From Aquimarina sp. AU474 (lineage in GTDB: Bacteria; Bacteroidota; Bacteroidia; Flavobacteriales; Flavobacteriaceae), in contig NZ_OMPE01000003.1 of the NCBI RefSeq assembly GCF_900312815.1, positions 124,001 through 188,000 on the forward strand: a DNA stretch of 64,000 bases, read 5' to 3'. The notes under the pieces were generated by a model. The model was not told where the DNA came from, searched no databases, and saw nothing but the letters and a program-made list of their open reading frames with translations. This document shows positions 1 to 64,000 of the stretch, in pieces; the stretch's first letter is position 1; each line of letters starts with the position of its first letter. The position numbers and the translations under genes are program-made.

Positions 1-109
1 GTTGTCTAAGTAAATGAAGTACTAATCGTAATGCTGTACGTTTTCCGATACCTGGCAGTTGCGACATTTCATATACTGCGTTTTCTAATAATTTTGAAGA
101 GAATTCCAT
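1..109 (-). CDS. recR: Recombination mediator RecR, N-terminal fragment
   Basis: The first 36 codons of a gene that runs off the left edge. The translation begins [20 protein letters not shown] and continues [16 protein letters not shown]. That is the RecR N-terminus, whose helix-hairpin-helix carries the LPGIGKRTA motif. RecR works with RecF and RecO to load RecA onto SSB-coated gaps. The ATG at 109 is the only reasonable start. The zinc finger and Toprim domains lie outside the window. Confidence 0.9.
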
Positions 110-194
110 TTCGCAACAAATTTAATGTTTTTAAAATACATCACTTTGAAAATACCCCATTAATCTTACAACCCAATTAAAAGCAATTTTCTAC

Positions 195-213
195 TTTTAC
201 TTTAAAAGTAAAA
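195..213. repeat. Perfect 19-bp inverted repeat before a small membrane protein gene
   Basis: TTTTACTTT, a central A and AAAGTAAAA form a perfect palindrome ending 4 nt before the ATG at 218. It also contains TACTTTTA, one mismatch from the Bacteroidota -7 box. It could be an operator or a chance product of AT-rich DNA. Confidence 0.35.
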
Positions 214-217
214 AATA

Positions 218-388
218 ATGTTTGATTCTCTTTCTGAAGAAACCCAGCTTATATTGATGGTTATCGGAATTGCTATACTATTTGTCCTTGTATCCTGGAA
301 CACCAAACGAAACAAGAATAAACTCTATGGGCGTGGAAAACGTAATTTTAAAAACAATTATTTAAAAAAGAAGGAAAAAAACAGCTAG
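218..388 (+). CDS. Small single-pass membrane protein
   Basis: A 56-residue protein starting MFDSLSEETQLILMVIGIAI. It has one hydrophobic helix at about residues 11-26, then a strongly basic tail rich in Lys, Arg and Asn, so the C-terminus should face the cytoplasm. Small proteins of this shape are often conserved in flavobacteria, but I recognise no named family. It ends 15 nt before the cobalamin adenosyltransferase start and points the same way, so the two are probably co-transcribed. The function is unknown. Confidence 0.6.
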   Translation: MFDSLSEETQLILMVIGIAILFVLVSWNTKRNKNKLYGRGKRNFKNNYLKKKEKNS

Positions 389-403
389 AAACACAAATTA
401 CAT

Positions 404-979
404 ATGAAAATATATACTAAAACAGGGGATAAAGGCACTACAGCTCTTTTTGGTGGTACTAGAGTTCCTAAACATCATATCCGTATCGATAGCTACGGGA
501 CTATTGATGAGTTAAATTCGCATATTGGCTTGATCCGAGATCAAAAAATTGAAGAGATCAATAAAAAAGTTTTAATAAACATACAAGACAAATTATTTAC
601 TGTTGGAGCCGTATTAGCTACAGATCCCGAAAAAGCAATTTTAAAAAGTGGACAAAAAAGATTAAATATTCCAACTATTGCAAATGAAGACATCGAGTTA
701 CTTGAAAAGGAAATTGATCGAATGAACGAATCACTACCACCAATGACACATTTTGTATTACCTGGTGGGCACCAAACTGTGTCATTCTGTCACATTGCCC
801 GCTGTGTATGCCGAAGAGCCGAGCGTTTGGCCACTGCATTGTATGAAATAGAACCTTTTGAGCCTGCTTCATTACAATATTTAAACCGACTATCTGACTA
901 TCTTTTTGTACTGGCACGAAAGTTGTCACACGATTTAAAAGCAGATGAAATTAAGTGGATTCCGACAAAGAATTCTTAA
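404..979 (+). CDS. Cob(I)alamin adenosyltransferase, PduO type
   Basis: This 191-residue enzyme transfers the adenosyl group of ATP to cob(I)alamin, making coenzyme B12. The PduO-type ATP-binding motif is near the N-terminus (TKTGDKGTTALFGGTRVPK, about residues 5-23), followed by the SYGTIDELNSHIG region. The conserved R-C-V-C-R-R-A-E-R and the YLNRLSDYLFVLAR motif lie towards the end. The length is normal for the family. The likely user of the product is methylmalonyl-CoA mutase: its GTPase chaperone MeaB is encoded at 14934-16010, but no mutase gene lies in the window. The ATG at 404 fits the family N-terminus. Confidence 0.93.
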   Translation: MKIYTKTGDKGTTALFGGTRVPKHHIRIDSYGTIDELNSHIGLIRDQKIEEINKKVLINIQDKLFTVGAVLATDPEKAILKSGQKRLNIPTIANEDIELLEKEIDRMNESLPPMTHFVLPGGHQTVSFCHIARCVCRRAERLATALYEIEPFEPASLQYLNRLSDYLFVLARKLSHDLKADEIKWIPTKNS

Positions 980-1064
980 CATATTTTATAACTGCAAAAT
1001 TAATAAGGGAAGTACCCGGAAAATCACGTTCTTATAATTATTGTTTAAATAATTAATTTTTTAC

Positions 1065-1094
1065 TTGACTTTTTAAACTAAAAAATTATTTTTG
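1065..1094 (+). promoter_or_regulatory. Bacteroidota-type promoter of the DUF2795 gene
   Basis: TTG at 1065-1067, a 19-nt spacer and TATTTTTG at 1087-1094 match the Bacteroidota sigma consensus (TTG, about 19 nt, TAnnTTTG). Transcription should start near 1100, giving a leader of about 18 nt before the ATG at 1118. Confidence 0.7.
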
Positions 1095-1117
1095 CAAAAA
1101 ATTAAACCAGTAAACAT

Positions 1118-1339
1118 ATGTATTGGACTTTAGAATTAGCATCTTATTTAAGTGATGCACCTTGGCCAGCTACAAAAGACGAGTTAATAGATTATGCAAT
1201 TCGTACTGGAGCACCTTTGGAAGTTGTAGAGAATTTACAGGCAATTGAAGATGAGGGAGACTCGTATGACTCTATAGAGGAAATATGGCCTGATTATCCT
1301 ACAGACGAAGATTATCTTTGGAATGAGGATGAATATTAA
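1118..1339 (+). CDS. DUF2795 domain-containing protein
   Basis: A 73-residue acidic cytoplasmic protein. The core YWTLELASYLSDAPWPATKD followed by ELIDYAIRTGAPLEVVENL is the DUF2795 fold, and the C-terminal 25 residues are rich in Asp, Glu and Tyr (PTDEDYLWNEDEY). This small protein is widespread upstream of, or near, secA in flavobacteria; its role is unknown. It has its own well-formed promoter and a terminator behind it, so it is a single-gene transcription unit and probably abundant. Confidence 0.88.
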   Translation: MYWTLELASYLSDAPWPATKDELIDYAIRTGAPLEVVENLQAIEDEGDSYDSIEEIWPDYPTDEDYLWNEDEY

Positions 1340-1359
1340 AAAAAAATGAAATAGTATTA

Positions 1360-1385
1360 AAAGTCTCGCAAGAGGCTTTTTTTTT
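1360..1385 (+). terminator. Rho-independent terminator after the DUF2795 gene
   Basis: AAGTCTC and GAGGCTT pair around a GCAA loop with one G-T wobble, followed by a run of nine T residues. Confidence 0.8.
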
Positions 1386-1572
1386 GCGTAAATTACGCCA
1401 CTTTTCGGGATATTTATATCCCTTGAAAGTATTGTATAATATAGGCATTTAGGCCCTGAGATGACAATAGATTCCAAGTTTTGGAACCTTACAAGAATAT
1501 CTACGTATAGTCTGATATTCAGTTTGTTTCATATTGAAATTAAGATCTCATTAAACACACACACCATAAATT

Positions 1573-4500
1573 ATGGGAATTTTAGATTCTGTATTAAAAG
1601 TATTTGTTGGAGATAAGTCCAAAAAAGATATAAGTGAGATTCAACCAAAAGTTGAATTGATAAAACGAGCAGAAAAGGAAGTTGAAAACCTTTCGAATGA
1701 TGAATTGCGAGCTAAAACGGAATTCTTTAAAAATGAAATAAACGAAGCTCGTAAGGAAATTAACACCAAAATCGAGAATCTTAAAGAAGAGGCTGATGCT
1801 ACAGAGGATATCGATAGAAAGGAAGATATCTATGCTGAAATCGACAAACTGAAAGAAGAAGCATACGAGACCACAGAAAAGGCCTTAAACGATATTTTAC
1901 CTGAAGCTTTTGCCGTAGTTAAAGAAACGGCAAAGCGTTTTACCCATAATGATGCTATCGAAGTTACTGCTTCTACCTATGACAGAGAACTTTCTGGATC
2001 CAAAGATTATATCACTTTAGACAATGATAAAGCAATTTGGGCTACGAGCTGGGATGCTGCTGGTAAAGAAGTGAAATGGGATATGATCCATTATGATGTG
2101 CAGCTAATTGGTGGTGTTGCGATGCATGAAGGTAAGATCGCAGAGATGCAAACTGGGGAAGGTAAAACATTGGTAGCAACTCTTCCTGTATATCTAAACG
2201 CATTATCAGGAAATGGAGTACACCTTGTAACGGTAAACGATTATCTTGCCCGTCGTGATAGCGAATGGATGGCTCCTATTTTTCAGTTTCATGGATTAAC
2301 TGTAGAATGTATTGATAACCACAGGCCAAATTCTGCAGAGCGAAGAGCAGCATATAATGCCGATATCACCTACGGAACTAATAATGAATTTGGATTTGAT
2401 TATCTACGTGATAACATGTCTCATTCTCCCGAGGACCTTGTACAACGCCCACATAACTATGCTATAATTGATGAAGTAGATTCAGTATTAATTGATGATG
2501 CGCGTACTCCTTTAATTATTTCTGGACCAATCCCTAAAGGTGATATTCATGAGTTTGATGAATTAAAACCTAAGATTGCAGATATTGTAACGGTACAGCA
2601 AAAATTTCTTACCACTGTATTAGCTGAAGCTAAAAAACTCATTAAAGAAGGAGATAATAAAGAAGGTGGGTTTAAATTACTACAGGTATATCGTGGTATT
2701 CCCAAAAATAAAGCATTAATCAAGTTTTTAAGTGAAGAAGGTGTAAAGCTTTTACTTCAAAAAACTGAGAATTTCTATATGCAGGATAACAATCGTGAAA
2801 TGCACAAGATCGATGCAGACCTGTATTATGTAATAGAAGAAAAAAACAATCAGATTGATCTTACCGATAAAGGTGTTGAATATCTTTCGGGTAAAGAAAA
2901 TCCAGATTTCTTTGTATTACCTCAAATCGGAATGGAGATTGCTAAAATTGAAAAATTAGAATTATCCAAAGAAGAGGAAGCTGAAAAGAAAGAAGACTTA
3001 TTTAGAGATTATAGTGTAAAAAGTGAACGTATTCATACTTTACGACAGTTACTAAAAGCATATTCATTATTTGAAAAGGATGTTGAGTACGTAGTAATGG
3101 ATAACAAGGTGAAAATTGTAGATGAGCAAACTGGTCGTATCATGGATGGCCGTCGTTACAGTGATGGACTTCATCAAGCGATTGAAGCCAAAGAAAATGT
3201 AAAGATCGAAGATGCCACTCAGACTTTTGCCACAGTTACTCTTCAGAACTATTTCCGTATGTACGGAAAATTATCTGGTATGACAGGTACCGCAGTTACA
3301 GAAGCTGGCGAGCTTTGGGAAATTTATAAGTTAGATGTAGTTGAAATACCAACCAATCGACCGATTGCTCGAAAGGATATGGAAGATTTGGTATATAAAA
3401 CCAAACGTGAAAAGTATAATGCAGTTATTGATCAAGTTACCGAATTATCTCAAGCAGGTAGACCTGTACTTATTGGTACAACCTCTGTAGAAATTTCTGA
3501 ATTATTAGGGCGAATGTTAACCATTCGTAAAGTACCGCACAATGTATTGAATGCAAAATTGCATAAAAAAGAAGCTGATATTGTTGCCGAAGCGGGTAAT
3601 CCCGGTATCGTAACTATTGCAACCAATATGGCGGGTCGTGGTACAGATATTAAATTAACCGACGAGGTAAAAGCCGCAGGTGGTCTTGCTATTGTTGGTA
3701 CAGAGCGTCATGATTCTCGTCGTGTAGATAGACAGTTACGTGGTCGTGCCGGTCGACAAGGAGATCCAGGTAGTTCTCAATTTTACGTATCTCTAGAGGA
3801 TAACCTTATGCGATTATTTGGATCTGAACGTATCGCAAAAATGATGGATAGAATGGGATTACAAGAAGGCGAAGTAATTCAACATTCTATGATCTCAAAA
3901 TCGATCGAAAGAGCTCAGAAAAAAGTTGAAGAAAATAACTTTGGTGTTCGTAAGCGATTACTAGAATATGATGATGTGATGAACGCTCAACGTGAAGTTG
4001 TATACAAACGTCGTTATCATGCTTTATTTGGGGAACGTTTGCGTGTTGATTTGGCCAATATGATCTATGACACTTCTGAAGTGATCACCGAAAGCAATAA
4101 AGTTGCTCAAGATTTCAAAAATTTTGAATTTGAACTTATTCGTTATTTCTCAATGAGCAGCCCAATTAGTGCTGATGAGTTTGAGAAAATGGATTCGCAA
4201 AAAATTGCAGGAGAAATTTATAAAGCTGCTTATGAGCATTATCAGGATAAAATGAAACGAAATGCTGAAATGGCATATCCTGTAATCAAACAAGTATATG
4301 AAGATCCATCTAGTAAATACGAGAGAATCCTTGTTCCTTTTACAGATGGTGTTAAGAGTTTAAATGTAGCTACAGATCTTCAAAAAGCATATGAGTCTAA
4401 GGGGAAACAATTGATCACTGATTTTGAAAAAAATATTACCCTTGCCATTATCGATGACGCTTGGAAAACGCATCTTCGTAAGATGGATGAATTAAAGCAA

Positions 4501-4929
4501 AGTGTGCAGCTTGCTGTTCACGAGCAAAAAGATCCATTATTGATCTATAAATTTGAAGCTTTTGAATTGTTCAAATCTATGATCGAAGAAGTAAATAAAG
4601 ATGTAATTTCATTCTTATTTAAAGGAGAATTACCTACAGGTAATACTCAAGATATTTCTGAAGCTCGTCAAGTTAGACGAAAAGAAAACTTAGAAACTTC
4701 TAAAGAAGAAATACCCAATATGGATGAGCGTGCTGCACAAAATAGAGCTGCAGGGCAAACACAACAAAGACCACAAGTAACCGAGACCATAATTCGTGAA
4801 CAACCAAAAATTGGAAGAAACGATAGAGTTACTATCAAACATGTTATGAGTGGAGAAAATAAAACGATGAAATACAAGCAAGCAATCCCATTAATTGAAA
4901 AAGGAGAATGGGTACTAGTAAATGAATAA
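1573..4929 (+). CDS. secA: Preprotein translocase ATPase SecA
   Basis: The motor that pushes unfolded secretory proteins through SecYEG. At 1118 residues it is much longer than the 901-residue E. coli protein, as is usual in Bacteroidota. Walker A is GEGKT (195-199) in MQTGEGKTL; the DEAD-type box is IIDEVDSVLIDDARTPLI. The second nucleotide-binding fold carries GRGTDIKL and the arginine-rich HDSRRVDRQLRGRAGRQGDP. Helical wing and scaffold regions follow. The C-terminus reads IGRND and then continues without the usual CxCx8C[HC] zinc-binding motif, ending KGEWVLVNE. The gene stands alone, with a 233-nt upstream gap and a terminator behind. Confidence 0.97.
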   Translation: MGILDSVLKVFVGDKSKKDISEIQPKVELIKRAEKEVENLSNDELRAKTEFFKNEINEARKEINTKIENLKEEADATEDIDRKEDIYAEIDKLKEEAYETTEKALNDILPEAFAVVKETAKRFTHNDAIEVTASTYDRELSGSKDYITLDNDKAIWATSWDAAGKEVKWDMIHYDVQLIGGVAMHEGKIAEMQTGEGKTLVATLPVYLNALSGNGVHLVTVNDYLARRDSEWMAPIFQFHGLTVECIDNHRPNSAERRAAYNADITYGTNNEFGFDYLRDNMSHSPEDLVQRPHNYAIIDEVDSVLIDDARTPLIISGPIPKGDIHEFDELKPKIADIVTVQQKFLTTVLAEAKKLIKEGDNKEGGFKLLQVYRGIPKNKALIKFLSEEGVKLLLQKTENFYMQDNNREMHKIDADLYYVIEEKNNQIDLTDKGVEYLSGKENPDFFVLPQIGMEIAKIEKLELSKEEEAEKKEDLFRDYSVKSERIHTLRQLLKAYSLFEKDVEYVVMDNKVKIVDEQTGRIMDGRRYSDGLHQAIEAKENVKIEDATQTFATVTLQNYFRMYGKLSGMTGTAVTEAGELWEIYKLDVVEIPTNRPIARKDMEDLVYKTKREKYNAVIDQVTELSQAGRPVLIGTTSVEISELLGRMLTIRKVPHNVLNAKLHKKEADIVAEAGNPGIVTIATNMAGRGTDIKLTDEVKAAGGLAIVGTERHDSRRVDRQLRGRAGRQGDPGSSQFYVSLEDNLMRLFGSERIAKMMDRMGLQEGEVIQHSMISKSIERAQKKVEENNFGVRKRLLEYDDVMNAQREVVYKRRYHALFGERLRVDLANMIYDTSEVITESNKVAQDFKNFEFELIRYFSMSSPISADEFEKMDSQKIAGEIYKAAYEHYQDKMKRNAEMAYPVIKQVYEDPSSKYERILVPFTDGVKSLNVATDLQKAYESKGKQLITDFEKNITLAIIDDAWKTHLRKMDELKQSVQLAVHEQKDPLLIYKFEAFELFKSMIEEVNKDVISFLFKGELPTGNTQDISEARQVRRKENLETSKEEIPNMDERAAQNRAAGQTQQRPQVTETIIREQPKIGRNDRVTIKHVMSGENKTMKYKQAIPLIEKGEWVLVNE

Positions 4930-4950
4930 AATTAATTACATACTGATTTA

Positions 4951-4983
4951 AAAAAAGCCTGAAGTATACTTTCAGGCTTTTTT
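4951..4983 (+). terminator. Terminator of secA
   Basis: AAAAAAGCCTGAA and TTCAGGCTTTTTT form a 13-bp stem around a 7-nt loop. With A and T tracts on both sides it could also stop the converging minus-strand transcript. Confidence 0.88.
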
Positions 4984-5005
4984 ATTTCTGCTTATTTATA
5001 TTTAT

Positions 5006-5614
5006 TTACGTTATTGATTTTTTATACATTGTAAAGAATAAAAAGGGTAGAAAACCAATTGCAAAAATAAAAGCCCCAGTCAACAGTAATATTTCGGCTC
5101 CTGGCCAATGCATAAATTTAAACAATCCAGATAATCCAACAATAATACCCGAGACACATCCTAAAATAATCTTTAATCTCTCGGAAAGTGCTTTTGCGAT
5201 AGCAACCTTATATTTATCAAAAGTTAACATCGGCACAAATACCAGAAGTAATAAAAGAAATCCAATTGTAAAAAACTTATTAGCACCAGGGTACCATAAC
5301 AACTTAAATGTCACCCCTATCGTTAGGGTTAACGCCCCCACAAATCCAATTAAATACATAAACTTTTTCATGATAATTATTCGTTTTGAGTTTAATAAAA
5401 ATAATGTTTTACGTTCTACGTTGATTAAACCATTTGGCGCTAATTCCTGTATAGCATTTTCTAATGATTCATCAAATAACTTTCCTTGATTTAGTTCGCT
5501 CTCTACCACACAACACAAATGATCCAAAATATCATCACGTAGAGATTTTAATTTCAATCCCTGAGTATCTACAAATTCAACAATCCTGCTTTCTTGTTCT
5601 TCGGTTAATTTCAT
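5006..5614 (-). CDS. PadR-linked membrane protein with two FKxxxxPGA hairpins
   Basis: A 202-residue protein. The first ~75 residues are soluble and acidic (helical, with a CC at about 34-35); the rest has four hydrophobic helices. The helices form two similar hairpins: GVTFKLLWYPGANKFFTIG and GLFKFMHWPGAEILLLTG. The repeated F-K-x-x-x-x-P-G-A motif recalls the membrane part of flavobacterial GldL-like proteins, though this is a weak resemblance and not an assignment. The start overlaps the stop of the PadR regulator gene by 4 nt (ATGA), so the two are translationally coupled. In Gram-positive bacteria PadR partners are often membrane proteins that sense or export envelope-active compounds; the function here is unknown. 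Confidence 0.75.
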   Translation of the reverse strand: MKLTEEQESRIVEFVDTQGLKLKSLRDDILDHLCCVVESELNQGKLFDESLENAIQELAPNGLINVERKTLFLLNSKRIIIMKKFMYLIGFVGALTLTIGVTFKLLWYPGANKFFTIGFLLLLLVFVPMLTFDKYKVAIAKALSERLKIILGCVSGIIVGLSGLFKFMHWPGAEILLLTGAFIFAIGFLPFLFFTMYKKSIT

Positions 5615-5949
5615 GATATTCTCAGTTGCGGAAAAATAACTTTGTTTATAGTTTCTATAAAATCTTTTAGCTCTTCAATATTTAACACTTTCTCCTTTTC
5701 TCCCTGAGATGTTAATACGTAATATTTCCTTACCCTTTTACCTATATACTCTTCTTCACAAGTAAGTAAGCCGTCTTTTTTCATTTTTTGAAGGGCGGGA
5801 TACAAGGAGCCATCCTTCAATAAAATTTTCCCATCAGAGCGTTCTTTGACCTGTTGAAAGATCTCATAACCATACATTCTCCCCTTTTCTGCCAATAAAT
5901 TCAAGATAATTACAGACAATGTTCCTTTAAGTAGTTCTTTTGAATACAT
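5611..5949 (-). CDS. PadR family transcriptional regulator
   Basis: A 112-residue winged-helix regulator. The PadR N-terminal signature is clear: KGTLSVIILNLLAEKGRMYG, then YEIFQQVKERSDGKILLKDGSLYPALQKMKKDGLL and the wing EEYIGKRVRKYYVLTSQGEK. It belongs to the short PadR-s2 subfamily, which lacks the long C-terminal dimerisation domain. It is first in a two-gene operon with the membrane protein at 5006-5614, which it probably represses together with itself. Confidence 0.93.
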   Translation of the reverse strand: MYSKELLKGTLSVIILNLLAEKGRMYGYEIFQQVKERSDGKILLKDGSLYPALQKMKKDGLLTCEEEYIGKRVRKYYVLTSQGEKEKVLNIEELKDFIETINKVIFPQLRIS

Positions 5950-6121
5950 AGATCAAATATACATAAAAATACAATACATCATAATACGAGGTATTAAATT
6001 TTCATATATCCCTACATACTGATCAAGGTATTAGACTCATAAAGTATAATCAATAAAAAATATTTACCCTAAAGAAGAAAGACATATACTACACAGCGAT
6101 AGTCTATCATTGAGCTTATAG

Positions 6122-6814
6122 TTACTCTATTTTTAGTAACAAAGATGGATCTGGGCAGTTTCGTAGATAAAACTCTAAATCCTTTTTATTTGACACACCT
6201 GGATAATCTCCAAAATACCCCTGCATATCTAGTATAACTTGAAAATGTAAATGAGGAGCATAATCTCCATTAACAGATGCATCTCCCAAATAAGCTATTA
6301 CATCACCTGCTTTTACGGCTTGACCAATAATCAACTTCTCAATTGACGGTAAGCTCAAATGCCCATATAAAGTAAAAAACTGTATTCCTTTACATTCATG
6401 TTCAAGAATAATAGTTGGCCCATAATCACCAAAATTAGTATTGTTTTTAAAGCTATGTACTTTTCCATCCAATGGTGCTAATATTTCGGTACCAGCATTA
6501 CACCATATGTCTATTCCCAAATGAATATTACGTTCTGTCTCTGGGTTTTCTTGATTAAAATGAGTACTTCTTCGATAAATTCCTCTTACTTCATTATACC
6601 CTCCGTATGCGACCTTAGCTTCATTTATTTTGACATATTCACTAATATAATCCTCAAACTCTACAGAAGAAGAAACATTAACTGAATCCAGCGCTGTATT
6701 AGTTTCGGATAAATCTATGGCGACATAATCTTCTTTCAAGAATATTGCAGAAACAACAGGTGTAAAATTTTGAGATAAACTATGTATAAAATTCGGGAGA
6801 TTATGGGTATTCAT
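6122..6814 (-). CDS. M23 (LytM-like) peptidase family protein without export signal
   Basis: A 230-residue protein with a LytM/M23 metallopeptidase domain at about residues 85-200. The zinc motifs are intact: HLGIDIWC (HxxxD) and HLHFQ (HxH), with LYGHLS between them. M23 enzymes cut peptide cross-links in peptidoglycan, but this protein starts MNTHNLPNFIHSLSQNFTPV with no signal peptide or membrane anchor. The same kind of unexported M23 domain occurs fused between a kinase and a class III aminotransferase in some proteobacterial proteins, suggesting a role in small-molecule metabolism; that is inference. It stands alone, 62 nt after the FMO gene on the same strand. Confidence 0.82.
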   Translation of the reverse strand: MNTHNLPNFIHSLSQNFTPVVSAIFLKEDYVAIDLSETNTALDSVNVSSSVEFEDYISEYVKINEAKVAYGGYNEVRGIYRRSTHFNQENPETERNIHLGIDIWCNAGTEILAPLDGKVHSFKNNTNFGDYGPTIILEHECKGIQFFTLYGHLSLPSIEKLIIGQAVKAGDVIAYLGDASVNGDYAPHLHFQVILDMQGYFGDYPGVSNKKDLEFYLRNCPDPSLLLKIE

Positions 6815-6876
6815 AAGAGAAAATAAGTATTATAAATTAAATAGAAAAAGTATCAGAGAATATAGCACTCAAAAGC

Positions 6877-8205
6877 TTACGCACTTTGCGGAATGGTTTT
6901 AACCTGTTTAGATTTCCAGTTTTTGGGTAGTTCTCGTAGCAACGATTTTCTAAATGCATGATAATCTACGGTAATGGTATGTCTTGGTGTATTAATTTGT
7001 TTGTAATGAGGATGTGTTATTTCTCGTTTACATAATTTTTTAATATTAGCTGGAATTTTCCAATTGCCAGCCAGATGATTGGCCAAAATTTTACTTTGCA
7101 ATTCTGATCCAGGCCAAATACAACCAAGAGGCTGAAACATTCCTACGAAAAATACATCATGATACTCAGGATGAAACATTTTTAAATATAAAGGTACCGG
7201 GCCATCACTATAATCTATAAGTGATTCATCAAAAAATGAATGCTTCAAAATATAGCCAGTACAGGCTATAATTACATCTATATCTTCGGTAGTTCCATCT
7301 TTAAAATAAACGGTATTACCATCTAATTTTTCTATATCAACTTTTGGATGCACTTTACCATGTCGTATTTTATACAATAACTCATCATTTATAGTTGGAT
7401 GTGTTTGACCAAATTTTGTTTTTACCTCTTGTAAGCCATACAATTTGTTTTTACCCAATAATATGTTCAATAAGCGATCATTAAACCAGCTTCTGATTTT
7501 AATGGGCAACCATGAAGAGCGTGCTCCTACAATATCTGATGGTAGGCCAAAAAAGAATTTAGGAATAATCCTATAGCCTCTTCTCCAGCTAATACTTGTT
7601 TTCTTACTAACTCGACTAGTTTCTACTGCAACATCACACGCAGAATTACCTCCCCCAATAACTAATACTCTTTTATCAGCAAAGGGAGCCGCTTTTTTAT
7701 AGTTATGAGAATGCATAAATTTACCTTCAAAACTTCCGGGATATTTTGGAATTCTAGGAACAGAATGATGTCCGTTACAAACTACCAAATCTGTAAAAAT
7801 TTCAGTTCTTTCTATACCATTTTGAACGATAGTAATATGCCATTCATTATCAGCACATCGATTACAACGCTTTACAGAAGTTTTAAATTCTATATAGGAG
7901 TAGAGCTCAAAATGTTTTGCATAGGCCTGAAAATATCTTCTAAGCTCATCATGCGAAGGATAATCTGCTACGGTTTTATCAAAATCATCAAAAGTAAAAT
8001 CTTCGTATTGTGATAATGTTTTGGAGCTTATGATATGTGTGGTATCAAAAACACTTGAATGACTTTCATCTTCAGAATAAATCCAATTACCTCCTACTTC
8101 ATTATTACGATCATAACAAATAACCTCTACATCTTTATCTATCAAATTTTTAATTGCTGTAATCCCACTCGGACCTGCCCCAATAACACATACTCTTTTT
8201 TGCAT
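6877..8205 (-). CDS. Flavin-containing monooxygenase (class B, FMO type)
   Basis: A 442-residue NADPH-dependent flavoprotein that oxygenates soft nucleophiles such as amines and sulfides. Three signatures are visible: the FAD-binding VCVIGAGPSG at the N-terminus (6-14), the FMO fingerprint FxGxxxHxxxY as FEGKFMHSHNY (159-169), and the NADPH-binding VLVIGGGNSACDVA (from about 180). A C-terminal ACTGY motif (DVIIACTGYILK) completes the family pattern. Trimethylamine monooxygenases are of similar length and are common in marine bacteria, but the substrate cannot be read from the sequence. No neighbouring gene gives a pathway. Confidence 0.9.
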   Translation of the reverse strand: MQKRVCVIGAGPSGITAIKNLIDKDVEVICYDRNNEVGGNWIYSEDESHSSVFDTTHIISSKTLSQYEDFTFDDFDKTVADYPSHDELRRYFQAYAKHFELYSYIEFKTSVKRCNRCADNEWHITIVQNGIERTEIFTDLVVCNGHHSVPRIPKYPGSFEGKFMHSHNYKKAAPFADKRVLVIGGGNSACDVAVETSRVSKKTSISWRRGYRIIPKFFFGLPSDIVGARSSWLPIKIRSWFNDRLLNILLGKNKLYGLQEVKTKFGQTHPTINDELLYKIRHGKVHPKVDIEKLDGNTVYFKDGTTEDIDVIIACTGYILKHSFFDESLIDYSDGPVPLYLKMFHPEYHDVFFVGMFQPLGCIWPGSELQSKILANHLAGNWKIPANIKKLCKREITHPHYKQINTPRHTITVDYHAFRKSLLRELPKNWKSKQVKTIPQSA

Positions 8206-8299
8206 AAGTTTCTTACCCTAGAATTAAATAGGTATGTAAATTAAAGAATGTAAAGGGTTTTTAAAAATCTTTTATAGAGGTAAAAACTAAAAGAGTTTA

Positions 8300-8698
8300 T
8301 TAAAGAGAAAAATTTTGGTCAATTCTTCTTTTGAATACCGGTATCTGAATAAGAAATAATATTGCAAGAAATGATATTCCGTATAAAGTAGTTTTATAAA
8401 ACGTAAACCCTGCTAAAGGATTTTTGATATCCATATCAAAATTAAAAAAAGACAAGTCTGTATTATCTAAAATTGATTGATTACCGCTAGGATATAAAAA
8501 CACTCCTATAGTAATACAGGCCATTAGTAAAGCTAATACAAACCATATTTTTTTTGAAATCAATGGCGTATAGACTAAAGGCTTTTCTGGCGTAAGGAGA
8601 TGTATTTCATTCATCACACTCTTCGAAAAACCTGACGAAGGGTTATGTGCACCTGCTTCTTTAACAATACTCGCTATGTCCTTAAATTGCTCTTCCAT
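8300..8698 (-). CDS. Membrane protein paired with an ECF sigma factor (possible anti-sigma)
   Basis: About 132 residues starting MEEQFKDIASIVKEAGAHNP; an upstream ATG at 8725 is equally possible and would add nine residues. The N-terminal ~50 residues are soluble, followed by two membrane helices (ISKKIWFVLALLMACITIGV and YGISFLAILFLIQIPVF) with a short periplasmic loop. It overlaps the 3' end of the sigma factor gene (by 17 or 44 nt), so it is translationally coupled. Its position and topology fit an anti-sigma factor, but it lacks the HxxxCxxC zinc motif, so this is inference. Confidence 0.72.
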   Translation of the reverse strand: MEEQFKDIASIVKEAGAHNPSSGFSKSVMNEIHLLTPEKPLVYTPLISKKIWFVLALLMACITIGVFLYPSGNQSILDNTDLSFFNFDMDIKNPLAGFTFYKTTLYGISFLAILFLIQIPVFKRRIDQNFSL

Positions 8699-9317
8699 TC
8701 TTGCTACTAATTTCTGGCGAAACATAATGCTTTAGTATCGAATATAACTTTTTTCTGCTTCGATACAATTTTATTTTCACATTATCCGCTGTTAAACCTA
8801 CGATCTCTACAATTTCTTTTACACTTTTTTCTTCAAAATAATACAATGTTACAATAGCCACCTCATCCTCAGGAAGTTTCATAATACTTTCTTCTATGAT
8901 TTTCTTTCTCTCTTGCGCCTGCAAATATCCTAAAGCATCGGTAACTGATTCAATATCCCCTTCATTTATGTCTTCTATCAATTCTGAGGTCATCATTCGT
9001 TTAGATGATTTAATAAAATCTAAACTTTTTCTGTATGCAATAGTGTACAACCATGTCGAAAATTTAGCATCTCCTCTATATTTATTTAGCGATGTATACG
9101 CTTTTACAAATGTATCCTGAGCCACTTCTTCTGCCTGCTCTTTATTCTTGATCATTCTATACACTACAGTATACACCAAACCTTGGTGTCGCTCTACAAG
9201 AATCGAAAAAGCATTAACTTCTCCCTCAAGAACTTGATTGATATAATATTGATCTGATTGATGGTTCATTTCTCCATAAGACGATACTTTATAGTTATCG
9301 GTTACATTAACTGACAT
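8682..9317 (-). CDS. ECF RNA polymerase sigma factor
   Basis: A 211-residue sigma-70 family protein. Region 2 includes LVERHQGLVYTVVYRMIKN, then EQAEEVAQDTFVKAYTSLNK and the promoter-melting stretch FSTWLYTIAYRKSLDFI. Region 4 (KLPEDEVAIVTLYYFEEKSV, then EIVEIVGLTADNVKIKLYRSRKKLY) recognises the -35 region. The first ~20 residues are an extra, polar tail. It is the first gene of an operon with the membrane protein 8300-8698, and is divergent from the DUF6249 gene 9418-9768, separated by 100 nt; that gene is a plausible target. Confidence 0.93.
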   Translation of the reverse strand: MSVNVTDNYKVSSYGEMNHQSDQYYINQVLEGEVNAFSILVERHQGLVYTVVYRMIKNKEQAEEVAQDTFVKAYTSLNKYRGDAKFSTWLYTIAYRKSLDFIKSSKRMMTSELIEDINEGDIESVTDALGYLQAQERKKIIEESIMKLPEDEVAIVTLYYFEEKSVKEIVEIVGLTADNVKIKLYRSRKKLYSILKHYVSPEISSKNGRAI

Positions 9318-9417
9318 AAAAATTACAAAACATTTTTATATTTTTTTGTAACCGCTTTCTCAAACACTTCGTCTTAGTAAGAAAACGAACAGTATTAATC
9401 ATAAAAAAATTAAAATT

Positions 9418-9768
9418 ATGAGTGGACCAGAAGTTCTAATACCACTAATCTTTTTTGGATGTGTTTTCGGAATTGTATATTTATTTGTGACAGCCCGAAA
9501 CAAAGAGAGATTAGCTTTAATCGAAAAAGGAGCAGACGCTTCAATTTTTTATAGTAGTAAGGATAAAAAAATGACTCCTGTATGGAAAGTATTTATTCTA
9601 AACCTATCTTTATTATTAATGGGTATAGGAGTAGGCATCTTTATCGCAGGAATTTTACACCTTTCGATAGGAGTAGATGAGGATATTGCTTATCCCGGTA
9701 CTATTTTCTTAATGGCGGGAGTTGGATTATTCACAGGCTTTAATATGACCAAAAATCTAAACAAATAG
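9418..9768 (+). CDS. DUF6249 domain-containing membrane protein
   Basis: A 116-residue inner-membrane protein with an N-terminal helix (LIPLIFFGCVFGIVYLFVTA), the characteristic NKERLALIEKGAD motif, and two more helices (VFILNLSLLLMGIGVGIFIAG and TIFLMAGVGLFTGFNM). This is the DUF6249 pattern. Such proteins are usually found next to ECF sigma factor genes in Bacteroidota, as here with the divergent sigma gene at 8682-9317. The function is not known. Confidence 0.87.
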   Translation: MSGPEVLIPLIFFGCVFGIVYLFVTARNKERLALIEKGADASIFYSSKDKKMTPVWKVFILNLSLLLMGIGVGIFIAGILHLSIGVDEDIAYPGTIFLMAGVGLFTGFNMTKNLNK

Positions 9769-9790
9769 CGCTTCCAAAACAATTACTTAA

Positions 9791-9821
9791 AAAAAGCCGA
9801 TGTAAAACATCGGCTTTTTTT
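9791..9821 (+). terminator. Terminator after the DUF6249 gene
   Basis: AAAAAGCCGATGT and ACATCGGCTTTTT pair perfectly (13 bp) around an AAA loop, followed by more T residues. Confidence 0.9.
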
Positions 9822-10180
9822 ATGGGTTAGATTCTATACGATATCATCTACACTTTGTTTAAGCCATGTATTTACCTACTATTACCTTTAGACTAAACCT
9901 AAACACATGTTTCTTTTTCCTTAATGACATTAAAGGTTCTTCTATACAGATAAAAAACCACAATCCTATTTATATATCACAATTTAACCCGCTACGCCTG
10001 TACCTATATCTTGGGCATAAGGTATACGTAATCAAAAAAAAACAAATAGTGATTGGTAATCTATTTCAGGATTTTATTGCGGTATTCTAAAAAAAGATAG
10101 CGTGCTTCTTTTTAAAATTTGTATCAATATTAGGGTATACTTTTATTTTTACTTGTGAAGACAAATTATTGTATACTAAA
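9822..10180. other. Gene-free stretch
   Basis: Nothing convincing is seen between the two terminators. An open frame of 74 codons at 9866-10090 has low-complexity Asn/Leu/Phe/Tyr content, no clear start context and no recognisable motif, so it is treated as chance. Confidence 0.5.
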
Positions 10181-10206
10181 AAAACCTATCCGTAACGGAT
10201 AGGTTT
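10174..10206 (-). terminator. Terminator of the repeat protein gene
   Basis: AAAACCTATCCG, a TAA loop and CGGATAGGTTTT form a perfect 12-bp stem. Read on the minus strand it is followed by a T tract, directly behind the stop at 10235. Confidence 0.88.
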
Positions 10207-10234
10207 TAGAAATATCAATTGTTATAGTTTGTTC

Positions 10235-10873
10235 TTACATATCAGCAACTTGATCGTTGTCTAGAAATTTTTCGATTACAACAGAATTCCCATTGCTATC
10301 TTCTAAAACATAAACCCCAGCAGGTAATTGACTTAGATCTACAAAATTTGTAGTTTTTGTTAAGATATGTACTGTATTCTTTACTTCAAATAATTTTATT
10401 TTATCTCCTTCTTCAAAATCAACAACAGTAACCATATCTCCTTCTCTATTAATCGCTAAAAGGTTTGTTTCTGCATTTTCATAATAATGCATGTACTCTT
10501 GTTCAACATCAATCTCTGCAGGAACCATTGTTCTTTTACTATCTAATTCTACAAGAAAATCATTATGTATTGCGTTAATCGCTCCATCTACATTTAACTC
10601 TTCTTCAAGACGATCGATGATAACAGATCTTCCTTGATTATTTTCAAGTAAATACGATCCTACTGGTAATTGACTAAGGTCTATTTCACCATGTGTCTTA
10701 GATAAGATATGATCTCCAGTTTCTACTTCAAATAATTTTATCTTATCTCCTTCTTCAAAGTCAAGCACTACAACAACAAGACCATCCTTCTCTACTTTTA
10801 GAGTTTCATCTTTGTCACTTGCGTAACTGTTAAGAAATAAAAATAAGCTAAAAAAATATGCGATCAATTTCAT
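10235..10873 (-). CDS. Secreted protein of two tandem sorting-domain-like repeats
   Basis: A 212-residue protein with a Sec signal peptide (MKLIAYFFSLFLFLNSYASD). The mature part consists of two copies of a ~60-residue beta-rich unit, residues 31-92 and 146-205, joined by an acidic linker. Each unit runs DFEEGDKIKLFEV, then DLSQLPxGxYxLE and a Gly-Ser-Val-(I/V)-I-(D/E)-(R/K) ending. This order (strand, LSxLPxGxY, Gly, Lys-like end) resembles the C-terminal type A sorting domain of type IX secretion cargo. Here there is no cargo domain in front, so the units may act as a structural envelope module. The assignment to the sorting-domain fold is inference; the duplication is directly visible. Confidence 0.8.
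   Translation of the reverse strand: MKLIAYFFSLFLFLNSYASDKDETLKVEKDGLVVVVLDFEEGDKIKLFEVETGDHILSKTHGEIDLSQLPVGSYLLENNQGRSVIIDRLEEELNVDGAINAIHNDFLVELDSKRTMVPAEIDVEQEYMHYYENAETNLLAINREGDMVTVVDFEEGDKIKLFEVKNTVHILTKTTNFVDLSQLPAGVYVLEDSNGNSVVIEKFLDNDQVADM
10259..10438 (-). repeat. Second internal repeat of the secreted repeat protein
   Basis: Codes for residues 146-205 and aligns with residues 31-92 at an offset of 115 residues. The DNA around 10386-10425 is almost identical to that around 10730-10770, so the duplication is recent or under strong constraint. Confidence 0.8.
10598..10783 (-). repeat. First internal repeat of the secreted repeat protein
   Basis: Codes for residues 31-92. It shares DFEEGDKIKLFEV and DLSQLPxGxYxLE with the second copy. 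The divergence lies mainly in the loops. Confidence 0.8.
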
Positions 10874-11191
10874 CTTTCTATGTTTTTACTGTAATGGATT
10901 TGTTATTTCCTTCTTACGGTTTAACCATACAATGATATTACTATAATATTGTTAAACAAACTAAAAAACAGACTTTTAGATCAAATGTTTTTGATTTTCG
11001 ATAAAAGACACAAAAAATGTTAAAATTGAACAAAATATAACTTAACCATTTGATTATTAGTATTTTAAATTGTGTCATGTGTTAAAAACATAGATAAAAG
11101 GCCCAATAGGACAGACAAAAGACCACTTCAAACGGTAATTCCTATGATTTATTATACTAAAAATCAAAAAAATATCAGCGCACAAAACACT
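10874..11191. other. Gene-free upstream region of the repeat protein gene
   Basis: About 320 nt of very AT-rich DNA. No coding frame, tRNA or strong hairpin is visible. It must hold the promoter of the minus-strand gene at 10235-10873, but no clear TAnnTTTG box in the right orientation was found close to the start. Confidence 0.5.
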
Positions 11192-11229
11192 AAAAAAGCC
11201 CCATTGACGGAATCAATGAAGCTTTTTTA
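11192..11229 (-). terminator. Terminator of the second ECF sigma operon
   Basis: AAAAAAGC-CC-CATTGA pairs with TCAATG-AA-GCTTTTTT, an interrupted stem with a T tract on the minus strand behind the stop at 11263. Confidence 0.75.
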
Positions 11230-11262
11230 TAATTAACACTACAATAATTATTATGAAAAAAC

Positions 11263-12642
11263 TTATTTATTATTTAACAGAATCTTACTATACTTAGCAT
11301 TGATTGTGATCATATTATTTGTACTACGGGTGTTTTGAAATCCATTGATAAAAACGTTACCAAAATTCTTTCTTGTATTTATTTCTAAAGTTTTAGGTAA
11401 AGAAATTATACTTTGAGCGCCGCTGTAAGATAAATTAAAGGATGTATCTGGTAATTTTAATTTAAAATCACTATTCTGAACTGCCAAATCAAGTGTCGAA
11501 AATGATTTTCCTAAAGTTGCAATTGTAATCATTCCAAAACTCGCAGAAATAGCTCCATTCTCATCTAACTCTTGGATAAAAATATTACTCGAATCTGCAT
11601 TTACCAAAAGGTTTTTTGCGTTTTGAATCCTACAGTTCTTAACATAGTTTACAACAAGTCTTCCATTATTCCATTCACGCACAAATACAGGCGAGTATGA
11701 TGCTTTGATAAAAGTTTGATTACCTTCTATCACATTGGCAGAAAGTTTTGTGTGCGATAATGAAGCTCTAACATTTTTGGCTTTCTCTGCCAATTGTACT
11801 GCACCATGACGGACATTAAGCTTCAGTTTAGCATCTTTAGGTATTTTTACCTTGATTACTTTACTTGTATTGGTATTTGATCTTTCGGCACTATACTGAT
11901 AGATCGTAACATTAGCCGTTCCTTTTTGCTGTTTTTCGATATCTTTGACCAGTTGAGATGCCCAGGCTTCCATTTGTTTACCATATTGCTCTCCCCATTC
12001 TAATCGAATCTCCATTTGGCCAGATATGTTTTTTGAATTTGCTTCAAGTTGTTTGGCCCACTTTTGTTTTTCTTGATTTATTTCATCACTAAACTTCTCT
12101 CGTATCTGATTATCCCATTGCTGAATATATTTTTCTTCCTCTTCACTATAGTTTTTATTTTTAAGATTAACATTAGCAAGATTGTCCGAAAGTGCATTGG
12201 GCATAGGATTATTATCAATATTCTTAATAAGAGGCCCCAACATATCCGCTATTGCCGGATTTAACATTCTAAGTTGTTCTTTACTCACGTTAAAATTAGA
12301 GGCGGTTACTTTACCTGTCCATAAATTTCCTGCCGCAGAATTAATAGTTACATTTTCATCATCACCAAGCACATCTAATTGCCAACTATCGAGTATACGC
12401 TTATTATTTCCATCAATAAGATTATTGCCTTCTATGTATGCTTCTACTGATACTTCATTTCTATTCCATGTCTCAAAAACTATATTAGTATGGCTAGTAT
12501 TAAGATTAATAGTAACATCAGAATTAACAGAAAGCTTTTCCTTAAGCTTACTTTCGCGATCTTGCGCTAATACCCCAACGCTATAAAACCCGAGAACATA
12601 AAATGTAATAATATTAAGCTTGTATCTCATCATAACCTTCAT
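11263..12642 (-). CDS. Secreted DUF4097-like (adhesin/head-kinase-type) protein of an ECF operon
   Basis: About 459 residues with a signal peptide ending in VGVLAQD. The start is unclear: ATGs at 12642, 12633 and 12630 are all possible, and the upstream frame begins with TTG. The mature protein begins with beta-strand repeats (VTINLNTSHTNIVFETWNRN), has a long charged helical middle rich in Gln, Glu and Trp (about 165-235), and returns to beta-helix-like repeats (VKIPKDAKLKLNVRHGAVQL and onwards). Such DUF4097-like proteins are often third in sigma/anti-sigma operons of Bacteroidota. It overlaps the preceding gene by up to 29 nt. The role is unknown; the sequence suggests an envelope-facing beta-solenoid. 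Confidence 0.75.
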   Translation of the reverse strand: MKVMMRYKLNIITFYVLGFYSVGVLAQDRESKLKEKLSVNSDVTINLNTSHTNIVFETWNRNEVSVEAYIEGNNLIDGNNKRILDSWQLDVLGDDENVTINSAAGNLWTGKVTASNFNVSKEQLRMLNPAIADMLGPLIKNIDNNPMPNALSDNLANVNLKNKNYSEEEEKYIQQWDNQIREKFSDEINQEKQKWAKQLEANSKNISGQMEIRLEWGEQYGKQMEAWASQLVKDIEKQQKGTANVTIYQYSAERSNTNTSKVIKVKIPKDAKLKLNVRHGAVQLAEKAKNVRASLSHTKLSANVIEGNQTFIKASYSPVFVREWNNGRLVVNYVKNCRIQNAKNLLVNADSSNIFIQELDENGAISASFGMITIATLGKSFSTLDLAVQNSDFKLKLPDTSFNLSYSGAQSIISLPKTLEINTRKNFGNVFINGFQNTRSTNNMITINAKYSKILLNNK

Positions 12643-13231
12643 TCTCAATTTTTTCTAATTCTTTAAGTTTATCTTTTAATCTTTCTAATAAAGACAACCT
12701 TAACTTTAAATTTTCCATCATAGCTTCTATGCTTTCCATGTTTGGACCAACTTCAATAAGTTCTTTACTAAGGTTTTGATATTCTCTATCAAGATTGTTT
12801 AACCGTAATTTAAAACTATCTACTAACTCTCTATTTTTGTCATCGACAGTAATTTCTGACAACTGAAACTTGATACTAGTCAATAAATAATTTTCAACTT
12901 TTTCATACTCTGGAGACATTTCTGCCAGAGACGAAGACTGTTTAGACAAGACTATTGTAGAATTTTTAGCATCTGTACCATCAGTAGTTACCACTTCATT
13001 ATCATTAGAGACGTTTCCTTGAAATTGATTATACGCTGTTAAGGAGATTGAAAATACTATAGCAACACTTGCAGCAATTTTCAACCAACCATATGTAAAT
13101 TTCCTGACCTTAGTCTTTTCTGGAAGTTCTTTTTCTAACTTGGCCATAAAACGCAACTGATGTCCTTCATTTATACGTTCAGAAGGGAGTTGCTTATCCT
13201 GTTTTAATAGCTCTCTAATATCTTGTGCCAT
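12614..13231 (-). CDS. Anti-sigma-like membrane protein
   Basis: A 205-residue protein with a soluble N-terminus (MAQDIRELLKQDKQLPSERI), which should bind the sigma factor, one membrane helix at about residues 49-66 (LKIAASVAIVFSISLTAY), and a periplasmic domain ending in a coiled coil of about 75 residues (from LREYQNLS-like heptads to KDKLKELEKIENEG). It overlaps the sigma gene by 17 nt and the next gene by 3-29 nt. The position and topology are those of an anti-sigma factor; no zinc motif is present, so the role is inferred. Confidence 0.75.
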   Translation of the reverse strand: MAQDIRELLKQDKQLPSERINEGHQLRFMAKLEKELPEKTKVRKFTYGWLKIAASVAIVFSISLTAYNQFQGNVSNDNEVVTTDGTDAKNSTIVLSKQSSSLAEMSPEYEKVENYLLTSIKFQLSEITVDDKNRELVDSFKLRLNNLDREYQNLSKELIEVGPNMESIEAMMENLKLRLSLLERLKDKLKELEKIENEGYDEIQA

Positions 13232-13760
13232 CTCTCAAATGTTTTAATTGGTCCTGAAGCTGTTTTTTACCTCGATGAACAAGGGTTCTCGAAGCCACCG
13301 ATGTTATATCTAATATTTCACTAATTTCGTTATGATCATACCCTTCAATCAAAAATAGCATTACTGCATATTTATACTTTTCGGGTAATCTCTCTATTGC
13401 TTTTTTTACTTCTTCAACTGTCACAGAATCTGATACAGACCAATCATTTTGTTCTTCGACTGTAGTCATCACCTGTTCATTAATCGCTACCATATTCATC
13501 TTCTTGGCCTTTAGCATATCTATGCTTTTATTAATTACTATTCGTTTAAGCCAAGCACCAAAAGTCACATCACCTGTAAACTGGTGAAGTCTTGTAAAGG
13601 CCTTAATGAAAGATTCTTGCATAGCTTCCTCTGCCTCAAATGGATCTTTGAGGAATCTTAAAGCTACATAATACATACCATCACAGTATTTATTATAAAG
13701 CTTCATCTGTGCTCTACGGTCATTATCCCTACACTGTTCTATTAGCTCGCTTTGTAACAA
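13215..13760 (-). CDS. ECF RNA polymerase sigma factor (second module)
   Basis: A 181-residue sigma-70 family protein. Region 2 carries LYNKYCDGMYYVALRFLKDP, FEAEEAMQESFIKAFTRLHQ and FGAWLKRIVINKSIDML; region 4 carries RLPEKYKYAVMLFLIEGYDH followed by NEISEILDITSVASRTLVHRGKKQL. The frame has no ATG before residue 19, so the start is the TTG at 13760, which gives the normal family N-terminus. A promoter-like TAATTTTG lies about 90 nt upstream. It heads the operon with the anti-sigma-like and DUF4097-like genes. Confidence 0.92.
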   Translation of the reverse strand: MLQSELIEQCRDNDRRAQMKLYNKYCDGMYYVALRFLKDPFEAEEAMQESFIKAFTRLHQFTGDVTFGAWLKRIVINKSIDMLKAKKMNMVAINEQVMTTVEEQNDWSVSDSVTVEEVKKAIERLPEKYKYAVMLFLIEGYDHNEISEILDITSVASRTLVHRGKKQLQDQLKHLRDGTRY

Positions 13761-13850
13761 ACTTCTCTTACTTTTGGTTAGTGATTATTATTTAAAAACT
13801 GTCTTAAATCGTATTCATCTATATAGACGAATTCTTATACCTAATTGTTG

Positions 13851-13882
13851 CAAAATTATACATAAAATTCCGTTACAACCAA
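13851..13882 (-). promoter_or_regulatory. Promoter of the second ECF sigma operon
   Basis: On the minus strand TAATTTTG (13851-13858) matches the -7 box, with TTG triplets 17 and 21 nt upstream (13876-13878 and 13880-13882). The start would be near 13845, leaving a leader of about 85 nt. Confidence 0.55.
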
Positions 13883-13993
13883 CAAATATTTGAATATCAG
13901 GTATTTAATAAATATTTAACTACTGTTTGAGTAAGTTTTTCAATTCTGAATCCACTACATACATACTTTTTTATTAATCAAAATTAAAAAATC

Positions 13994-14215
13994 ATGTACC
14001 AACCAAAAAAAAACTGCGATTACTGCAACGATGAAGACATCGAAGATGTGTTTTCCTTATTAGAGAAAAATGTAGATTGTACCCACACATTAATCAACCG
14101 CATAGATGATCTCATAGAACACAAATACTTATCCGAATCGATTATAAAAATTTTAACTACCCTAAGAAACACATGTGCAATGAACGTTATGAACATTGCT
14201 CAACTAACAAAATAA
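13994..14215 (+). CDS. Small cysteine-containing protein, unknown
   Basis: A 73-residue soluble protein starting MYQPKKNCDYCNDEDIEDVF. It holds four cysteines, two of them as CDYC near the N-terminus, then an amphipathic helical body (LINRIDDLIEHKYLSESIIK). I recognise no family. It has an ATG in a typical A-rich context and a hairpin behind it, and it stands alone between the sigma operon and the DUF2911 gene. It may be a small metal-binding or redox protein, but this rests only on the CxxC pair. Confidence 0.55.
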   Translation: MYQPKKNCDYCNDEDIEDVFSLLEKNVDCTHTLINRIDDLIEHKYLSESIIKILTTLRNTCAMNVMNIAQLTK

Positions 14216-14221
14216 GTTTTA

Positions 14222-14255
14222 CATCACAATTGAAATAATTGCTGTAATTGTGATG
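14222..14255 (+). terminator. Hairpin after the small CxxC protein gene
   Basis: CATCACAATT and AATTGTGATG form a perfect 10-bp stem around a 14-nt loop. There is no T tract after it, so it may be a weak terminator or an mRNA 3'-end protector. Confidence 0.45.
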
Positions 14256-14295
14256 CTTAAAAAAACTATCTTTAGTACCTAAATGAGTATTGTTT

Positions 14296-14859
14296 ATGTC
14301 TAAGTTATTAAAACGCACACTCCTTATTATATTAGGTATTGTTGTTATAGGTTTTGCCGGTATGCTTATCCTGAAATCTACAACCAAGAAGCATAGCCCT
14401 GAAGAAGTCATTTCACATATAGCAGGAAATGCCAATTTTACAGTCTTTTACAATAGACCTTTTAAAAAAGGTAGAGCAATTTTTGGAAATCTGGTTCCTT
14501 ATGGTGAAGTATGGAGAACAGGTGCTAACGAAGCTACTTCATTTACTACTGATAAAGACATCCTAATTGATGGTACTTTACTTAATGCTGGTACGTATAC
14601 ATTATGGACGATCCCTAATTCAGATTCTTGGAAAATCATCTTTAATAGTAAAGAATATGGATGGGGAGTTGATTTTAAAGATGGTAAAGCTATGAGAGAA
14701 GCAGAATTTGATGTGGTAACATTAGAAGTTCCGGTTCAACCGTTGTTAAATATTATTGAACAATTTTCTATCTATTTTGAAAACGCAAATGGTTTTACTT
14801 TAATGTATTTGGCATGGGATAGAACTGCCATTGCTGTTCCTATCAAAATAAAAGAATAA
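14296..14859 (+). CDS. DUF2911 domain-containing protein
   Basis: A 187-residue protein that begins at the ATG at 14296 (MSKLLKRTLLIILGIVVIGF); the frame is open slightly further up only through a TTG. One N-terminal membrane helix or uncleaved signal anchor is followed by the DUF2911 domain, with VFYNRPFKKGRAIFGNLVPY, GEVWRTGANEATSFTTDKDI and the LNAGTYTLWTIP motif. Members are common in Bacteroidota as periplasmic or lipoprotein-like proteins of unknown function. No operon partner is evident. Confidence 0.88.
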   Translation: MSKLLKRTLLIILGIVVIGFAGMLILKSTTKKHSPEEVISHIAGNANFTVFYNRPFKKGRAIFGNLVPYGEVWRTGANEATSFTTDKDILIDGTLLNAGTYTLWTIPNSDSWKIIFNSKEYGWGVDFKDGKAMREAEFDVVTLEVPVQPLLNIIEQFSIYFENANGFTLMYLAWDRTAIAVPIKIKE

Positions 14860-14910
14860 AATCATTCATATCATAGTGCATATTTTAATAGATTTCATAA
14901 AAGGAATTTA

Positions 14911-14918
14911 TAACTTTG
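14911..14918 (+). promoter_or_regulatory. -7 box of the MeaB gene
   Basis: TAACTTTG matches TAnnTTTG exactly and lies 15 nt before the GTG at 14934, so the mRNA would have a leader of only about 10 nt. This supports the GTG start. No good TTG is seen at the -33 position. Confidence 0.5.
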
Positions 14919-14933
14919 CCTTAAAGTCTTTTT

Positions 14934-16010
14934 GTGTCTAAAAATACCGATCCACATAATAACTCATCTTCAAAAGTGCCCTCAAGCACTAATAAACAGG
15001 CCATTGGTGTATTCAAAAAAAACCAACAAAAGAATGTATCTGTTCAACATATTTTTAATGCTATTATAGCAAAAGATACTACGAGTTTGAGCAGAGGTAT
15101 AACTTTAATAGAAAGTACACAACAAACCCACTTTAAAAAAGCACAACAACTTATAGAAAAGTGCTTACCATATACCAATAATTCTATAAGGATAGGGATT
15201 ACTGGTGTACCTGGTGTAGGTAAAAGTACATTTATTGAAGCTCTAGGTAATGTATTAATAGAGCAAGGCAAAAAAGTAGCCGTTTTGGCTGTTGATCCCA
15301 GTAGTACCATTTCAAAAGGAAGTATTTTGGGAGATAAAACCAGGATGGAATCTTTAGTAAGATCTCCTAAAGCTTTTATTCGTCCTTCTCCTTCTGGAAA
15401 TTCATTAGGAGGGGTTGCACAAAAAACTCGCGAATCTATTATTCTTTGTGAGGCTGCCGGATATGATGTGATTATTATTGAAACTGTTGGCGTGGGGCAA
15501 AGTGAAACAGCTGTGCATAGTATGGTAGATTTCTTTTTATTATTAAAACTAGCTGGAGCCGGAGATGAACTTCAAGGTATAAAAAGAGGTATTATAGAAA
15601 TGGCAGATGCTATTGTTATTAATAAGGCCGATGGAGATAACCTAAACCGGGCAAAAGAAGCAAAAAATCAATTCAGGAAAGCGTTACATTTATATCCTCT
15701 AGCAGAAAGCAGTTGGTCTCCAGAAGTTATGGTTTGTAGTGCTCTTAAAAATACGGGGATACAAGAAATCTGGAAATTGATTCAAAAATATCTAGAGGTC
15801 ACCCATAAAAATGGTTTTTTTGAAGAAAACCGAAAACAACAGAACAAATTTTGGCTAGTTCAAACAATAGAAGAACAATTAAAAACTTCCTTTTATAACC
15901 ATCCTGCTATACAATCAGAATTAGATTCTCAAATAGAACTGGTATTACAACACAAAATTACACCTTTTGCCGCTGCAAGATATTTATTGAACCTAAGTAA
16001 GAAATCATAA
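14934..16010 (+). CDS. meaB: MeaB-type GTPase, methylmalonyl-CoA mutase chaperone
   Basis: A 358-residue G3E-family GTPase that gates delivery of adenosylcobalamin to methylmalonyl-CoA mutase and protects it from inactivation. Visible motifs are Walker A GVPGVGKST (91-99), VAVLAVDPSS, the switch region TVGVGQSETAVHSMVDFF and the base-recognising NKAD (VINKADGDN). No ATG occurs in frame before the G domain, so translation starts at GTG 14934. The mutase genes are not in the window; the PduO-type adenosyltransferase at 404-979 is the nearest B12 gene. Its stop lies 2 nt from the stop of the converging PagL-like gene. Confidence 0.94.
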   Translation: MSKNTDPHNNSSSKVPSSTNKQAIGVFKKNQQKNVSVQHIFNAIIAKDTTSLSRGITLIESTQQTHFKKAQQLIEKCLPYTNNSIRIGITGVPGVGKSTFIEALGNVLIEQGKKVAVLAVDPSSTISKGSILGDKTRMESLVRSPKAFIRPSPSGNSLGGVAQKTRESIILCEAAGYDVIIIETVGVGQSETAVHSMVDFFLLLKLAGAGDELQGIKRGIIEMADAIVINKADGDNLNRAKEAKNQFRKALHLYPLAESSWSPEVMVCSALKNTGIQEIWKLIQKYLEVTHKNGFFEENRKQQNKFWLVQTIEEQLKTSFYNHPAIQSELDSQIELVLQHKITPFAAARYLLNLSKKS

Positions 16011-16011
16011 T

Positions 16012-17283
16012 TTAATTTGATTTTACTTTTTTACTTTCTTTTAAGTTAAATTGATATACATACCCTAAACTAAATTCTGAAAAATCGGCCTGCCCTAAAT
16101 TTGCATTAATATGAGCAGATACGAATATGTTATTTTTCACTGATCTATTAGTGTTGATCAAATAATATTTTATTCCTAACCTACTAGATATCGTACGTTT
16201 TACTTTAAAATACGAATCCAATTCTCCTAGTTTTACATAATCTCCTTCAAAAAAATACCCTTGACTAAGTTGCCAATCAATTTTGTAAAACGGTTTATAT
16301 ACATTGATTCCTAAATCAAACTCTACTCCTACGTGACCTATCAAAAGTTCGGCACTTCCGAAAAAACCAAAATTAGTCGCATATCGATATGGGTTTTCTC
16401 GATATTCAGGAACTTGTTCCTCTATAAGTTGTTTGTTCTCATTAATATGATCATAATAATGCTCATAAAGTCTATAATACATCCCTCCTCCAAACTTAAA
16501 TGTCTTGTTTATAATTTTACCACCAGAAAGCGCAACAGAATATACTTCCTTTTTATCATTAAAAACTCTAGAAAGTACATTTTGACCAATACCAGCTCTA
16601 AAAGAAAAATAATTCTCGGTATATCTTTTCCTTTCTGGTTTTCTATTGATTGTGCTATTTTCCTGATATAAAAGTTCATTCCCGATATTGGTAGATAGAC
16701 TTACCAAAAATGAATTAAGTCCTTGATTTGGCAATCGAGTATGACCATTAGAAAAATGAGAGTACCCAAGACCAAGCCTCCATTTCATGGTTTCTTTTCT
16801 AAGTACATCATAATACAAGAATGATCTAAAAGACCAATTTACCTTTGTTGTTACCGCTAGATTAAGCGGATTAGAATCTACATCATATTGTGTATCAATA
16901 TAAGAAGCTCCCATACCTATATTTACATTCCATCTGTGTGATTTTTGTCGAAATAATCCTATTTCGACAAATGGCATTAAAGTATATGCCATTCCTATTT
17001 TTTCTATGTTTCCAAAATCTGTTACACCCAAAGAAATACCGGTTTTTGGATACCCTAACTCTATCGCCCATCGTTGCTCTGATTGCCAACTATAACTTCC
17101 TAAACTAAGAAAAAAAGACTTCTGTAATTTAGTTTCTGGAAAACCAGTATTTGCTTCCATGGTTTTTCCTATTAAGATCTCGGGAGTAATAAAAAAAGAT
17201 CCTTGATCTCTTTTCTTTTCAGACTGACCATATAACTGTATTCCGATAAAAAACAAAAGTAAATAACTCCCTTTATATCCCAT
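16012..17283 (-). CDS. Long PagL-like acyloxyacyl hydrolase (lipid A deacylase)
   Basis: A 423-residue outer-membrane beta-barrel with a signal peptide ending in LYGQ. The catalytic motif of PagL-type lipid A 3-O-deacylases appears as GYSHFSNGHTRLPNQGLN, with His176 and Ser178 (HxSN). PagL itself is ~150-190 residues; here a second segment (about residues 215-423), itself beta-rich, is appended and contains no second HxSN motif. Long forms of this kind are known in flavobacteria. The enzyme would remove an ester-linked acyl chain from lipid A in the outer membrane. The C-terminal half may complete or dimerise the barrel, which is inference. Confidence 0.85.
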   Translation of the reverse strand: MGYKGSYLLLFFIGIQLYGQSEKKRDQGSFFITPEILIGKTMEANTGFPETKLQKSFFLSLGSYSWQSEQRWAIELGYPKTGISLGVTDFGNIEKIGMAYTLMPFVEIGLFRQKSHRWNVNIGMGASYIDTQYDVDSNPLNLAVTTKVNWSFRSFLYYDVLRKETMKWRLGLGYSHFSNGHTRLPNQGLNSFLVSLSTNIGNELLYQENSTINRKPERKRYTENYFSFRAGIGQNVLSRVFNDKKEVYSVALSGGKIINKTFKFGGGMYYRLYEHYYDHINENKQLIEEQVPEYRENPYRYATNFGFFGSAELLIGHVGVEFDLGINVYKPFYKIDWQLSQGYFFEGDYVKLGELDSYFKVKRTISSRLGIKYYLINTNRSVKNNIFVSAHINANLGQADFSEFSLGYVYQFNLKESKKVKSN

Positions 17284-17629
17284 GTATTCGATTTAATCAA
17301 TCTATTAATTATCTTCTAATCCAGTAGATCCAAACATATTTAAGTTTACAACTTACCGATTTTGAACAAATTAAAAAGACACAAATAAAAGAAAACTTTA
17401 CTTTGTATATAACGATTTTCGATTAAATTATTTTTCGCACATGTCTATAAACACTTCTTATTTACATTAAAACAACTGGTTTTCTTAGTCCAAAACTTCA
17501 ATTTTAAAAAGGATGGGTCAAAGAGTTGAAATCAATTATAGAAGCCATTATATTTACAATTATACATAGGTAATCCTATACGTTATATATTACGTTTTTA
17601 TCTATGAATTAAATTAGGCGACAAATCTT
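17284..17629. other. Gene-free stretch
   Basis: About 346 AT-rich nt between two minus-strand genes. No coding frame, RNA gene or strong hairpin is seen. It should hold the promoter of the PagL-like gene. Confidence 0.5.
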
Positions 17630-17914
17630 CTATTTATCAGCAAAATCTCCTACCTGATCTTTGCTTACTCCTTCAGGGATATTAAGTTTAGAATTATCTT
17701 CATCAAAACTCTCCATAGTATCAGCCAGTCTTTTGCTTATTTTGATCAGATAAACGGTATCCTTTGTTTTTACCTCAACAGCCTCTATGGCCTCGTTGTG
17801 GTGATTTCTAAATGAAATAATATCTCGATCGGCATAACCATCAGGAAATTTTTCTACAAGAAGATTTAAAATGTTTTTATTTAACTTTCTATAATCAACA
17901 ATTACTCTTTTCAT
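17630..17914 (-). CDS. Conserved flavobacterial small protein, unknown
   Basis: A 94-residue soluble protein starting MKRVIVDYRKLNKNILNLLV. It contains EKFPDGYADRDIISFRNHHN and VEVKTKDTVYLIKISKRLAD, followed by an acidic tail (MESFDEDNSKLN). I recognise the pattern as a common flavobacterial hypothetical protein but know of no function. It is monocistronic, flanked by long gene-free stretches. Confidence 0.7.
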   Translation of the reverse strand: MKRVIVDYRKLNKNILNLLVEKFPDGYADRDIISFRNHHNEAIEAVEVKTKDTVYLIKISKRLADTMESFDEDNSKLNIPEGVSKDQVGDFADK

Positions 17915-18254
17915 GGGTTTGCAGGTTTAGTGAGTATGTATAAAATAAAATGTACTTAAACATCAATAAAATATAAACCTTGGGAATCCATTTTTATAAC
18001 TTACCCCAAGTAGTTTTCAATGCGGGCATAGTAACGATAGTTAATTCAATATGTTATTACAAGTCTAATTAAAAAAAATGAAATTTGCGAGAAATCAACT
18101 TTAAATAATTGATTATTTTTTGATTTTTTTACTTGTTAAAAAACACAAAGTTTTTCTTAATTTCAATAACAATTCTCGAAACTTTTTAGGACATTTATAA
18201 TTGATGTAAAAATTATGTTTCCAAACGTATTAATATAAAAGTAAAGCTCATCTT
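17915..18254. other. Gene-free divergent promoter region
   Basis: About 340 AT-rich nt between the small protein (minus) and the BCCT transporter (plus). TATGTTTC near 18211-18218 is one mismatch from the -7 box and could serve the transporter. Nothing else is visible. Confidence 0.45.
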
Positions 18255-19775
18255 ATGAAACTAGATTTTAAGAAAAATAGTTTGCTATATATTTCCTTAT
18301 TTATATTGCTTTTTTTTTCGTTCTTTTTATACTTTTTTACATTAGAAACATACAATGGGATTGAAGCTTTTTCGGTATACATTCGTCAAAGATTTGGCAG
18401 GTTTTATTTATGGTTAGGATTATTTTGTGTTATTCTCTTATTAGTTTTAGCATTTTCTAAATGGGGAAAACGTCGTTTGGGCGCAATCAATGATCGTCCA
18501 CAATTTTCAAGATTAGCATGGATATCTATGTTATACAGTGCTGGTATGGGAGCAGGAATACTATTACGTGCTGTGCAAGAACCTGTGTACATGATGAATA
18601 ATCCACCTATAGACAACGGAACCTCTTCGAGTACCATTGCTTTAGAATACACTTTTTATCAATGGGGATTTACAGCTTGGGCTTTTTATGCTGTATTTGC
18701 TATTATTATAGGTTACTATCTATTTGTTCATTCTAAAAAAGTACTTTCAAGCACAGCTTTTTCTTCAATAGAACATATTATTACTTCAGAAAAATCTCGA
18801 AATTTTATTTTTAAAAGTATTGATATCCTAGCTATTCTTACTACAGTATTTGGCTTAGTAGCAGCCATTGGTCTAGGAACCACCCAGATTGAAGGAGGCC
18901 TTACTCATCTATTAAAAAAAGATGTTGGACTTGCGGGTACTATTTTGGTACTATTAATCATATCATTCCTGGCTTTTATATCAGTTTTTAGAGGAGTTAA
19001 TAAAGGGATTAAAATCATCTCCACTTGGAATATCTATATTACGTTTGCTCTTCTAATTTTTGTATTTGTACAGAGCGATATCACCGCGGTGTTTGTTCAA
19101 TTTTTCACAGCATTATTTCACTATTTAATTGACTTTATCCCGCTAAGTATTGCAATTGGTAAATACAACCCAGGAGAAACTTTTCTTACCGACTGGACTT
19201 ATTATTATTGGGCTTTTTGGCTGGCTTGGGCTCCTTTTACTGGAATATTTATAGCGCGGATTTCAAAAGGAAGAACACTTCGTGAAATTATACTCGGTGT
19301 ACTACTGATACCTTCTTTAGGAACTTTTTTCTGGTTTACAACTTTTGGCCAATCTGCTTTCGAAATTATTGAGGATTTAGGAGTATATCAAGGACAATTT
19401 GATAATGTATTTAGTTCTATTTTTATTTTCTTTGAAAACTACCCCTTACAAGGGTTCATAAATACACTTACCATCTTTTTACTAATTAGCTTTTTGGTTA
19501 CCTCTTTGGATTCTGCCATTTTTGTTTTGAGTATGTTTACGGATAACGGAAAACAAGAGCCTTCAAAAATGCATCGTCTTTTATGGAGCATTATACTTAC
19601 TATCTTTTCGATTGGAATTATCCTACTAGGAAACGTAAAAACAGATATCAATGTACTCATAGCTATGCAGAAATTGCTCATTATAACCTCTTTACCATTT
19701 TCCTTACTCATGGTATTGATGATTGTATTATTCATAAGAGATTTTAGAAAAAAAGTAAAGGCAAATAGAGCCTAA
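18255..19775 (+). CDS. BCCT family transporter (betaine/choline/carnitine type)
   Basis: A 506-residue transporter with about twelve membrane helices, which takes up quaternary ammonium osmolytes such as glycine betaine with Na+ or H+. The family features are the GMGAGILLRAVQEPVYMMNN stretch and the tryptophan-rich signature DWTYYYWAFWLAWAP (about residues 313-327) followed by FTGIFIARISKGRTLRE. The segment normally reading GxGxG is GMGAG here, so ion coupling cannot be read confidently. The gene lies 47 nt before the penicillin-binding protein gene; they may be co-transcribed. Confidence 0.9.
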   Translation: MKLDFKKNSLLYISLFILLFFSFFLYFFTLETYNGIEAFSVYIRQRFGRFYLWLGLFCVILLLVLAFSKWGKRRLGAINDRPQFSRLAWISMLYSAGMGAGILLRAVQEPVYMMNNPPIDNGTSSSTIALEYTFYQWGFTAWAFYAVFAIIIGYYLFVHSKKVLSSTAFSSIEHIITSEKSRNFIFKSIDILAILTTVFGLVAAIGLGTTQIEGGLTHLLKKDVGLAGTILVLLIISFLAFISVFRGVNKGIKIISTWNIYITFALLIFVFVQSDITAVFVQFFTALFHYLIDFIPLSIAIGKYNPGETFLTDWTYYYWAFWLAWAPFTGIFIARISKGRTLREIILGVLLIPSLGTFFWFTTFGQSAFEIIEDLGVYQGQFDNVFSSIFIFFENYPLQGFINTLTIFLLISFLVTSLDSAIFVLSMFTDNGKQEPSKMHRLLWSIILTIFSIGIILLGNVKTDINVLIAMQKLLIITSLPFSLLMVLMIVLFIRDFRKKVKANRA

Positions 19776-19822
19776 TAATACCGTTTTTTCAGCGTTATCT
19801 ATGTTCACACTAGGAATATATA

Positions 19823-22063
19823 ATGAAGAAGTATTTGCAAAAAAAATGGATCAAATGGCCTATTTTAACACTAAGCGTAATCCTATTCTTATGCGTTTGC
19901 TTTTATGCCAGTATCTACTTTGGTTTTTGGGGAAAACTACCAAGTAACGATGAGCTTAGTTCTCTTAAACAAGCTGAAGCTACTCAAGTATTAGATAAGG
20001 ATGGTCATTTGATTGGTAAATATTACATTTATGACAGACAACCTATAACATATCAAGATCTTCCTAAACACTTGATTGATGCACTAATTGCTACTGAAGA
20101 TATTAGATTCTATGAGCATGACGGTGTTGACAACACAAGTCTATTTCGAGTTTTTTTTAAAACTATCTTATTACGTGACAAATCATCTGGAGGAGGAAGT
20201 ACCATCACACTGCAATTGGCTAAAAATTTATTTGGAAGAAAGAAATATCAAGCCTTTACTACTGTCATTAACAAATTAAAAGAATCTTTTGTCGCTAAAA
20301 GAATAGAAGAAATATATTCTAAAGAAGAAATTCTTACTCTCTATTTTAATACAGTACCTTTTCCTGATAACACCTATGGTATTGAAAGTGCCGCTCAGAA
20401 ATTCTTTAACAAAACCACGAATCAATTATCATTATCTGAGTCTGCCACTTTGATAGGGACATTAAAAGCAAACCATAGTTATAACCCTCGTCTATTTCCT
20501 GAAAGAAGTCAATTAAGACGAGATGTTGTCATCAAGCAAATGGTGAAATATGGGTACCTAAACACGAATCGTGCTAATCATGTTATTAATAAAAGTATTG
20601 AACTGGATTATCAATACTTTAACCATGATCTTGGTTTAGCTCCATATTTTAGAGAAGAAGTAAAAAAAGAACTCTACAAAATATTTGAAAACCTCAAAAA
20701 ACCAGATAGCACTTTATACGACATTTTTAATGATGGATTAATAATACATACCACTCTAGATTATAAGATGCAGTCTATGGCTGAAGAAGCTATGAAAGAG
20801 CATATGATCACACTACAGAAGGAGTATGAGTTTTCATATGGAAATTCTGCACCATGGAAAAAGAATGGTAATCTAATTAAAAAATCAATTAATGAATTAG
20901 AGGTTTACAAAAGGTTAAAAGCGCTGGAACTAACTGATTCTCAAATCCAAGATTCTCTTGCTATCAAAAAAGATATTGAATTATTCGAATGGGCAGGTAA
21001 CCATATAAAAAACAGTTCTTCTCTAGATAGTTTACTACATTATCAAAAGTTCCTTAACACAGGGATGATTGCCGTTGAACCATCTACGGGGGCTGTACAC
21101 GCCTATATTGGCGGGATAGATTATCGTTATTTTAAGTATGATCATGTTTCACAAAGCAAAAGGCAAGTAGGATCCACTTTTAAGCCCTTTGTGTACACGG
21201 CAGCTATCGAAAACGGGATGAAACCTTGTTCTTATTTTTCAGTAAAGGAAATTACGTACACTAATTTAGAAAATTGGACGCCAAAAAATTCCTCAGCAAA
21301 AGAAGATCCACATCTAAATTTTACAATGGAAAAAGCACTAAGTAATTCTGTAAATACTATTGCCGTAAAAGTGCTTAATGAAGTCGGAATCTCAAAAGTA
21401 ATAGATCAAGTAAAAAAGTTAGGAATTACAGATTCTCTTTCGCAAAAACCAGCAATGGCATTGGGAACAGATGGTATCAAATTAAAAGAACTTGTTGGTG
21501 CATATGCTAGCTATGTAAACAAAGGAAAAGCTGTAAAACCATATTATATTTCCAAAATTGAGGATAAACACGGTAATCTTATTGTTTCGTTCGAACCAGA
21601 GGTATCACAAACACCGGCTTATTCAGATTATACCAGACAAGTTATGTTAGAGATGATGAAATCTACTGTAGAAAACGGTACAGCAACCAGATTAAGAACT
21701 ACATATCAATTAAAAAACGACATTGCAGGAAAAACAGGTACTACGCAAGATAATAAAGATGGTTGGTTTGTTGGTATTACTCCTAAATTGGTTACTGTAA
21801 CCTGGGTGGGAAATGATAATTATAATATAGGTTTTAAAACAACGGCATTAGGTCAAGGAGCAAACAGTGCTTTACCTATTTTTGCCAAGCTATATCAAAA
21901 ATTGAATCAGGATCCTATTTTTGATCCTATCACCAAAAGTAAATTTGAACAATCTACTACAGATGTCTTAAACTCTTTAGATTGTAAGCCAGAAAAACGA
22001 GATAATTTTTTAAAACGTTTATTTAGCAAAAAGAAAAAAAAGAAAAAGTTTAGAGAGGGATAG
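19823..22063 (+). CDS. Class A penicillin-binding protein (glycosyltransferase/transpeptidase)
   Basis: A 746-residue bifunctional peptidoglycan synthase. An N-terminal membrane helix (about 12-34) is followed by the GT51 domain with the catalytic ATEDIRFYEHDGVD (Glu92) and SGGGSTITLQLAKNLF. The transpeptidase domain has the nucleophile in GSTFKPF (near 451), SNSVNT (near 507) and AGKTGTTQDNKD (near 638). The tail is lysine-rich (FSKKKKKKKKFREG). Length and motif order match PBP1A-like enzymes of Bacteroidota. A BCCT transporter precedes it by 47 nt, and a PAP2 phosphatase gene converges on its end. Confidence 0.94.
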   Translation: MKKYLQKKWIKWPILTLSVILFLCVCFYASIYFGFWGKLPSNDELSSLKQAEATQVLDKDGHLIGKYYIYDRQPITYQDLPKHLIDALIATEDIRFYEHDGVDNTSLFRVFFKTILLRDKSSGGGSTITLQLAKNLFGRKKYQAFTTVINKLKESFVAKRIEEIYSKEEILTLYFNTVPFPDNTYGIESAAQKFFNKTTNQLSLSESATLIGTLKANHSYNPRLFPERSQLRRDVVIKQMVKYGYLNTNRANHVINKSIELDYQYFNHDLGLAPYFREEVKKELYKIFENLKKPDSTLYDIFNDGLIIHTTLDYKMQSMAEEAMKEHMITLQKEYEFSYGNSAPWKKNGNLIKKSINELEVYKRLKALELTDSQIQDSLAIKKDIELFEWAGNHIKNSSSLDSLLHYQKFLNTGMIAVEPSTGAVHAYIGGIDYRYFKYDHVSQSKRQVGSTFKPFVYTAAIENGMKPCSYFSVKEITYTNLENWTPKNSSAKEDPHLNFTMEKALSNSVNTIAVKVLNEVGISKVIDQVKKLGITDSLSQKPAMALGTDGIKLKELVGAYASYVNKGKAVKPYYISKIEDKHGNLIVSFEPEVSQTPAYSDYTRQVMLEMMKSTVENGTATRLRTTYQLKNDIAGKTGTTQDNKDGWFVGITPKLVTVTWVGNDNYNIGFKTTALGQGANSALPIFAKLYQKLNQDPIFDPITKSKFEQSTTDVLNSLDCKPEKRDNFLKRLFSKKKKKKKFREG

Positions 22064-22074
22064 AAAATATAATG

Positions 22075-22653
22075 TCAAACTTTTACCGTTTCGCCATATT
22101 TCATAATTAGAAAAGTATGTAGTTTATATGCACCAAATCCTAATAAGATACCTATTGCCATACCAGTTATAATATCTCCAGGGTAATGAACACCAACATA
22201 TATCCTACTATAACTAACTACAATAGACCATACGACCATAAATGGGAAAATATATTTTAGACGTTTTTGCAGGGCCAACCCTGTAAAAAAAGCTAATGCC
22301 ATTGAACTAGCAGCATGTGCCGAAAAATATCCATGTCTTCCACAACGCTCTGCTATAAATCGTGCAAACTCTGCAACACCATCTGCTCGACAGGGCCTTG
22401 GACGCATAAATAATACATTTTTAAACAAATTTGATAGCTGATCGGATGCAGCTATAAGAGCAGCTACAATTACCAAAGTAATTATCGTGCCTCGAATACC
22501 GAAATATTTATAAAAAAAGAATAGTAATATTACATAAAGTGGTATCTGATACAGTTTTTCGGTCATAAATAACCAAAACCAATCCCAACTAGAACTACCT
22601 AAGTTGTTAAGAAATAAGAAAAGATCTTTATCTAATTCTATTAGTTCTTCCAT
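22075..22653 (-). CDS. PAP2 family membrane phosphatase
   Basis: A 192-residue membrane protein of the type 2 phosphatidic acid phosphatase superfamily. The three catalytic motifs are [10 protein letters not shown] (KxxxxxxRP), FSAHAASS (the PSGH block, with SAHA) and [12 protein letters not shown] (SRxxxxxHxxxD). About five membrane helices surround them. Family members hydrolyse undecaprenyl pyrophosphate, lipid A or phospholipid phosphates at the periplasmic face. The converging PBP gene suggests undecaprenyl pyrophosphate, but that is inference. Confidence 0.9.
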
Positions 22654-22681
22654 AACTACTGATTACTAATTTTGAAAGATT

Positions 22682-22909
22682 TTATTCATCATAACGTTCA
22701 ATTTCACGATCATAGAAATCATTTGCTGATTGAAATAGGTTTTCTGCCTCTTCCATTAACTCATTTTCATCATTCTTATCAAACTCCTCTAACCACTCTA
22801 CCTCATCATTTTCGAGATTAATAATAAATCTCGGGAATTCTGTATGGATTACAAAAATAGCGTCAGGGAAATCTGTGTTATCTCCTAATAAGAATTTTGG
22901 AAAATTCAT
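22682..22909 (-). CDS. Conserved small acidic protein, unknown
   Basis: A 75-residue protein starting at the ATG at 22909 (MNFPKFLLGDNTDFPDAIFV); a TTG nine bases upstream is less likely. It has IHTEFPRFIINLENDEVEWL followed by a very acidic helix-rich tail (EEFDKNDENELMEEAENLF). The pattern is common in flavobacteria but has no assigned function. It lies between the OmpA-like and PAP2 genes on the same strand, with gaps of 72 and 28 nt, so it may share their transcript. Confidence 0.75.
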   Translation of the reverse strand: MNFPKFLLGDNTDFPDAIFVIHTEFPRFIINLENDEVEWLEEFDKNDENELMEEAENLFQSANDFYDREIERYDE

Positions 22910-22981
22910 GATAAACAATTACAATTATTCTGCGTAAAGGTACTATCTTTTTAAACGAAACAAGAATATTATTTTCGAGCA

Positions 22982-24067
22982 CTACTCGATCTTAATTTCT
23001 ATCCTATTGTTTGAGTCTGGATCAAGATCTGTACCCGTTGCTACAACAGGCTCACTATTACCAGCAATGACAACCTCAATTAGAGATTCATCAACTCCTT
23101 TTTCGATCATATACTGCTTTACATTAGCAGCTCTCATTCCAGACATGATTTCATTTTCAAATTCGGATCCAGCATCATCGGCATGACCAATAATTTTAAC
23201 CGAATTAACATTAAATATCGTTACATATTGGATATAAGAATCTAATGCTTTTTGAATTTCTGTATATGTTTCACTTTCACCTACCAAATATTCGATAGGA
23301 GAAAAATCAAGAGCCATATTACAAACTTGTCCTGCAACAAGGTTTTTAGGATTTTTCATTTCCATTAACAAAACATCATCAACAAAATAATATCCTGTAT
23401 CATATTTTCCTCCTTTTACAGATTTTCCTTTTGGGCTATCCGAAAAATAACCTAATGATATATATTTTTCGGTACCTTTTGCTCTATAAACTCCACATAC
23501 CTTAGCCCATCCTTTGGTATCACATACCATTTTTGAAGACTCTACATTTAATGGTAATTTTGATGTTCCGGTTATTTTTGGGCTTCGTGCACTAAAATAA
23601 GTCCCTATAGAAGAAGTACATGAATTGGATATCCCTTCTGCCAAAGACACATACATGTGAAAATAATAATATTTTCCAGCTCCCAAAGGTTTTTTTAATT
23701 TTGCAGTAACACCTTCTTTATACATTCCTCCTGCAATATACATACCTACTTTTCCTTCTCCAGTTCTTGGTTCTTGTGCACCAAACTGTTTTAAGAAATT
23801 TGGAGATTTATGTACAAACCGAATTAATTCTAATTGCGGGTGATACGCATCAGGAGAATTAATGGCCGGTTTCCAGTCCTTCATAATTCCAAAATTCTTC
23901 ATCTCCATATCAATACGCTTAAGTGTCGTATTGGTGTTTTCAAAACTAGGATTAGGAATAAGATTTTGATTTTTACTATGCTCAAAGTTTTGAGCGTTAC
24001 CACTATGCACAATCATTAGTATAAAGATGGCTAGCAGTAAACAAAATTTAGAATTTGGGACTCTCAT
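22982..24067 (-). CDS. OmpA family protein with N-terminal beta-sandwich domain
   Basis: A 361-residue exported protein with a signal peptide ending in SGNAQ. The first domain (about 30-235) is a carbohydrate-binding-like sandwich containing LIPNPSFEN, GKYYYFHMYVSLAEG and a final YYFVDDVLL; such domains occur in Bacteroidota surface proteins. The C-terminal OmpA domain (about 255-361) carries VKIIGHADDAG, NEIMSGMRAANVKQYM and SNNRIEIKI, which bind peptidoglycan. There is no membrane barrel between the two, so the protein is probably periplasmic or outer-membrane-attached and links an outer ligand to the cell wall. Confidence 0.87.
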   Translation of the reverse strand: MRVPNSKFCLLLAIFILMIVHSGNAQNFEHSKNQNLIPNPSFENTNTTLKRIDMEMKNFGIMKDWKPAINSPDAYHPQLELIRFVHKSPNFLKQFGAQEPRTGEGKVGMYIAGGMYKEGVTAKLKKPLGAGKYYYFHMYVSLAEGISNSCTSSIGTYFSARSPKITGTSKLPLNVESSKMVCDTKGWAKVCGVYRAKGTEKYISLGYFSDSPKGKSVKGGKYDTGYYFVDDVLLMEMKNPKNLVAGQVCNMALDFSPIEYLVGESETYTEIQKALDSYIQYVTIFNVNSVKIIGHADDAGSEFENEIMSGMRAANVKQYMIEKGVDESLIEVVIAGNSEPVVATGTDLDPDSNNRIEIKIE

Positions 24068-24170
24068 TTTTGTATTCTGTTTTTTTGGAAAGATAGTTAA
24101 TTATTCGTTAATACCAAATAAACGCATCAAGTCAATAAAACGTATTTCTTTCCCGTTTTTATTTAAAAAT

Positions 24171-25541
24171 TTAATTCTTTTTGATTAAATCTTTTGTCAA
24201 CTTATTAAACCTAAAATACAACAATAATGCCGAAGTTGTTAGACCCGCCAATAAACCAATCCAAATACCAGAGCTCTTATAATCAGTATACAAGCCTAAA
24301 TAATAGCTAATTGGGAATCCCACCACCCAGTAGGCTACAAAAGTAATAAAGGTAGGTATTTTTACATCCTGAAGCCCCCTTAATGCGCCTAATACAGTAA
24401 CTTGTATTGCATCAGAAATTTGAAACAATGCGGCAATAATAAGTAGCTTAGATGCTATACGTATAACCTCAGAATTATCAACTAAGTTCTCTACATCATC
24501 TACGTCTAAATATATCTTAGGCAGCATCGAATTACAAACCACGAAGACCAAAGCAAAAACCGTGGCAATTAAAAAACCTAATAAAAAAATAGAGATTGCA
24601 ATCCTTCTCAAATTAGAAAATTGTTGTAATCCTTTTTGATTTCCAACTCTTACCATAGCGGCAACACTCAATCCCATAGCGACCATAAAAGTCATAGAAG
24701 ATAAGTTTAAAGCTATCTGATTAGCAGCTTGCGGGTTCTTTCCCAAAATCCCAGATAACCAAATTGCTGCTGTAAAAATTGCAACTTCAAAAAACATCTG
24801 TAAAGCCGAAGGAAAACCTAATGCTAATATCTTTTTCATCATCCTGTTTTCAAGAACAAAGAATTTAATTTGTGTAACATAATCCGAAGATTTTTCTTTT
24901 CTTTTTAGAAAAACCCATAAAAATATAATCATTACAACTCTAGATACTAAGGTACCTACAGCTGCCCCAACAATACCCATTTGAGGGAAACCAAATTTCC
25001 CAAAAATCAATAAATAATTTAACACCACATTTACCACATTTGCTAGCAACGTAGCATACATAGGGTATCTAGTCATCGATAAACCATCAGAAAATTGTTT
25101 TAATGCTTGAAAACTAATTAATGGTATTAAAGAAAAAGCAACCAAATCCAAATACGGCAGCGCTAATGCCACTACCTCTTCGGGCTGATTCATAAGGTAC
25201 ATCAATGGCTTTGCTAATAGAATTACAAGAAATAACATAATCCCTAGTACGGTACACAAAAATAAACCGTGCTTGAAAGCAGATTTACCTGTTTTAAAAT
25301 TATTTTCTGCATCTGCTTCTGCAACCAATGGTGTAATTGCTGTAGAAAACCCAATTCCTAAAGACATTGCAATAAACATAAAACTATTTCCTAAAGAAAC
25401 TGCAGCTAATTCGGCGGTACCTAACTGTCCTACCATAATATTATCTACCAATGCAACCAGAGTATGACCAATCATCCCCATCATAACGGGCGTAGCCAAT
25501 TTTAGATTATATCGAAATTCCTTAGTGTACTGATTTATCAT
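24171..25541 (-). CDS. MATE family multidrug efflux transporter
   Basis: A 456-residue inner-membrane antiporter with twelve predicted helices in two pseudo-repeats. The start is the ATG at 25541 (MINQYTKEFRYNLKLATPVM); the frame also opens upstream at a TTG. N-half landmarks include LVDNIMVGQLGTAELAA and PLVAEADAENNF; the C-half has ALGFPSALQMFFEVAIF. These match the NorM/YdhE branch, which expels cationic compounds in exchange for Na+ or H+. No regulator is adjacent. Confidence 0.93.
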   Translation of the reverse strand: MINQYTKEFRYNLKLATPVMMGMIGHTLVALVDNIMVGQLGTAELAAVSLGNSFMFIAMSLGIGFSTAITPLVAEADAENNFKTGKSAFKHGLFLCTVLGIMLFLVILLAKPLMYLMNQPEEVVALALPYLDLVAFSLIPLISFQALKQFSDGLSMTRYPMYATLLANVVNVVLNYLLIFGKFGFPQMGIVGAAVGTLVSRVVMIIFLWVFLKRKEKSSDYVTQIKFFVLENRMMKKILALGFPSALQMFFEVAIFTAAIWLSGILGKNPQAANQIALNLSSMTFMVAMGLSVAAMVRVGNQKGLQQFSNLRRIAISIFLLGFLIATVFALVFVVCNSMLPKIYLDVDDVENLVDNSEVIRIASKLLIIAALFQISDAIQVTVLGALRGLQDVKIPTFITFVAYWVVGFPISYYLGLYTDYKSSGIWIGLLAGLTTSALLLYFRFNKLTKDLIKKN

Positions 25542-25627
25542 TCTCAAGTTTTGAAGGCGTAAAGGTATTAGAACCTTAATAAACTAAAATATACTTATCG
25601 TATATTTAACGTTATTAATACAAATCT

Positions 25628-25993
25628 ATGTCAACGATCTCTGTTCCTACAAAGGAAATAAAAAAAAGAAACAACACCCGTGTTTATCTAATTGTGGCCA
25701 GTATTATTTTTGGAATCTTAGTGTTTCCATCTTTGCCAATGATCATGATGTCTGCTATGATGTTTGATAGTCCTGGATCAGAAGATAGTATTCCTACAAT
25801 CACATTAGTAGTAAGTTTAATTGCCTATCCGTTTGTCACGTTTATAGCTATCGTTACGGCTTGGATATTATTTGTACGGAAGAAACATCTATTATCTATA
25901 ATATTCGCTAGTTTACCTATTTTAAATATCATCATTGGTATAGCCGTTATAATTTATATGGCAGTGTTTTGCAATGGTAATTTTTCTTGTTAA
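25628..25993 (+). CDS. Small membrane protein, unknown
   Basis: A 121-residue protein with three predicted membrane helices (VYLIVASIIFGILVFPSLPM, ITLVVSLIAYPFVTFIAIVT, LSIIFASLPILNIIIGIAVI). A short basic N-terminus (TKEIKKRNNTR) should stay in the cytoplasm, and the C-terminal FCNGNFSC carries two cysteines. It is divergent from the MATE gene (gap about 90 nt). No family is recognised. Confidence 0.65.
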   Translation: MSTISVPTKEIKKRNNTRVYLIVASIIFGILVFPSLPMIMMSAMMFDSPGSEDSIPTITLVVSLIAYPFVTFIAIVTAWILFVRKKHLLSIIFASLPILNIIIGIAVIIYMAVFCNGNFSC

Positions 25994-26039
25994 AAAATAT
26001 AATACTCCACAAATACTATATTCATGGAGTAGCTATATC

Positions 26040-26573
26040 TTATTTCTTATTACGATGTAAAATTGATTTGAGTAAAGGATTAAATTCATTTTTTTCATCT
26101 TTCAGAATTTCCTGAATGTATGCCTTAGAGTCTTCGGTATTAAGGTATCCTATTCCTGTTAAGGCTCTTGTTTTCCAGCCTTTCCTAACCCCTTTTTGAA
26201 TCCTACCTTCTTCCTGTTCAATATTTATCTCTCTGGCAATTTTTAAATCCTCTTCGCTAAGGCCTGTGTTTATGGATTGATTAGCGATAGTTTCTTGATT
26301 AATACGTAATCGTTTTATTTCGGCCTGAGTAACTGTTTTAAGATAATCTATAGAAGGGCCTTCTTCGAACCCTCTAATTAGAACAGGTAAAATGAAATCG
26401 GCATTTACTCTAAGTTTTTTGATGAGTTGTTTTTCTTCTCCTATACTACAATTTGAGGTTTGCCAACCCAAAAACAATTCTTGAATGATCTCATTATTCT
26501 GAGAATAACCTATACACCCAAGAAGTAATACTCCAAGAGCAAAAAGTGAATATTTTATTTTATATAGATACAT
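26040..26573 (-). CDS. Exported protein linked to an M43 protease, unknown
   Basis: A 177-residue protein with a signal sequence that could be cut as a lipoprotein (ALGVLLLGCIG) or after YSQ. The mature part is helical and charged, with no recognised domain (GWQTSNCSIGEEKQLIKKLR, and IGYLNTEDSKAYIQEILKDE near the end, which looks like a HEAT-type helix pair). It starts 29 nt after the M43 metalloprotease gene on the same strand, so it is probably co-transcribed, but nothing shows a functional link. Confidence 0.65.
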   Translation of the reverse strand: MYLYKIKYSLFALGVLLLGCIGYSQNNEIIQELFLGWQTSNCSIGEEKQLIKKLRVNADFILPVLIRGFEEGPSIDYLKTVTQAEIKRLRINQETIANQSINTGLSEEDLKIAREINIEQEEGRIQKGVRKGWKTRALTGIGYLNTEDSKAYIQEILKDEKNEFNPLLKSILHRNKK

Positions 26574-26602
26574 GTGCTATAAATTTAAGTTATTTTAAAA
26601 TA

Positions 26603-27568
26603 TTAATTTGCAGGAAAAACACCATCTGCCCATATTCTTTTATCTATGCTTGGGCACGTTTCTGTAGATGCATTATGTCCGCAGTTTCTTGTGGGCTCAC
26701 CAGGTCTAGCATTGTACACCGCATTAATAGCTGATCCTGGAACCAAATGCGCTCTAAACAATTGTCCTTCGGTGATGAAAGCTCGAGTAACACTACCTGA
26801 ATGCATAATTCCTGTTTGATCAAAATTAGCATTAGTATCGGTGTGAAAAAGACCAAAATCATGCCCGAGTTCATGAGATAAAAGGTCTGAAAACGTATTC
26901 TCTCCCATAGCTACAAAATCACTACCTATATTGCAAGCTTGCCCTCTAGAAGTACCACCATCTACAGTTTCTACGTAGTAGATATTAATTTTACCTGCAT
27001 CCTTGCCTATATCATTTTCTATTCCGGATTTTAATGAACAATCAAAATTATAATATGTAGGTGCATCAGGATCACCCGTGGCATCTACAATTTCAAAAGG
27101 ACTAAACTGTACGCCCATTCTTTCTGTGCTCCATACATTAGCAGTATACACACAATGGCTAATAGCCAATGCTCGTTGCGTATTAAAGTTTCCTTTTACG
27201 ATCCATACCTTAACCGGAATTTGAATAATGTTATTAAAATTCAAATTAGGCTCATCTCTATTTGCTGTCCAATTCATAGGATCAATAATAGCAACAGGTC
27301 GATCAGTATTAAATCCAAAAATTTCTCCATTACTTCCTGGAGCTGTAAAAATGCCAACATTTTGTATTGGGCCATTTACAGTATAAGTGACATCATTAAC
27401 TTGTGCTCCTCCTTTTAGACCATCAACCAAAAGTCCAACTTCATTAGAGGACGCATTATTTATATTTATCAAATCGGCATCTGGGTCACATGACATAAAA
27501 AAAATCGAAAGACAGAAGAATCCTAAGAATCTTATATTAGATAACAACGGTTGAAATATTTTATTCAT
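26603..27568 (-). CDS. M43 family (pappalysin-like) zinc metalloprotease, lipoprotein
   Basis: A 321-residue exported protein. A lipobox-like FFMSC places the lipidated cysteine at about residue 27. The metzincin active site is HELGHDFGLFH (His232, Glu233, His236, His242), followed by the Met-turn in GIMHSG. This is the M43 pattern, seen in secreted or surface proteases of Bacteroidota. It lacks the C-terminal sorting domain that many secreted relatives carry, in line with a membrane-anchored form. The gene next downstream codes for a small exported protein. Confidence 0.88.
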   Translation of the reverse strand: MNKIFQPLLSNIRFLGFFCLSIFFMSCDPDADLININNASSNEVGLLVDGLKGGAQVNDVTYTVNGPIQNVGIFTAPGSNGEIFGFNTDRPVAIIDPMNWTANRDEPNLNFNNIIQIPVKVWIVKGNFNTQRALAISHCVYTANVWSTERMGVQFSPFEIVDATGDPDAPTYYNFDCSLKSGIENDIGKDAGKINIYYVETVDGGTSRGQACNIGSDFVAMGENTFSDLLSHELGHDFGLFHTDTNANFDQTGIMHSGSVTRAFITEGQLFRAHLVPGSAINAVYNARPGEPTRNCGHNASTETCPSIDKRIWADGVFPAN

Positions 27569-27719
27569 AGCTTCGTATTTATAGTTAATATTACGTGTTA
27601 TAATATTGTTTATAGACGAAACAGCACTATAAGAGTATGTAAAGAGATACTCTATTCTACACGTGCTATGAGGTTGTGATTACAGAAGTAAAAGTATACT
27701 TCTATTCGAAAATATAAAA

Positions 27720-27778
27720 GGGGGGTATCCCCCAAAGTGGAGAGGAAAAAAACTAACCATTACCATTAGGTAACCTAA
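27720..27778. repeat. GC-rich hairpin and palindrome in an AT-rich gap
   Basis: GGGGG-TAT-CCCCC (27721-27733, with one more G in front) is a strikingly GC-rich potential hairpin for this genome. A second perfect palindrome, TTAGGTAACCTAA, lies at 27766-27778. Both are between the end of the decarboxylase gene and the start of the protease gene, which run the same way. There is no T tract, so a terminator is uncertain. Confidence 0.45.
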
Positions 27779-27793
27779 AAAATATAATTCGCT

Positions 27794-29191
27794 TTAATAA
27801 AGTCTACATTTATTTTTTATTGCTTTTTCAAATACCGCGATCGTTCTTTCTATGTCTTGTTTACTAGTCATCCAAGAGCATATACTTATACGAATCACCT
27901 GTTTTTCTTGCCAGGTAGATCCACCAACCCAACACTCTTTGGATTCTTGGACATATTGAATCATCTCTTTTGTTCTTTCATCATTTTCCCCAGCGATCAA
28001 TACCTGGTTAAAAACAACATCATTAATAACTTTCAATCCTAGTTTTCGTAATCCTAATTCTAACTGTTTTGCTCTTTCATGAAAAGTTGTAATCATTTGA
28101 TCAATGCCATCTTTACCTAGATATTTCATTGTTGCCCAAAGCTCGATAGCTCTTGATCTTTTTGACATTTCTGGAGTATATAAAAGCGGGTCTCTTTGTT
28201 TACTATAAATAATATATTCACCTGTTGATTGCAATGCGCTAACCAATGCATCTGGATAGCGACACATAATTATTCCCGAATCATAGGGTGTATTTAATGT
28301 TTTATGACCATCTACTGCCCATGACGATGCTTTTTCCATCCCTTTGGTTAAATGGGATAATGTTTTTGTAGCTCTTGCCCAAAGTCCAAAGGCACCATCT
28401 ATATGTACCCATGCACCAACTTGATTTGCTAAATCACATACGGTATCAAAATCATCAAAAGCTCCAGTATTTACATTACCCGCTTGTAATAAAATAAGGC
28501 AATGATTATCTAATTTGGGTAACTCTTTTACTACTAATCTTCCTTGATCATCAGAAGGTAACCACTCAATACTATTTGTACCAAACCCTAGCATCCCCAA
28601 GGTCTTTTTTACACTAGCGTGTACTTGCTCATGTGCTAATATTCTTAATTTAGGAGCTCCATTAAGTCCACTTTCATGAACATTCCACCCTAGTTTATGA
28701 AGTAGGTGAAAACGAGCAGCTGCCAATCCACATAAATTAGCCATAGATGTACCACTTACAAATCCAGCAACAGTTTCCTGAGGGAAATCAAATATATCCT
28801 TCAACCAATTTTCACACACATCTTCTAACATAGCGTTTACAGGCGATGTAAGATACAATCCGCCACATTGATCCCATATATCAGATAACCATTTTACTCC
28901 TAAAGAAACAGGCACAGCTCCACCATTAACAAAACCAAAATATCTACCGCCTATTTGAGCTATAGTAGCAGGAGATCCAAAAGCATGTAATTGATCTATA
29001 ATTTCTTTTGCTCGGATGGTTTTTTCTTGAAGAGGTTCATCAAAACGAGTAAGGTTTTTCAAGCTAGATTGTGACGGAAACACATTCATTTCTTCTATTC
29101 CATCAATATATTCATAAGCGTAAGAACGGGCCTGCTCAAATAATTCTTTATCTTCAAATTCCCGTTTCATTTGTTTCTGTAGCCTATTCAT
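27794..29191 (-). CDS. PLP-dependent group II decarboxylase family protein
   Basis: A 465-residue fold-type I enzyme. The PLP lysine is in WAVDGHKTLNTPYDSG (Lys297); VHIDGAFGLWA supplies the ring-stacking and N1-binding residues (His263, Asp265). These match the aromatic-amino-acid/glutamate decarboxylase group, which makes amines by removing CO2. The substrate cannot be read from the sequence; aromatic amino acids, aspartate or a cysteine derivative are possible. It lies 10 nt after a tandem GNAT acetyltransferase gene, suggesting that the amine may be acylated, which is inference. Confidence 0.88.
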   Translation of the reverse strand: MNRLQKQMKREFEDKELFEQARSYAYEYIDGIEEMNVFPSQSSLKNLTRFDEPLQEKTIRAKEIIDQLHAFGSPATIAQIGGRYFGFVNGGAVPVSLGVKWLSDIWDQCGGLYLTSPVNAMLEDVCENWLKDIFDFPQETVAGFVSGTSMANLCGLAAARFHLLHKLGWNVHESGLNGAPKLRILAHEQVHASVKKTLGMLGFGTNSIEWLPSDDQGRLVVKELPKLDNHCLILLQAGNVNTGAFDDFDTVCDLANQVGAWVHIDGAFGLWARATKTLSHLTKGMEKASSWAVDGHKTLNTPYDSGIIMCRYPDALVSALQSTGEYIIYSKQRDPLLYTPEMSKRSRAIELWATMKYLGKDGIDQMITTFHERAKQLELGLRKLGLKVINDVVFNQVLIAGENDERTKEMIQYVQESKECWVGGSTWQEKQVIRISICSWMTSKQDIERTIAVFEKAIKNKCRLY

Positions 29192-29201
29192 AAATATTCT
29201 A

Positions 29202-30062
29202 TTAAAATTTTAAAATCATCTCGTATTGCCCCTTACCAGGTGATATTTGCAAACTCCTAAACAGTTCTTTAAAAGGTTTATAATCACTTTGAATGTTGAT
29301 CATTTTAATTTGCTCAGATTGAGAAAAACTCCCTAAGTGTTTTAATAAAGAAGTTCCTATACCTCTATTTCTGAAATCCGGATGAATCGCAAGTAGAGGT
29401 ATATCACCCGTATGTTTTTCAATAATACCATATCCTATACTTTCACCTTGTATTGAAGCTTTTAAAACGGTAAAATTTTTTATTTTTCGATGAATTGAAG
29501 TAAAACTATTTTGCCACGATGGATCTATAGAAGCACATTGTTCGATTTCATTTCTTCTCATCATAGATGTTTCCTCAATATTAATATCAAAACTATTTTT
29601 TGAAGTAATGTAGTTTAGTTTTGACTGAGCAAACACATAATAATCGTAATCTTTGCATATTTGAAAACCTAGATCTTTGTATAATTGAATAGCTTTTGTA
29701 TTTGTTTTTATGACTTCAAGAAGATATTGTTGCATACCTTTCTTTTTCAGATCCTTAATACAAAAGGCAAATAAGTCCTTAGCAATACCTTTACCTTGAA
29801 ATTCTTTAATGATCCCGGTACCCGTATCATAAGCGGTAGGTATTCCTTTCCACTCTTCGATACTATTCAATACAAAACCAACTAATTTGTCTTTACAAAA
29901 AGAACCGTAAGACATTTCTTGGTTAAATCCTCGTCTCTCGAGCAGGTAAGTTAATTCTTGATATGTAAGATTAAAAGGGACTTCATAATTTGAAAAAGCA
30001 TCAGTAAAGGCTATATGAATTTCTTTTACATCTGTATTTTTTAAACTCCTATGTTCTATCAT
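29202..30062 (-). CDS. Tandem GNAT N-acetyltransferase
   Basis: A 286-residue protein with two GNAT folds. The first (about 1-150) has the acyl-CoA pyrophosphate loop FQGKGIAKDLFAFCI and ends NTKAIQLYKDLGFQI. The second (about 155-286) has FRNRGIGTSLLKHLG. Only the first carries the typical R/QxxGxG/A with a complete C-terminal signature (the second retains RxxGIG), so both could be active. It precedes the decarboxylase gene by 10 nt and is probably in one operon. Confidence 0.86.
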   Translation of the reverse strand: MIEHRSLKNTDVKEIHIAFTDAFSNYEVPFNLTYQELTYLLERRGFNQEMSYGSFCKDKLVGFVLNSIEEWKGIPTAYDTGTGIIKEFQGKGIAKDLFAFCIKDLKKKGMQQYLLEVIKTNTKAIQLYKDLGFQICKDYDYYVFAQSKLNYITSKNSFDINIEETSMMRRNEIEQCASIDPSWQNSFTSIHRKIKNFTVLKASIQGESIGYGIIEKHTGDIPLLAIHPDFRNRGIGTSLLKHLGSFSQSEQIKMINIQSDYKPFKELFRSLQISPGKGQYEMILKF

Positions 30063-30138
30063 CTATTATTGGTTTAGTACAAAATAAAACCCAAGTGATG
30101 ACAACCTTATGTCAGTAGTCTTTTTTATATAACTAAAA

Positions 30139-30897
30139 TCAATTAATAATCTCTGCCTCTATTTTCTCTTCTATGATTTTGTCATCTTTTTTATATACGA
30201 AATAAGAATTATTCTTTTCATCTAAGGATGCTGCTTTTTCAACTTTTCCATTTACAAAAAGAATCCCAGATTTATCATCACAAGCATATCCATTCTTAAG
30301 TATTCCTTTCATGATATTATCATGATACAATGGCCTTCTTGATTCTTCAGAATTATAATGCGGACAATGACTATAATCTAAAAAACCCAAACCTTTTACG
30401 ATACTAAGTTCTTTTGGTCTCGAATCTGTGGTCCCTCCATTAAACCAACATAGTGAACCTGCGCTACCACCTGCTAATACTACCCCCTTATCATATGCCT
30501 TTTTTAAAGCTAAATCTATTTGTTGAGCTTTCCAAATAGCCAACATATTCAAAGTATTACCTCCACCAACAATTATAGCATCCATATGGGTAAGAATCTC
30601 TTCAAAAGATTCTTTCTGTCTGTATGAGTTTATCCAAACTTTTAGGACATGAGGCTCCACTTCAAGATCTGAGCATAGGTTATACCAAAAATTCATATAT
30701 CGCTCATTATCTCCCGTAGCTGTCGGTACAAAACAAATTTTAGGTCTTTTCTTACCTGTGAGTTTGGCTGTATATTTTATAAATTCTTTATTTACTTGAC
30801 CTCCATATACGAACAGTTTTTTACTAGGTGAATTTTTCTCTTGACCGACAACATTATTGAATAAAAATAAAAATGTAAAAAACCATAAAATACGCAT
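30139..30897 (-). CDS. Secreted S51 (PepE/cyanophycinase-like) peptidase
   Basis: A 252-residue protein with a signal peptide (MRILWFFTFLFLFNNVVGQE). The core is the class I glutamine-amidotransferase-like fold with the nucleophile in LAGGSAGSLCW (Ser145), VGGGNTLNML upstream, and the histidine region YSHCPHY (His180). E. coli PepE, which splits Asp-X dipeptides, is cytoplasmic; the export signal here is unusual and suggests work on extracellular or periplasmic peptides. It lies 24 nt after the M28 peptidase gene, so the two peptidases are probably made together. Confidence 0.85.
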   Translation of the reverse strand: MRILWFFTFLFLFNNVVGQEKNSPSKKLFVYGGQVNKEFIKYTAKLTGKKRPKICFVPTATGDNERYMNFWYNLCSDLEVEPHVLKVWINSYRQKESFEEILTHMDAIIVGGGNTLNMLAIWKAQQIDLALKKAYDKGVVLAGGSAGSLCWFNGGTTDSRPKELSIVKGLGFLDYSHCPHYNSEESRRPLYHDNIMKGILKNGYACDDKSGILFVNGKVEKAASLDEKNNSYFVYKKDDKIIEEKIEAEIIN

Positions 30898-30921
30898 ATA
30901 CTATATTTTTATTTATTTTGA

Positions 30922-32310
30922 TTATTTCACTCCATATTTATCAAAAAGATACACCAGACTGGTCATTGTCGCTGCTCCCAATTCGAGCTCACGTTTGTTA
31001 ACCGCATCAAAAGTATCATTTTTGGCATGATGATAATCGAAGTAACGTTGAGAATCTGGTCTTAATCCTGCCAACACTATTCCCTCTTTTTTAAGCGGAC
31101 CTATATCTGCCCCGCTTCCGCCTTTGGCAAAATAATGTACTAGATATGGTTCAAAAAGTGATTTCCATCCTTGAACACGAGCAAAATTAGTATCATCGCA
31201 ATCAAAAGAGAACCCTCTGGGAGTAAATCCTCCAGCATCGCTCTCTAATGCAAAGACATGGTTTTCATTTTTACTCTTGGCCACTTTGGCATATTTTTTT
31301 CCTCCTCGAAGTCCATTTTCTTCATTCATAAATAGTACGACACGTATTGATCGTTTTGGCTTATAACCAATCTCTTTAAATAATCGCAAGACTTCCATAG
31401 ATTGCACTACTCCAGCCCCATCATCATGAGAACCATCACCTAAATCCCAAGAATCGAGATGTCCACCAACAACCATATATTCATTTGGAAATTCACTACC
31501 TGTTATTTGCCCGATTACATTAAATGATTCTACATCTTTCCATGAACGACAATTCATATTCATATGAAACTTAATTTTGGGATTAAGTTTCAGCATTGAG
31601 CTTAATAAATCTGCACCATTAGTGCTAATTGCCGCCGCAGGGATTTTATCCATATTAGATAAATCACCATAACTCATAGCTCCTGTATGTGGTAAATCAT
31701 CTAATCGTAAATTCATAGAACGTACAATTACTCCAACGGCTCCAAACTTTGCTGCCTCGGCTGCACCAGAATAACGCTGATCTACACATCCTCCATAAGC
31801 TCTAAACGTTTCTATTAGATCAGCTTGCATTGGACGATTAAAAAAAACGATTCTACCCTCTATTTCAGAAGTTCCCAATTTTCTTAAATCATCTAATCCT
31901 TGTACCTCAATAATCGGAGATTTAATACCTCCTATTGGAGTAGGCACAGACCCTCCTAATGCACAAATAGGAACATTTGTTGTTACTCCAGGCTCACTCT
32001 CTATATACGCAAACTCGGTTACACCACGAGTCCACTTTGGCACCATTACTGATTGTAACCATACCCTATCAATCCCCAATTCTTTTAATTCTTTTTCTCC
32101 CCACTCTACAGCTTTTTGAGCATTTATAGATCCCGAAAGTCGCCCTCCTATTTGATTAGACAAATGATCTAACCAAGCATAGCTTTTACCATTTAACAAA
32201 GAAGTATCGTATATTTTTTTAAATATGGTCGAATCTTCTTTAGCATCATTTTGTGCAAAGCCATTCATAGCAATGACAACTAAAAGTGTGGGGATTATTT
32301 TCTTGAGCAT
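30922..32310 (-). CDS. M28 family metallopeptidase with PA domain, exported
   Basis: About 462 residues starting at the ATG at 32310 (MLKKIIPTLLVVIAMNGFAQ), which gives a clean signal peptide; the frame is open seven codons further up. A protease-associated (PA) domain at about 110-250 interrupts the sequence before the catalytic part. The zinc ligands are visible: VVGGHLDSWD, SHDDGAGV, MNEENG, ESDAGG and HHAKND. This matches carboxypeptidase Q-like M28 aminopeptidases. It is second in a minus-strand group PPK2, M28, S51. Confidence 0.92.
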   Translation of the reverse strand: MLKKIIPTLLVVIAMNGFAQNDAKEDSTIFKKIYDTSLLNGKSYAWLDHLSNQIGGRLSGSINAQKAVEWGEKELKELGIDRVWLQSVMVPKWTRGVTEFAYIESEPGVTTNVPICALGGSVPTPIGGIKSPIIEVQGLDDLRKLGTSEIEGRIVFFNRPMQADLIETFRAYGGCVDQRYSGAAEAAKFGAVGVIVRSMNLRLDDLPHTGAMSYGDLSNMDKIPAAAISTNGADLLSSMLKLNPKIKFHMNMNCRSWKDVESFNVIGQITGSEFPNEYMVVGGHLDSWDLGDGSHDDGAGVVQSMEVLRLFKEIGYKPKRSIRVVLFMNEENGLRGGKKYAKVAKSKNENHVFALESDAGGFTPRGFSFDCDDTNFARVQGWKSLFEPYLVHYFAKGGSGADIGPLKKEGIVLAGLRPDSQRYFDYHHAKNDTFDAVNKRELELGAATMTSLVYLFDKYGVK

Positions 32311-32350
32311 AGTAAATATATCTTGTTGCAATGCAACTTTATTCTAATTA

Positions 32351-33229
32351 TTATTCGTTTTCTAATTGTTCTTTATATACTCCTAAATTTGCTTTTGTTT
32401 TTGCATCCAACTCAGGTTCTTGTATATCGTTATACTCTCTTAGGGTATCATAAAGTGTTTTTGCAACAATATATCTTGCTGCAGGTTTATCGTCTGCCGG
32501 GATGACATACCAAGGAGCATGTGACACCGATGTTCTATTTATAGCATCCTCATAGCAATCCATATACTGATCCCATAACTTGCGTTCCTTTAAATCACCA
32601 GCAGAAAATTTCCAATTTTTTTCTTTTTTATTTAACCTTCTCAGTAGCCTATTTTTTTGTTCATCTTTAGATAAATGCAAATAAAACTTGTAGATCAATG
32701 TACCATTTTGAGCAATATGTTTTTCAAAGTTTCTAATCTGCTCAAAACGTGTATCCCAAAATTCGTCGTTAATATCATCAACACTATTTACATTAGGAAT
32801 ATTCTCACCCATAATATAACCTGGATGAACTCTAGTGACCAAAACATTTTCGTAATGTGTCCTGTTAAAGACTCCGAACCTACCGCGTTGTGGCAATGCT
32901 ATATAATGTCTCCATAAATAATCATGACCTAATTCTAAATCTGTAGGTACTTTAAAACTGTGAACGATAATTCCTCGAGTATTAAAATCTTTGAACACTT
33001 CTCTAATCAAACTATCTTTTCCTGAAGTATCCATACCCTGAAGGCAAATCAAAACAGCATATTTACCGTGAGCATATAACGTATCTTGCAGTTCTCCTAG
33101 TTTTTCACGTACTTCTTCTAATTCCTTTTCAATTTTCTTATCACTTTCTTCAAGATCAATAACTGTAGGAATTTTTGATAGTTCTATTGTGTTTGTAACC
33201 TTAAAATCTTCGTGGTGTATGTTCTTCAT
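32351..33229 (-). CDS. ppk2: PPK2 family polyphosphate kinase
   Basis: A 292-residue enzyme that transfers phosphate between polyphosphate and nucleotides. Walker A is GMDTSGKD (65-72) in LICLQGMDTSGKDSLIR; the lid and Walker B region is GVFNRTHYENVLVTRVHPGY. The FNRxHYE form, with Asn where some classes have Asp, places it with the polyphosphate:nucleotide phosphotransferases of the TIGR03709 type. The coiled-coil lead-in (25-50) is normal for the family. The direction (ADP or AMP use) cannot be read. It may share a transcript with the M28 peptidase (gap 40 nt). Confidence 0.92.
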   Translation of the reverse strand: MKNIHHEDFKVTNTIELSKIPTVIDLEESDKKIEKELEEVREKLGELQDTLYAHGKYAVLICLQGMDTSGKDSLIREVFKDFNTRGIIVHSFKVPTDLELGHDYLWRHYIALPQRGRFGVFNRTHYENVLVTRVHPGYIMGENIPNVNSVDDINDEFWDTRFEQIRNFEKHIAQNGTLIYKFYLHLSKDEQKNRLLRRLNKKEKNWKFSAGDLKERKLWDQYMDCYEDAINRTSVSHAPWYVIPADDKPAARYIVAKTLYDTLREYNDIQEPELDAKTKANLGVYKEQLENE

Positions 33230-33337
33230 TTTACGATTTGTGTTATACTTCGAAAGATACTAAAGTTTTGGATGGTAATAAAAATAGTTCTGTTTTAAAA
33301 AAATGAGTTTTAACTGAATTTAAAAAAGTAATATTTC

Positions 33338-33859
33338 TTATCTGGCATTAAAATCGTAACTAAATCCAATAAGAAATGTATCATATCGCCTACCCAAACT
33401 TTTTACATTAAGCTCTGCAAAAACATGTACCGGAATTGATATTTGATGTAATGCTCTAATTTTAATCTGCGCTCCATGATTAAAATTCCCCGTTCTTATA
33501 CCAAGAAAAGCCTCATCTTCAATTTCTTCAAAAATACTAGAATCATTACCTACATAACTCATACCAGCTGTAATGGTAGTAGGATACCAATTAAATAAAA
33601 TAAGGTTTACTCCAAAAGCAAGTTCATTAAAGCCTTCATAATCATCCTCACCTCCCACGGCAAACGCACGATTATATTCACCCATAAAAGTGGTATAACA
33701 ATTAAACGCGTACTCTACTCTAGCGCCAAGACCTACTTCATTTTGAAGGCCAAAACTTTTAATCGCCACAAAACCATAATTTACGGCTCCAGAGTCGTAT
33801 TGCGCAGATGTGTTTTGTATACTAAGAGTTAGTAATACAATAAATAGGATTCTTTTCAT
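33338..33859 (-). CDS. Outer-membrane beta-barrel-like protein
   Basis: A 173-residue exported protein starting at the ATG at 33859 (MKRILFIVLLTLSIQNTSAQ); the frame opens six codons further up. The mature chain alternates hydrophobic and polar residues in eight or so segments, with glycine-rich and aromatic-rich ends (final FLIGFSYDFNAR), as in small outer-membrane barrels. No family name is recognised. It is the last gene of a minus-strand envelope operon, 44 nt after the response regulator stop. Confidence 0.72.
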   Translation of the reverse strand: MKRILFIVLLTLSIQNTSAQYDSGAVNYGFVAIKSFGLQNEVGLGARVEYAFNCYTTFMGEYNRAFAVGGEDDYEGFNELAFGVNLILFNWYPTTITAGMSYVGNDSSIFEEIEDEAFLGIRTGNFNHGAQIKIRALHQISIPVHVFAELNVKSLGRRYDTFLIGFSYDFNAR

Positions 33860-33903
33860 TATCCAAGGCATATCCAAAATTTGTCGAAAGATAACTCTAC
33901 TAC

Positions 33904-35067
33904 TTACTTTGAAGCAAAAAGTTTAACATCTTCCTCACTTACCTCTTTTCCTCCAAGAATAATCAAGCGTTCGACTACATTACGAAGTTCTCTAATATTA
34001 CCTGTCCAATCATATTGCTGCAATTGTTTAATTGCTTTGGCAGAAAATGCTTTGGCAGGAGAACCTTGTTCATTCGAAATTTTGTTGGTAAAATAATCCA
34101 CTAATAAAGGAATATCCTCTCTACGATCATTAAGTGCTGGCACTTTAATAAGGATCACAGCTAATCTATGATACAAATCTTCTCTAAATTTATTATCTGC
34201 TATTTCCTTCTTTAAATTTTTATTCGTTGCAGCAACAACTCTTACATTTACCTTGATATCTTTATCACTTCCTACCCTTTGGATTTTATTTTCTTGAAGC
34301 GCTCTTAAAACTTTTGCTTGTGCCGAAAGACTCATATCCCCAATCTCATCTAAAAAAATAGTCCCTCCGTTGGCCGCCTCAAATTTACCTGCGCGATCCT
34401 TATTTGCCGATGTAAATGCTCCTTTTACGTGTCCAAATAGCTCACTCTCTATCAATTCTCCAGGTATTGCCGCACAGTTAACTTCGATCATTGGCCCTGC
34501 AGAACGTTCACTTTTTTGATGAATCCAATGCGCTACCAATTCTTTACCGGTCCCATTAGGCCCCGTAATAAGTACTCTAGCATCAGTAGCTGCAACTTTT
34601 TCTATAATAGTTTTGATCTCAGAAATCGCATTTGACTCCCCGATCATATCGTAATTTTTAGAAACCTTTTTCTTTAATCGTTTGTTTTCTACAACCAATT
34701 CTTTACGATCTAGAGCATTACGCACCGTATTTAATAATCTATTTAAATCGGGTGGTTTCGAAATATAATCAAACGCTCCCAATCGCATGGTATTTACTGC
34801 AGTATCCAAATCCCCATGTCCCGATATCATTACAATAGGAATTTCTGGTTTTATTTTTTTTACTGCCTCAAGTACTTCTACTCCGTCCATTTTAGGCATT
34901 TTGATATCACAGAGTATTAAATCGTAGTCCTCGTTTTTTATTTTTTCTATTCCAGAAAGCCCATCTTCTGCTTCAAACAATTCATATTTATCACTTTCTT
35001 CAGATAATATCTTTACTAGAACTCTTCGGATAGCCGATTCGTCTTCAATTACTAATATTTTTGCCAT
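33904..35067 (-). CDS. NtrC-like response regulator without C-terminal DNA-binding domain
   Basis: A 387-residue protein. A receiver domain at 1-120 (phosphorylation site in LILCDIKMPKMDG, then VMISGHGDLD and ISKPPDL) is joined to a sigma-54 AAA+ domain with Walker A GPNGTGKE, the sigma-54 contact loop GAFTSA and Walker B GTIFLDEIGDMS. The chain stops at about residue 387, shortly after NIRELRNVVERLIIL, without a Fis-type helix-turn-helix; typical NtrC proteins are ~450-470. Nothing resembling the missing domain follows the stop. No histidine kinase is adjacent. It lies between two barrel protein genes, overlapping the DUF6268 stop by 1 nt. Confidence 0.9.
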   Translation of the reverse strand: MAKILVIEDESAIRRVLVKILSEESDKYELFEAEDGLSGIEKIKNEDYDLILCDIKMPKMDGVEVLEAVKKIKPEIPIVMISGHGDLDTAVNTMRLGAFDYISKPPDLNRLLNTVRNALDRKELVVENKRLKKKVSKNYDMIGESNAISEIKTIIEKVAATDARVLITGPNGTGKELVAHWIHQKSERSAGPMIEVNCAAIPGELIESELFGHVKGAFTSANKDRAGKFEAANGGTIFLDEIGDMSLSAQAKVLRALQENKIQRVGSDKDIKVNVRVVAATNKNLKKEIADNKFREDLYHRLAVILIKVPALNDRREDIPLLVDYFTNKISNEQGSPAKAFSAKAIKQLQQYDWTGNIRELRNVVERLIILGGKEVSEEDVKLFASK

Positions 35068-35969
35068 TATATTTTTAATTTAATTCCACTACGAAAGTAG
35101 AATGTATTTTCATCATTTATTGTTAATACATTTTCTTGATCTCCATCACGTAGACGGATCTCATTACTTAATGTATATCCTCCATACACATAGAACAATA
35201 AGTGTTCCGTAAAAAAATATTCATAACCTACAGCTCCTATAATGTTAAGCATCGAAGCATTTTCTACTAATTTAGCTTCGCCATTATCATCTACAAAAGC
35301 CCTATTATTCTGCAAGTTACCATAAAACCGATCTAACCCTATAAATGTTTGAAGTGTGTTTTTTGTATTAATAAAATATTTAATACTTGTTTTTGGAGTA
35401 CCAAGCGAATACGACCAATTAGGATGAAATCTATTAAAATAGTTTATTATTGGTAACGGAAAATTTAAACTCGCAGGGGTAGTATATCTTAAACCTAAAA
35501 TTAATCTAGAACTTCTTGGCGCTTCTCTATTTTTATAACTCTTTACCAAATAAATAGAACCTGTATATCTAAAATCATCACTCTCTATACCTGAACCTTC
35601 AAAATTTGAAGAAATCGCCCCCCCTAGTTTTGCTCCAAAACGCCAATTATTATTCATTTTAAAAGTGTATCCCAATTCTAGACCTACCGTATGAAAATTA
35701 TTAAAATCTCCTCTGTTTTCGAAGGGCAAGGCATCTTTTATATCTAAATTATTATATCTGTATTGTGTACTTATTACAAAATATGTTCCTTCCTTTCCCA
35801 TTTTAATAGGGTAATTAGCCGAAAACCTTATTCTACTGTATACATTATCACTATCTTTTTGTGGGATATAAGCGTATTCTACTCTTGCTAAATCTGTATC
35901 CTGAGACCTCACAGCATCGCAAAAGGTATAAAAGAATAAAATTATTAAAATCAGGTTCTTGATTTTCAT
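35067..35969 (-). CDS. DUF6268 family outer-membrane beta-barrel protein
   Basis: A 300-residue exported protein with a signal peptide (MKIKNLILIILFFYTFCDAV to SQ). The rest is strand-rich with many aromatic and glycine residues, and ends FRSGIKLKI. The segment NIIGAVGYEYFFTEHLLFYV fits the DUF6268 barrel. Its function is unknown. The stop overlaps the next start by one nucleotide (TAATG), so it is coupled to the NtrC-like regulator. Confidence 0.8.
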   Translation of the reverse strand: MKIKNLILIILFFYTFCDAVRSQDTDLARVEYAYIPQKDSDNVYSRIRFSANYPIKMGKEGTYFVISTQYRYNNLDIKDALPFENRGDFNNFHTVGLELGYTFKMNNNWRFGAKLGGAISSNFEGSGIESDDFRYTGSIYLVKSYKNREAPRSSRLILGLRYTTPASLNFPLPIINYFNRFHPNWSYSLGTPKTSIKYFINTKNTLQTFIGLDRFYGNLQNNRAFVDDNGEAKLVENASMLNIIGAVGYEYFFTEHLLFYVYGGYTLSNEIRLRDGDQENVLTINDENTFYFRSGIKLKI

Positions 35970-36011
35970 ATCTGGGACGTATATGTTGTTGTTTTCTCGA
36001 TATCCTATATA

Positions 36012-36905
36012 TTATTCCTTTAAAATGGTTACTTCACGTTGTGGGAATGGAATACTTACATTATTCTCTCTAAATAGGCGATCAATCTCAAATCGTATTT
36101 CACTTTTTGGTATTGCTCCTTGAAAACTATCATTTAAAGTAAATATCAATTTGAAATTTAATGAGCTATCAGCAAAATCCGTAAAAAGCACTAGTGGTTC
36201 GGGTTCTTTTAGCACCTGATCATTAGATGATGCAGCCTGCATCAACAGTTTTTTAACCAATTGTGTATCACTACCATAAGCTACACCAACTGCTATCGAT
36301 TCTCGAGTTATTGTGCCATTTTGAGTCCAATTATATAATGATGAAGACAAATATTTATGGTTGGGGATAATCAATACTTTATTATCTATAGTGACCGCTC
36401 TTGTAGTTCTTAGTTTTATTTCTTCAACTCTTCCTACTTTTCCTTCAATTTCTATTATATCGTCTACATGTACTGTATTATCAACAAAAATAAAAATCCC
36501 AGACAAGATGTCTTGAATAAATGTTTGTAGCGCAAGACCTACACCTACTAACAATGCTGCAGAAGCAGCAAATATCGCCGTGATATTAAACCCAATACCA
36601 TCTAATGCTCCAAAAAGTACAATAATATATACAAGGTATTTTAAAAAAGAAAATACTGATTCAAACTTTCTTTTATCTTCTTTTTTAAGTTTTCTTGTCA
36701 TTAATCTTTTAAAGAACTTCAATAAAAAAGAAGTTACCAAGAGAATAAGAACTACAAACAACAACAATCTAACGGTAAGTATGAAAGGGTGACTATCGGC
36801 TCCAAAATGAAAGATTTCATAATTGAGAAATTCCTTAATAGCACCCCAAATATCTTTTTGGATAACATCTTTTACTTGTGTCGCAATTTCTTCCTGAATC
36901 ATCAT
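36012..36905 (-). CDS. MscS family mechanosensitive ion channel
   Basis: About 297 residues starting at the ATG at 36905 (MMIQEEIATQVKDVIQKDIW) or 36902; the frame opens above it with a GTG. Three or four membrane helices end in the pore-lining TM3 equivalent GVGLALQTFIQDILSGIFIF, followed by the beta domain DNTVHVDDIIEIEGKVGRVE and the RTTRAVTIDNKVLIIPNHKY stretch. This is a small-conductance channel that relieves osmotic downshock. It begins 2 nt after the ABC permease stop, so it belongs to the same operon. Confidence 0.92.
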   Translation of the reverse strand: MMIQEEIATQVKDVIQKDIWGAIKEFLNYEIFHFGADSHPFILTVRLLLFVVLILLVTSFLLKFFKRLMTRKLKKEDKRKFESVFSFLKYLVYIIVLFGALDGIGFNITAIFAASAALLVGVGLALQTFIQDILSGIFIFVDNTVHVDDIIEIEGKVGRVEEIKLRTTRAVTIDNKVLIIPNHKYLSSSLYNWTQNGTITRESIAVGVAYGSDTQLVKKLLMQAASSNDQVLKEPEPLVLFTDFADSSLNFKLIFTLNDSFQGAIPKSEIRFEIDRLFRENNVSIPFPQREVTILKE

Positions 36906-36907
36906 TT

Positions 36908-38209
36908 CTAGTATTTTAACCACTTAAATAATTCCTTATAGCTTGGTTTTTTACCATACATTAGTATACCCACTCTATATATTTTTCCAGCTAGCCATAT
37001 CATAAAGATAATACTTCCAAATAAGAGAAGAATAGAGATCAAAACCTCCCACCAACTTACCCCAAAAGGGATACGCATTAACATTACTATTGGCGATGTT
37101 AACGGAATCATAGAAAACACAGTAGAAACCGTTCCATGCGGATTTTCGATTACCGAAAAGAATCCCACGTAAATCCCTAACATAAGTGGTAAAATAATCG
37201 GCAACATAAACTGCTGAGAATCGGTTTCACTATCAACAGCAGCACCAATAGCCGCATAAATAGAACTATATAAAAAATATCCTCCTATGAAGTATACAAA
37301 AAATGCAAGTACTAATGTACCAAGAGGGAGTTTTAATATATCCTGAAGCACTAATTGTACTTCTTGCTGAAGATCTTCTTGTAAAACAGAAGATGGATCT
37401 ATTCCCGCTGCCGGTTGGGGATTGACCCCAAAAATTGAAGTAGCAACAAATAACAAAATACTTCCCAAAATGACCCATATTATAAACTGAAGTATCCCTG
37501 CAAAAGAAGTACCCAAAATTTTGCCCATCATTAGTTGTAATGGTTTTACCGAAGAAATGATAATCTCAATAATTCTATTGGCTTTCTCTTCAATTACCGA
37601 ACGCATTACCATATTTCCATAAATAATAATAAACATCATCAAAAAATAACCAGCTGCACCACCAAAAAACATTTTTATATAATTCGTCATTTTGGATGTT
37701 TTCTCGCCCGAGAAATTTTCAATCAAAATATTAACTTTTGCCTTTGAGTCTTCTATCATTTGCAAATCCAAACCTTTACTTTCAAAATTCTGATTTGTTA
37801 ATTTTCCTTCAATAACATTCTCTATATCATTAAGGATAGAAATATTAGGTGCTTCATCTGCATAAAATTGTACAGATTTAGCCAGCTCTCTATTAGATTC
37901 TTTCTTTGGGATATATAATAGACCGTATAAACTTTTGATAATTACAGAATCCTTGGCATCATTAAGAGGTAAATTACTATAATCAATATAGTTTATGTTA
38001 TCTGAGTTCTTAAAATCTGAAGCAAACATACCTGTCTCATCAAAAAATGCAATCTCTCGGATCTCATCATTATTTAATGTAGCCAACCAGGTGATCAAAG
38101 ATATCATCCCAACAAAGATCAAAGGGCTTAAAAAAGTCATTACCACAAAAGTTCTATTACGAACACGTGCTATAAACTCTCTTTTGATAATTAATTTTAG
38201 GTTACTCAT
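36908..38209 (-). CDS. ABC-2 type (NatB-like) transporter permease
   Basis: A 433-residue permease starting at the ATG at 38209 (MSNLKLIIKREFIARVRNRT), 8 nt inside the ATPase gene; the frame is open further upstream but the extra residues do not fit the family. One helix at the N-terminus, a large periplasmic domain (about 35-180) and a cluster of five or six helices follow, with ILGTSFAGILQFIIWVILGS and QQFMLPIILPLMLGIYVGFF. This is the Na+ efflux/ABC-2 arrangement. The substrate is unknown. Confidence 0.9.
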   Translation of the reverse strand: MSNLKLIIKREFIARVRNRTFVVMTFLSPLIFVGMISLITWLATLNNDEIREIAFFDETGMFASDFKNSDNINYIDYSNLPLNDAKDSVIIKSLYGLLYIPKKESNRELAKSVQFYADEAPNISILNDIENVIEGKLTNQNFESKGLDLQMIEDSKAKVNILIENFSGEKTSKMTNYIKMFFGGAAGYFLMMFIIIYGNMVMRSVIEEKANRIIEIIISSVKPLQLMMGKILGTSFAGILQFIIWVILGSILLFVATSIFGVNPQPAAGIDPSSVLQEDLQQEVQLVLQDILKLPLGTLVLAFFVYFIGGYFLYSSIYAAIGAAVDSETDSQQFMLPIILPLMLGIYVGFFSVIENPHGTVSTVFSMIPLTSPIVMLMRIPFGVSWWEVLISILLLFGSIIFMIWLAGKIYRVGILMYGKKPSYKELFKWLKY

Positions 38210-39131
38210 TTTCTGTGATGCTTTTAATAAATATCTCGTTAACTCCTGGAATAACTTCATTAAACCTCATGACTTGAGCTTTATCTGATAAATATCCAAG
38301 TAGTTGATTTGACTCTGTGTTTTGGTTTAACGTAATTTTTAATTTTAATTGTTCATCAATAGTTTTAAAATGAGCAGGGCTAACATCAAACTTATTCTTT
38401 AAGTCATTATAAAGATCATTACTATTTTCTGTACGAAGGCCAACTTCAAAAGTGTTCGATTTATATGCTCTTTTTATATCGGACACTTTGCCTTCTAAAA
38501 TTTTCTTTGATTTATTAATAAGGGCAATATGATCACATAATTCTTCTACACTTTCCATCCTATGAGTAGAAAAAATTACTGTAGCGCCTTCATCACGTAA
38601 CTGTAAGATTTCATCTTTGATTACATTTGCATTTATAGGATCAAATCCACTAAATGGTTCATCAAATATTAATAGTTTTGGTCTGTGAAGAACAGTAACA
38701 ATAAATTGTACTTTTTGCGCCATCCCTTTGGATAGTTCCTGTATCTTTTTATTCCACCAATGCGTGATATCAAATTTATCAAACCAATAGGTAAGTCTTT
38801 CTTTTGCTTCTCTTTTACTCAGGCCTTTTAATTGTGCTAGATATAGGGCTTGTTCTCCTACTTTCATAGACTTATACAAACCTCTTTCTTCGGGCAGATA
38901 ACCTATATCTTTAATATGTTCTTTTTTCAGCAATTCATTATCCAAATATACGCTCCCTTGATCAGGTAATGTAATTTGATTAATAATCCGAATTAATGTT
39001 GTTTTACCAGCTCCATTTGGACCGAGCAAACCAAAGATACTTCCTCGAGGAACTTGAATAGATACATCATGCAATGCCGTAAAGCTTCCAAATCGTTTTG
39101 TAGCATTTTGTACCTCTAAAAGATTAGCCAT
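38202..39131 (-). CDS. ABC transporter ATP-binding protein (NatA-like)
   Basis: A 309-residue ATPase. Walker A is LLGPNGAGKTTLIRI, the signature helix ELSKGMAQKVQFI and Walker B LLIFDEPFSGFDP with the H-loop FSTHRM. A C-terminal extension of about 90 residues (after IALINKSKKILEGKVSDIKR) matches the regulatory tail of the DUF4162 type found in NatA-like proteins. It heads the envelope operon and overlaps the permease by 8 nt. Confidence 0.93.
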   Translation of the reverse strand: MANLLEVQNATKRFGSFTALHDVSIQVPRGSIFGLLGPNGAGKTTLIRIINQITLPDQGSVYLDNELLKKEHIKDIGYLPEERGLYKSMKVGEQALYLAQLKGLSKREAKERLTYWFDKFDITHWWNKKIQELSKGMAQKVQFIVTVLHRPKLLIFDEPFSGFDPINANVIKDEILQLRDEGATVIFSTHRMESVEELCDHIALINKSKKILEGKVSDIKRAYKSNTFEVGLRTENSNDLYNDLKNKFDVSPAHFKTIDEQLKLKITLNQNTESNQLLGYLSDKAQVMRFNEVIPGVNEIFIKSITENE

Positions 39132-39215
39132 ATACAGTAAAAAATATAATTGTAGTTTGTAAGAAAGCTGAATGATACGAAAACTTAAAAACTTATGCTA
39201 ATTAAATGCTTCTAG

Positions 39216-39255
39216 AAAAACAAAACCCACCCTAAATACATGTATTAAGGATGGG
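39216..39255 (-). terminator. Terminator of the grpE-dnaJ operon
   Basis: CCCACCCTAAATACA and TGTATTAAGGATGGG (39226-39255) form a 30-nt inverted repeat with two mismatched pairs. On the minus strand a T-rich tract follows, downstream of the dnaJ stop at 39384. Confidence 0.75.
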
Positions 39256-39383
39256 AAAAAAATTGCTATGAAAAAGAAAAATTATCACTAAATGCGCTAG
39301 TGATGTTTCAAATATACGAATTTTTCTTAATCAAAAGTTAATATAAAGTAAATGATTCGAACGGTGTAAAACCGTATAAATCA

Positions 39384-40493
39384 TTATGAAAACATATCTT
39401 TTACTTTCTCAAAAAAGGACTTTTCTCCACTATCAGGATTAGGTCTAAAATGATCATCCTTTGACATTTTTTCAAAAAATTCTCGTTGTTCTTTATTTAA
39501 TGTTTTTGGAGTCCATACATTAACATGAACCAAAAGATCTCCTTTACCATATCCATTAAGACTAGGAATACCTTTTCCTCTTAATCTCAATATCTTACCA
39601 CTCTGCACGCCTTCTTCGATTTTAATACGCACTTTACCAGATACGGTATCAATCTCTCTAGATGCACCCAACGCAGCTTCAGAAAAACTTACATACAAAT
39701 CATAATGCAAATTGTTCCCTTCTCTCTGTAAGTCTGGATGATCCTGTTCTTCAATAGCTACCAAAAGATCTCCTGCAACACCTTCTCCTGGCGCTTCATT
39801 TCCTTTTCCTGCTACTTTAAGTTGCATACCATCTTCTACTCCTGCAGGAATTTTAATACTTACAGTTTCTTCAGTAACTTTTAATCCTTGACCATCAGCG
39901 TCGGACGGTCTGTAATCAATACTTTGACCAGCTCCTCCACAGGTAGAACAAGTTGTGGCAGTTTGCATTCTACCTAATATAGTATTAGTAATACGAGTTA
40001 CCTGCCCTGTACCATTACACGTCCCGCAAGTTTTGTATGTAGTACCAGGAGCTTGAATTTTACGTTTTACTATAATCTTTTTCTCTACTCCGTTTGCTAT
40101 TTCTTCCAAAGTAAGCTTAACTCGAATACGAAGATTACTTCCTTTTACTCTACGTTGTCTACCACCACCGCCTCCGAAACCTCCGAAACCGCTAAAGCCA
40201 CCACCAAATATATCTCCAAATTGGCTGAAAATGTCATCCATATTCATGCCACCTCCACCAAAGCCTCCGCCTTCAAAAGCTTGATGACCATATTGGTCAT
40301 AACGAGCTTTTTTATCAGGGTCGCTTAAAATCTCATAAGCTTCTGCAGCTTTCTTAAATTTTTCTTCAGCAGATTTATCTCCTGGATTTTTGTCAGGGTG
40401 ATACTCTATCGCTTTTTTTCGATATGCTTTTTTAATTTCTGCATCAGTAGCATTCTTACTTATGCCTAATATGTCGTAAAAATCTTCCTTCAT
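39384..40493 (-). CDS. dnaJ: Chaperone DnaJ with half-size zinc-finger domain
   Basis: A 369-residue Hsp40. The J domain (1-70) holds YHPDKNPGDK; a Gly/Phe-rich linker follows (about 72-115), then the cysteine-rich region. That region contains only two of the usual four CxxCxGxG motifs (CGTCNGTG and CSTCGGAG), separated by about 17 residues, then SDADGQGLKV in place of the last two. C-terminal domains I and II are normal (AGVEDGMQLKVAGKGNEAPG, GDLLVHVNVWTPKTLNKEQ). The reduced zinc region occurs in other flavobacterial DnaJ proteins. It lies 6 nt after grpE. Confidence 0.95.
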   Translation of the reverse strand: MKEDFYDILGISKNATDAEIKKAYRKKAIEYHPDKNPGDKSAEEKFKKAAEAYEILSDPDKKARYDQYGHQAFEGGGFGGGGMNMDDIFSQFGDIFGGGFSGFGGFGGGGGRQRRVKGSNLRIRVKLTLEEIANGVEKKIIVKRKIQAPGTTYKTCGTCNGTGQVTRITNTILGRMQTATTCSTCGGAGQSIDYRPSDADGQGLKVTEETVSIKIPAGVEDGMQLKVAGKGNEAPGEGVAGDLLVAIEEQDHPDLQREGNNLHYDLYVSFSEAALGASREIDTVSGKVRIKIEEGVQSGKILRLRGKGIPSLNGYGKGDLLVHVNVWTPKTLNKEQREFFEKMSKDDHFRPNPDSGEKSFFEKVKDMFS

Positions 40494-40499
40494 ACCTAA

Positions 40500-41045
40500 T
40501 TATTGTCCAGTTACTACTTTTGGAAAACGAATAACTTTATCTCCAAGTTTATAACCCTTTTCTATAACGTCTACAATCTTACCTTTAAGATCATCGCTAG
40601 GTGCAGGTATTTGCGTGATCGCTTCATGATCATCAGCATTAAAAACATCTCCTGCTTTAACCCCTACTTGCTCCAGACCTTTACTCTTTAAGGCTTCTTT
40701 TAATTTGTTATGAATAAGCTCTACTCCTTTGCTTAATTCTTTATCTTTCGATTTTTCTATTTCTTTTAAAGCTCTATCGAAATCATCCAAAACGGGTAGC
40801 ATCGATTGTATTACATCCTGACTTGCAGTTTTAAACAATTCGACACGCTCTTTAGAAGTACGTTTTTTATAGTTTTCAAATTCTGCAAAAAGCCTCAAGA
40901 ATTTATCCTTCTCTTTATCCAACTCTTCTTTTAATTGTGTTTCTATATCTAACTCTTCTTCCTTTAGATTTTCTTCCTGTGGCGTATCAAGTACTTCTTC
41001 TACTTGATCTTTTACATCTTCAGTGTTTTTATTTTTCTTACTCAT
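40500..41045 (-). CDS. grpE: Nucleotide exchange factor GrpE
   Basis: A 181-residue co-chaperone that releases ADP from DnaK. The N-terminal ~60 residues are very acidic; the long dimerising helix follows (DKEKDKFLRLFAEFENYKKR), then the compact C-terminal domain with GLEQVGVKAGDVFNADDHEA and a final KLGDKVIRFPKVVTGQ. It is the first gene of the grpE-dnaJ operon. dnaK is elsewhere. Confidence 0.96.
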   Translation of the reverse strand: MSKKNKNTEDVKDQVEEVLDTPQEENLKEEELDIETQLKEELDKEKDKFLRLFAEFENYKKRTSKERVELFKTASQDVIQSMLPVLDDFDRALKEIEKSKDKELSKGVELIHNKLKEALKSKGLEQVGVKAGDVFNADDHEAITQIPAPSDDLKGKIVDVIEKGYKLGDKVIRFPKVVTGQ

Positions 41046-41083
41046 GTAACTCGTACCTATTATAAGTTTTGATTTTGAAATAG

Positions 41084-41091
41084 CAAAAGTA
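41084..41091 (-). promoter_or_regulatory. -7 box of grpE
   Basis: On the minus strand TACTTTTG matches TAnnTTTG 38 nt before the grpE ATG. No clear TTG lies at the -33 position. No CIRCE inverted repeat is seen in the gap. Confidence 0.4.
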
Positions 41092-41169
41092 CTGCCATTT
41101 TTAAATTAATGTCATAATGTCATTGCAATATTTTAGTATATATTTAAGACCGTTCTTTTTAGAAAAAAA

Positions 41170-41177
41170 TAATTTTG
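41170..41177 (+). promoter_or_regulatory. -7 box of the YceI gene
   Basis: TAATTTTG matches TAnnTTTG exactly, 29 nt before the ATG at 41207. The upstream TTG is missing at the expected distance. Confidence 0.4.
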
Positions 41178-41206
41178 ACATTATTTTCAACCGTAATATA
41201 TAACTT

Positions 41207-41881
41207 ATGAAAACCAAACTGATTAACCTATTAACCATCACAGTGATTATTATAACTGCAGTATCATGTAAAGGTGAAAAAGAAAAAACAAGAGAAAACT
41301 CTGATGTTAAAGAGGTTAGACAAACACCTATGAAAGCATTAGCCTATCAAGTAAATGGAGAATCTAGTACAATTGAATGGACTGGTAAAAAACCAGGAGG
41401 ACAACATAGCGGTACTATAAAAATATCCAGTGGAGATGTAGCTGCGCAAGATGGAAAAATCCAGAGTGGGTCTTTTGTTATAGATATGCTAAGCATTGCT
41501 GTAACAGATCTAGAAGGTGAAGAGAAAACAAGCCTTGAAGGCCATTTAAAAGGAGAAGCTAAAGGAACTGAAGATCATTTCTTTAATGTAGCCAAGTTCC
41601 CTAATGCCACTTTTGAGATTACTGGGATTGAAGAAAACGAAGGAATGGCCAAAATCTCAGGTAATCTTACTATTAAAGGTATTACAAAAAATATTTCGTT
41701 TGCCGCTACAACCAAAACAAATAATAATTCTATGACCCTTATTAGTGATATATTCACCATTAATCGAACAGATTGGGGAGTAAATTATAGTTCTAAATCT
41801 ATATTCGAGAACCTAGGAGATAAATTTATCAATGATGATATCGAACTAAAAGTTAGCATTGTTGCCAATCCTACTTCTTAA
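41207..41881 (+). CDS. YceI family lipoprotein
   Basis: A 224-residue protein with a lipoprotein signal (AVSC, Cys21). The mature part is the YceI lipocalin-like barrel, with SSTIEWTGKKPGGQHSGTIK, LEGHLKGEAKGTEDHFF and the end TINRTDWGVNYSS. Family members bind polyisoprenoid or amphiphilic lipids in the periplasm. It is alone on the plus strand, with its own -7 box and a shared terminator with the converging TIGR01777 gene. Confidence 0.92.
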   Translation: MKTKLINLLTITVIIITAVSCKGEKEKTRENSDVKEVRQTPMKALAYQVNGESSTIEWTGKKPGGQHSGTIKISSGDVAAQDGKIQSGSFVIDMLSIAVTDLEGEEKTSLEGHLKGEAKGTEDHFFNVAKFPNATFEITGIEENEGMAKISGNLTIKGITKNISFAATTKTNNNSMTLISDIFTINRTDWGVNYSSKSIFENLGDKFINDDIELKVSIVANPTS

Positions 41882-41905
41882 AAGTCAATAACACTTTAAT
41901 TATCA

Positions 41906-41934
41906 AGCCGATTTTAATAAAATCGGCTTTTTTT
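41906..41934. terminator. Bidirectional terminator between YceI and TIGR01777 genes
   Basis: AAGCCGATTTT and AAAATCGGCTT pair perfectly around an AAT loop, with a T tract on the plus strand. It ends inside the stop of the converging gene at 41933. Confidence 0.85.
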
Positions 41935-42838
41935 ATGGAAGTAAAGAATCTAATGCAGATGATATATTACCATATGTAAACTCAAAACCAGATTTTGAAA
42001 TTTTGTCACTACATACACGTTGGCTTGCAAACAAAAGAATGTGCATTTCTCCTAAAAAAAGCTTCATAATAAGCCTTGGTACACCCGGCAAAACTATTTT
42101 CTTATTTAATTTATTAGCAATACTGTTGGTCAGTTTTTGGTTAGAGACAGGGTTTGGTGCTACTGCATTAAAAACTCCAGTTAATTCTTCTTCTAACACA
42201 TATAAAAACATACGAGCCAGATCTGTAACATGAATCCAGCTTTGCCAATGTTTCCCATTTCCAAAAACAGCACCTACACCTAATTGAATTGGTTTTTTAA
42301 TTTTAGGAAACGCTCCCCCCTTTTCAGAAAGAACAAGGCCTATTCGTAGTAGACTTACTCCTATACCTAAAGTTTCAAATTGAAGTATCGTTTCTTCCCA
42401 TTTTGTTACCACATTACCCAAAAAACCTATATCTCTTTCTGGAGAGCTCTCCATATAATAATTTTGAAAAGAATCTGGATAAATACCTATAGCACTTGCA
42501 GAAATTACATGTCTAACTGTGTGCTTTGTTTTCTTTAAGGATTCTAACAATACATGAGTTGAAATAATTCGACTCTCTAGTATTTCTTCTTTATAAGATG
42601 GAGTCCATCTTTTTGCTACAGATGCACCAACAAGGTTAATAATAACCTCAACATCAAGAAAACAATTTTCGTCTAGAATATAATTTTTGGGATCCCAATA
42701 AAAACCCTGATAATTACTTGTGCTTTTTATTTTGTCTTTATTGGTGGTGAGGTAGTTGACATCAATTTTTGATTGATGACATAACTTTACAATTTCCTGG
42801 CCGATTAATCCGGTTGCTCCAGTAATTAAAACCTTCAT
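41933..42838 (-). CDS. TIGR01777 family NAD(P)-dependent epimerase-like protein
   Basis: A 301-residue extended short-chain dehydrogenase. The Rossmann motif is ITGATGLIGQEIV at the N-terminus; VIINLVGASVAKRWTPSYKE and IGIYPDSFQNYYMESS follow, and a DUF1731-like C-terminal segment (LNKKIVLPGVPRLIMKLFLG) is present. This is the SulA/YfcH-type family, with unknown substrate. It stands alone on the minus strand, about 100 nt after mnmD. Confidence 0.9.
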   Translation of the reverse strand: MKVLITGATGLIGQEIVKLCHQSKIDVNYLTTNKDKIKSTSNYQGFYWDPKNYILDENCFLDVEVIINLVGASVAKRWTPSYKEEILESRIISTHVLLESLKKTKHTVRHVISASAIGIYPDSFQNYYMESSPERDIGFLGNVVTKWEETILQFETLGIGVSLLRIGLVLSEKGGAFPKIKKPIQLGVGAVFGNGKHWQSWIHVTDLARMFLYVLEEELTGVFNAVAPNPVSNQKLTNSIANKLNKKIVLPGVPRLIMKLFLGEMHILLFASQRVCSDKISKSGFEFTYGNISSALDSLLP

Positions 42839-42937
42839 TAGCTTATAATTTCATGCAAAATACTATTGGACTACAACAAAACCTATTTCTTTATTATAGG
42901 TTTAACAATCGTTTAAAATTATAGCCTTAAACTTTTA

Positions 42938-43624
42938 TTACGACTTTGTGGCCCTAAGCATTTCGCGCTTTCCAGGTGGACCAGGAAGTCTTTCTACTTC
43001 AAAACCAACTTCTTGCATTGCTCTTCTCACACTACCTTTTGCCGAATACGTAACCAATACTCCCTTAGTTTTTAATGCATCATACATTTTTGAAAAAATT
43101 TCAACAGTCCATAGCTCGGGTTGCACTCTCGCTCCAAAAGCATCAAAATAAATAAGGTTAAACGTATTTTCATCATCAATATCGGTAAAAAACTGTTTCC
43201 TTTTTGTGAGTTCAAAATTAGAAGAAATACTATTAGGAATCTCCCATACAGATTGATGCATTTTATCAAAAACTATTTCTTTGTTGGAAGCATTAAGTAT
43301 CACAGGATAATTCATCAATTTTACTTCATCAAAAACCACTGGATATGCTTCTACACCTACATAACATATATTCTGGTTTCTTTTTTCACCTTCTAAATAC
43401 GTAATCAAAGCATTTAACCCTGTTCCAAATCCAATTTCCAAAATATGTAATATCTCAAAATCATCAGTATCTAAAATAGTGTGTAATCCTTCTTTAATAA
43501 ACACATGTTTGGCTTCATTAATAGCGCCATGTTTTGAATGATACTGTTCATTTAATGCTGGTAAATGAATTGTAGTAGAGCCATCTGCAGTGGTTATTAT
43601 TTCGCGTTTTAATTTTTCTTGCAT
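42938..43624 (-). CDS. mnmD: tRNA 5-(aminomethyl)-2-thiouridine-methyltransferase MnmD
   Basis: A 228-residue methyltransferase corresponding to the methylating half of E. coli MnmC; it completes mnm5s2U at the tRNA wobble position. Visible parts are the SAM loop LEIGFGTGLNALI, the SAM-contact region YVGVEAYPVVFDE, IYFDAFGARVQPELWTVEIF and the C-terminal EVERLPGPPGKREMLRA. There is no MnmC oxidase domain, so this is the stand-alone MnmD form common in Bacteroidota. The start overlaps the DUF4920 stop by 1 nt. Confidence 0.93.
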   Translation of the reverse strand: MQEKLKREIITTADGSTTIHLPALNEQYHSKHGAINEAKHVFIKEGLHTILDTDDFEILHILEIGFGTGLNALITYLEGEKRNQNICYVGVEAYPVVFDEVKLMNYPVILNASNKEIVFDKMHQSVWEIPNSISSNFELTKRKQFFTDIDDENTFNLIYFDAFGARVQPELWTVEIFSKMYDALKTKGVLVTYSAKGSVRRAMQEVGFEVERLPGPPGKREMLRATKS

Positions 43625-44127
43625 TATTTTTTGATCAAAACACCTTCTGCAATGAACGAATATGTTTTTTTAGGTGTAGTTATTGCTGCTATCTCCTCTT
43701 TGGTTTTACCAGCATCACTTGCAAAATGTCGTTGATCTTCTACAGACATTTCGCTTACAAATGCCTTACCTTCAACAATCACTGTATCATTTTCGATATC
43801 TTTTGGCACAAAAAAACCATAATTTTTAAATTTCACCATAGTTTCTTTATCTGTATCCAATGCAACTTTCATCCAACAACCTTTAGCTTTGCACACATTA
43901 TTTACTGTACTGGTAAATGCTATATTTACAGTATCTCCTTCTTTAATGCTTTCATACTTTTCCGCAATTGCATTTTTGTGATAAATCTGTTGTGATGAGA
44001 TTTGATCCCCAAATGCATCAAAATTCGTCAATTCGGTATTTTTAATTGAAAAAGAAACCTTCTCTTTATTCGTACAACTTCCAATTGTAATCAACAATAC
44101 TGTTAAAAAAAATACATTTTTATTCAT
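43624..44127 (-). CDS. DUF4920 domain-containing lipoprotein
   Basis: A 167-residue exported protein with a lipobox (LITIGSC, Cys at about 18). The DUF4920 core is seen as NTVNIAFTSTVNNVCKAKGC-like sequence, the conserved CKAKGCWMKV, FFVPKDIENDTVIVEGKAFV and QRHFASDAGKTKEEIA. The CxxxGC motif suggests metal or heme-linked redox handling, which is inference. It is coupled by a one-nucleotide overlap (TAATG) to mnmD. Confidence 0.9.
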   Translation of the reverse strand: MNKNVFFLTVLLITIGSCTNKEKVSFSIKNTELTNFDAFGDQISSQQIYHKNAIAEKYESIKEGDTVNIAFTSTVNNVCKAKGCWMKVALDTDKETMVKFKNYGFFVPKDIENDTVIVEGKAFVSEMSVEDQRHFASDAGKTKEEIAAITTPKKTYSFIAEGVLIKK

Positions 44128-44197
44128 TATTCTATAATTATTGATAAGTGAGTGTAAAATTACGCATTTTAAGAATTCTTATTTTAGTAGAAAAGGG

Positions 44198-44205
44198 TAT
44201 TTTTG
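44198..44205 (+). promoter_or_regulatory. Possible -7 box upstream of ilvE
   Basis: TATTTTTG matches TAnnTTTG, about 100 nt before the ATG at 44307; TTC rather than TTG is at the -33 distance. The resulting leader of about 95 nt has no obvious peptide or hairpin. Confidence 0.35.
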
Positions 44206-44306
44206 CGTACTTTATAGCAAGTTGTTAGTATTATTATTATTCATAGACCAAATGTATCTGGAATATGCTAAAAATAAACTAGCATGATCACTTAAAAAAG
44301 TACAGT

Positions 44307-45374
44307 ATGAAAAACACAGTTTCGCAGCAAATAGAAATTACAAAAGCAAGTGAATCCAAAATTGGACAAGTAGATTTTGAAAATCTAAATTTCGGAAAAA
44401 TATTCACCGACCATATGTTTGTTTGTGATTATGTCGATGGAGAGTGGAAAGCTCCAAAAATTATTCCTTATGGACCTATGACTCTAGATCCCTCAGCACG
44501 TGTTTTTCATTATGGACAAGCCGTTTTTGAAGGAATGAAAGCATACAAAGACGATAATGGAGATACTTTTTTATTTAGACCTGACGAAAATTTTAAAAGA
44601 ATTAATAAGTCGGCAGAACGTTTGGCTATACCAGAATTCCCTGAAGAATATTTCTTTGATGGTTTAAATACTTTATTAAAACTAGATGAGGAGTGGATTA
44701 AATCAGGATATGGAAATTCATTATATATAAGACCGTTTGTAATTGCTACGCAAGCCAGTGTATCAGCATCTGAAGCGGATGAATATAGATTTATGATTAT
44801 TTGCTCTCCTGCTCAGTCCTATTATAGTGGTGATGTAAGTGTACTTGTTGCAGAAAAATTTAGTCGATCTGCCAATGGCGGTTTTGGATATGCAAAAGCA
44901 GCAGGTAACTATGCTGGGCAATTTTACCCTACAAAACTTGCAAAAGAACAAGGATACCAGCAAGTAATATGGACAGACTCTAACAGTCATGAATATGTAG
45001 AAGAAGCAGGAACAATGAATCTGTTCTTTAGAGTAAACGACACCCTACTTACAGCTCCTGTGAGTGATCGTATTCTGGATGGAGTTACTCGTAAAAGTTT
45101 AATCGCTATTGCCGAAAAAGAAGGTATTAGTGTAGATGTTAGGCCTATAAAAGTTAGCGAAATTGTTGAAGCAGCAAATAATGGGAGTTTGAAAGAAATT
45201 TTTGGCGCAGGTACTGCCGCAGTAGTAAGCCCAGTAAAGGCGTTTGGATATAAAGGTGAACATTACGAAATCGAAAAACAAGAAAACTCGTATGCCTCGC
45301 ATTTCAAAAAAGCCCTAATGGATATTCAATATAATAAGGCCGAAGATACTTTTGGGTGGAGATATAAGGTATAA
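44307..45374 (+). CDS. ilvE: Branched-chain amino acid aminotransferase
   Basis: A 355-residue fold-type IV PLP enzyme of the type II class that interconverts Leu, Ile and Val with their keto acids. Landmarks are VFHYGQAVFEGMKAYKDDNG, FRPDENFKRINKSAERL, the lysine region GGFGYAKAAGNYAGQFYP and VEEAGTMNLFF, with the final FGAGTAAVVSPVK. The N-terminal ~30 residues lack a clear domain. It stands alone, with a terminator that also stops the converging pyrophosphohydrolase gene. Confidence 0.93.
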   Translation: MKNTVSQQIEITKASESKIGQVDFENLNFGKIFTDHMFVCDYVDGEWKAPKIIPYGPMTLDPSARVFHYGQAVFEGMKAYKDDNGDTFLFRPDENFKRINKSAERLAIPEFPEEYFFDGLNTLLKLDEEWIKSGYGNSLYIRPFVIATQASVSASEADEYRFMIICSPAQSYYSGDVSVLVAEKFSRSANGGFGYAKAAGNYAGQFYPTKLAKEQGYQQVIWTDSNSHEYVEEAGTMNLFFRVNDTLLTAPVSDRILDGVTRKSLIAIAEKEGISVDVRPIKVSEIVEAANNGSLKEIFGAGTAAVVSPVKAFGYKGEHYEIEKQENSYASHFKKALMDIQYNKAEDTFGWRYKV

Positions 45375-45392
45375 TACTATAGAAATAACATA

Positions 45393-45427
45393 AAAAAACT
45401 CCAGAATATTTTCTGGAGTTTTTTTTA
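45393..45427. terminator. Terminator after ilvE
   Basis: AAACTCCAGA and TCTGGAGTTT pair around a 5-nt loop, with a run of T residues on the plus strand and of A residues before it, so it can serve both converging genes. Confidence 0.87.
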
Positions 45428-45428
45428 T

Positions 45429-45815
45429 TTATCTATCAAGGATCTCTTTAATATTTGGTTTAAAATAATTAGGGCCTTTTAACACTTTACCATCTTCACG
45501 ATAAATTGGATTACCATCCTTCCCTAATTTACTCATATTACTACGCTGAATTTCATTAAAGACCTCTTCAATTTTATGCTGCATACCATGTTCTATAATT
45601 GTACCGCACAAAATATATAACATATCTCCTAACGCATCTGCAACTTCGACTAGATCATTATTTTGAGCAGCTTCAAGATATTCTTCATTTTCTTCTTTCA
45701 TTAAGTTAAAGCGTAAAGTATTTTTAGCCTCTCCTAAATCTGCTATAGGTTCATTCTTGTATCCTATTCTAAAAGCAGAATGAAATTCTTGTACTGCGGC
45801 AATTTTATCTTTCAT
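45429..45815 (-). CDS. MazG-like nucleoside triphosphate pyrophosphohydrolase
   Basis: A 128-residue all-alpha NTP pyrophosphatase. The metal-binding EEYLEA and EVADALGDMLYIL segments match the ExxE...ExxD pattern of MazG-type enzymes, preceded by LGEAKNTLRFNLMKEENEEY. The tail IYREDGKVLKGPNYFKPNIK is typical of the flavobacterial group. The enzyme would clean non-canonical nucleotides; the specific substrate is unknown. It is alone on the minus strand. Confidence 0.87.
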   Translation of the reverse strand: MKDKIAAVQEFHSAFRIGYKNEPIADLGEAKNTLRFNLMKEENEEYLEAAQNNDLVEVADALGDMLYILCGTIIEHGMQHKIEEVFNEIQRSNMSKLGKDGNPIYREDGKVLKGPNYFKPNIKEILDR

Positions 45816-45833
45816 GAATCCTTTTTTATAATT

Positions 45834-45841
45834 TATCTTTG
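45834..45841 (+). promoter_or_regulatory. -7 box of a small membrane protein gene
   Basis: TATCTTTG matches TAnnTTTG, 18 nt before the ATG at 45860. It overlaps the region upstream of the divergent MazG-like gene. Confidence 0.45.
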
Positions 45842-45859
45842 CCGTAAAAATAACAAAAT

Positions 45860-46051
45860 ATGTTTAGCCAAGGCCAGTTAGTATTTGCACTTTTTTTTGT
45901 GATCGCTTTTATCATTTTAATGATATTTAGCTATCGCAAAGACCTTAAACTACATCGTAAATATTACAAAGGCAGTCTTTTTATTTTGATCGGTTTCATT
46001 ATCTTTATTTTATTGTTGTTCGCGTTAAAGACGTATTTACAACCTGAATAA
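45860..46051 (+). CDS. Small two-helix membrane protein
   Basis: A 63-residue protein with two membrane helices (GQLVFALFFVIAFIILMIFS and SLFILIGFIIFILLLFALK) joined by a basic loop (YRKDLKLHRKYYKG), so both termini should be outside the cytoplasm. It is divergent from the MazG-like gene. Small proteins of this kind are conserved in flavobacteria; the function is unknown. It lies 202 nt before the protease operon and is probably not part of it. Confidence 0.7.
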   Translation: MFSQGQLVFALFFVIAFIILMIFSYRKDLKLHRKYYKGSLFILIGFIIFILLLFALKTYLQPE

Positions 46052-46157
46052 ATCACATACACCCCTGATTTTCAGTTTTATAAATTAATTTTAATCAGTA
46101 CTTAATTTAAGTTCTGACTGTATACCTCTTTTGGTTTTTTAATTAAAAACGGGGAAA

Positions 46158-46205
46158 ATACCCTGTATTGGGTATGGATTGACATGTGTTTTTTGTAGAG
46201 TTTTG
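46158..46205 (+). promoter_or_regulatory. Operator-promoter element of the protease/two-component operon
   Basis: An 18-bp inverted repeat, ATACCC-N6-GGGTAT (46158-46175), is followed by TTGACAT (46179-46185) and GAGTTTTG (46198-46205), one mismatch from the -7 box. The start codon of the protease is at 46254. The same three parts, at the same overall spacing, occur at 50296-50343. Read as TACCCTG-TA-TTGGGTA it has the 7-2-7 geometry known for NarL-type regulators, the class encoded at 49650-50276. Confidence 0.65.
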
Positions 46206-46253
46206 GAGTAACTAAATAATCGTAACTCACTACCATTCTAAACTTAAATTTTT

Positions 46254-47393
46254 ATGAATAATTATGATCATCGACAGGCTAATAGAGTTCTTGAACATTA
46301 TGAAAATTACTTAATGAGATCAATATATGTAAAGTATTTAGCGGTGGTAAAATCTGTAACATATCCGGATCGCTATACCATTGAAATTGGTGTAACCGGT
46401 GTTGGAAAAGTAGAACTAGATGAGAATATAGACGTACAAAGGGCCTATGAAGGAAGATTTCCTGAAAATAAAATCCCAAAACTATTACCTATACCTCCAA
46501 AAAACAAAAATAAAATTATACCAAGAGATACTAAAATTATTACAGTAGATGAGATAAAAACATTAGATGTAGAAGATAAAAATATTTTCGAAAAGGGAAT
46601 TTTTACAGAGATTATAAACCCAAATATAAATTATAAGGATTGGTTTTCTTTTCCATACGGTGCTCAACCAATCTATTCAAAAAACCAAAAAGACAAGGGT
46701 ACTCTTGGAGCGGTTTTTAGATTAAAAGATTTTCCCGACGAATTATTTGGAATCTCCAATTGGCATGTGATTTCAGGCAAAACTTCTAATCTGGGAGATA
46801 AAGTTTATGACTCGGATTCAAATAAAATTGGAAGCTTATTTTGGCATTCGTTTGATATTTATAGAGAGGTTGCATTTGTAAAATTCGATCCGAAAATTGC
46901 CGAAAAAATGATAAAAACCTATAATCTCTCCTGCAAACCAGAGTTAATGATCACTAGGCCCAAATTAAACATGAACGTTCAACAATTAGGACAAGCAACA
47001 AGCTTAAACAATAACAGAACACCTAAAAGATCAACTATACATTCGTTAAATGCCACAATACGCATATCAGATTCAGATGATTACGATAATGGAAGGAAAA
47101 TTTTTAAAAAGCAACTTCTCATTAAACATTTTTCTCGACCTGGTGATTCGGGCGCATTAGTGCATACAATTAAAGGTAAAAAAACTAAAGCAATAGGCTC
47201 TATTTTTGCCTTAACTCCAAAGCTATTAAATGTTTTCGATTCAAATGATCAAGTAATTCAATATACCGTTGCAAATAATATATTCTATATTTTTAATAAA
47301 CTATTTGATCAAAAACAAGAAGTTTATATCGGAATAGAAGATGGTATTATTAAAACTAAATTAGTCAATCAATTTAAAATAAATAACAATTAA
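46254..47393 (+). CDS. Cytoplasmic trypsin-like serine protease
   Basis: A 379-residue protein with no signal peptide or membrane helix. The first ~125 residues are a charged domain of unknown type (IEIGVTGVGKVELDENID and a Pro/Lys-rich linker). The rest fits the trypsin fold: the histidine in GISNWHVISG (His171), an acidic residue in FDIYREVAFVKF (Asp201 or Glu205, where trypsin has Asp) and the nucleophile in RPGDSGALV (Ser299). The Asp position is not certain, and Glu would be unusual. It is the first gene of the operon with the 150-residue protein (10-nt gap), a sensor kinase and its regulator. A role as a regulated effector is inferred. Confidence 0.75.
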   Translation: MNNYDHRQANRVLEHYENYLMRSIYVKYLAVVKSVTYPDRYTIEIGVTGVGKVELDENIDVQRAYEGRFPENKIPKLLPIPPKNKNKIIPRDTKIITVDEIKTLDVEDKNIFEKGIFTEIINPNINYKDWFSFPYGAQPIYSKNQKDKGTLGAVFRLKDFPDELFGISNWHVISGKTSNLGDKVYDSDSNKIGSLFWHSFDIYREVAFVKFDPKIAEKMIKTYNLSCKPELMITRPKLNMNVQQLGQATSLNNNRTPKRSTIHSLNATIRISDSDDYDNGRKIFKKQLLIKHFSRPGDSGALVHTIKGKKTKAIGSIFALTPKLLNVFDSNDQVIQYTVANNIFYIFNKLFDQKQEVYIGIEDGIIKTKLVNQFKINNN

Positions 47394-47403
47394 TCTTTTT
47401 TAT

Positions 47404-47856
47404 ATGAAACAACTAAACTACAATTCCAAACCTCCTCAAAATAGAAGGTGGCATATGAATTCTCCCTATAACCAAATACTTTTTGAAGATGATGAAGTTG
47501 AATTAAAAGCTAAAATAAAAGTGAAAAATGGGAAACTTAAAAAAATGAAACTTCACCTAATCAATATGGAAAACCCTCAATCCAACCTATATGAGATATG
47601 TGCCGTTACTCGGCATGTAAACATGTATATAGAATTCCCTGATTACATTTTAATTCATGTAATCAAATCAGGGACGAGAAAAGAACAAAAGTTTAAAATT
47701 GATGGTAATCATATTCAAGAACCGGAATTTGATTTAGGAAAAAAGTTAACATTTTTGTTTAAGGAATATGATAATACATGTCCAAATCCACCTACTTATG
47801 AATTACCAGATACTACTCCCGAAACTAAAGAAGGTAGTATCATTATTGGAGGATAA
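47404..47856 (+). CDS. Unrecognised protein of the protease/two-component cassette
   Basis: A 150-residue soluble protein starting MKQLNYNSKPPQNRRWHMNS. The middle alternates strands (FEDDEVELKAKIKVKNGKLK, YILIHVIKSGTRKEQKFKID) and the C-terminus is a proline/threonine-rich tail ending GSIIIGG. No domain is recognised, and no signal peptide or membrane helix is present. The operon position between protease and kinase suggests a partner or substrate of the protease; this is inference. GGAGG, inside its last codons at 47848-47852, is a rare strong Shine-Dalgarno for the kinase start at 47860. Confidence 0.65.
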   Translation: MKQLNYNSKPPQNRRWHMNSPYNQILFEDDEVELKAKIKVKNGKLKKMKLHLINMENPQSNLYEICAVTRHVNMYIEFPDYILIHVIKSGTRKEQKFKIDGNHIQEPEFDLGKKLTFLFKEYDNTCPNPPTYELPDTTPETKEGSIIIGG

Positions 47857-47859
47857 TAT

Positions 47860-49653
47860 ATGATCAAAACAAAAAGAAAAATAGTACAATACCTTTTACC
47901 AGTAAGTTTATTCCTTACTGGTTTTAGCTTTTCTCAAGACACTGATTTTGGAGCGCTTTTAAAATCCCTTAAAAGCAATGACCAAAAACAAATTAATCTT
48001 GAATTTCAAACAATTGACACCTCCAAAATTAGCCTGTATGATAAAGCTACATGGTTATATTATTATGCAGATTATCAATCAGACTTAGACAATCATCATA
48101 TCGCTTATGAGGCAATTATAGAAGCAAAGAAAACATTTAGTGATTTAAAAAAAGAAAGTGATGTGGCGGATTGCAATATCCTATTAATATCCATACTAAG
48201 TCATCAAAACAATTTAGAAAAAAACTATCAAGAAATTGTAAGTGAACTTACCACATATGCCAAGAAACAAAATGATTCTACCGCATTGAGAACCATCTAT
48301 CATCGATTGGCTGTGCAGCAGTTAAATCTAAATAATGCTAGGGAATCTATTAAATATTTTAGAAAAAATATTGAAATTGCCATTCGTCAAAAAGATTGTG
48401 TAAGAGTTGGGTATAACTATTCGAATATAGGAATAGTACATCAGACAGTAGATCCAAGAGATTTGGATTCGGCACTTTATTACACAAAAAAGGCAGTGCC
48501 TATTTTAAAAAAATATAATGATCATCAAAGTTTGGCATATAATTACAATAATCAAGCTCAACAATACAAATCACTCAAAAAATACGAATTAGCTATTCAA
48601 TATTATAGAAAGGCAGATTCAGTTCCTTTAAAACATAATAGAGCAAAATCGAAGAAAATATTTTATGAAAATATCAGTGATCTCTATCAAAAAACTAAAG
48701 ATTATAAAAATGCAGCTATCTATTTAGATAAACTAAACAAATTGAAAGACAGCATCAATGACACACAACAAAATACTGATATTGCAGGTATCAAAGAAAA
48801 ATATGATAACGAAAAACTGAGAGCTGATAATCTTGAGATTGATGCTAAAAGAAGACAGAATAGGAATTTTATGATTGGCTCTCTTGTTCTATTATTATTT
48901 GGTGGGATCACTGCTTTCCTGATTAATAAAAATGCTAAACGAAAACAACGTATCGCAGAACAAGAGCGAGAAATTGAAATTCAAAAAACAGAAAAACTAC
49001 TTAAAGAGCAAGAACTTACGGCTATAGATGCTATGATCGTTGGGCAGGAAAAAGAACGACAACGCTTGGCTAATGATTTACATGATAATCTAGGAAGTAC
49101 ATTGGCTACTGTAAAACTTCATTTTCAGCATTTACAAAACAATCGAAACAATCCTAAAATCGAAAATATCGAAGAGTTATATACAAATACCAATGAACTC
49201 CTGGATGAAGCATACCAAAAAGTAAGAACCATTGCCCATGAAAAGAATAGTGGGGTTATGGCTAATCAAGGCTTGTTACCAGCCATTAAAAACTTAGCCA
49301 AAAAGGTATCTAACGGGAATAATTTAAAGATTGAAGTACAAGGTTATGGACTAGAAGAACGTTTGGATAATACTATAGAAATTTCAATTTTCCGGATGGT
49401 TCAAGAATTGGTAACTAATATTATTAAACATGCTCAAGCCAATGAGGTGCATATTTCATTAACAAATCATGATTCTTTATTAAATATAATAATCGAAGAT
49501 AATGGCGAAGGTTTTGATGCCAAAATTTTACCTGAAAAAGATGGTATGGGATTAGCTACAATAGAAAAAAGAATAGAACATCTTGAAGGTACATTCGAGA
49601 TTGATTCTACCCCAAGAAAAGGAACAAATATTATTATAAATATACCTATATGA
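47860..49653 (+). CDS. TPR-containing sensor histidine kinase (HisKA_3 type)
   Basis: A 597-residue kinase. A signal peptide (ends FSFSQ) is followed by periplasmic tetratricopeptide-like helices (about 55-300: SALYYTKKAVPILKKYN, LAIQYYRKADSVPL), a membrane helix (337-356) and a coiled coil. The HisKA_3 box is RQRLANDLHDNLGSTLATV with His408; the ATPase domain has QELVTNIIKHAQ (Asn520), DNGEGFD (547-553) and GMGL (562-565). TPR-HisKA_3 kinases are abundant in Bacteroidota. Its stop overlaps the regulator start by 4 nt. The stimulus is unknown. Confidence 0.93.
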   Translation: MIKTKRKIVQYLLPVSLFLTGFSFSQDTDFGALLKSLKSNDQKQINLEFQTIDTSKISLYDKATWLYYYADYQSDLDNHHIAYEAIIEAKKTFSDLKKESDVADCNILLISILSHQNNLEKNYQEIVSELTTYAKKQNDSTALRTIYHRLAVQQLNLNNARESIKYFRKNIEIAIRQKDCVRVGYNYSNIGIVHQTVDPRDLDSALYYTKKAVPILKKYNDHQSLAYNYNNQAQQYKSLKKYELAIQYYRKADSVPLKHNRAKSKKIFYENISDLYQKTKDYKNAAIYLDKLNKLKDSINDTQQNTDIAGIKEKYDNEKLRADNLEIDAKRRQNRNFMIGSLVLLLFGGITAFLINKNAKRKQRIAEQEREIEIQKTEKLLKEQELTAIDAMIVGQEKERQRLANDLHDNLGSTLATVKLHFQHLQNNRNNPKIENIEELYTNTNELLDEAYQKVRTIAHEKNSGVMANQGLLPAIKNLAKKVSNGNNLKIEVQGYGLEERLDNTIEISIFRMVQELVTNIIKHAQANEVHISLTNHDSLLNIIIEDNGEGFDAKILPEKDGMGLATIEKRIEHLEGTFEIDSTPRKGTNIIINIPI

Positions 49654-50276
49654 TTACCGTAGCCATTGCAGAAGATCACCAATCCCTAATTGACGGAATT
49701 ATGTTACTTCTTAAATACGAAGAAGAAATAAGCATTGTAGGTATGGCTAATGATGGTGAGGAATTGATAAATATAGTGAGAAGAAAACAACCAAAAGTGG
49801 TATTGATGGATATTCGCATGCCAAAAATTGATGGAATAGCGGCTACAAGTATTATAAAGAAAGAATTTCCTCATACCAAAATCATTGGATTCTCTATGTT
49901 TGATCAAGAAGATGCTGTTAAACAAATGATAGCAGCTGGTGCATCGGGTTATCTTCTTAAAAATTCGCCCTTAGAAGAAGTACTAACTGCTATACAACAA
50001 GTTATAGCGGGCAAAACTTATTTTGATGCAGCTCTAGATCCGGCTATTTTTTCAAAAGATGACCAACAACAAATTAAAAAACAAGTGCTTTCAAAAAGCG
50101 AACGAGAAATCCTAAAATTAATTGGGCAAGGAAAAACTTCTTCAGAAATTGCTGCTATACGTTTTAATTCTGTATCTACCGTAGAAACACATCGTAAAAA
50201 CATCATTCGCAAACTTGGATTACATGGCAAAGGAGAATTATTACGCTATGCCATTGAAAAGAAATACGATTTCTAG
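49650..50276 (+). CDS. NarL/LuxR-type response regulator
   Basis: A 208-residue regulator. The receiver domain (1-120) carries Asp54 in VVLMDIRMPKIDG; the C-terminal GerE helix-turn-helix runs from LSKSEREILKLIGQGKTSSE to VSTVETHRKNIIRKLGLHGK. It overlaps the kinase stop by 4 nt (ATGA), so both are made together. Its DNA-binding family normally recognises short inverted repeats, and the ATACCC-N6-GGGTAT elements before 46254 and before 50361 are the candidate sites. Confidence 0.95.
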   Translation: MITVAIAEDHQSLIDGIMLLLKYEEEISIVGMANDGEELINIVRRKQPKVVLMDIRMPKIDGIAATSIIKKEFPHTKIIGFSMFDQEDAVKQMIAAGASGYLLKNSPLEEVLTAIQQVIAGKTYFDAALDPAIFSKDDQQQIKKQVLSKSEREILKLIGQGKTSSEIAAIRFNSVSTVETHRKNIIRKLGLHGKGELLRYAIEKKYDF

Positions 50277-50295
50277 ATTTATTTTTATACGAAAA

Positions 50296-50343
50296 ATACC
50301 CCGTAACGGGTATTTTTTTGACATTGATTATTCTATAGTTTTG
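50296..50343 (+). promoter_or_regulatory. Operator-promoter element before the two-helix membrane protein gene
   Basis: ATACCC-N6-GGGTAT (50296-50313), TTGACAT (50318-50324) and the perfect -7 box TAGTTTTG (50336-50343) repeat the arrangement at 46158-46205, both 48 nt from palindrome to box end. The repeat with its flanking A and T tracts also resembles a terminator of the operon that ends at 50276; both functions may coexist. The ATG at 50361 leaves a leader of about 10 nt. Confidence 0.65.
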
Positions 50344-50360
50344 AGTAAACTTATTTAGCC

Positions 50361-50693
50361 ATGCAAAACAAAATTCGTTCTTTTAATCAATTTAAAACTG
50401 TTCTCGAAAAAGATCCAGAAATACAAGAGGATTTTAAAAAAAATCCAGTTGATGCTATTAAAAAGTTTCAATCTGAACCTTGGTTCAATGACAAACTTAT
50501 TTACAGACTTGTAGTTCTTTTTTTAGGAATCATTGTACTTACTATTTGCGTTGGAGTAATTATACTCACAAGTCAAAATGTAATTAATAAAGACTTTAAT
50601 GTTCCAGATATTTTAATAGCCACAGCATCTACAGCTATTGGAGCTATTGCAGGGTTACTCACTCCTAGTTCTAATAATGGAGACCAAGATTAA
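50361..50693 (+). CDS. Small membrane protein of the protease/two-component cassette
   Basis: A 110-residue protein. The N-terminal 45 residues are soluble and charged (FKTVLEKDPEIQEDFKKNPV), followed by two membrane helices (about 47-70 and 83-101) and a short hydrophilic tail (TPSSNNGDQD). The stretch DPxxxxDFxxNPxxAIxxF resembles, weakly, the leader-like region of some ribosomal-peptide precursors; the second helix has GAIAGLL. It has its own copy of the putative operator-promoter, so it may be a regulated output of the cassette. The function is unknown. Confidence 0.7.
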   Translation: MQNKIRSFNQFKTVLEKDPEIQEDFKKNPVDAIKKFQSEPWFNDKLIYRLVVLFLGIIVLTICVGVIILTSQNVINKDFNVPDILIATASTAIGAIAGLLTPSSNNGDQD

Positions 50694-50751
50694 CTCATGT
50701 TGAGAAAAGTTGTCTTTATAACAAAAAACATTCTATTCTACTTTAGGTAAC

Positions 50752-50784
50752 AAAAAACGCCCTTCCTATACAGAAAGGGCGTTT
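50752..50784 (-). terminator. Terminator of the M49 peptidase gene
   Basis: AACGCCCTT and AAGGGCGTT pair around a 10-nt interior, flanked by A and T runs; on the minus strand a T tract follows the stop at 50803. Confidence 0.85.
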
Positions 50785-50802
50785 AATATATCTTAGTTTT
50801 TA

Positions 50803-52848
50803 CTAATTCACTTCTGGTAAGAAGTTATAGTTCTTACTATATTCTAACATTTGTGTAGTAAAATCCTCAGGTTGCGTTACATTTATTTTTGTAATTTCTC
50901 CATTCTCATCGGTTTCTGCAACCAATACTGGGTTCACGAAACCACTATAAGGCGCCGAAGTAAATTGTTCATTACGTTTTAATATTTCTGCATGTAATGC
51001 TTGATCTACTTTTACTCCATATCCTTCTACCAAAGCTTCAGCAGCTTTAAAATCTCCTTCAGATTTAATACGCTGTGTTTCTCTAAGTAAACGTCCAAAA
51101 ATCTCACGTAATTTTTGATAATCATTAATATTATAATATGTTTTACCGTCTTTGGAAACTTTTTCAATTACATTATCCTTAGCACCTTGCTCAAAAGCCC
51201 AAGCACTTACCCATTGTCGGTTTCTCATATGCGCTTCTTCTACTTCATCACCAAGATTCAATCGAATTAGTTGTGTCATCAATCCATTTCTGATGTACCC
51301 ATCATAAGCGGCTTTACCGGTTTTCTCCCAATCTTCGACTAGACCTAATTCTTGTAATTTAGGATCCATTAAGTAATACAAGCCAACTAAATCTGCACGT
51401 CCTTCTTCCATCGTAGATGCATAATTTTTTAGCGTTTCTTTAGTTTCGCCAACCCCAGGGTTTAATTTTCCAGAGGCATGACCAACTACCTCATGAAGTG
51501 CGGTATGTAGTTTATCTCCTAATTGACCATATTTTTCTTCTAACTCAAATTCTTCATTATCATGTACAAACTCCTTTAAACGACCAGAACCACCTGCATT
51601 ATTATACGCACCTATAATATTACCTAGAGAAACTGATTTTGAACCTACCGCTGCTCTAATCCAATTAGCATTTGGAAGATTTACTCCAATAGGGGTACTT
51701 GGTGATGCATCACCAGCTTCACCAGCAACAGCAACCACTTTATAAGAAACCCCAACTACGCTGTCCTTTTTATGCTCATCCATTAATGGAGAATTATCTT
51801 CAAACCATTGCGCATTTTCAGATAAAACAGACATCTTCTTTGACATATCAAAATCCTTAATCTGCACGATAGTTTCATAAGAACCTCTATATCCAAGCGG
51901 ATCATTATACACTTCAATAAAACTATTGATATAATCAATATTTCCATCTGTAGCAGCAGTCCATGCAACATTATAATCATCCCAAGTTTGTAAATCTCCG
52001 GTATTATAATATTTGATCAATAATCCGATAGCATCACCTTGAGCTTTGTTTTCGGCTACTTTTTGAGCTTTTTCTAACCATTTCACAATCTCATCGATCG
52101 CAGCTCCATATAATCCTCCAGATTTATATATTCTTTCTTTAAGCTCTCCATTTTCTTTTACCAATTGAGAATTTAATCCATATGATAATGGCTTATCAGG
52201 ATTTGGAGATTTCATTTTTCCATAAAATGATTCCACATCAGCATTAGTAACACCTGGGCCATAAAAATTTACAGCAGAAAGTGCAACATTATCAATACCT
52301 TTTGCCTGATTTACTTTTTTAGAATCTTCATCATTAAAAATTACTTCATATACATCTTTTGACACCTCTGTACTAGTCGCAGCAAGAAGAGAACTAAAAT
52401 AATCTTTACTAAATTCTGGTTTAATTTTAGCATTACTATAATGATGGTGAATCCCGTTAGAAAACCAAACACGTTTCATATACGTTTCGAATGCTTTCCA
52501 ATCATCAGTCCCTTTGTCTCCTTCATATGTAGTGTATACTTTTTCAAGAGCTTTTCTAATGGTAAGATTATGTCTATAATTTTGATCCCACATAATATCA
52601 CGACCACTAAGACCCGCTTGCGTTAAATAGTAAACTAATTTTTGTTCTTTTAACGTTAAATTATCCCATCCTGGAATTTGATATCTTAAAATCTTTAGAT
52701 CAGCAAACTGTTCTACGACATGATTAAATTTTTCTTCGGTTACTTTTTCTTCTTGCTGCTCAATCTGATCCTGAATTTTAGGATCATTTTTACAAGCTAC
52801 CATAAAACTGGCAACTGCGACAAAAAATAATATTTTGTTAAGTTTCAT
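50803..52848 (-). CDS. Dipeptidyl-peptidase III (M49) lipoprotein
   Basis: A 681-residue metallopeptidase that removes dipeptides from the N-terminus of peptides. The zinc site is LHEVVGHASGKL (His452, Glu453, His457, an HExxxH motif), with the third ligand in EEGRADL (Glu481 or Glu482). A lipobox (SFMVAC, about Cys19) is present; many bacterial homologues are cytoplasmic, so this one is probably attached to the periplasmic side of a membrane. The gene is monocistronic, with its own terminator. The substrate role is presumably peptide scavenging. Confidence 0.92.
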   Translation of the reverse strand: MKLNKILFFVAVASFMVACKNDPKIQDQIEQQEEKVTEEKFNHVVEQFADLKILRYQIPGWDNLTLKEQKLVYYLTQAGLSGRDIMWDQNYRHNLTIRKALEKVYTTYEGDKGTDDWKAFETYMKRVWFSNGIHHHYSNAKIKPEFSKDYFSSLLAATSTEVSKDVYEVIFNDEDSKKVNQAKGIDNVALSAVNFYGPGVTNADVESFYGKMKSPNPDKPLSYGLNSQLVKENGELKERIYKSGGLYGAAIDEIVKWLEKAQKVAENKAQGDAIGLLIKYYNTGDLQTWDDYNVAWTAATDGNIDYINSFIEVYNDPLGYRGSYETIVQIKDFDMSKKMSVLSENAQWFEDNSPLMDEHKKDSVVGVSYKVVAVAGEAGDASPSTPIGVNLPNANWIRAAVGSKSVSLGNIIGAYNNAGGSGRLKEFVHDNEEFELEEKYGQLGDKLHTALHEVVGHASGKLNPGVGETKETLKNYASTMEEGRADLVGLYYLMDPKLQELGLVEDWEKTGKAAYDGYIRNGLMTQLIRLNLGDEVEEAHMRNRQWVSAWAFEQGAKDNVIEKVSKDGKTYYNINDYQKLREIFGRLLRETQRIKSEGDFKAAEALVEGYGVKVDQALHAEILKRNEQFTSAPYSGFVNPVLVAETDENGEITKINVTQPEDFTTQMLEYSKNYNFLPEVN

Positions 52849-53028
52849 TTGTTAATGTTTTTGTTTTTAGTGTATCTGATGGTATTTACTGTAAACGCAA
52901 TTTAAAAAAACAAAATCGCTCTACAGTCTATTTCAAATTGAGTATTTAATTATTTAGGCAAATGTAACAAAATAATAGGATGCAAAAATTAGTTATATTA
53001 GCTGAGCAAACAATCTAAACTAACAAAC

Positions 53029-54063
53029 ATGAAAATAATTAAGTATCTATTTTTTCTATTATTATTAATAATCATTGGAGGAGCTGTATATATAGCTACT
53101 ATAAATGGTGAATATCAAGTAGAAGAAAGTCGTGTTATTGACGCGCCGGATGAGTTATTATTCAATACAATTAATGAATACAAAACTTGGGATAAATGGG
53201 GTCCTTGGATGGATGAATCCGACGATTTAATTATGGAATACCCAGAAAACACAAGTGGACAAGGAGCATCTTATAGTTGGAAAAGTGAAACCCAGGGTGA
53301 CGGAAGAATGAAAACCGAAAAAATAGCACCTTTTAGTAGTATCGATCAAAAAATTACGTTCATAACACCTATGGGAGAAAGCGTAAGCGATGTATATTGG
53401 AAATTTGAAAAAATTGAAGGTAAAAAAACCAAAGTTACTTGGGGTATGAAAGGAGAGCAATCTTTTATGGAGAAAGCATTTTGGACAACACAGGATAGTA
53501 CGTTATCCCAAATGTTACGACCAATGTATAAAAGAGGATTAGAAAAATTAGATACCTATAGTAAAGAAGAAATGAAAAAATACTCTGTGCACGTAGATGG
53601 TGTTACAGAACATGGTGGTGGATTTTATATGTATAGTGCTACTGCATCATCAATTGCGGTGATCCCAGAAAAAATGTCACAAATGATACCCGCTGTTAAT
53701 GCTTATATGAGAGAAAACAATCTTGCTCAAACTGGTATGCCTTTTACTATATATAATGAGTATAATGAAGATCAGGGTACTGCCATTTTCTCAACAGCAA
53801 TTCCCACAAGAGATAAAGTAGTTACACCTAAAGAAAGCACTGTATTATGTGACTTCTTACCTAGACAAAAAGTGGTTAAGACAACATTAAAAGGAGACTA
53901 TGTTAATCTTAAAGAAGCTTGGGAAACAGCATACAAATATATCGCTGATAACAGTTTGGAGGCAGATGCCACATCTGCTGCTTTTGAGGTGTATAGAGCG
54001 GGTCCTGGATTAGCACCTAATCCTGCAGATTGGATCACCGAAATATACGTACCTATTAAATAA
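53029..54063 (+). CDS. SRPBCC domain and GyrI-like domain membrane protein
   Basis: A 344-residue protein anchored by an N-terminal helix (IIKYLFFLLLLIIIGGAVYI). Residues about 30-185 form a START/SRPBCC ligand-binding domain (VIDAPDELLFNTINEYKTWD, WGPWMDESDDLIMEYPENTS). The C-terminal ~145 residues are a GyrI/effector-binding-like domain (LKGDYVNLKEAWETAYKYIA). This fused arrangement is common in Bacteroidota; the ligand is unknown. It is followed by a strong hairpin and then crcB and the P-II gene. Confidence 0.86.
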   Translation: MKIIKYLFFLLLLIIIGGAVYIATINGEYQVEESRVIDAPDELLFNTINEYKTWDKWGPWMDESDDLIMEYPENTSGQGASYSWKSETQGDGRMKTEKIAPFSSIDQKITFITPMGESVSDVYWKFEKIEGKKTKVTWGMKGEQSFMEKAFWTTQDSTLSQMLRPMYKRGLEKLDTYSKEEMKKYSVHVDGVTEHGGGFYMYSATASSIAVIPEKMSQMIPAVNAYMRENNLAQTGMPFTIYNEYNEDQGTAIFSTAIPTRDKVVTPKESTVLCDFLPRQKVVKTTLKGDYVNLKEAWETAYKYIADNSLEADATSAAFEVYRAGPGLAPNPADWITEIYVPIK

Positions 54064-54074
54064 AATTATAGTAT

Positions 54075-54108
54075 AGCTACATTTTGTAATGTATAACAAA
54101 ATGTAGCT
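54075..54108 (+). terminator. Hairpin between the SRPBCC protein gene and crcB
   Basis: AGCTACATTTTGT and ACAAAATGTAGCT form a perfect 13-bp stem around an 8-nt loop, followed by a short TT. It sits 12 nt after the stop and 15 nt before the crcB start, so it is probably a terminator or an mRNA processing structure. It does not match the fluoride riboswitch. Confidence 0.65.
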
Positions 54109-54122
54109 TTAAACTAGTTGCA

Positions 54123-54488
54123 ATGAAACAAATCCTTTTGGTATTTATTGGAGGAGGCACAGGTAGTGTAGCTCGTTATTTTATCAGTAAATATCTTAAT
54201 AGTTCTACAACAGGAATCCCTTATGGAACTTTTACAGCAAATGTTATAGGCAGTCTTCTTATTGGATTTATTCTTGGATTAGCACTCAAAAACAATACGC
54301 TCTCTCAAAACACAGTTCTTTTTCTTGCAACAGGTTTTTGTGGCGGTTTCACTACATTTTCTACTTTTGCTTATGAGAACCATATATTGCTAAAATCCGG
54401 AGATTTTATTACCTTTTTAATCTATACCATAGGATCCTTCATTATTGGATTCCTTTTTGTTTTCTTAGGGATGTTCATTGCAAAGTAA
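54123..54488 (+). CDS. crcB: Fluoride channel FluC/CrcB
   Basis: A 121-residue membrane protein with four helices. The family motifs are GGGTGSVARYF, NVIGSLLIGFILG, and GFCGGFTTFSTFAYEN, which carries the pore-lining Phe and Thr-Phe-Ser motif. CrcB works as an antiparallel homodimer and lets F- leave the cell. It ends 66 nt before the P-II gene; the two could share a transcript. Confidence 0.96.
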   Translation: MKQILLVFIGGGTGSVARYFISKYLNSSTTGIPYGTFTANVIGSLLIGFILGLALKNNTLSQNTVLFLATGFCGGFTTFSTFAYENHILLKSGDFITFLIYTIGSFIIGFLFVFLGMFIAK

Positions 54489-54554
54489 ACCAATAGGATA
54501 TACTATGTTTTCTAAACCTTTTAACATCTGTATATTCATTAAACCTAATAGTTC

Positions 54555-54893
54555 ATGAAAAAAATCGAAGCTATCATCAGGAAATCAAAATTTAATGCTG
54601 TAAAAGATGGTTTACATGATATTGGTGTCAATTTTTTTACCTATTGGGATGTTACTGGAGTTGGTAATGAAAAAAAAGGAAAAGTTTATCGTGGGATTAG
54701 TTACAGTACTTCAGACATACAGCGAAGGTTCTTATCTATTGTAGTTACGGATGAACTTGAAGAAAAAACAATTCAAACAATCCTTGAAGTTTCAAAAACG
54801 GGCGAAGTAGGAGATGGAAAAATATTCGTCTCGGACATTAAGGATACTTACCGTATTAGAACTGGAGAAAAAGGGGATCAAGCTTTATATTGA
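54555..54893 (+). CDS. P-II family nitrogen regulator
   Basis: A 112-residue trimeric signal protein that senses ATP/ADP and 2-oxoglutarate. The N-terminal KKIEAIIRKSKFNAVKDGL and the C-terminal GEVGDGKIFVSDIKDTYRIR signature are intact. The T-loop reads VTGVGNEKKGKVYRGISYST, one residue shorter than the E. coli GlnB form and with Ser where GlnB has Glu50, although Tyr51 is kept. No ammonium transporter gene is adjacent in the window, which is unusual; the next gene is a porin. Confidence 0.9.
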   Translation: MKKIEAIIRKSKFNAVKDGLHDIGVNFFTYWDVTGVGNEKKGKVYRGISYSTSDIQRRFLSIVVTDELEEKTIQTILEVSKTGEVGDGKIFVSDIKDTYRIRTGEKGDQALY

Positions 54894-55026
54894 TTGCACC
54901 AAGGATTGTATTAAACCAAAGTATTCTTTTTTTTGGTCATAGATTTTTATCATTCTTTCTAAAAAAATCTAAAGAAAAGTAAAAATATTACTTTTAAATT
55001 CTTAAAATTTACTCAAATAAACATTA

Positions 55027-55100
55027 AACCCTAATTTTTTTAGGGTTAAAAATCGATAAACCGTAAAAATTACCATTCATACCCCAATATTTATTGGGGT
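55027..55100. repeat. Two inverted repeats upstream of the porin gene
   Basis: AACCCTAA and TTAGGGTT (55027-55047) form a hairpin with no T tract behind it. A second, perfect palindrome, ACCCCAATA-TT-TATTGGGGT (55081-55100), lies 58-67 nt before the porin start. The second is a good operator candidate. Confidence 0.5.
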
Positions 55101-55166
55101 CATATTCTTTTAACATAGATTTACGGCACCAATTAAAACAAATTATCACCACAATTAATGTTTATT

Positions 55167-56279
55167 ATGAAAACAAAAACCGTAACAGATTTTTTAAAAA
55201 AAGTAACATTTGTTGCTTTGGCTTTTTTCACTTTTAATGTCATTGCCCAAGAAGAGGAAAAAGAAACAACTGTCGAAAATTTATTATCCAAACTAAGTGT
55301 GTCAGGTTCTGTAGATGGGTACTACAGATATAATTTTGGTTCTCCCAATGATAATTCGGTGGCACCAGCAACATCTTTTGCCAATCAAAGTGGGTTTGCA
55401 ATAGGTATGGCTAATGTTATTTTAGGGTATGAAGGAGAAAAAGTAGGATTCGTAGCAGATCTAGTTTTTGGCCCAAGAGGAGAAGACGCTGTATTCTTAT
55501 CTGATGGATCTGCACAAATTGTGAATCAATTATACGCTTATTGGAATGTAACCGAAAGCGTTAAGCTTACCTTTGGTAACTTTAATACGTTTTTAGGATA
55601 TGAAGTAATTTCACCAACCGGAAATTTCAACTACTCTACATCTTATATGTTCTCGTATGGTCCTTTTTCTCATACTGGATTAAAAGCAGATTTTGTACTT
55701 AGTGAGAAATGGTCTGCAATGCTAGCTGTTATGAATCCAACAGATTATACTGAAAACAATCCTTTTGACACTTATATATTCGGTGCTCAACTGGGATATT
55801 CTGCCGATAATGGTAGTGCCTTTTTAAACTTAAGATATGGTAATGAAGGAGAACCCGGAGAAGTAGGACCTACTTTTCAGGCAGATCTAACTACTGGATG
55901 GGATCTTGATGAAGACTTTTATTTAGGAGTAAATGCAACCTATTTATCTACAGAACCTCAAGAAGATGGAGATGCATCTGGATTTTATGGAGTTGCGCTG
56001 TATCCTCAATACAAAACTTCAGAAAAATTTACTTTAGGACTAAGAGGAGAATATTTCTCTGTGTATAATGGCGGCTTAACTGGTGTAGTCGGGCTTGATA
56101 CCGAAGGCGATGGTGATGTGATCGCGGCGACTCTAACAGGTAGCTATGATATTGGTGATTTAACCCTAAAACCAGAATTAAGATTAGACTCTACTTCAGA
56201 AGATTTCTTTATTGACAATGATAGCGAAGCTACCAAAAGTCTATCCTCTTTTGTACTAGGTGCAATATATAAGTTCTAA
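55167..56279 (+). CDS. Outer-membrane porin (BBP2/OmpL-like)
   Basis: A 370-residue beta-barrel starting at the ATG at 55167 (MKTKTVTDFLKKVTFVALAF), which gives a signal peptide ending NVIAQ; an ATG at 55158 is also possible. The barrel begins VDGYYRYNFGSP and has many aromatic strands (QLYAYWNVTESVKLTFGNFN) and a C-terminal aromatic end (FVLGAIYKF). This pattern fits the putative beta-barrel porin-2 family. Related porins often sit beside amtB and P-II genes in Bacteroidota, but amtB is absent here. Confidence 0.85.
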   Translation: MKTKTVTDFLKKVTFVALAFFTFNVIAQEEEKETTVENLLSKLSVSGSVDGYYRYNFGSPNDNSVAPATSFANQSGFAIGMANVILGYEGEKVGFVADLVFGPRGEDAVFLSDGSAQIVNQLYAYWNVTESVKLTFGNFNTFLGYEVISPTGNFNYSTSYMFSYGPFSHTGLKADFVLSEKWSAMLAVMNPTDYTENNPFDTYIFGAQLGYSADNGSAFLNLRYGNEGEPGEVGPTFQADLTTGWDLDEDFYLGVNATYLSTEPQEDGDASGFYGVALYPQYKTSEKFTLGLRGEYFSVYNGGLTGVVGLDTEGDGDVIAATLTGSYDIGDLTLKPELRLDSTSEDFFIDNDSEATKSLSSFVLGAIYKF

Positions 56280-56312
56280 GAGATTTTAAGAGTATAGTGT
56301 ATATTAAAAATT

Positions 56313-56344
56313 AAGCGTTCTGATTTTTCAGGGCGCTTTTTTTA
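56313..56344. terminator. Terminator between the porin and DUF1684 genes
   Basis: AAGCGTTCTGA pairs with TCAGGGCGCTT (two G-T wobbles) around TTTT, followed by a T tract on the plus strand. The end overlaps the converging stop. Confidence 0.78.
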
Positions 56345-56956
56345 TTCATTATCAGGAAAAGTATTATACTTTTTTACTCCTGCATTAATTTTAATATCTA
56401 AATGATTTTCTTCGGGAGGTATTGGACAAGAATAACGATCATTATAGGCACAATAGGGATTATACGAAGTATTAAAATCTATTAGAATTGAATTGCCTTC
56501 GGGAATTTTAAGATCCATAAAACGTCCTCCAACATAACTTACTTCTCCATTAGTCATATCCGTAAATGGTAGAAATAAATAATCGACATATTCTATTTGA
56601 GATTGAAGTCCTTGATTTTGATAAATATTTAATACATATTGTTTTTCTTGAAGCTTGAAATGAGCTTCTCCATATTTTACATACAAAGGTTCTCTACCTG
56701 TGGTGGTCTTCATTATAAAAGGAGTCTCATAAGGCGTGCGAATAAACTTAGCCGTTATACAAAATGAAGTATCTATTTCAAAAAAATCCAATGTTTTAAA
56801 TCGCTCGAGATTCTTAGGAGTCAAAGGGCTGCTTTCCTCAGAGGCAAATTCTTTATTCAATTTATCCTGAAAAGATAATACCCTCTGAATATCAGAAGTT
56901 TCCTGGCCAAAAATAGTTCCCCAGAAAAAAAATAAAAGTAAAACCAATCTATACAC
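56342..56956 (-). CDS. DUF1684 domain-containing exported protein
   Basis: A 204-residue protein with a signal peptide (MYRLVLLLFFFWGTIFGQET). The DUF1684 core includes PLTPKNLERFKTLDFFEID, GRFMDLKIPEGNSILIDFN and the invariant TSYNPYCAYNDRYSCPIPP. No ATG occurs near the N-terminus, so translation probably starts at the GTG at 56956. Family function is unknown. Confidence 0.88.
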   Translation of the reverse strand: MYRLVLLLFFFWGTIFGQETSDIQRVLSFQDKLNKEFASEESSPLTPKNLERFKTLDFFEIDTSFCITAKFIRTPYETPFIMKTTTGREPLYVKYGEAHFKLQEKQYVLNIYQNQGLQSQIEYVDYLFLPFTDMTNGEVSYVGGRFMDLKIPEGNSILIDFNTSYNPYCAYNDRYSCPIPPEENHLDIKINAGVKKYNTFPDNE

Positions 56957-57090
56957 TACTCCCTTATTTTTTGCAAAAGTACAATTTACAATGAGTTAAC
57001 TAATTAATTTCATCAAAATTGTTCTCAAATATTCGATAAAAAACTACTTTTACCTCTTATTTTGGGCAAACAACACAAATCTTAGGCTTT

Positions 57091-58314
57091 TTGCGAAAAA
57101 TTTTACTTCACTATATTGATTCTTTTTCCGGACTTTCTAAAGAAGTATGGTGGCTAGCGTTAATTACTTTAATTAATCGTGCTGGAGCGATGGTTATTCC
57201 TTTTTTGTCTTTATATCTCTCTGATAATTTAGATTTTTCGAAAGAACAAATAGGATGGGTAATGACGAGTTTTGGTTTAGGCTCATTTTTTGGAGCCTGG
57301 CTGGGAGGAAAACTAAGTGATAAAATTGGGTATTACAAAGTAATTCTTGGCTCTCTAATATTAACGGGCATTGCTTTTTTAACAGTTCAATTCTTTTCAA
57401 GTTTCTGGAGTATTTGTATTAGTTTTTTTGTACTTATTGCTATTGCAGATACAGCCCGACCTGCGTTTTTTGTAGCATTAAGTGCATATAGTAAACCTGA
57501 AAACAAAACCAGATCTCTTACTTTTATAAGACTTGCTATTAATTTAGGTTTTTCGGCAGGACCTGCTTTAGGTGGATTAATTATAGCATCCATTGGATAT
57601 TCTGGGTTATTTTGGGTAGATGGTATTACTTGTATTATTGCCGGAATAGTAATGATACAAACCTTAAACCCTAAAAAAACAAAAGAATTAGACAAAGAAG
57701 TTATAGTAGACAACCCCGTTCCAGCATATCGAGATGGCGTTTATGTATTATTTCTTATTGCGTTGGGGCTTTTTGGTTTTATTTTCGTTCAATATTTCTC
57801 TACGGTGCCTTTGTACTATAAAGAAATACATCAATTATCCGAAGAGAGTATTGGGTTATTACTTGCTCTTAATGGTGCTCTTATATTTTTATTAGAAATG
57901 CCATTAATTGCATATTTAGAAAAAACAAAGATTTCCCAAATAGGAAGTGTTATCTATGGATTCATTCTTACTGGAATAAGTTTTGGCCTATTTCTTATTA
58001 GTCCGTGGGCGGGAATACTTGTAATCGGTATGATCATAGCTACCTTGGGTGAAATGGTTGCTTTTCCTTTCGGAAATGCATTTGCCTTGGATAGATCTAA
58101 AAAAGGAAGACAAGGAGCTTATATGGGATTATATGCTATGTCTTTTTCTGTCGCTCATATTTTTGGACATAACTCTGGAATGCAACTTATTGCTAATTTT
58201 GGGTATACAAATAGCTGGCTTTTCATGGCCGGCATTGCTGCACTTGGAACTATTTTACTTTTTATTGTAAAACATAAGTTAACTAGAGAAAAGCCTATAA
58301 ATCAATACCATTAA
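57091..58314 (+). CDS. MFS transporter (multidrug-type)
   Basis: A 407-residue transporter with twelve predicted helices. MFS landmarks are the loop GGKLSDKIGYYKVILG between helices 2 and 3 (G-x-x-x-D-K/R pattern) and the C-half loop GNAFALDRSKKGRQGAYMGL. The first ATG would remove the first helix, so the start is the TTG at 57091 (MRKILLHYIDSFSGLSKEVW). It lies 10 nt before the DJ-1/PfpI gene, which should be in the same operon. Substrate unknown. Confidence 0.9.
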   Translation: MRKILLHYIDSFSGLSKEVWWLALITLINRAGAMVIPFLSLYLSDNLDFSKEQIGWVMTSFGLGSFFGAWLGGKLSDKIGYYKVILGSLILTGIAFLTVQFFSSFWSICISFFVLIAIADTARPAFFVALSAYSKPENKTRSLTFIRLAINLGFSAGPALGGLIIASIGYSGLFWVDGITCIIAGIVMIQTLNPKKTKELDKEVIVDNPVPAYRDGVYVLFLIALGLFGFIFVQYFSTVPLYYKEIHQLSEESIGLLLALNGALIFLLEMPLIAYLEKTKISQIGSVIYGFILTGISFGLFLISPWAGILVIGMIIATLGEMVAFPFGNAFALDRSKKGRQGAYMGLYAMSFSVAHIFGHNSGMQLIANFGYTNSWLFMAGIAALGTILLFIVKHKLTREKPINQYH

Positions 58315-58324
58315 ACTTATCATC

Positions 58325-59083
58325 ATGAAAAAAATATTCTTTATCATTATTACATTTTCAGTTTTTGGTTGTACTCAAACCAAAGAAGAAAACCAATCAA
58401 CTTCTACAAATGTCGAAATTGAATCGGTTATAAAGCAAAAGGAATTTCCCAAATTAAAACCCAATCGTTATAATGTGGCTTTTCTTATTATGGATGGAAC
58501 TTATAATACAGAACTAACTGCTCCTTATGATATATTTCAACATACCCAGTATCGAAAAAACATTAAACCCATGAATGTTTTTACTGTTGCCAATACTGAT
58601 AATCCTATCACTACTTTTGAAGGAATAAAAATAATTCCTGATTATAATTATACTCAAGATTCTATTCCTAAAATAGATATTCTTGTTGTACCCAGCGCAG
58701 AACATCATTTAGATACAGATTTAAAAGATCAAGCAATGATCAATTTTGTTAAACAAGTTGATCAAACGGCTACATATATGACTTCTCATTGTGACGGGGC
58801 ATTTGTTTTGGCAAAAGCTGGTCTATTAGATAATGTGGTATCTACTACTTTCCCAAGTGATATTGACAAAATGAGAGGTATGTTTCCCGATTTGGATATT
58901 CGTAAAGAATTACTATTTGTTCATGATGGAAAGTATATTACATCTGCAGGAGGAGCCAAGAGTTTTGAAGCTGCTCTTTACTTGTGTGAATTCCTTTATG
59001 GCGCCGAAATTGCAAGGTCTTTAGCTAGTGGTTTAGTAATTGATTGGAAACTCGAAGAAGTTCCTCATTTAATTGTAAAATAA
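58325..59083 (+). CDS. DJ-1/PfpI family lipoprotein
   Basis: A 252-residue protein with a lipobox (FSVFGC, about Cys16). The flavodoxin-like DJ-1 fold starts at RYNVAFLIMDGTYNTELTAP; the nucleophile elbow is TSHCDGAFVLAKAGLLD (Cys at the elbow), with DILVVPSAEHH and the later KYITSAGGAKSF. Family members are proteases, chaperones or glyoxalases. The lipoprotein signal places this one outside the cytoplasm, which is unusual for the family. It is in an operon with the MFS transporter. Confidence 0.87.
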   Translation: MKKIFFIIITFSVFGCTQTKEENQSTSTNVEIESVIKQKEFPKLKPNRYNVAFLIMDGTYNTELTAPYDIFQHTQYRKNIKPMNVFTVANTDNPITTFEGIKIIPDYNYTQDSIPKIDILVVPSAEHHLDTDLKDQAMINFVKQVDQTATYMTSHCDGAFVLAKAGLLDNVVSTTFPSDIDKMRGMFPDLDIRKELLFVHDGKYITSAGGAKSFEAALYLCEFLYGAEIARSLASGLVIDWKLEEVPHLIVK

Positions 59084-59092
59084 TAAAAAAAC

Positions 59093-59123
59093 AAAAAGTA
59101 TCTACTGGGGTAGATACTTTTTT
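59093..59123 (+). terminator. Terminator of the MFS/DJ-1 operon
   Basis: AAAAAGTATCTAC and GTAGATACTTTTT form a perfect 13-bp stem around TGGG, followed by T residues. Confidence 0.9.
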
Positions 59124-59387
59124 ATTTAGGGCCAAACTACGTACTCTCTTTAGTTTCAAGATTTGGGGTCTTTAGACTAATGTCCTCACACCTAATTTGT
59201 CCCTGATGTATTCCAAATTAATATTTTAAATCCATATCGTCACATAGATTAAAATGTTAGTTATAGATCATACATCAAGTGTTTTTAAGATATAGTAAAT
59301 TTAAGGTAAAATAATTGTAAACACAAAAATAATAACGATAAAAAACATATAAAATCGATGAAATACACAAAATTTTATGATTTCACT
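59124..59387. other. Gene-free stretch with a short repeat
   Basis: No coding frame is seen. It contains ACTCTCTTTAGTTT and ACTAATGTCCTCAC, which recur at 60920-60953. The minus-strand hydrolase-like gene ends here, but no good terminator hairpin for it was found. Confidence 0.5.
59143..59189. repeat. Intergenic repeat, copy 1
   Basis: ACTCTCTTTAGTTT (59143-59156) and ACTAATGTCCTCAC (59176-59189), 19 nt apart. Both words recur, 6 nt apart, at 60920-60953. Each copy begins about 15-20 nt after a terminator hairpin. Confidence 0.5.
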
Positions 59388-60809
59388 TTATTTTGAAAAG
59401 AAATATTTCGAATTTCCGAGGTATTTTTTGATTAGTCTATTATAATCCTTTGATAATTTTAAGGCGAGTGTTCCCTCTATAGTATATAGACTCTCAAAAT
59501 CTTTATATCCATTCTGTAACATTTTTTCTAAATAAAACAAAGCTGTCTCATAATCCTGATCTCTAGCGCTAAAAGAAATAATTCGTTTATAAGACTCAAA
59601 ATCTTTTTTATCTACTATTGTACTAAAAACATTAAGAAACATTTTCTTCTCGAAATCATCTTGATTATTCAACTCTATTTCCTTATAACTATCAACCAAA
59701 TGTTTTAAATACCCTTTAACCCTTTTAGCCATATTTTGAGCGGGTTTTTGTTTACTAATTAAAAGGCTATCAAGTTTCGTAACTTCATATTGCCACCAAC
59801 CAAGATTTTCATAATTAAGTAATTCAATATCCTCATCTGCCGAGAACAAATAACCTTCTCTTAAATAGATTTCTTTATTTTCAAATTTTGATTGTAATCT
59901 CTTTTCTCGTTTATACCCGTTCAATTTTCTTATTTCTTTTTGCTTTTCTTTAAGATGGTCTGTATCAAAAAAAGAGTTGTAATGAATACGTATCCGTTTT
60001 AATTCATCATGAGCTATTACATATTTTTCTTTTTCAAGATAATTATCAACACTTTCTATATCTTCCTGAAATCTTTTTTGAATCCAAATAGAATCTTTAG
60101 GCATTCTACCTTTTAGCATAGCTTGCGCAGTAAAAGTAGAAAGTGCTTTTCTAATCAATAATTGATCAGGGAAATCTAAATCTCCGTCATGAACAAAAAC
60201 ATCTGCTGCAATAGCCTTTCGTTTTAATAAATTCTTATTTGCCAAAAGATCTTTATACCTATGATTACCATTATTTGTCATAGCGATATAAGAGAAGTTC
60301 TTTTTCATTCGCATATTAGATTTATAATAATGACTATTCGCTATTGCCACTACACCAAATATTTTGTCAGGGATTAGTAAAGGTAACAAACTAGCTATCT
60401 CGGCATCTTTTCCCATTCCTGTAACATATACTCTTCCTATTTGAATCGGAAAAAGAGAAAAAATATGAGTCATAAAAACAGGTACATAGTTGGCTTTCTC
60501 TTTTGGGGTTTGGTCATTGTTAAAATTGGATATTGCAACAATATATCCTAACTCTTCGGCAGCTGCCATATACAACCTCGTTAAACCAGATTCTTTACCA
60601 GATGAATCAAAACCTAATACAATTGGCCAGTTTTTATTGGGATCAAAGTTTCTAGGTAGATAAATACTAAAGCTATTATTTGTTGACGGAACGTTTAATG
60701 AATCGGTAACAATTCCCTTTTTAAGCGTGAGTTGATTTTGACTATAACAAAGCGTAACTATAAATAGTAGAGTTAAGCTTACATAAATTCTTGAAGTAGA
60801 TAATTGCAC
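59388..60809 (-). CDS. Exported hydrolase-like protein lacking the catalytic serine
   Basis: About 473 residues. A GTG at 60809 gives a clean signal peptide (QLSTSRIYVSLTLLFIVTLC, then YSQ); a TTG at 60827 is the alternative, and no ATG is available. Residues about 30-240 resemble an alpha/beta-hydrolase of the esterase D/PHB depolymerase kind (SIYLPRNFDPNKNWPIVLGF). The nucleophile elbow GxSxG reads G-M-G-K-D (near residue 137), so both the Ser and the final Gly are lost. The rest is helical (YETALFYLEKMLQNGYKDFE) like a TPR. It is probably a binding or scaffold protein; this is inference. Confidence 0.75.
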   Translation of the reverse strand: MQLSTSRIYVSLTLLFIVTLCYSQNQLTLKKGIVTDSLNVPSTNNSFSIYLPRNFDPNKNWPIVLGFDSSGKESGLTRLYMAAAEELGYIVAISNFNNDQTPKEKANYVPVFMTHIFSLFPIQIGRVYVTGMGKDAEIASLLPLLIPDKIFGVVAIANSHYYKSNMRMKKNFSYIAMTNNGNHRYKDLLANKNLLKRKAIAADVFVHDGDLDFPDQLLIRKALSTFTAQAMLKGRMPKDSIWIQKRFQEDIESVDNYLEKEKYVIAHDELKRIRIHYNSFFDTDHLKEKQKEIRKLNGYKREKRLQSKFENKEIYLREGYLFSADEDIELLNYENLGWWQYEVTKLDSLLISKQKPAQNMAKRVKGYLKHLVDSYKEIELNNQDDFEKKMFLNVFSTIVDKKDFESYKRIISFSARDQDYETALFYLEKMLQNGYKDFESLYTIEGTLALKLSKDYNRLIKKYLGNSKYFFSK

Positions 60810-60873
60810 GATGAATAAGTTTATCAATAAAACACCACAAAAAAGGTGCCACCTGGAATCAAAAAATACTATA

Positions 60874-60906
60874 AAAAAAACACCTGAACAAATTCAGGTG
60901 TTTTTA
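60874..60906 (-). terminator. Terminator of the Lrp-type regulator gene
   Basis: AAAAACACCTGAA and TTCAGGTGTTTTT pair perfectly (13 bp) around ACAAA-like sequence. On the minus strand it follows the stop at 61005 and precedes the hydrolase-like gene. Confidence 0.85.
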
Positions 60907-60919
60907 ATCTCTCCCTTAC

Positions 60920-60953
60920 ACTCTCTTTAGTTTTCCCTAACTAATGTCCTCAC
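60920..60953. repeat. Intergenic repeat, copy 2
   Basis: ACTCTCTTTAGTTT (60920-60933) and ACTAATGTCCTCAC (60940-60953) match copy 1. The two copies flank the hydrolase-like gene in the same orientation, about 1.8 kb apart. Confidence 0.5.
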
Positions 60954-61004
60954 GCAAGTTAAAGACCATTCTTTGATATTATATACACAAATCTCATGCC
61001 AAAA

Positions 61005-61469
61005 TTATAGTTCTAACTCACTTAATCCGGTATGATCTTTAATAGGGTTGTTTTCTATCAAATTAGATAGAATGATATGGGTTTTAACTTCTCCATATGT
61101 AATTAATCTATCTATAAACTCTTGCAAATGTATCTGATCTCGAAGTACTACTTCGATAACAATATTCTCATTACCCGTAATACGATAACAATTTAGTACT
61201 TCACTAAAGGATGATACCTTTATCATAAATGGTTTTAATCTTCCCATGAATGCGCGTAATGTAACAATTGCTTTTAATTGATATCCCGTTTTGGTATACG
61301 ACACCTCAGCTCTATACCCTTTAAGCACACCATAATCTTCCATCTTTTTTATCCTCTCTGCAACTGCAGGAGAACTTAGTCCTACTTTTCTTCCTATCTC
61401 AGCATTTGATAACCTGGCATTTTGCTGAAGACATTGTAATATTTCCCAGTTTATTGAATCTATTTTCAT
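61005..61469 (-). CDS. Lrp/AsnC family transcriptional regulator
   Basis: A 154-residue regulator. The helix-turn-helix is WEILQCLQQNARLSNAEIGR, then KVGLSSPAVAERIKKMEDYG; the C-terminal RAM/AsnC domain has VLNCYRITGNENIVIEVVLR and the conserved IDRLITYGEVKTHIIL. Such proteins respond to amino acids. It is divergent from the small helical protein at 61582-61965, and both have TATTTTTG boxes in the shared gap. Confidence 0.93.
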   Translation of the reverse strand: MKIDSINWEILQCLQQNARLSNAEIGRKVGLSSPAVAERIKKMEDYGVLKGYRAEVSYTKTGYQLKAIVTLRAFMGRLKPFMIKVSSFSEVLNCYRITGNENIVIEVVLRDQIHLQEFIDRLITYGEVKTHIILSNLIENNPIKDHTGLSELEL

Positions 61470-61547
61470 TTTAAATAAAAAAATGTATTTCTAATTAAAT
61501 CATAAGGCAAATTATCATTTTCTCTTTAATTTCAAAAGAAAAAATAG

Positions 61548-61567
61548 CAAAAATAGCAGTATTTTTG
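61548..61567. promoter_or_regulatory. Back-to-back -7 boxes of the Lrp and small helical protein genes
   Basis: TATTTTTG occurs on the minus strand at 61548-61555 (for the Lrp gene) and on the plus strand at 61560-61567 (for the gene at 61582). They are separated by 4 nt. Neither has a clear TTG at -33. Regulator binding here could affect both directions. Confidence 0.5.
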
Positions 61568-61581
61568 AAATAGATATTGTT

Positions 61582-61965
61582 ATGAGATCGAAGCCACAAA
61601 ATAAAAAACTCTATAAGAAGGCCCTTGAAATTTTTTCCCTTTCAAGAAGCATTTCTAATTACCTTGTGCATGATTTGGCACCACTACAAAAAAACGGAAA
61701 TGAAGATCCTAACATATATTTCACAGGAGATATCATTAGACAATCAGATGAATTAGCACCAAAAATTATCAATGCTGAGAATCAAATTTTTCAGGATGAT
61801 AGAATTAAACATGCAAATTCATTAATTCATATTACCAATAGATTATATAAAAACTGTGAACGCTTAGAACAATCCGAAAGTAATGGAAAAGAGTTTGTTA
61901 TATTACTTCGTAAAGAGCTTAGAAAGTTTAAAAGGCTTCAGCATAGTTGGATTATGACCCTCTAA
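61582..61965 (+). CDS. Conserved small helical protein, unknown
   Basis: A 127-residue soluble, mainly helical protein starting MRSKPQNKKLYKKALEIFSL. It has ISNYLVHDLAPLQKNGNEDP, ENQIFQDDRIKHANSLIHIT and a basic C-terminus (LLRKELRKFKRLQHSWIMTL). No family is recognised. It is divergent from the Lrp regulator, from which it may be regulated. Confidence 0.7.
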   Translation: MRSKPQNKKLYKKALEIFSLSRSISNYLVHDLAPLQKNGNEDPNIYFTGDIIRQSDELAPKIINAENQIFQDDRIKHANSLIHITNRLYKNCERLEQSESNGKEFVILLRKELRKFKRLQHSWIMTL

Positions 61966-62039
61966 TCTTTCCTTTTTCAAAAATGGTTTGTCCATTCGCG
62001 AAAAAGAAATACCCAAAATAAATACAAGGATTACGGATC

Positions 62040-63368
62040 TCATTTATATCTTTTCCCGTGCTTAATTACCATATCCACATTCTGTAGTAAACTAATATGT
62101 CTTAGCACATCACCTTTTACTGCAATAATATCGGCATATTTACCTTCGGTAATTGTTCCCACCTCATTTGCAACTCCTGTCCACAATGAAGGCCAATATG
62201 TAGCTGCGCGTATGGCATACATAGGATCTATTCCGAACTCATTTACCCAAACATCTAATTCGTTCCAGGTAGATTGGCTATGAAATTTCATCGGAATCCC
62301 ACTATCTGTACCTATCATTAATACCACACCTGCATCCATTAATTGTTCTATTTTGGTTTGTAAAGTAGGTTTACGCATGGGAGTTAATTGAAAATATGGC
62401 AACCTATCCTTATGTGCAAAACTATTTTTTATGTCGGCAATAATCGTATCGTGCAAACCTCTATGCCATGAATCATTATCCAAGTGCTCTCCATTATCTC
62501 TCACATATTCATAATTATATAACCCTTCGACGGTTGGACACCAAAACAAAGGCCCTAAATTCATTTGTGCAGTACGTTCTTTAACCGCTTCTATAACATC
62601 ATCGGGATATTTGGGTGCCGATGATAAACCCGTATGTTCAAAACAATCAACTCCGGCTTGAAGCCCTGCTCTAATCTCTTGCGGTCTATGACCATGCGCA
62701 ACCACCTTTAAATTATATTTATGAGCGGTATCGACAACTGCTTGCAATTCATCCTTCGTCATTTGATCTTGATCAATAAGTTTAATACAATCAACTCCTG
62801 CATCCGCCAATTTTTTGATTTTTTTCCTAGCATCCTCAGCACCATTAATTCCCCACCTAAAAGCTTCTGTTCCTGGATATGGTTTTTTCTGGATAAATGG
62901 TCCAGAAACATACAATGTAGCTCCAGGGATTTCTCCTTTATTTATCCGATCTCTTACAGAAATACTCTCCTTAAGAGGAGCGCCAAGATCTCGGGCACTA
63001 GTTACACCTGCCATTAATAATTGCTCTGCCGATGCTGGCATAATCACATCTTCTAATAAAGGAGGATACGTTTTATCCCAATATGAATAGTCGGCATGAC
63101 CATTAATCATAGTATGCACATGCATATCCCAAAGCCCTGGTAATACCGACATTCCTTCTGTAGAAATAATTTCTGCTCCAGAGGGGATTTTAAGAGTTGT
63201 AATAGTGCCAACTGCTTTTATTTTATCTCCTTGAATGATGATTACACTATTTTTTATGGGGGTAGATCCATAACCATCAATTAACGTTCCTCCAACCAAT
63301 GCCTTTATCTGGTTTTGTTGCCCAAATGATAATGTAGTAATAAGTAGCCCTATAAGTAATTTTTGCAT
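62040..63368 (-). CDS. Exported amidohydrolase
   Basis: A 442-residue metal-dependent hydrolase with a signal peptide (MQKLLIGLLITTLSFGQQNQ). The amidohydrolase barrel is framed by a small beta domain (ALVGGTLIDGYGSTPIKNSV). Metal ligands: WDMHVHTM (HxH), a candidate carbamylated Lys in DCIKLIDQDQ, VVAHGHRP (His), ECFEHTGL-type His in DCFEHTG and the aspartate in IGTDSGIP. The pattern is the imidazolonepropionase/prolidase group, often acting on dipeptides or cyclic imides in the periplasm. Substrate unknown. Monocistronic. Confidence 0.9.
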   Translation of the reverse strand: MQKLLIGLLITTLSFGQQNQIKALVGGTLIDGYGSTPIKNSVIIIQGDKIKAVGTITTLKIPSGAEIISTEGMSVLPGLWDMHVHTMINGHADYSYWDKTYPPLLEDVIMPASAEQLLMAGVTSARDLGAPLKESISVRDRINKGEIPGATLYVSGPFIQKKPYPGTEAFRWGINGAEDARKKIKKLADAGVDCIKLIDQDQMTKDELQAVVDTAHKYNLKVVAHGHRPQEIRAGLQAGVDCFEHTGLSSAPKYPDDVIEAVKERTAQMNLGPLFWCPTVEGLYNYEYVRDNGEHLDNDSWHRGLHDTIIADIKNSFAHKDRLPYFQLTPMRKPTLQTKIEQLMDAGVVLMIGTDSGIPMKFHSQSTWNELDVWVNEFGIDPMYAIRAATYWPSLWTGVANEVGTITEGKYADIIAVKGDVLRHISLLQNVDMVIKHGKRYK

Positions 63369-63434
63369 AACGTTTGTGTTTTTTTAAAGATAAATAAATT
63401 CAAAAAAAACACCTTCATTATTACTCTAGATAAA

Positions 63435-64000
63435 CTATTTTAACATATTTGTTATACTACGCTTATATTTTTTTAATTCTTGTAATACTTTAGGACTTAA
63501 TAAAAATAAACCTATCATATTAGGAACCATCATCGCAAACACCATTGCATCACTAAAATCAGTTACAGCATCCAAGGTAGCTGCTGCACCTATTACTGTA
63601 AAACAACAAAAGATAAGTTTGTATACATATTCTGTTCGTTTTCCTCTTCCAAAAAGATAACTCCAGGCTTGATATCCATAGTAAGACCATGAAATCATAG
63701 AAGAAAAAGCAAATAACAATACAGCTATTGTGAGTAAATATGGGAACCATGAAATTCCACTTTCTAATGCAGAAGAAGTAAGTAATACTCCTTGCTCATA
63801 ATTGATCTCAACACCCGTGTTTATCTGTCCTGTAATGATCAAAACCAATGCAGTCATTGTACACACCACCACAGTATCTATAAAAGGTTCTAACAAAGCT
63901 ACCAGTCCTTCGCTTGCGGGAAATCGAGTTTTTACAGCACTATGGGCAATTGATGAACTTCCTATTCCCGCTTCATTACTAAAAGCTCCTCGTCTTAACC
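63435..64000 (-). CDS. Alanine/glycine:sodium symporter (AGCS family), C-terminal part
   Basis: The open frame runs to the window edge; 188 codons are visible before the stop at 63435. At the edge it reads [20 protein letters not shown], which is the AGCS signature (GxxxGxFSNEAGxGSxP-like), followed by [20 protein letters not shown] and four further helices. The end ([15 protein letters not shown]) is cytoplasmic. Any internal start inside this frame would remove the signature, so the real start lies beyond base 64000. The transporter imports alanine or glycine with Na+. Confidence 0.93.

Follow-up and report, generated by a model that had tools for sequence, protein, structure and literature searches.

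Can the C-terminal sorting domain (CTD) fold of the type IX secretion system (T9SS) serve a cell when it has no cargo to sort? The question is raised by one open reading frame in the window, by which we mean the whole 64,000-nucleotide stretch of Aquimarina sp. AU474 DNA that was analyzed. The first-pass annotation had described this frame as a secreted protein built from two sorting-domain-like repeats and nothing else. The description holds: the 212 aa are made up of a signal peptide, two units of ~66 aa, an acidic linker, and a tail, and the CTD-like unit is present in two copies with no passenger domain in the frame. The parts are laid out as follows.

10235..10873, reverse strand: whole open reading frame of the two-unit protein, 212 aa
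10820..10873, reverse strand: Sec-type signal peptide, residues 1–18, judged by eye without a predictor
10604..10801, reverse strand: unit 1, residues 25–90, modelled as a seven-strand sandwich with pLDDT about 90 over most of its length
10460..10603, reverse strand: acidic linker of low model confidence, residues 91–138, with one short predicted helix
10262..10459, reverse strand: unit 2, residues 139–204
10238..10261, reverse strand: acidic eight-residue C-terminal tail, residues 205–212, ending in VADM
10695..10764, reverse strand: DNA repeat copy in unit 1, 83% identical to the unit 2 copy
10353..10422, reverse strand: DNA repeat copy in unit 2

Residue A18 is nearly invariant among the aligned relatives, no cysteine lies near it, and, judged by eye, the signal peptide is without a lipobox cysteine. 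The mature protein is acidic, with a pI of 4.25 (range 4.1–4.5 in the 61 distinct two-unit proteins collected), and tails ending like VADM, VAYN, or TDL are frequent in relatives. The two units are indeed repeats, being 54.5% identical over 66 aligned residues, whereas 5000 shuffles gave a mean of 8% and a maximum of 21%. Near-identical DNA had also been claimed, and this stands for parts of the 70-nt repeat (83% identical overall) but not for the whole units, which share 63% DNA identity.

Likeness to the type A sorting domain was borne out in part. The protein scored 30 bits against PF18962 (Por_Secre_tail; cut-off 27) but 22.5 against TIGR04183, just below the cut-off of 23, and the match falls mainly in the C-terminal half of the profile. 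Each half of the protein alone scores weaker (19.4 and 13.8 bits, Pfam), and the better match is the one that contains unit 2. The strain itself is a T9SS user, with SprA at 2796 bits and 63 TIGR04183 matches; our set of its own CTDs numbers 29 (30 of the 63 loci were fetched, and L030 was dropped for a frame problem). When 126 units were compared with these 29 CTDs by profile, the score was 26.4 (P 5e-5), against 18.4 for the best of 40 column shuffles and 14.1 for the reversed control. The same kind of comparison between 51 units and 10 own CTDs was not significant (P 0.018). Searching with the 29-CTD profile recovered the window protein (E 7e-6) among the few open reading frames of 33 loci, along with only two of four positive-control loci. 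In PDB sequence searches, the own-CTD profile led to CTD structures, and the two-unit profile gave three rows, all at E 0.1 or worse. Among the Pfam matches of the window protein up to E 1, DUF3244 (PF11589) was absent.

For the fold prediction, the unit was folded alone because Foldseek, given the whole two-unit model, returned mostly tandem FN3/Ig proteins. Unit 1, modelled in this way with 51 aligned units, has seven strands and a mean pLDDT of 84.2; the two-unit model averaged 65, close to 80 in the units and below 50 in most of the linker. In the VIA comparison, the best match of the unit model was a DUF3244 structure, 3sd2 (Z 8.8, rmsd 2.0, 69 aligned), and two more DUF3244 structures scored Z 7.5 (3d33) and 6.9 (4g5a). 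Among sorting domains, the NucA CTD (8glk) reached Z 7.3 (rmsd 2.0, 64 aligned), the mirolase CTD (8qb1) 7.1, the RgpB CTD 6.8, PorZ (5m11) 6.7, RemZ 6.4, and RemA 6.1. An FN3 protein scored Z 7.0; rows within 1 Z count as tied, and fold alone cannot separate CTD from FN3, while 3sd2 stands 1.8 Z above the FN3 row. The two-unit model had the same leaders (3sd2 8.0, 3d33 7.8, NucA 7.5), and the first five Foldseek rows for the unit model were DUF3244 structures and the NucA CTD, at E 0.008 to 0.03. The sorting-domain sandwich proposed at first pass is predicted in the form of a seven-strand sandwich with CTDs among its best matches, but DUF3244 fits at least as well. Neither an outright different fold nor an outright lack of TIGR04183 similarity was found. 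A fold relation to the type A CTD and DUF3244 is supported by the predicted models.

It could still be argued that the units are mere Ig/FN3-like sandwiches whose DLSxLPxGxY strand arose by convergence, with no evolutionary tie to sorting domains. That every VIA match but one has Z < 8, that FN3 domains and CTDs differ by no more than 1 Z, and that tandem FN3/Ig pairs dominate the whole-protein Foldseek list would all fit such an origin, as would the P of 0.018 with the 10-sequence CTD profile and the two positive-control loci of four that the 29-CTD profile found. However, the PF18962 score exceeds a curated cut-off, a search with the own-CTD profile picks out the window protein (E 7e-6), and DUF3244 or CTD structures fill four of the five best VIA rows and all five leading Foldseek rows for the unit model. 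We consider convergence very unlikely.

If the units are related to sorting domains, the features of a sorting signal that they keep and lose become important. The PNP motif, present in 29/29 of the strain's own CTDs, was found in 0/61 two-unit proteins, 0/10 one-unit proteins, and 0/126 cut units. The motif-D glycine is likewise universal in the own CTDs (29/29); at the equivalent place, assigned by eye, glycine stands in 60/61 units 1 and 7/10 one-unit proteins, and in 0/61 units 2. A basic residue sixteen positions after the GxY motif (GxY+16), the counterpart of the CTD lysine that touches PorV in published structures, shows the opposite behavior. It occurs in 60/61 units 1 (49 Arg, 11 Lys) and 60/61 units 2 (Lys), or 120/122 together, in 8/10 one-unit proteins, and in 19/29 own CTDs, where position −5 is Lys in 18/29 and Arg in 4. 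This lysine position is followed by 7–14 residues in unit 2, mostly including acidic ones, against 4–6 residues in 25/29 own CTDs. According to the report on translocon structures (PMC10994853), Lys 1110 of RemZ (1114 residues, hence five from the end) is the sole conserved residue contacting PorV, and the other CTD motifs specify the fold. The two-unit protein thus keeps one T9SS-relevant residue without the others.

These features bear on the possibility that the protein is a very short T9SS cargo, with unit 1 as the passenger and unit 2 as a divergent sorting domain that delivers it to the surface or medium. Unit 2 does lie C-terminal and in the half that better matches the profile, and short proteins with a CTD exist. 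For example, PMC7712824 describes Fjoh_0547, a 112-aa CTD protein that still appears in the culture supernatant when SprA or PorV is missing, and the AU474 genome itself encodes a 115-aa protein that consists of a signal peptide and a canonical type A CTD with PNP and nothing else (L095:868-1215, on contig C7 at about 1.211 Mb). However, the two units are conserved to about the same degree (73.1% DNA identity between units 1, 73.6% between units 2), and PNP is absent from unit 2, after which comes a mostly acidic tail. A review states that efficient secretion needs the last 13 residues of the CTD and the motif-E lysines (PMC10202324). We regard a short cargo as unlikely.

The gene has a restricted distribution. 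Matches to the window protein were present in 54 of 66 Aquimarina genomes; by a hand count of the listing, 49 of the 66 had a two-unit match, and one-unit rows (~100 aa) appeared in 14. A family-wide search gave matches in 12/397 genomes, three of them Aquimarina, and the nine others were weak and partial (E 8e-5 to 7e-4). The two-unit gene was therefore detected in Aquimarina alone, at the sensitivity of this search. Two-unit homologues, the kind of relative that the first-pass annotation suggested looking for, are thus common in the genus, and a remote second family, described below, extends to 114/249 Flavobacteriaceae genomes. Within the AU474 genome (4.84 Mb), a simple sequence search for paralogues found the gene itself and two chance-level rows only, and a search with the two-unit profile found one CTD at E 0.007. 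In several genomes, e.g., at L109, a second two-unit copy sits between an M23 peptidase gene and secA; the window has no such copy between these genes (4930-6122). The one-unit relatives, each with a signal peptide, are those of L104, L105, L099–L103, L106, L107, and L087, and in L099–L103 and L087 the one-unit gene directly precedes the two-unit gene. This set of 10 comprises 9 of the 14 rows plus L087, which is possibly one of the other five; the L115 protein (113 aa, E 3e-4) was excluded as too distant.

The surroundings of the gene are more widely shared than the gene itself. The elements next to it in the window are these.

10181..10207, reverse strand: intrinsic-terminator-like hairpin and T run, after the two-unit gene
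11191..11229, reverse strand: intrinsic-terminator-like hairpin separating the two-unit gene from the upstream ECF operon
11263..13760, reverse strand: upstream genes for an ECF sigma factor, a probable anti-sigma factor, and a DUF4097-like protein
9418..9768, forward strand: DUF6249 gene, the neighbor on the other side

The ECF sigma factor has Pfam hits; the anti-sigma and DUF4097-like names are assigned by inference, with no Pfam hit over cut-off. Two pairs of ECF sigma and probable anti-sigma genes flank the two-unit gene (8300-9317 and 11263-13760), and this block is partly conserved in other Flavobacteriaceae genera. Two terminator-like hairpins were found around the gene, where shuffled sequence led us to expect 0.3, and with one on either side, the gene is probably transcribed on its own. 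A shared operon with the ECF sigma factor is unlikely, given the hairpin at 11191-11229. The Bacteroidota-type −7 promoter motif is TAnnTTTG; it was absent from the 389 nt upstream of the gene in the window and from the 250 nt upstream in eight relatives. A plasmid or mobile origin was considered and rejected, with no plasmid match and no PHROG. Elsewhere in the window, a 202-aa membrane protein encoded after a PadR gene (5006-5614 for the membrane protein) comes just short of the cut-off for the GldL N-terminal domain, at 23.7 bits against 24.

Our synteny sample comprised 40 Aquimarina loci, equal to 35 distinct places. At 30 of these places, the ECF operon's DUF4097-like gene is found upstream in the same orientation, a count that includes two places where the available stretch begins inside the DUF4097-like gene (L087 and L111, the latter with intervening genes). 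As for the remaining five, the stretches of L089 and L091 begin past the DUF4097 site, L106 and L107 lie elsewhere, and L115 has no match. A one-unit gene occupies the same syntenic place as the two-unit gene in L104 and L105. Outside Aquimarina, a DUF4097-like gene was found in 77/120 genomes (the AU474 genome counted), and ECF sigma and anti-sigma genes were present in 29/29 other-genus loci examined. DUF6249 was kept in 8 of these 29, an M23 neighbor in 8, and neither in 13. No relative of the two-unit gene was found in the 29 loci with flanks of about 1.5 kb, a test in which the unit profile recovered 4/4 positive-control loci; the only hit was a large CTD-bearing open reading frame in L127, with the CTD profile. 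Since the ECF block exists without the two-unit gene in other genera, the gene is most simply explained as an Aquimarina insertion into an old block.

The genomic context, together with the retained basic residue, could point to a protein that acts on the T9SS as a decoy or feedback factor. The residue at GxY+16 is basic in nearly every unit, the genome has SprA and 63 TIGR04183 matches, the DUF4097-like gene of an ECF operon stands upstream in most places examined in the genus, and PorA offers a precedent (PMC7712824). Against this, PNP is missing, the motif-D place of unit 2 is not glycine, and no free C-terminus lies close to the lysine; the translocon-structure study itself suggests that the PorV-contacting lysine may act mainly elsewhere in transport (PMC10994853). 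The ECF operon is without a two-unit gene in all 29 other-genus loci examined, and a terminator-like hairpin lies between the two in the window. We judge a decoy or feedback role to be somewhat unlikely.

The history of the units gives a sense of how long they have been a pair. Averaged over 61 proteins, DNA identity between unit 1 and unit 2 within genes is 64.4%, against 63.9% between species, and this near equality gave no hint that gene conversion has acted on them. In a tree of 126 units (from which 3 of the 61 two-unit proteins had been dropped, and in which the few columns make all support values rough), units 2 fall on one side of a branch (94/86), and the one-unit proteins fall on one side of another (96/87) that adjoins units 1. 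Units 1 need two changes, and a long-branch row from L108 lies outside. Based on the unit tree and the similarity of within-gene and between-species identity, the duplication is probably older than the diversification of Aquimarina. Both units are conserved to about the same degree.

A single copy closing a large protein, which the first-pass annotation took as the norm for a sorting domain, is not the rule throughout the family: many of its genomes encode one- or two-unit forms without cargo. A search with DUF3244 brought up small proteins from other genera, some of them canonical, with PNP, and others lacking it. The DUF3244 model matched in 47/60 genomes, 20 of them over cut-off and mostly at large proteins, so that stand-alone domains and CTDs are not cleanly told apart by it. 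A 189-aa two-unit protein from L159, used as a query, had matches in 114/249 Flavobacteriaceae genomes and 107/235 genera; by hand count, matches over both units in frames of 186–267 aa occurred in 103/249 genomes, many at 18–30% identity. The AU474 genome carries a member of this wide family, a 195-aa protein at C4:709128-709688 (L192), which was reached only via its L159 relative and exceeds both cut-offs (PF18962 33 bits, TIGR04183 26.7 bits). The DUF3244 cut-off was passed by the L159 protein, a member from L194, and a one-unit protein from L154, so that two of the four wide two-unit members tested are DUF3244 proteins by the Pfam cut-off. No family-specific name was found in Pfam or NCBIfam for the four wide-family members scanned. 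Several genomes have neighboring copies, with up to seven matches per genome.

The wide family has its own genetic neighborhood and signature. An AraC-type regulator (Pfam HTH_18) related to that of L192 lies beside or near the two-unit gene at 29/38 loci from 38 genomes. In the AU474 genome, an AraC/cupin-type regulator is divergent from the two-unit gene (L192:6114-7821, on C4 at about 709 kb); in the window, tblastn gave no match to this regulator at E up to 0.01. PNP was found in 0/62 wide-family members collected. Proline is usual at GxY+16 (48/62), and at this position the window protein is more CTD-like than the wider stand-alone family. A glycine before strand 3, considered as a possible mark of stand-alone forms, occurs in 46/62 wide-family members versus 7/29 own CTDs by one pattern, but that pattern was chosen after looking and carries no weight in our conclusions. 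The two families are remotely similar by profile (P 4.5e-6 with the signal-peptide region, 1.3e-4 with the units only), and hmmsearch with the wide family found the window protein at E 3.8e-5 in a small set of open reading frames. Tandem, cargo-less proteins of the CTD fold are frequent in Flavobacteriaceae, and the Aquimarina form is one distinct branch. The protein studied here is a genus-specific variant of a widespread kind; in the literature searched, with most subscription papers outside it, we found neither a functional study nor any publication on two-unit cargo-less CTD proteins.

With these elements in place, we favor the reading, at a probability of roughly one in two, that the two-unit protein is a Sec-exported envelope binding module on a CTD/DUF3244 fold, and not cargo or an ordinary sorting signal. 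Its export, location, binding, and partner are what we infer here. The signal peptide would direct it through Sec, giving a soluble, acidic protein of the envelope. The units may have lost, or never had, a role in sorting cargo and would serve as a putative binding module themselves. With both units equally conserved and joined by a flexible acidic linker, binding may well be bivalent, to a single kind of partner either in the periplasm or on the surface of the cell. A likely contact face would be formed by the F..GD..KLF hairpin and the DLSQLP.G.Y strand, which recur in the two units and in most of the one-unit relatives. Three observations suggest independence from sorting: motifs are missing, one- and two-unit forms share a locus, and DUF3244 occurs in a genome with no SprA match. 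That genome is Bacteroides ihuae, one of 14 control genomes, where DUF3244 was over cut-off; SprA had no match in any of the 14, B. ihuae included. This case suggests that the CTD/DUF3244 fold may be usable without a T9SS, although the separation is not clean, as TIGR04183 also matched in that control search and the DUF3244 model, like CTDs, matches many large proteins. The basic residue kept at GxY+16 counts against a non-sorting module, being what would be expected of a T9SS-binding protein.

More broadly, and tentatively, Flavobacteriaceae may have a second use of the CTD fold: a large, unnamed class of cargo-less one- and two-domain envelope proteins for sensing or binding, with their own regulators, of which the lineage-specific, ECF-linked Aquimarina branch keeps the PorV-facing basic residue. 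If so, sensing or binding would be the task of a system distinct from protein sorting, with AraC-type regulators in the wide family. This matters for annotation in a family whose genomes can hold dozens of sorting domains, where profile hits such as the 63 TIGR04183 matches here are read as secreted cargo; some of these calls may be wrong. A single genome that holds canonical CTDs, a protein of signal peptide plus CTD, and two kinds of two-unit protein also provides a natural test of the signal residues. Binding to PorV or SprA would make the units natural competitors; in its absence, they would reveal a use of the fold without the T9SS.

The closest known systems include PorA (PGN_0123), which has a FimH-like domain and one CTD, and Fjoh_0547; both are small CTD-bearing proteins that, as reported in PMC7712824, reach the surface or medium without the T9SS translocon. 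DUF3244, known from Bacteroides structures (PF11589; 3sd2, 3d33, 4g5a), is a sandwich domain and the best structural match of the unit model, but Pfam does not place the window protein under it. The type A CTD (PF18962/TIGR04183) shares the profile match, the predicted fold, the GxY strand, and the basic GxY+16 residue; it differs from the window protein, which has no PNP, two copies, no cargo, an extra and mostly acidic tail, and, in unit 2, no motif-D glycine. The wide family of the L159/L192 type, at about 200 aa, has the same architecture of a signal peptide and two CTD-like units without cargo. Unlike the window protein, however, its members have a median pI of 6.6 (compared with 4.1–4.5), usually carry proline at GxY+16, have an AraC-type neighbor, and usually end at the C-terminus with their second unit.
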